Shown here piece by piece: positions 1-14,566 of a stretch of 14,566 nt of DNA. This DNA is from Candidatus Berkelbacteria bacterium (lineage in GTDB: Bacteria > Patescibacteriota > UBA1384 > JAHJRZ01), in the NCBI GenBank assembly GCA_026397195.1, contig JAPLVI010000087.1:1-14566 (forward strand). The letters run 5' to 3'. The translations under genes and the position numbers were made by a program. Position 1 is the stretch's first letter. Each line of letters starts with the position of its first letter. The notes below the pieces were generated by a model that saw nothing but the letters and a program-made list of their open reading frames with translations, had not been told where the DNA came from and searched no databases.

Positions 1-2
1 TT

Positions 3-1622
3 TTGCCCGACCACCCCTTGCTCAATAATCAGCTTACTCTTGGTCAAAATATGCTTGAACTTGGACTTTTAATTCGGGATACCAATAACGATCTCAATAC
101 ACTTTTAGATAGCGTGACAGATAACCAGTCGCAAGGGGAGAATTTATTGCAAAAAGTAAATAATTTAAAACCGATAATTACAAGAATTGAAGATCGAGTA
201 AATCGAGCCGACATAATTCTCAAGGCCAATCAAGATGTTAAAAAAAACCTAGGAGCCGTGACTTATTCTAAAATTGCTGACATTATTGATAAATCAAAGA
301 TTGAACTTGATAAAATTGAGAAGGTTATAGATGTCTTCCCGTTAATTTTAGGTACTAATGGTGATAATAATTATTTAATCCTCTTCCTTAATAATGCCGA
401 GATGAGGCCAGGGGGAGGATTTCCGGGTAATTATGGCATTATCTCGTTTCAAGATAACCAGTATAAAGGGATTAATATTGACAATATCTATAATCTTGAT
501 CGATTAGAAAGAAGTGAGATAGATAAGATATGGAAAGATGCGGCAAATGGGACTGACCCGAGAATTGAAGCAGGATTACCAACGAACCTTTATCTTCCTA
601 AGCCAGTTGATGAAGTAACTGATAGGAAATCATGGCTGATGTTCTCTTCTAATTGGAATTTAGATTTTCGAAATAATGCTCAACGCGAGATCTATTTATA
701 TAAAAATTTTTATCATCAGGACGATGTTAATGGAGTAATAGCTTTCACCCCCAATACTGTGGAAGAAATACTTGGAATTGTTGGTCCAATCAAAATGGAT
801 GATTACGGAGTGGAAATAAATAAAGATAATTTTCGGCCTGTTATGGAATTCAAGATAGAACTTGATAATCCCTATAAGCGGGAGCAACGATACGATATTA
901 ACCCCAAGCAAATTTTATCTGATTTTGGGCCCAAGTTGATGGACAAAATTTCTAAAGCTGATTTAGGTCAGAAAATAAAGATATTTGAGGCAGTTTTAAA
1001 TGGTACGAAGAAAAAAGAAATATTATTTTACCACAACGATCCCAAAGTTGAATCAGTAATCTCCGAATTTGCTGCTGCAGGTGAGATAAAAAATCCTGAT
1101 GGTGATTTCCTGGGCATTGTTCAAAGCAATATTAATGCGATGAAAAACGGTCGCATCATTGACACAAGAGCGAGCTTGAAGAGTGAAGTCAATTCATTGG
1201 GTTTTGCCATGGATGAACTTTCTTTAACTATAATTAATAATGAATCCTCCCCTGGGTATATGCATGGCCGAGAAGAAAGCTATTATGAAATTTTAGTGCC
1301 CCTAGGTTCAAGGGTTAGAGAGGCAAAATTAGAAGGAAAGGATTTTATTGGAGAGATTGATTATTTTGAAGAAGCAGGTCATACAATTCTTGGCTTTAGA
1401 ATTGGACTTGACCCGGGTGAGGCTAAAAATGTAATGATTAAATATCAGGCACCTATTTCTGGATACACAGATCACGGTTATAGTCTGGATGTCTTTAAGC
1501 AGGCAGGTGCTAAACCAATTGAATTTAGTGGAGAGATAAATTTTGAAAAGAATAGTCAAAACTTGAACAACCCTTTGATATTTAAAAGGGCAATTGATTC
1601 AGATTTTATTATTAAGAATTGA
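3..1622 (+). CDS. DUF4012 domain-containing protein, 5'-truncated by window edge
   Basis: The frame is open to the left edge, so the real start and any N-terminal membrane segment are probably outside the window; the TTG at position 3 is only the first possible start. About 539 residues are visible. The N-terminal part (residues 10-110) is helical and charged. It is followed by a hallmark DUF4012 stretch at residues 124-145, reading roughly YLILFLNNAEMRPGGGFPGN; the family usually reads 'NNAELRPTGGFIGSYG'. The rest is a mixed, probably extracellular domain ending in beta-rich sequence. DUF4012 proteins are common in Patescibacteria and some Actinobacteria, are usually membrane-anchored, and have no established function; a surface or envelope role is inferred. 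The gene ends in TGA and is followed by a terminator. Family assignment is confident, function is not. Confidence 0.85.
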   Translation: MPDHPLLNNQLTLGQNMLELGLLIRDTNNDLNTLLDSVTDNQSQGENLLQKVNNLKPIITRIEDRVNRADIILKANQDVKKNLGAVTYSKIADIIDKSKIELDKIEKVIDVFPLILGTNGDNNYLILFLNNAEMRPGGGFPGNYGIISFQDNQYKGINIDNIYNLDRLERSEIDKIWKDAANGTDPRIEAGLPTNLYLPKPVDEVTDRKSWLMFSSNWNLDFRNNAQREIYLYKNFYHQDDVNGVIAFTPNTVEEILGIVGPIKMDDYGVEINKDNFRPVMEFKIELDNPYKREQRYDINPKQILSDFGPKLMDKISKADLGQKIKIFEAVLNGTKKKEILFYHNDPKVESVISEFAAAGEIKNPDGDFLGIVQSNINAMKNGRIIDTRASLKSEVNSLGFAMDELSLTIINNESSPGYMHGREESYYEILVPLGSRVREAKLEGKDFIGEIDYFEEAGHTILGFRIGLDPGEAKNVMIKYQAPISGYTDHGYSLDVFKQAGAKPIEFSGEINFEKNSQNLNNPLIFKRAIDSDFIIKN

Positions 1623-1647
1623 ATTAATATAATTAGACTTATCCTAG

Positions 1648-1696
1648 AGAGGCCGATCCTAGAAGTAAACTCAATCAATAGATCCGCCTCTTTTTT
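1648..1696 (+). terminator. Intrinsic terminator after the DUF4012 gene
   Basis: The arms AGAGGC-c-GATC (1648-1658) and GATC-c-GCCTCT (1681-1691) pair with a single C-C mismatch across a 22-base loop, and a run of six T follows directly (1691-1696). It lies 26 bases after the DUF4012 stop codon and ahead of the promoter of the next gene. The long loop makes it less ideal than a classical terminator. Confidence 0.65.
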
Positions 1697-1709
1697 CGTT
1701 TTTGATACC

Positions 1710-1738
1710 TTTACAATAGATCAAAAATATGATATAAT
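1710..1738 (+). promoter_or_regulatory. Sigma70-type promoter of the first L,D-transpeptidase
   Basis: TTTACA (1710-1715) and a perfect TATAAT (1733-1738) are separated by exactly 17 bases. Transcription would start near 1745, giving a leader of about 28 bases. No Shine-Dalgarno sequence is visible before the ATG at 1773; the leader is A-rich. Confidence 0.8.
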
Positions 1739-1772
1739 TTATTTATACTGGTTAATTAATCTAGAAACAAAA

Positions 1773-2603
1773 ATGAAAAAACAAAAACCGATTTTTTTAT
1801 TTTCAGGTTTGATTGTCTCGGTTGCCCTTCTAAGTTCAGTAACAATTGGAGGGGTAAATATTAATACCAATGCTTTTGATAATGCTTACCATAAAGTTGC
1901 CAATTTTATTATCTCAAAAGAAAATTATTTGCGTGATTGGTTTAGCGGTAAATTTGGCGCCTCTGCTGATGAAAGAAAAATAAGAGAGCCTCAATTAAAT
2001 AAAGTACCCTTTGATATTAAAGCTATAAATTCCGATATAGAACCATATATTTTACCCCAAAATGAGGAAAATAAGGTGATGATTATTATTATCCCGGGAA
2101 AAAGTAACTGGGAAAGACAGGAAGAAGCGAGAATAAAGGCAGCTGAAGAAGAAGCCAGAAAGAAAGCGGAAGAGGAAAGAAAGAAAAAACAGGTTCAAGT
2201 GGAGGATACAGGTAGTTTTTGCGGTGATCCAGGTTCGCGTTACATTGAATTAGATCTATCCTCACAGCGCCTCGCTTTATGTAATTTTGGTAAAACAGAA
2301 GGAGTCTTCCCCATATCTTCAGGTTCAAGACAATACCCTACTCCTACCGGCCATTTCCAGATCAATTCAAAGACTTTACGCGCCTATTCCTCAATGTATA
2401 ATCTCTATATGCCTTATTGGAACTCTTTTATAGGTAACTCTTACGGTATTCATGAGCTTCCTGAATATCCTAATGGTTACAAGGAGGGGGCGAATCTTTT
2501 GGGGCAGGCTGTTTCGCATGGCTGTGTTAGATTAGGAGTAGGTGCGGCCGCCACGGTCTATAATTGGGCACCAGTCGGTACTCCAGTAGATGTTCATCTG
2601 TAA
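1773..2603 (+). CDS. L,D-transpeptidase (YkuD domain), membrane-anchored, with charged linker
   Basis: This 276-residue protein has a lysine-rich start and a hydrophobic segment at residues 7-28 (signal anchor or signal peptide). A spacer and a highly charged Glu/Lys/Arg/Ala helix follow at about 113-140, probably a coiled coil holding the catalytic domain away from the membrane. The YkuD domain covers about 156-276. Its signature is present: His227, then S248-H249-G250-C251 with Arg253, where Cys251 would be the nucleophile. Such enzymes make 3-3 peptidoglycan cross-links or attach proteins to peptidoglycan, outside the membrane. Two extra cysteines (150 and 170) at the start of the domain could form a disulfide; the second paralogue lacks them. 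It appears monocistronic, with its own promoter and a terminator at 2776-2802. The family call is firm; the exact substrate is unknown. Confidence 0.92.
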   Translation: MKKQKPIFLFSGLIVSVALLSSVTIGGVNINTNAFDNAYHKVANFIISKENYLRDWFSGKFGASADERKIREPQLNKVPFDIKAINSDIEPYILPQNEENKVMIIIIPGKSNWERQEEARIKAAEEEARKKAEEERKKKQVQVEDTGSFCGDPGSRYIELDLSSQRLALCNFGKTEGVFPISSGSRQYPTPTGHFQINSKTLRAYSSMYNLYMPYWNSFIGNSYGIHELPEYPNGYKEGANLLGQAVSHGCVRLGVGAAATVYNWAPVGTPVDVHL

Positions 2604-2634
2604 GAGTTAATTTTTATCATCTCTGGCTTAACAT

Positions 2635-2768
2635 CACGGGCGTAAGCCCGTGGATACAAGCCAGCCCGTAGCGACCCAGCTCTTTTCACGGAAAGGGCTG
2701 GGAGCGGAGGAGATGTCGAACTGGCCGAGGCGTCAGGCCGAGGATACCACGGACGTCAGTCCGTGGTA
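2635..2768. repeat. REP-like cluster of GC-rich hairpins
   Basis: The gap between the two transpeptidase genes holds related palindromic units. Unit A is CACGGGC-GTAA-GCCCGTG (2635-2652, 7-bp perfect stem). Unit C is TACCACGGAC-GTCA paired with GTCCGTGGTA (2745-2768, 10-bp perfect stem). Between them is a degenerate unit with a direct repeat GGCCGAGG (2723-2730 and 2736-2743) around CGTCA. Units A and the degenerate one are both followed by GGATA, and all share a GTMA loop. A different 11-bp stem, CCCAGCTCTTT with AAAGGGCTGGG (one G-T pair, 6-base loop), lies at 2675-2702. The GC-rich composition contrasts with the AT-rich flanks. This resembles REP/BIME elements mobilised by TnpA-REP (RAYT) transposases, but no transposase is in the window, so that link is inference. 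Confidence 0.6.
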
Positions 2769-2775
2769 GTTCATA

Positions 2776-2802
2776 AAAAATGAGGGCGCTTCCCTCATTT
2801 TT
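2776..2802 (+). terminator. Intrinsic terminator, potentially bidirectional
   Basis: AAAAATGAGGG (2776-2786) pairs perfectly with CCCTCATTTTT (2792-2802) around a 5-base loop. The T-rich right arm serves the plus strand and the A-rich left arm would serve the minus strand. It ends the first L,D-transpeptidase transcript just upstream of the second gene's promoter. Confidence 0.85.
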
Positions 2803-2805
2803 AGT

Positions 2806-2834
2806 TTGCTTTACATTTTAAAATATGCTAAAAT
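2806..2834 (+). promoter_or_regulatory. Extended -10 promoter of the second L,D-transpeptidase
   Basis: TTGCTT (2806-2811) is followed after 17 bases by TAAAAT (2829-2834), preceded by TGC (extended -10). The expected start of transcription, near 2841, is only about 6 bases before the ATG at 2847, so the mRNA would be nearly leaderless. A TTTACA at 2810-2815 is too close to the -10 to serve as -35. Confidence 0.65.
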
Positions 2835-2846
2835 TACTCTGTCTTT

Positions 2847-3602
2847 ATGGATTCAGATATTAAGGAAAAAGTGGGACACGTGAGTCCTAAGGTTGTAATA
2901 CCTATTTTTGTTGTTATCCTATTGATACTTGGAGCAGGTCTAGTCTATGCCTACAACCCTGATAATTTTAGGATGGCGGCTGATTCCGTTTCTCTAATGG
3001 CCAAAGATTCAACCAATAGATATCTGCCCAAAGTAGCGGCAAAACTGGGTACTGCGATCAAAGAAGATACTTCGACCTTCGGCGGCAAAGGAATTCCGGA
3101 TGAACCAAAAAAAGAGAATAACGTGGTTCTTCCTGAAATTTCAAAAGCAGTTGTTATTATCTATCCCACCCAGACTGATAAAAGCAAGGGAAATGCGGGA
3201 ACACCACCGGTCTATGTAGGTAAAGCGATTGAGTTAGACTTATCTTCCCAACGTATGTTTATCTGGGAGAATGGGCAACTTATTCAAAGTTGGGTAACCT
3301 CAACCGGAAAACCAGAAAAACCAACTAAACAAGGCAATTTTAAGATTCTTTCTAAAATGAGATGGGCTTATGGTTCCTCGCCAGAGGGCGATCAATGGGC
3401 CATGCCTTATTGGCTGGGATTTTATTTTTCCGGCGGAACAGAAAATGGCATCCATGGATTGCCTTTAATCAATGGTCGCAAAGAAGGAGCAGGGAGCCTA
3501 GGTATTCCTGTCTCGCATGGTTGTGTCAGAGTCGCTGATTCAAACATTGAATGGCTGTATAGCTGGGCTGAAATTGGTACGCCAGTTATTGTCCACAAGT
3601 AG
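2847..3602 (+). CDS. L,D-transpeptidase (YkuD domain), single N-terminal membrane anchor
   Basis: This 251-residue protein is a paralogue of the upstream gene. It has a short charged start, one membrane segment at residues 15-36 with no obvious signal peptidase site, and a low-complexity linker to about 120. The YkuD domain covers about 122-251. The catalytic signature is His203 and S223-H224-G225-C226 with Arg228; Cys226 is the expected nucleophile. Both paralogues begin the domain with the same motif (ELDLSSQR) and end it alike (GTPV-V-H), but this one lacks the charged coiled-coil linker and the two extra cysteines of the other. The likely role is peptidoglycan 3-3 cross-linking or anchoring at the outer face of the membrane. 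Separate promoters suggest independent expression of the two enzymes. It ends with TAG. Confidence 0.92.
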   Translation: MDSDIKEKVGHVSPKVVIPIFVVILLILGAGLVYAYNPDNFRMAADSVSLMAKDSTNRYLPKVAAKLGTAIKEDTSTFGGKGIPDEPKKENNVVLPEISKAVVIIYPTQTDKSKGNAGTPPVYVGKAIELDLSSQRMFIWENGQLIQSWVTSTGKPEKPTKQGNFKILSKMRWAYGSSPEGDQWAMPYWLGFYFSGGTENGIHGLPLINGRKEGAGSLGIPVSHGCVRVADSNIEWLYSWAEIGTPVIVHK

Positions 3603-3632
3603 ACAAAATAGACTTATTTTTTTTCTAATATA

Positions 3633-3641
3633 TGGTATAAT
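3633..3641 (+). promoter_or_regulatory. Probable extended -10 promoter for gyrBA
   Basis: TATAAT (3636-3641) is preceded by TGG (3633-3635), giving an extended -10 element. I see no convincing -35 at 16-18 bases upstream. It is the only good promoter-like site before gyrB and would give a leader of about 185 bases that includes the whole palindromic element at 3714-3800. Confidence 0.55.
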
Positions 3642-3713
3642 GGAATCAGATTAAGGGGGTAAAAATAAGGGGATTTTAACCCTATTTAGTTTTAATTTTT
3701 GTCGAAAAATGAT

Positions 3714-5764
<2,051 letters not shown>

Positions 5765-5765
5765 T

Positions 5766-8477
5766 ATGCCAAAAACAGAAATAAAAAACGGCAATGGGGG
5801 AAATGATATTCGCTTTGTTGAAGCGGAGATGAAGCAATCTTATCTTGATTACGCAATGTCAGTCATTGTTTCTAGGGCTCTTCCTGATGTACGAGACGGT
5901 TTGAAACCAGCGCACCGCCGCGTTCTTTTTACGATGCATGAAATGGGGTTGAAAAGCACGGCCAAATTTAGGAAATGTGCCGCTATTGCCGGCACGGTGG
6001 TGGCTCATTATCATCCCCATGGGGATGTTGGAGTTTATGACACCCTGGTCCGATTGGCGCAGGATTTTAATATGCGTTATCCCTTGGTCAATGGTCAAGG
6101 CAATTTTGGTTCTCTCGACGGCGACGAGCCGGCAGCGATGAGGTACACCGAAGCCAAGATGAAGCGCATCGCCTCAACTCTTCTTTCTGATATTAATAAA
6201 AATACGGTCGATTTCGAACCAAACTATGATTCGACAAGGCAGGAGCCAAAAGTACTGCCCGCGCGTTTCCCAAACCTTTTAATCAACGGTACTGTTGGCA
6301 TTGCTGTGGGCATGGCAACTAACATCCCGCCGCATAACTTAGGGGAAGTAATTGATGCCACTGTTTATCTTTTGGCTCATCCCAACGCCGATGTTGAAGA
6401 TTTGATGAAGTATGTTCAAGGTCCTGACTTCCCTACCGGCGCCAATATTTATGATATTAAATCAATCTACGAGGCTTATGCTACGGGCAAGGGCAGTATT
6501 GTTATGCGCTCCAAGGCTTCGATTGAAGAGGGCAAACGCGGCGCTTTTCGTATTATTGTCACTGAAATACCTTATCAGGTGAATAAAGCCGGAATTTTAG
6601 AAAAAATTGCGGTTTTGGTTAAGAGTAAAAAATTAAAAGGAATTGCTGATATTCGTGATGAGACTGATCGCTCGGGTATAAGGATTGTAATTGAGCTTAA
6701 AAAGGATGCCTATCCGCGCAAAATTTTAAATCAGCTTTTCAAATTTACTCAATTGCAGGAGACTTTTCATGTTAATATGCTGGCGCTTGTAGATGGCTTG
6801 CAGCCCCAAGTTTTAACTCTTAAAGGAATCCTTTCTGAATTTATTAAACATCGACATGAGGTTATTGTTCGCCGCACCAAATTTGAACTAGAGAAAGCGC
6901 AAGCCCGACTTCATATTTTAGAGGGTTTGCGTATTGCGATTGACCACATAAACCAAGTCATTGCGACGATCAAAAAATCAGCTAATCGCGATGCAGCCAA
7001 AATTAATCTAACTAAAAAATTTAAACTATCAGAACTGCAAGCCGATGCCATTCTTGATATGCGGTTAGCACAACTTGCTGCCCTTGAACGAAAACAAATT
7101 GAGGATGAATATAAGGCGACTATTAAATTAATAAAAGAATTGAAGGCAATTCTCGCCTCGGAGAAAAAAATCAAAGAGGTTATTAAGCAGGAGCTTCTGG
7201 AAATTAAAGAAAAATACGCCGATGCCCGTCGTACCAAAGTCTATAAAAAGGCAGTTGATGAGTTGGGTACGGAGGACCTGGTGCCCAATGAACCGGTAAT
7301 TGTCAACATCACTAAATCGAATTACATCAAACGAATGCCTATTTCGACCTATAAATCCCAAGGTCGAGGCGGTAAAGGCGTAATTGGTATGGAGACCAAG
7401 GAAGAAGACAGAGTGGAGCATATTCTGGTCACTTATACCCACAATCCGATTCTTTTCTTTACTAATAAGGGCAGGGTTTTTGAAACTAAAGTTTATGAAA
7501 TTCCTGAAGCGACACGCCAGGCAAAGGGACAGGCGATTGTTAATATCTTAAATATCTCGCCCGAAGAGAAGGTGACGGCAGTCATCTCTCTGGCGGAAGA
7601 ATTGCACGCTAAATACTTATTAATGGCGACAAGTCAAGGAATAGTAAAAAAGACCAAGGCCTCCGAATATCAAAATGTCAGAAAATCAGGACTGGTTGCG
7701 GTTGGGCTTAAAGATAAGGACGAGCTGGTTTGGGTCAGGTCGACGACTGGTCAAGAAGAAGTTATTATTGTCACCGCCAATGGGCAATCCATTCGTTTTA
7801 AAGAGACAAATGTCAGGTCTATGGGTCGAAGTGCTTCTGGCGTGCGCGGCATCACTTTAAAAAAAGAAGATAAAGTGGTGGGTATGGATGTGATTGGCGC
7901 CGTTAACTTCGCCACAAAAAAAAGCGCCACCACCGCTAAGGCACTAGTGACAGAAAAAGGAATCGAGGAATCAGAAGCCCAAGCTCTTTTGGCTGAAACT
8001 AGGGAAGAACGCAAGGCCAAAAATTCCGATTTATTTATTACCACCGAAAATGGCTATGGCAAAAGAACAAGTCTCCCTCTATATAAAGTTCAGGGTAGGG
8101 GCGGTTCAGGTATTAAAACGGCTAAGGTGACTGATAAAACGGGTAAAATTGTGGCCACTAGAATAATACCAAGAACGGCCAAGGGTGATTTGATGATAAT
8201 TTCCAAAAAAGGGCAGACGATTAGAATTCCAATTTCTAGTGCGCCGCGGTTAGGCCGAGACACGCAGGGAGTCCGCCTAATGCGTTTGAATGCTGGAGAT
8301 GGTGTTGCTTCGGTTTCCTATCTGCCGCTGGTTGTAATTGAGGAAGCTAAGGCACCAAAGAAAGTAGAAAAAAAGAAACCGCAGAAACCTAAAGCTTCAA
8401 AACCAAGAAAAACAGCCAAAAGAACTCAAAAAATAGCTCCCAGAAAGAAAACTCCAAGAGGACGGGGAAAAAGATAA
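5766..8477 (+). CDS. gyrA: DNA gyrase subunit A, with long basic C-terminal tail
   Basis: GyrA is the DNA-cleaving and wrapping subunit of gyrase. Tyr127, in AAMRYTEA, is the catalytic tyrosine forming the covalent DNA link. The quinolone region reads [11 protein letters not shown]: Val88 stands at E. coli Ser83, and Asp92 matches Asp87. After the tower and coiled-coil domains, the C-terminal beta-pinwheel begins with a GyrA box at 532-538, Q-G-R-G-G-K-G (E. coli QRRGGKG), which supports gyrase rather than topoisomerase IV. A related QGRGGSG occurs in a later blade. A Lys/Ala/Glu-rich insertion at roughly 718-757 lies between blades. The last 42 residues or so (862-903) are very rich in Lys, Pro and Arg, whereas the E. 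coli tail is acidic. At 903 residues the length is normal. The gene is co-transcribed with gyrB (1-base gap), without a visible Shine-Dalgarno site. Confidence 0.96.
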
Positions 8478-8489
8478 TATTTCAGAAAG

Positions 8490-8512
8490 AGACCCTGGAG
8501 GGGTCTTTTTTT
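8490..8512 (+). terminator. Intrinsic terminator of the gyrBA operon
   Basis: AGACCC (8490-8495) pairs with GGGTCT (8501-8506) around the loop TGGAG, followed by a run of seven T (8506-8512). It lies 12 bases after the gyrA stop. Its last two T are also the first two bases of the infB promoter -35. Confidence 0.85.
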
Positions 8513-8539
8513 GACGAAAAAGATAAAATATGGTAAGAT
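8511..8539 (+). promoter_or_regulatory. Promoter of infB
   Basis: TTGACG (8511-8516) and TAAGAT (8534-8539) are spaced by 17 bases, with TGG directly before the -10. Transcription would start near 8546, leaving a leader of about 100 bases before the infB ATG at 8645. The promoter abuts the gyrA terminator, so infB forms its own transcription unit. Confidence 0.75.
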
Positions 8540-8644
8540 ATTTGCGAAACTGAAGGACTTAACAACTAAAAGACTGAAGAACAGAGAACTCACAAAGTGG
8601 TTGTTCATGGGTTCTTAAGTTTATAAGTTTTTTAATTATTCACT

Positions 8645-10627
8645 ATGGCTGTTAAATTTTCCGAATTATCCAAAAAATTAAAGATGACTAACCTCGAGCT
8701 TCGCCGCGCGATTAAGAAGCTCGGTATTGATGTTCCTCCCCGTGCGGCGATGATTCGCAAAGAAATAGCGGAAAAAATACTTGATGGATTAGGCTATAAG
8801 AAAAAAGAAGCCAAAGTTAAAAAACCTAAAAAAGAAAAAGCTAAAAAAGGATTAAAAGAAGGGATGATTGAGCTTCCCAAAGTGATGACGGTTAGAGAAT
8901 TTGCCTCCATTATGAAAATTTCGGTCAGTGAAGTCATAACTTCACTTTTGAAAAACGGGCTGATGATTACTATCAATGAGAATATTGATTATGAAACAGC
9001 GGCGATTATTGCCAGCGATTTTGGGTTAGAAGCAGTCGCTGAAAAAGAGAAAGAAAAAGAATTACCCGAACAATATCTGGATAAAAAAGAAAATTTAACT
9101 CCTCGGTCTCCGGTTGTAGTCGTTATGGGACATGTTGACCACGGCAAAACAACACTTTTGGACAGCATCAGGAAAACAAAGGTAGTTGAGGGAGAATCCG
9201 GCGGAATCACCCAGCATATTGGCGCTTACCGGGTTTTGGTTAAAAGTAAAGACAAGAAAAAAGGCGAGCGATATGTTACTTTTCTTGATACTCCCGGGCA
9301 TGAAGCTTTTACTATGATGCGAGCTCACGGCGGACGCTTGGCCGATATTGCTATTTTGGTTGTGGCAGCTGATGACGGAGTAAGGCCACAAACAATTGAA
9401 GCGATTGACCACATTAAAGCATCCGGCGTGCCAGCGGTGGTGGCGATTAATAAAATTGATATGCCTGGAGCTGATCCGGAAAGAGTCAAAAAAGAACTAT
9501 CAGAGAATGGCTTGCCGGTTGAAGGTTGGGGAGGCAATACTCCCTCAGTCGCCGTTTCAGCCAAAAAAGGTGAACACATAGATGAATTATTGGAAGTTTT
9601 GCTTTTAGTAGTTGATATGAACGATCTTAAGGGTGATCCAACAGGCCTTGCGCGGGGGTTGGTAATCGAATCAAGGATGCACAAGGGTTCAGGTCCTCTG
9701 TCTTCGATTTTGATTCAAAAAGGGACATTAAGCCAGGGTGATATTCTGGTGGCGGGCGATGTCTGGGGTAAAATTAAGCGGATGGAAAATGAGCTTGGTG
9801 AAAAAATGAAAGAAGCTACTCCTTCGATGCCGGTAAGGATTTTGGGATTATCCGGCGTGGCCCGGTTTGGGGATCTCGCGCTTGAAATGAAAGATGAAAA
9901 AGGAGCTAAAGATATTATCAAAGAGCGGGAACGGGAAAAAGCTGCCAAAACGATCGGTGAGCTCGGCATGGCGGAAGCAGCTAAATCCATTCGTGAAGGT
10001 AAAGCCAAATCACTAAAGCTAATCATCAAAACTGATGTGGCTGGTTCTTTAAAAGCGATTAAAGATTCAGTTGTCGGACTTTCGACAAAGGATGTTAAGG
10101 TTGAGGTGGTTGGTCAAGGAGTAGGTGAGGTCTCGGTTTCAGATATTGAGCTTGCCCGTGCCTCCGATGCGGTGATTGTGGCTTTTAAAGTAGGGACAAA
10201 TTTATCCGCTAAAAGGCAGGCTTTACAGGAAAAAATAAAAATCTCAAGTTATGAAATTATTTATGAATTAATTGATGATATTGCGGCCGCGCTTGAAGGT
10301 TTACTTGAGCCGGAGATTATTGAAGAAGATACGGGCAAAGGAAGAATTCTTAAGATTTTTAAGCATCATCGCCGCGATAAAATTATTGGCGCAAAAATTA
10401 CTTCGGGTTATGTTTCAGTTGGAACTTTGGTGCGTATTAAACGCGAAGGTAAATTATTAGGTGAGGCGGAAATTAAAAATTTACAACAAGCGGAAAATAA
10501 AGCGGAAAAAGTTGAAGCGGGGAATGAATGCGGTCTAAATTTAGTCGGAGAAGTGGAAGCAAAAGAAGGCGACCGGCTTGAGTTCTATAAAAAAGTGGAG
10601 AAAGTAAGAAAGATTAAAAGAAGTTAA
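8645..10627 (+). CDS. infB: Translation initiation factor IF-2
   Basis: IF2 is the GTPase that brings initiator fMet-tRNA to the small ribosomal subunit and promotes subunit joining. At 660 residues it is compact (E. coli IF2 is 890) but has the full core. One IF2N-type module lies at about 4-52 and a second at about 78-130, joined by a Lys-rich linker. The G domain shows G1 GHVDHGKT (162-169), the switch I segment GGITQHIGAY, G3 DTPGH (215-219), G4 NKID (269-272) and G5 SAK (305-307). Domain II, the IF2 domain 3 and the C-terminal fMet-tRNA binding domain follow, ending near the natural end of the family. The shortening is in the N-terminal extension. The ATG has no Shine-Dalgarno site upstream. 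The usual nusA/rbfA neighbours are absent; the gene stands alone between gyrA and the minus-strand pyrB operon. Confidence 0.97.
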   Translation: MAVKFSELSKKLKMTNLELRRAIKKLGIDVPPRAAMIRKEIAEKILDGLGYKKKEAKVKKPKKEKAKKGLKEGMIELPKVMTVREFASIMKISVSEVITSLLKNGLMITINENIDYETAAIIASDFGLEAVAEKEKEKELPEQYLDKKENLTPRSPVVVVMGHVDHGKTTLLDSIRKTKVVEGESGGITQHIGAYRVLVKSKDKKKGERYVTFLDTPGHEAFTMMRAHGGRLADIAILVVAADDGVRPQTIEAIDHIKASGVPAVVAINKIDMPGADPERVKKELSENGLPVEGWGGNTPSVAVSAKKGEHIDELLEVLLLVVDMNDLKGDPTGLARGLVIESRMHKGSGPLSSILIQKGTLSQGDILVAGDVWGKIKRMENELGEKMKEATPSMPVRILGLSGVARFGDLALEMKDEKGAKDIIKEREREKAAKTIGELGMAEAAKSIREGKAKSLKLIIKTDVAGSLKAIKDSVVGLSTKDVKVEVVGQGVGEVSVSDIELARASDAVIVAFKVGTNLSAKRQALQEKIKISSYEIIYELIDDIAAALEGLLEPEIIEEDTGKGRILKIFKHHRRDKIIGAKITSGYVSVGTLVRIKREGKLLGEAEIKNLQQAENKAEKVEAGNECGLNLVGEVEAKEGDRLEFYKKVEKVRKIKRS

Positions 10628-10646
10628 ACTCTTATTTAAGGTGAGA

Positions 10647-10709
10647 CCCGCCGTCGCTCTTACTGTGCAACCTATTACATAGTGTACGCACAGTGCGAGC
10701 TTTGGCGGG
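10647..10709. other. Long interrupted hairpin downstream of infB
   Basis: Three stacked stems are separated by symmetric internal loops. CCCGCC (10647-10652) pairs with GGCGGG (10704-10709), then GCTC (10656-10659) with GAGC (10697-10700), then ACTGTGC (10662-10668) with GCACAGT (10688-10694). The 19-base apical loop holds a further CTAT-tac-ATAG mini-stem. The internal loops are 3x3 and 2x2. Only a weak T-rich stretch follows on the plus strand, so it may end infB transcription inefficiently or act as a structured RNA or protein-binding palindrome. No known RNA family was recognised. Confidence 0.5.
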
Positions 10710-10741
10710 TTAATCTCTTGTCGCAGCGCGCCAAATAGATT

Positions 10742-10800
10742 AAAAAAGGCGCTCTGAGACTGATTGCGGGGTGGTTCTTGCGAACCAGTCTCAGGGCGCC
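10742..10800 (-). terminator. Intrinsic terminator of the minus-strand pyrB operon
   Basis: On the minus strand a 15-bp stem (10786-10800 with 10748-10762, arms GGCGCCCTGAGACTG and CAGTCTCAGAGCGCC, one G-T pair) is followed by six T, opposite the A run at 10742-10747. An inner GGTTC-ttgc-GAACC hairpin (10772-10785) is an alternative fold. It lies 45 bases beyond the stop codon of the last gene of the operon. Confidence 0.85.
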
Positions 10801-10845
10801 CGTGGGGCTTGGTTGCGTGGGGTGATCGACGAGATCATCAGATTC

Positions 10846-11175
10846 TCACCAGGCGGTGTTTCTGGCATCCTTGCTTTGAAGATCACGGATCACCCCCCCG
10901 ATCTGGGCAGTGGCATACGGCGTACAGGTGGTTGTGGATACGCGAGACTCTCTGGCGGCGCGCTTGACTTTCGTCTTGTCGTGCTTGGGGAGATTGCCAT
11001 CGATCAGGACATGCTGCGCTTCTCCGCTCCTGATCTTCTGGCAGGCGTCATCACAGTCAGGGGCGTAGACAATCTCCCAGCAGTTACTGCATTCCTGTTC
11101 GATACGCATGGCGGCCGACGACCAGTCGGCTTCGCGGCCGACCACGAAGAGGGTAAGCTCCTGTCTCTTTCTCAT
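10846..11175 (-). CDS. Small receiver-like (CheY-fold-like) protein, third gene of pyrB operon
   Basis: This 109-residue protein is not a member of any family I can name with certainty. Its pattern suggests a receiver-like alpha/beta fold: a hydrophobic first strand LTLFVVG (7-13), a second strand EIVYAP, a central strand HVLIDGNLP whose Asp could match a phospho-acceptor site, and later a short strand and a helix IGGVIRDLQ. The paired acidic residues normally found after strand 1 are missing (GRE instead), so classical Mg-dependent phosphorylation is doubtful. The start ATG at 11175 follows AAGGAGG (11181-11187) with a 5-base spacer, and the gap to the upstream pyrB stop is 14 bases, so it is a real, co-transcribed gene. 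It resembles the first gene of the operon in length and strand pattern. A regulatory role towards ATCase is speculation. Confidence 0.7.
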   Translation of the reverse strand: MRKRQELTLFVVGREADWSSAAMRIEQECSNCWEIVYAPDCDDACQKIRSGEAQHVLIDGNLPKHDKTKVKRAARESRVSTTTCTPYATAQIGGVIRDLQSKDARNTAW

Positions 11176-11189
11176 TCAGGCCTCCTTGC

Positions 11190-12167
11190 TTAGTCGTCTT
11201 GCAGCAGCCGGTGGATGAGTGCCATGCGGAGCGGAACCCCATTGGCTGCCTGACGGAAGTAGGCGGCTTTCTTGCGCGTGTCGACGTCCGGGTCGAGTTC
11301 GTCCACCCGTGGAAGCGGGTGCATCAACAGGACATCGGGATTCACCTGCTCGATGAGCGTGTTGTTGACGCGGAACTTGGGCCGTTCCGCCTGTAGCTGC
11401 TCGAACAGGTCCGGCTGGCTGTCACGGAAGCGCTCTGCCTGAATGCGAGTGATGTAGGCCACGTCGACGCCCTCGAGTCCGGCCTTTAGGTCAGCGACGC
11501 AACCCTTGAAGCGGCAGCGCGTGCTGAGCCATTGGCAGAGTTCCTCTTGAGGCCAGAGCTTCTCTGGGGCGACGAAGGTCATCTCCACTCCCTCATAGTG
11601 CAAGGCGAGTAGCTTGGCGAGTGAGTGGATTGATCGAGCGAAGCGCGGGTCACCAAGGAAGGCAATCTTGAGGCCGTTGAAGTCGCGTGTCTTGAGTTCG
11701 CGTTCGAGCGTGAGTTGGTCGAGCCAGCCCTGGGTTGGATGCTCGTCGTCGCCGTTGCCGGCATTGACGAAAGGGATGTTCGAGGCCAGAGCGATCTCTC
11801 TCACCGCCTCAACGACAGGGCTGCGCACGACGAGGAAGTCGGTATAGGGCGAGACGATACGACCGGTGTCGGCATCGCTCTCGCCCTTGGCCTTGCTCGT
11901 TTGCTCGGCAGCCTCGAAGACGATGGCGGCATCCATGCCGAGGTTCATGGCCGCTCGGCGGAACGAAAGGGCGGTGCGGGAACTTGGCTCGTAGAAGAGC
12001 CCAATCATGTCAAGCCCCGTCAAGATGTCGAGTCGACGCGGCCGCGTAAGTTGCGGGACGACGAACTTCATGTGGTATTCGTGCGCCAAGTCGAGGACTT
12101 CTCGGGTTTGGTCCGGGTCTAGGTCCTCGACCGACAACAGCTTACGTCCGACGAGTGATGCTGCCAC
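11190..12167 (-). CDS. pyrB: Aspartate carbamoyltransferase, catalytic subunit
   Basis: ATCase condenses carbamoyl phosphate and aspartate to carbamoyl-aspartate, the committed step of pyrimidine synthesis in the cytoplasm. This 325-residue protein (E. coli PyrB has 311) keeps the active site. S62-S63-R64-T65 is the carbamoyl phosphate loop (STRT in E. coli). K94 lies in KAKGE, the loop donated by the neighbouring subunit. R115, H143 and Q146 (HPTQ), R178, R241-x-Q243 and H283-P284-L285-P286-R287 also match. The HPLPR motif, where ornithine enzymes have HCLP, marks it as ATCase. Departures are Ser for Thr at 63, Ala at the Arg after STRT, and one residue less in the K84 loop. The start is GTG (12165-12167) with AAAGGGAGG (12175-12183) upstream. 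No pyrI or other pyr gene is visible; instead it is flanked by two receiver-like genes. The sequence is GC-rich and probably acquired. Confidence 0.95.
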   Translation of the reverse strand: MAASLVGRKLLSVEDLDPDQTREVLDLAHEYHMKFVVPQLTRPRRLDILTGLDMIGLFYEPSSRTALSFRRAAMNLGMDAAIVFEAAEQTSKAKGESDADTGRIVSPYTDFLVVRSPVVEAVREIALASNIPFVNAGNGDDEHPTQGWLDQLTLERELKTRDFNGLKIAFLGDPRFARSIHSLAKLLALHYEGVEMTFVAPEKLWPQEELCQWLSTRCRFKGCVADLKAGLEGVDVAYITRIQAERFRDSQPDLFEQLQAERPKFRVNNTLIEQVNPDVLLMHPLPRVDELDPDVDTRKKAAYFRQAANGVPLRMALIHRLLQDD

Positions 12168-12170
12168 TGC

Positions 12171-12461
12171 CTAGCCTCCCTTTAGCTTGGCGAGGAGCGC
12201 CTTGACGTCGTCCTCTTCGGCCGGGTCGAGGGTGACGAACTCGGTCGTCTCCGCCCGGTCGCCCAGTGCCTCCATGACCAGCGCTTGGTCCGGTTCCGAG
12301 ACAGTTGTGTCGAAGACGATCATGGCGACGGGGTTCTTATTGACGAATTCCGCCGCTTCCTGGGCAGTATCGTACGTAGCTGAACTCCAGCTGGTTCGGT
12401 TGATCTTGGCCATTACGTCCTGGGACTTCTCCCTGTTTCCGACAACGACTACTCGTGGCAT
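12171..12461 (-). CDS. Small receiver-like (CheY-fold-like) protein, first gene of pyrB operon
   Basis: This 96-residue protein has the alternating pattern of a minimal response-regulator receiver or other Rossmann-like fold. A first strand RVVVVGN (3-9) leads to a helix, a short second strand and helix, a strand AMIVFDTTVSEPDQ with a central Asp near residue 51, then TEFVTLDP and a final amphipathic helix ending KALLAKLKGG. The acidic pair after strand 1 is replaced by Gly-Asn, so it is probably not a canonical phospho-receiver. No output domain is attached. The ATG at 12461 has AGAGGTGA (12466-12473) upstream with a 4-base spacer, and only 3 bases separate its TAG stop from the pyrB start. 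Translational coupling with ATCase is therefore likely. Whether it binds or regulates ATCase is unknown. Confidence 0.72.
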   Translation of the reverse strand: MPRVVVVGNREKSQDVMAKINRTSWSSATYDTAQEAAEFVNKNPVAMIVFDTTVSEPDQALVMEALGDRAETTEFVTLDPAEEDDVKALLAKLKGG

Positions 12462-12499
12462 GGGATCACCTCTGGTGGTGCGTGGTAACTACTCCTTTG

Positions 12500-12527
12500 A
12501 TTATACGAAAATTAGGTTATAAATCAA
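12500..12527 (-). promoter_or_regulatory. Promoter of the pyrB operon
   Basis: Read on the minus strand, TTGATT (12527-12522) and TATAAT (12505-12500) are spaced by 16 bases. The start of transcription is expected near 12493, giving a leader of about 31 bases that ends in a strong Shine-Dalgarno. The promoter lies in AT-rich sequence just outside the GC-rich island and back-to-back with the cdaA promoter. Confidence 0.7.
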
Positions 12528-12548
12528 GCTGATTTTGTCATTACGGGA

Positions 12549-12557
12549 TGATATAAT
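12549..12557 (+). promoter_or_regulatory. Extended -10 promoter of cdaA-ybbR
   Basis: TATAAT (12552-12557) is preceded by TGA (12549-12551), an extended -10. The -35 position 17 bases upstream (12529-12534, CTGATT) matches the consensus at only three bases. Transcription would begin near 12564, inside the ATTAGTG repeats. Confidence 0.6.
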
Positions 12558-12561
12558 AAAT

Positions 12562-12589
12562 ATTAGTGAGATTAGTGAGTAAATTAGTG
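12562..12589 (+). repeat. Three short direct repeats in the cdaA leader
   Basis: ATTAGTGAG occurs twice in tandem (12562-12570 and 12571-12579) and ATTAGTG a third time at 12583-12589, ending 8 bases before the cdaA start codon. They lie at or just after the predicted transcription start. They could be an operator, or simple sequence expansion. Confidence 0.6.
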
Positions 12590-12597
12590 TTAGTCCT

Positions 12598-13470
12598 ATG
12601 TTTGATAATTTTTTCCACTCCGTAACCGAATTGACCAAAATTGACTTTTTTTCTTTTTTTAAGAGAATCGAGGTTTCAGTCCAAAGCCTAGACGTAATGC
12701 ATAGTCCGCTGATTATTGTAGATATTTTGATTTCCGCCATTCTTTTATATTTCTTCCTCGTCTTCTTAAAAAAAATCCGGGTGCGCAATTTGCTACTTGG
12801 GGCAATCGTTTTAATCGGGCTTTATTTATTAGCTTATTTTTTAGATTTGGCACTTCTGTCATTTATCATTAAATATTTCGCTTTATTTTTGGTGGTGGTT
12901 GTGCCCTTTTTCCTCACTCCTTCAATGCGGCGGGCGCTCGATCGAATTGAAAGAGAAATAAAAGGCATCCACATTAAAGATATGAGCCGGAGGGATAGGG
13001 AAGGAGTGATTGAGGAAATTTCTCGTGCCATGGTTGTTCTTTCTAAAAAACGTGTTGGTTCACTTATTATTTTGGAGAATAAAGATTCTTTAACTAGATT
13101 TTTGCATACCGGAGAAAAAATAGAGGCCAAAGCAACTGCTGAATTTTTGACTTTTATTTTTTACCCCGGTTCAAATCTTCGAGGCGGCGGAACGATTATT
13201 CGTGGCGACGAAGTAATTGCTGCCGAATGCATTCTCCCCAAAACTAGACGTCATCTATATCTTGATCATATCAGCCCCAGAGATACGGCAGCAGTGGGTC
13301 TTTCTGAAATCACTGATGCCCTCTGTTTTGTTACTTCCAAAAAACGCGGTGATATTTCCGTCGCCCATGAGGGAAGTTATATTAATAATCTTGATGCCGA
13401 GAGAATACCATTTATTATTGAAACATTACTTGCCGGCAAAGCTGTCAGTAAAAAAATCGATATTAAATAA
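12598..13470 (+). CDS. cdaA: CdaA-like diadenylate cyclase family membrane protein with degenerate catalytic motifs
   Basis: The 290-residue protein has the CdaA/DacA layout: three hydrophobic segments near residues 38-56, 64-82 and 86-105, a linker helix, then a DAC domain at about 125-275. CdaA normally condenses two ATP into cyclic di-AMP, which controls potassium, osmolyte and cell-wall homeostasis. Conserved stretches are clear, such as AAVGLSEITDAL (231-242) and GDISVAHEG (251-259). Both signature motifs are changed, however. DGA reads G196-G197-G198 (context NLRGGGTII), losing the metal-binding aspartate. RHR reads R228-D229-T230 (context SPRDTAAVG). By family knowledge this should abolish or strongly alter cyclase activity. 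The downstream YbbR gene, 6 bases away, matches the usual cdaA-cdaR pairing. A 35-residue cytoplasmic start precedes the first membrane segment. The family is sure; c-di-AMP synthesis is doubtful. Confidence 0.88.
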   Translation: MFDNFFHSVTELTKIDFFSFFKRIEVSVQSLDVMHSPLIIVDILISAILLYFFLVFLKKIRVRNLLLGAIVLIGLYLLAYFLDLALLSFIIKYFALFLVVVVPFFLTPSMRRALDRIEREIKGIHIKDMSRRDREGVIEEISRAMVVLSKKRVGSLIILENKDSLTRFLHTGEKIEAKATAEFLTFIFYPGSNLRGGGTIIRGDEVIAAECILPKTRRHLYLDHISPRDTAAVGLSEITDALCFVTSKKRGDISVAHEGSYINNLDAERIPFIIETLLAGKAVSKKIDIK

Positions 13471-13476
13471 TTAATT

Positions 13477-14566
13477 ATGTTTAAGTATTGGTATTTAAAA
13501 CTATTAGCCCTTGTTCTTGCCATTCTTTTGTGGTTTGTCGCTTGGGGGCTGGCCTCAAGTGCCAAAGATATTAAAGGGGTGCCGATTAAAGTCAAAAATT
13601 TGCGTCCAAATCTGGCTTATGCTTCGGATGTTTATGAAGTTGACCTAAAAGTCGTGGCCAAAAAAGATAAACTAAATGATTTGGAAGCAGAGGATTTTGA
13701 AGCGACTCTTGACATGATGTATTGGGAAAAGGGGACATATAACCAAAAAATCGAAATTTCCGCCAAAGGCGGATCCGCCTCTGGCGGAAAAAGCCTAGAA
13801 GGTGTTGAAGTAATCTCAATAACCCCTGATAATTTAGTTGTACGGATTGAAGATAAAACGGAAAAAGAGGTCAGAATTGAGGGAGTTTTTGAGGGCATCC
13901 CAGCTAAAGATTATCTAGTGGGAAGTTCTAAAATTGAGCCCGAAAAGGTCAAAGCAATTGGACCAAAAAGTGAGATTGATAGTCTAAATAAAGCAACCAT
14001 ACGCATTAAACTGAATGGGGAAAAAGATAGTTTTGTGCGCGACATTGAAATAGAAGCAATCGATTCCCAAGGCAGGAAAATTCGTTCCATTTCCTTTGAG
14101 CCCAAGCTCGCCAAAGTAAATGTCTATATTTTTTCTGGTTCGAATAATAAAGCGGTTGGGATTAAACCAAAAATTTCCGGGATTCCTTTGGCTGGTTTTT
14201 GGGTTTCGGACGTCACCACCGACCCTGCCACGATTATTATCAACAGCGATACGTTGAAATTATCATCAATTGACTCGGTCGAGACCTCCCTTTATGACAT
14301 CACCGGTCTTAAAGAAAACAAAGAAGATACAGTTGCCCTTGTTTTTCCGTCGGGGGTGGCCTCGGTGGAAAATATCAAAGAGGTCAAAATCCGCATTGAA
14401 CTATCTTCAATTGAGATGACACGAGAAATGTATGGCTCGGTAGTCTTTAAAAACACTCCAGCTGGCCACCGCGTAACACGAACTAATCCTGATACGATTC
14501 GCGTCGTTGTCTCGGGCCCCTTGAGTCTTACTCGCACCCTTACTTCTTCCAATGTTGTGATTGAAA
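13477..14566 (+). CDS. YbbR-domain (CdaR-like) protein, truncated by window end
   Basis: The frame starts at ATG 13477, 6 bases after the cdaA-like gene, and stays open to the window end (363 residues visible). A membrane anchor at residues 5-27 is followed by extracytoplasmic beta-rich sequence with successive YbbR-type repeats, about one per 85-95 residues; typical segments are SLEGVEVISITPDNLVVRIE, FEGIPAKDYLVGSSKIEPEK and VFKNTPAGHRVTRTNPDTIR. In Firmicutes, CdaR has this architecture, sits next to cdaA and modulates the cyclase from outside the membrane; glmM often follows, but that region is not in the window. Residues 95-104 (SAKGGSASGG) are encoded by a 30-base double palindrome that looks like an in-frame repeat insertion. 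There is no Shine-Dalgarno site; it is probably coupled to cdaA. Confidence 0.88.
   Translation, partial: MFKYWYLKLLALVLAILLWFVAWGLASSAKDIKGVPIKVKNLRPNLAYASDVYEVDLKVVAKKDKLNDLEAEDFEATLDMMYWEKGTYNQKIEISAKGGSASGGKSLEGVEVISITPDNLVVRIEDKTEKEVRIEGVFEGIPAKDYLVGSSKIEPEKVKAIGPKSEIDSLNKATIRIKLNGEKDSFVRDIEIEAIDSQGRKIRSISFEPKLAKVNVYIFSGSNNKAVGIKPKISGIPLAGFWVSDVTTDPATIIINSDTLKLSSIDSVETSLYDITGLKENKEDTVALVFPSGVASVENIKEVKIRIELSSIEMTREMYGSVVFKNTPAGHRVTRTNPDTIRVVVSGPLSLTRTLTSSNVVIE
13757..13790. repeat. Double palindromic repeat inserted in frame in the YbbR gene
   Basis: Two adjacent hairpins, TCCGCC-aaa-GGCGGA (13759-13773) and TCCGCC-tct-GGCGGA (13774-13788), together with flanking bases form a 34-base near-perfect palindrome from TTTCCGCC to GGCGGAAA. 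It occupies exactly ten codons and adds the low-complexity peptide SAKGGSASGG. It is GC-rich in an AT-rich gene. Similar TCCGCC/GGCGGA palindromes are, from memory, frequent in Parcubacteria genomes. Confidence 0.75.

Follow-up and report, generated by a model that had tools for sequence, protein, structure and literature searches.

A CdaA-type protein without its catalytic motifs, kept beside YbbR in Candidatus Berkelbacteria

The diadenylate cyclases that make c-di-AMP are regarded as essential, and YbbR has been proposed to regulate them. DisA and CdaS are not known to have the CdaA-type membrane domain, and DisA, CdaS and CdaM all keep the DGA and RHR motifs of the diadenylate cyclase (DAC) domain. 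Pseudo-enzymes as such are well known. In open-licence PMC full text we found no paper on diadenylate cyclase in Patescibacteria. Among the open-licence papers covered, none was seen to describe a pseudo-DAC or a CdaA lacking its DAC domain, and those on c-di-AMP in Patescibacteria or the Candidate Phyla Radiation appear to deal with other matters. Here we describe a CdaA-type gene on a contig of 14,566 nucleotides from a Candidatus Berkelbacteria bacterium (the window). The window protein is P0001 and its genome G000; the sister genome G001 belongs to the same family, f1. The features of the gene are:

12598..13470, + strand: pseudo-CdaA gene, 290 aa, CdaA-type membrane domain and DAC fold without catalytic motifs
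12709..12915, + strand: three predicted transmembrane helices, residues 38-106 (AlphaFold2 secondary structure; homology to the f15 and f69 membrane domains)
12979..13440, + strand: DAC fold, residues 128-281
13180..13191, + strand: HDGA site, here RGGG, residues 195-198
13279..13287, + strand: RHR site, here RDT, residues 228-230
13336..13344, + strand: SEE site, here SKK, residues 247-249, the third lost motif

The DAC domain is clearly present in the window protein (PF02457, 82.1 bits; cut-off 27). Its score of 147 bits against the TIGR00159 equivalog is under the cut-off of 188.8, and the canonical class member L004 reaches 233.6 bits. AlphaFold2 predicts helices at 38-58, 62-82 and 85-106 (pLDDT there about 63-81), while the family profile search gave no match to PF19293 (CdaA_N). 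The protein thus combines the DAC fold and the three N-terminal helices of a CdaA with the loss of DGA and RHR. The original prediction had read DGA as GGG and RHR as RDT within a well-conserved DAC fold; both changes are there, the predicted fold is intact, and the change of SEE to SKK is a further loss that it did not contain. HDGA has lost its H and D, RHR its H and second R, and SEE its two E; neither metal binding nor positioning of ATP would therefore be expected, and the protein would make no c-di-AMP. Judged by its motifs, loss of catalysis in this CdaA-type protein is strongly supported.

The gene lies in the following surroundings, where the names gyrB, gyrA and infB are our assumption:

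3815..5764, + strand: ORF which we take to be gyrB, ancestral neighbour (same position in relatives)
5766..8477, + strand: ORF which we take to be gyrA, ancestral neighbour (synteny)
8645..10627, + strand: ORF which we take to be infB, ancestral upstream neighbour of cdaA in the class (synteny; tree)
10640..12461, - strand: high-GC stretch between infB and cdaA (GC 0.55-0.61 vs 0.35-0.41 around it)
11190-12167, - strand: aspartate-carbamoyltransferase-like gene (TIGR00670, 238.7 bits; cut-off 236.95)
13477..14565, + strand: ybbR, 6 bp after cdaA and open at the window end (PF07949, 69 bits, two matched stretches)

The order gyrB-gyrA-infB-cdaA-ybbR recurs in the class. In 16 of the 19 canonical loci read, infB, cdaA and ybbR are successive, twice with other ORFs between them, and the remaining three loci are cut by contig ends. 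The window keeps this order, including the cdaA-ybbR gene pair, with a foreign-looking stretch between infB and cdaA. Due to its place at the ancestral locus, the window gene is orthologous to CdaA rather than an extra copy; as far as synteny and motifs tell, it is the lineage's resident CdaA, inactivated in place. With PF02457, no second DAC gene was found in G000 (79.5% complete) or in G001 (93% complete). The stretch at 10640-12461 (1.8 kb), which also bears two small ORFs without a family, is either a foreign insertion or an assembly join; in G001 a minus-strand ORF without detectable similarity to it lies upstream of cdaA. An Rfam scan of the window gave no matches, and we put no weight on the promoter-like sites that a promoter and terminator scan placed near cdaA. 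The window also holds two L,D-transpeptidase-like genes.

A protein search over 5.8 billion proteins returned 36 matches, 17 of them (P0002-P0018) close relatives at 53-90% identity. Together with P0001 these form group 1 (18 entries), of which 17 are readable at HDGA and RHR; P0018 ends before the motifs and was left out of the motif counts, P0014 lacks the SEE region, and the alignment A2 omits P0012, P0014 and P0018. None of the 17 readable entries keeps HDGA or RHR. The aspartate position of HDGA holds G, E, Q, T, M, S or K, and the second position of RHR is D throughout (17/17). In the 15 aligned sequences, positions 196, 230, 248 and 249 carry 6, 6, 5 and 8 residue types, compared with a domain mean of 2.59 per position. 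G197, D229, S247, R250 and G251 are invariant, as is L213 (15/15), and R228 occurs in 13/15. Among the matches listed, all 117 other homologues keep H-D and R-H; these were selected by similarity to the pseudo-DACs and are no random sample. Family sizes are lower bounds, because relatives were drawn from roughly 8000 candidates sharing most words. Between G000 and G001, dN/dS (NG86) is 0.090 for the whole gene and 0.112 for the DAC half, a value from just two DNA sequences of one genome pair with dS of 1.3-1.4, near saturation. The low dN/dS together with the drifting active-site columns indicates that the gene is maintained while its active site drifts. The view that GGG and RDT mark a pseudo-enzyme and not simple decay is therefore upheld: against CPR relatives the loss of all three motifs is lineage-wide, with drift at those columns, an intact predicted fold and, from one pair, purifying selection (dN/dS ~0.09). 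Catalytic residues are gone across an orthologous clade that this pair suggests is selectively maintained. Several of these proteins bear the source name 'diadenylate cyclase'.

Pseudo-DACs are not limited to this lineage. Group 2 has at least 48 members, one of them named as candidate division Kazan, and all 48 are pseudo-DACs, with source names of hypothetical protein or diadenylate cyclase. The aspartate position is K or R in 33 of 47 group-2 sequences (P0115 omitted from the column counts), and the RHR region is mostly TNP or similar. The predicted DAC fold is intact in this group as well as in group 1. The gene tree parts the two groups, yet a single origin of all pseudo-DACs as one clade stands in the AU test (p 0.325; 0.407 with f4 included), so we do not claim independent origins of groups 1 and 2 as proven. 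In a phylum sample of 379 genomes, HDGA and R-H are kept in all 44 high-scoring DACs and lost in 12 of 13 low-scoring ones. The exception, from G152, was dropped from the pseudo-DAC count: in spite of its low score it keeps DGA and SEE, with RHM. This protein (L038:3501-4073, family f88) is a soluble DAC of 191 aa with DFDGA, ARHM and SEETG and without a CdaA-type membrane part. Another DAC of the phylum, L096 from G069, has HDGA and RHK, with SGK replacing SEE.

Family f4 is related to f1. An infB tree built by a quick method joins the two as sisters (SH-aLRT 96) with f15 standing apart, although one clade of f1, f4 and f15 is compatible with the data (p 0.527). In G004, of family f4, infB is followed by a pseudo-DAC of only 231 aa and by a HEAT-repeat protein resembling that which comes after ybbR in G001. 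The DAC gene tree, in which the f4 branch is very long, did not place f4 with group 1. From the sister placement by infB and the shared locus features, f1 and f4 probably share one loss. No YbbR match was found in the G004 genome, which keeps the shorter pseudo-DAC, and its relative G018 has neither a YbbR nor a pseudo-DAC match. The HEAT-repeat match (L047:2923-3993, after ybbR in G001; L067:7786-8835, after the pseudo-DAC in G004) is limited to these two among the class loci read.

Two further families have done away with the DAC domain. Family f15 has YbbR in seven of eight genomes and no DAC match; in these seven the CdaA membrane domain is fused to YbbR in one ORF of 483-525 aa, which adjoins infB in 7/7, three with other ORFs between. 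The first 115 residues of this ORF align with the membrane domain of the canonical L004, residues 10-110 (hhalign 96.8%, E 2.8e-10), and the alignment ends where the DAC part begins. None of the five fusions scanned reached the PF19293 cut-off of 23.8 (best 11.7 bits, L045), and the case for homology is made by profile comparison together with synteny. In a control with this membrane-domain profile, single canonical and group-1 CdaAs scored 33.2-55.9, group-2 proteins 16.3-33.1 and 12 non-CdaA membrane ORFs no more than 17.0, so that the group-2 protein L032 (16.3) falls under the best unrelated membrane ORF (17.0); the f4 protein scored 10.5 and a fragment 7.0. In f69 (three genomes), the CdaA membrane domain stands alone as a protein of 131-151 aa (PF19293 25.1-25.9 vs the cut-off of 23.8). 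Its end overlaps the start of ybbR in 3/3, which leaves no room for a DAC domain. The gene after ybbR in one of these genomes (L068:4876-5895) is potassium-channel-like with TrkA_N and TrkA_C, though the cyclase domain is absent, and a 340-aa ORF of similar sequence lies at the same place in L069 and L070. Elsewhere among bacteria, TrkA_C is a c-di-AMP-binding domain.

YbbR occurs in 28 of 55 class genomes and in 54 of the 379 phylum-sample genomes, 47 of the latter with a DAC gene, four of f15 and three of f69. The seven without a DAC match all have the CdaA membrane domain, four fused and three separate. Thus all 54 are accounted for, and in the sample YbbR was always accompanied by a DAC gene or a CdaA membrane domain. 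Its frequency is hardly higher with pseudo-DACs (11/12) than with other DACs (36/45). In three phylum relatives read (G102, G158 and G163), YbbR lies away from the canonical cdaA, so the pair is not strictly linked. Loci with this arrangement are L071, L073 and L074, in families f65 and f90.

We propose that the resident CdaA was inactivated in place and is kept as the membrane partner of YbbR in a role independent of c-di-AMP, and we give this reading a probability of about 60%. Membrane insertion and a DAC fold are both still predicted for the protein. It would owe its retention to a unit, made up of the CdaA membrane domain and YbbR, whose envelope role needs no c-di-AMP; the persistence of membrane domain and YbbR where the DAC domain is gone suggests as much. 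The retained portion would be the part that binds YbbR. Such an interaction is indicated in Firmicutes by two-hybrid work, according to the excerpt available (PMC6368335); the evidence here is genomic association. The dead DAC domain would at most provide a platform in the cytoplasm for dimerising or docking, and related families have cut it away. In the B. subtilis CdaA crystal dimer, an excerpt of the report names Leu150, Lys153, Asn161 and Leu169 as hydrogen-bonding positions (PMC8573169). Mapped to the window protein by a constant offset of 25, these positions hold I/M, K, Y/N/F and L/F in group 1. K178 is present in 15/15, I175 and L194 are nearly invariant, and position 186 is Y in most. 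The contacts K178, I175 and L194 support a platform in group 1, while group 2 rarely has the lysine (K in 4/47). From the motifs, the predicted fold, selection in one genome pair, the locus and the co-occurrence we infer that the protein is inactive, that it binds YbbR and that the pair has such a function. The main counter-evidence is the f4 pseudo-DAC without YbbR and the three relatives with YbbR apart from a canonical cdaA. Of the roles that the original prediction had offered, the membrane partner of YbbR has most support, from the two families that keep only the membrane domain with YbbR, and a sensor or an enzyme with another product found no clear support.

Since the f4 pseudo-DAC occurs without YbbR, decay is a rival to partnership with YbbR. 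If c-di-AMP signalling were useless in these reduced genomes, the gene would be slowly lost, with the membrane domain and YbbR merely not yet gone. The shortened f4 protein, its relative G018 with nothing left, the 32 of 55 class genomes without a DAC match and the two families without the domain would all fit such a course. Nevertheless, we consider it unlikely, because dN/dS is about 0.09-0.11, the 15 aligned group-1 proteins, whose identity to P0001 goes as low as 53%, all have open frames and have 83 invariant columns in common, 46 of the 48 group-2 proteins measure 273-303 aa (the other two being shorter pieces), and the predicted fold is intact in both groups.

The residues that have become constrained where the active site was (D229 and R250 in 15/15, R228 in 13/15), together with the retained G197 and L213, could be read as those of a sensor whose altered pocket binds c-di-AMP or another nucleotide, perhaps from a host, and passes a signal across the membrane to YbbR. 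We regard this as rather improbable. Tyr187 of Listeria CdaA, described in the excerpt available as stacking on adenine, is replaced by I, M or L in group 1, although other CdaAs vary there too; the T of GTRHR has given way to P, Q or V; group 2 keeps the places of R203 and E223 in 0/47 and of H204 in 1/47; and f15 and f69 do without the DAC domain altogether. The invariant acidic D229 and G197 might also belong to a rebuilt site of an active cyclase or nucleotidyltransferase, and some pseudo-enzymes may, in the part of that report available, have migrated residues (PMC10211241). This is very improbable, as the place of the metal-site aspartate varies among G, E, Q, T, S and K in the aligned group-1 set of 15, most of group 2 has K or R there, and positions 248-249 show no fixed acidic residue. 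Finally, G000 is a metagenome assembly in 183 contigs and the gene adjoins a high-GC stretch, which could raise suspicion of a sequencing or assembly error; the agreement of 17/17 readable group-1 entries from several sources refutes this and leaves it a negligible chance.

Neither c-di-AMP receptors nor phosphodiesterases were of use as a test of lost signalling. The ydaO riboswitch RF00379 was found in 0/55 class genomes and TrkA_C in 5/55, with none in G000 or G001, and neither parts genomes with live cyclases from those with dead ones. DHH phosphodiesterases occur at least once in 53/55 and are uninformative, because several kinds of enzyme share the DHH domain. A GlmM scaffold as partner looks unlikely: no match to the GlmM family (TIGR01455) was found in G000 (79.5% complete) or G001 (93%), both incomplete. 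A TIGR01455 match occurs in 46/55 class genomes, only one above the glmM cut-off, and the nine without it include G005 and G028, which have canonical DACs. In group 1 the residue corresponding to Arg126, which contacts GlmM, is an invariant lysine, K151. The lack of a GlmM/phosphohexomutase match in the f1 genomes raises the question of their source of UDP-GlcNAc.

We tentatively suggest, with somewhat more doubt than confidence, that in Patescibacteria the CdaA membrane domain works with YbbR as an envelope module independent of signalling, to which the cyclase is a dispensable appendage. On this view two or more lineages lost catalysis, and removal of the DAC domain took at least two forms, fused and separate, with the membrane domain left beside YbbR in each case. 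If so, the ancestral function of CdaA-YbbR would be other than making c-di-AMP. A natural series runs from active through dead to removed cyclase domains while YbbR is kept, and it makes a CdaA-YbbR role without c-di-AMP directly testable. The annotation 'diadenylate cyclase' cannot serve as evidence of c-di-AMP in these bacteria.

Compared with CdaA/DacA (TIGR00159; B. subtilis CdaA, S. aureus DacA), the window protein shares the three predicted N-terminal helices, the DAC fold and a gene directly before ybbR at the ancestral locus of the canonical CdaA of its class. It differs by the loss of HDGA, RHR and SEE and by a TIGR00159 score below the equivalog cut-off, and in the sister genome ybbR is followed by the HEAT-repeat protein and not by glmM. 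The group-2 pseudo-DACs resemble it in their CdaA architecture, in the loss of HDGA and RHR and in adjoining YbbR in nine loci read, but have other residues at these sites and form their own clade in the gene tree. With respect to YbbR/CdaR, the partner gene is kept beside the pseudo-cyclase in the window, the f15 YbbR bears the CdaA membrane domain in one chain, and the f69 YbbR follows a CdaA membrane domain that stands alone.
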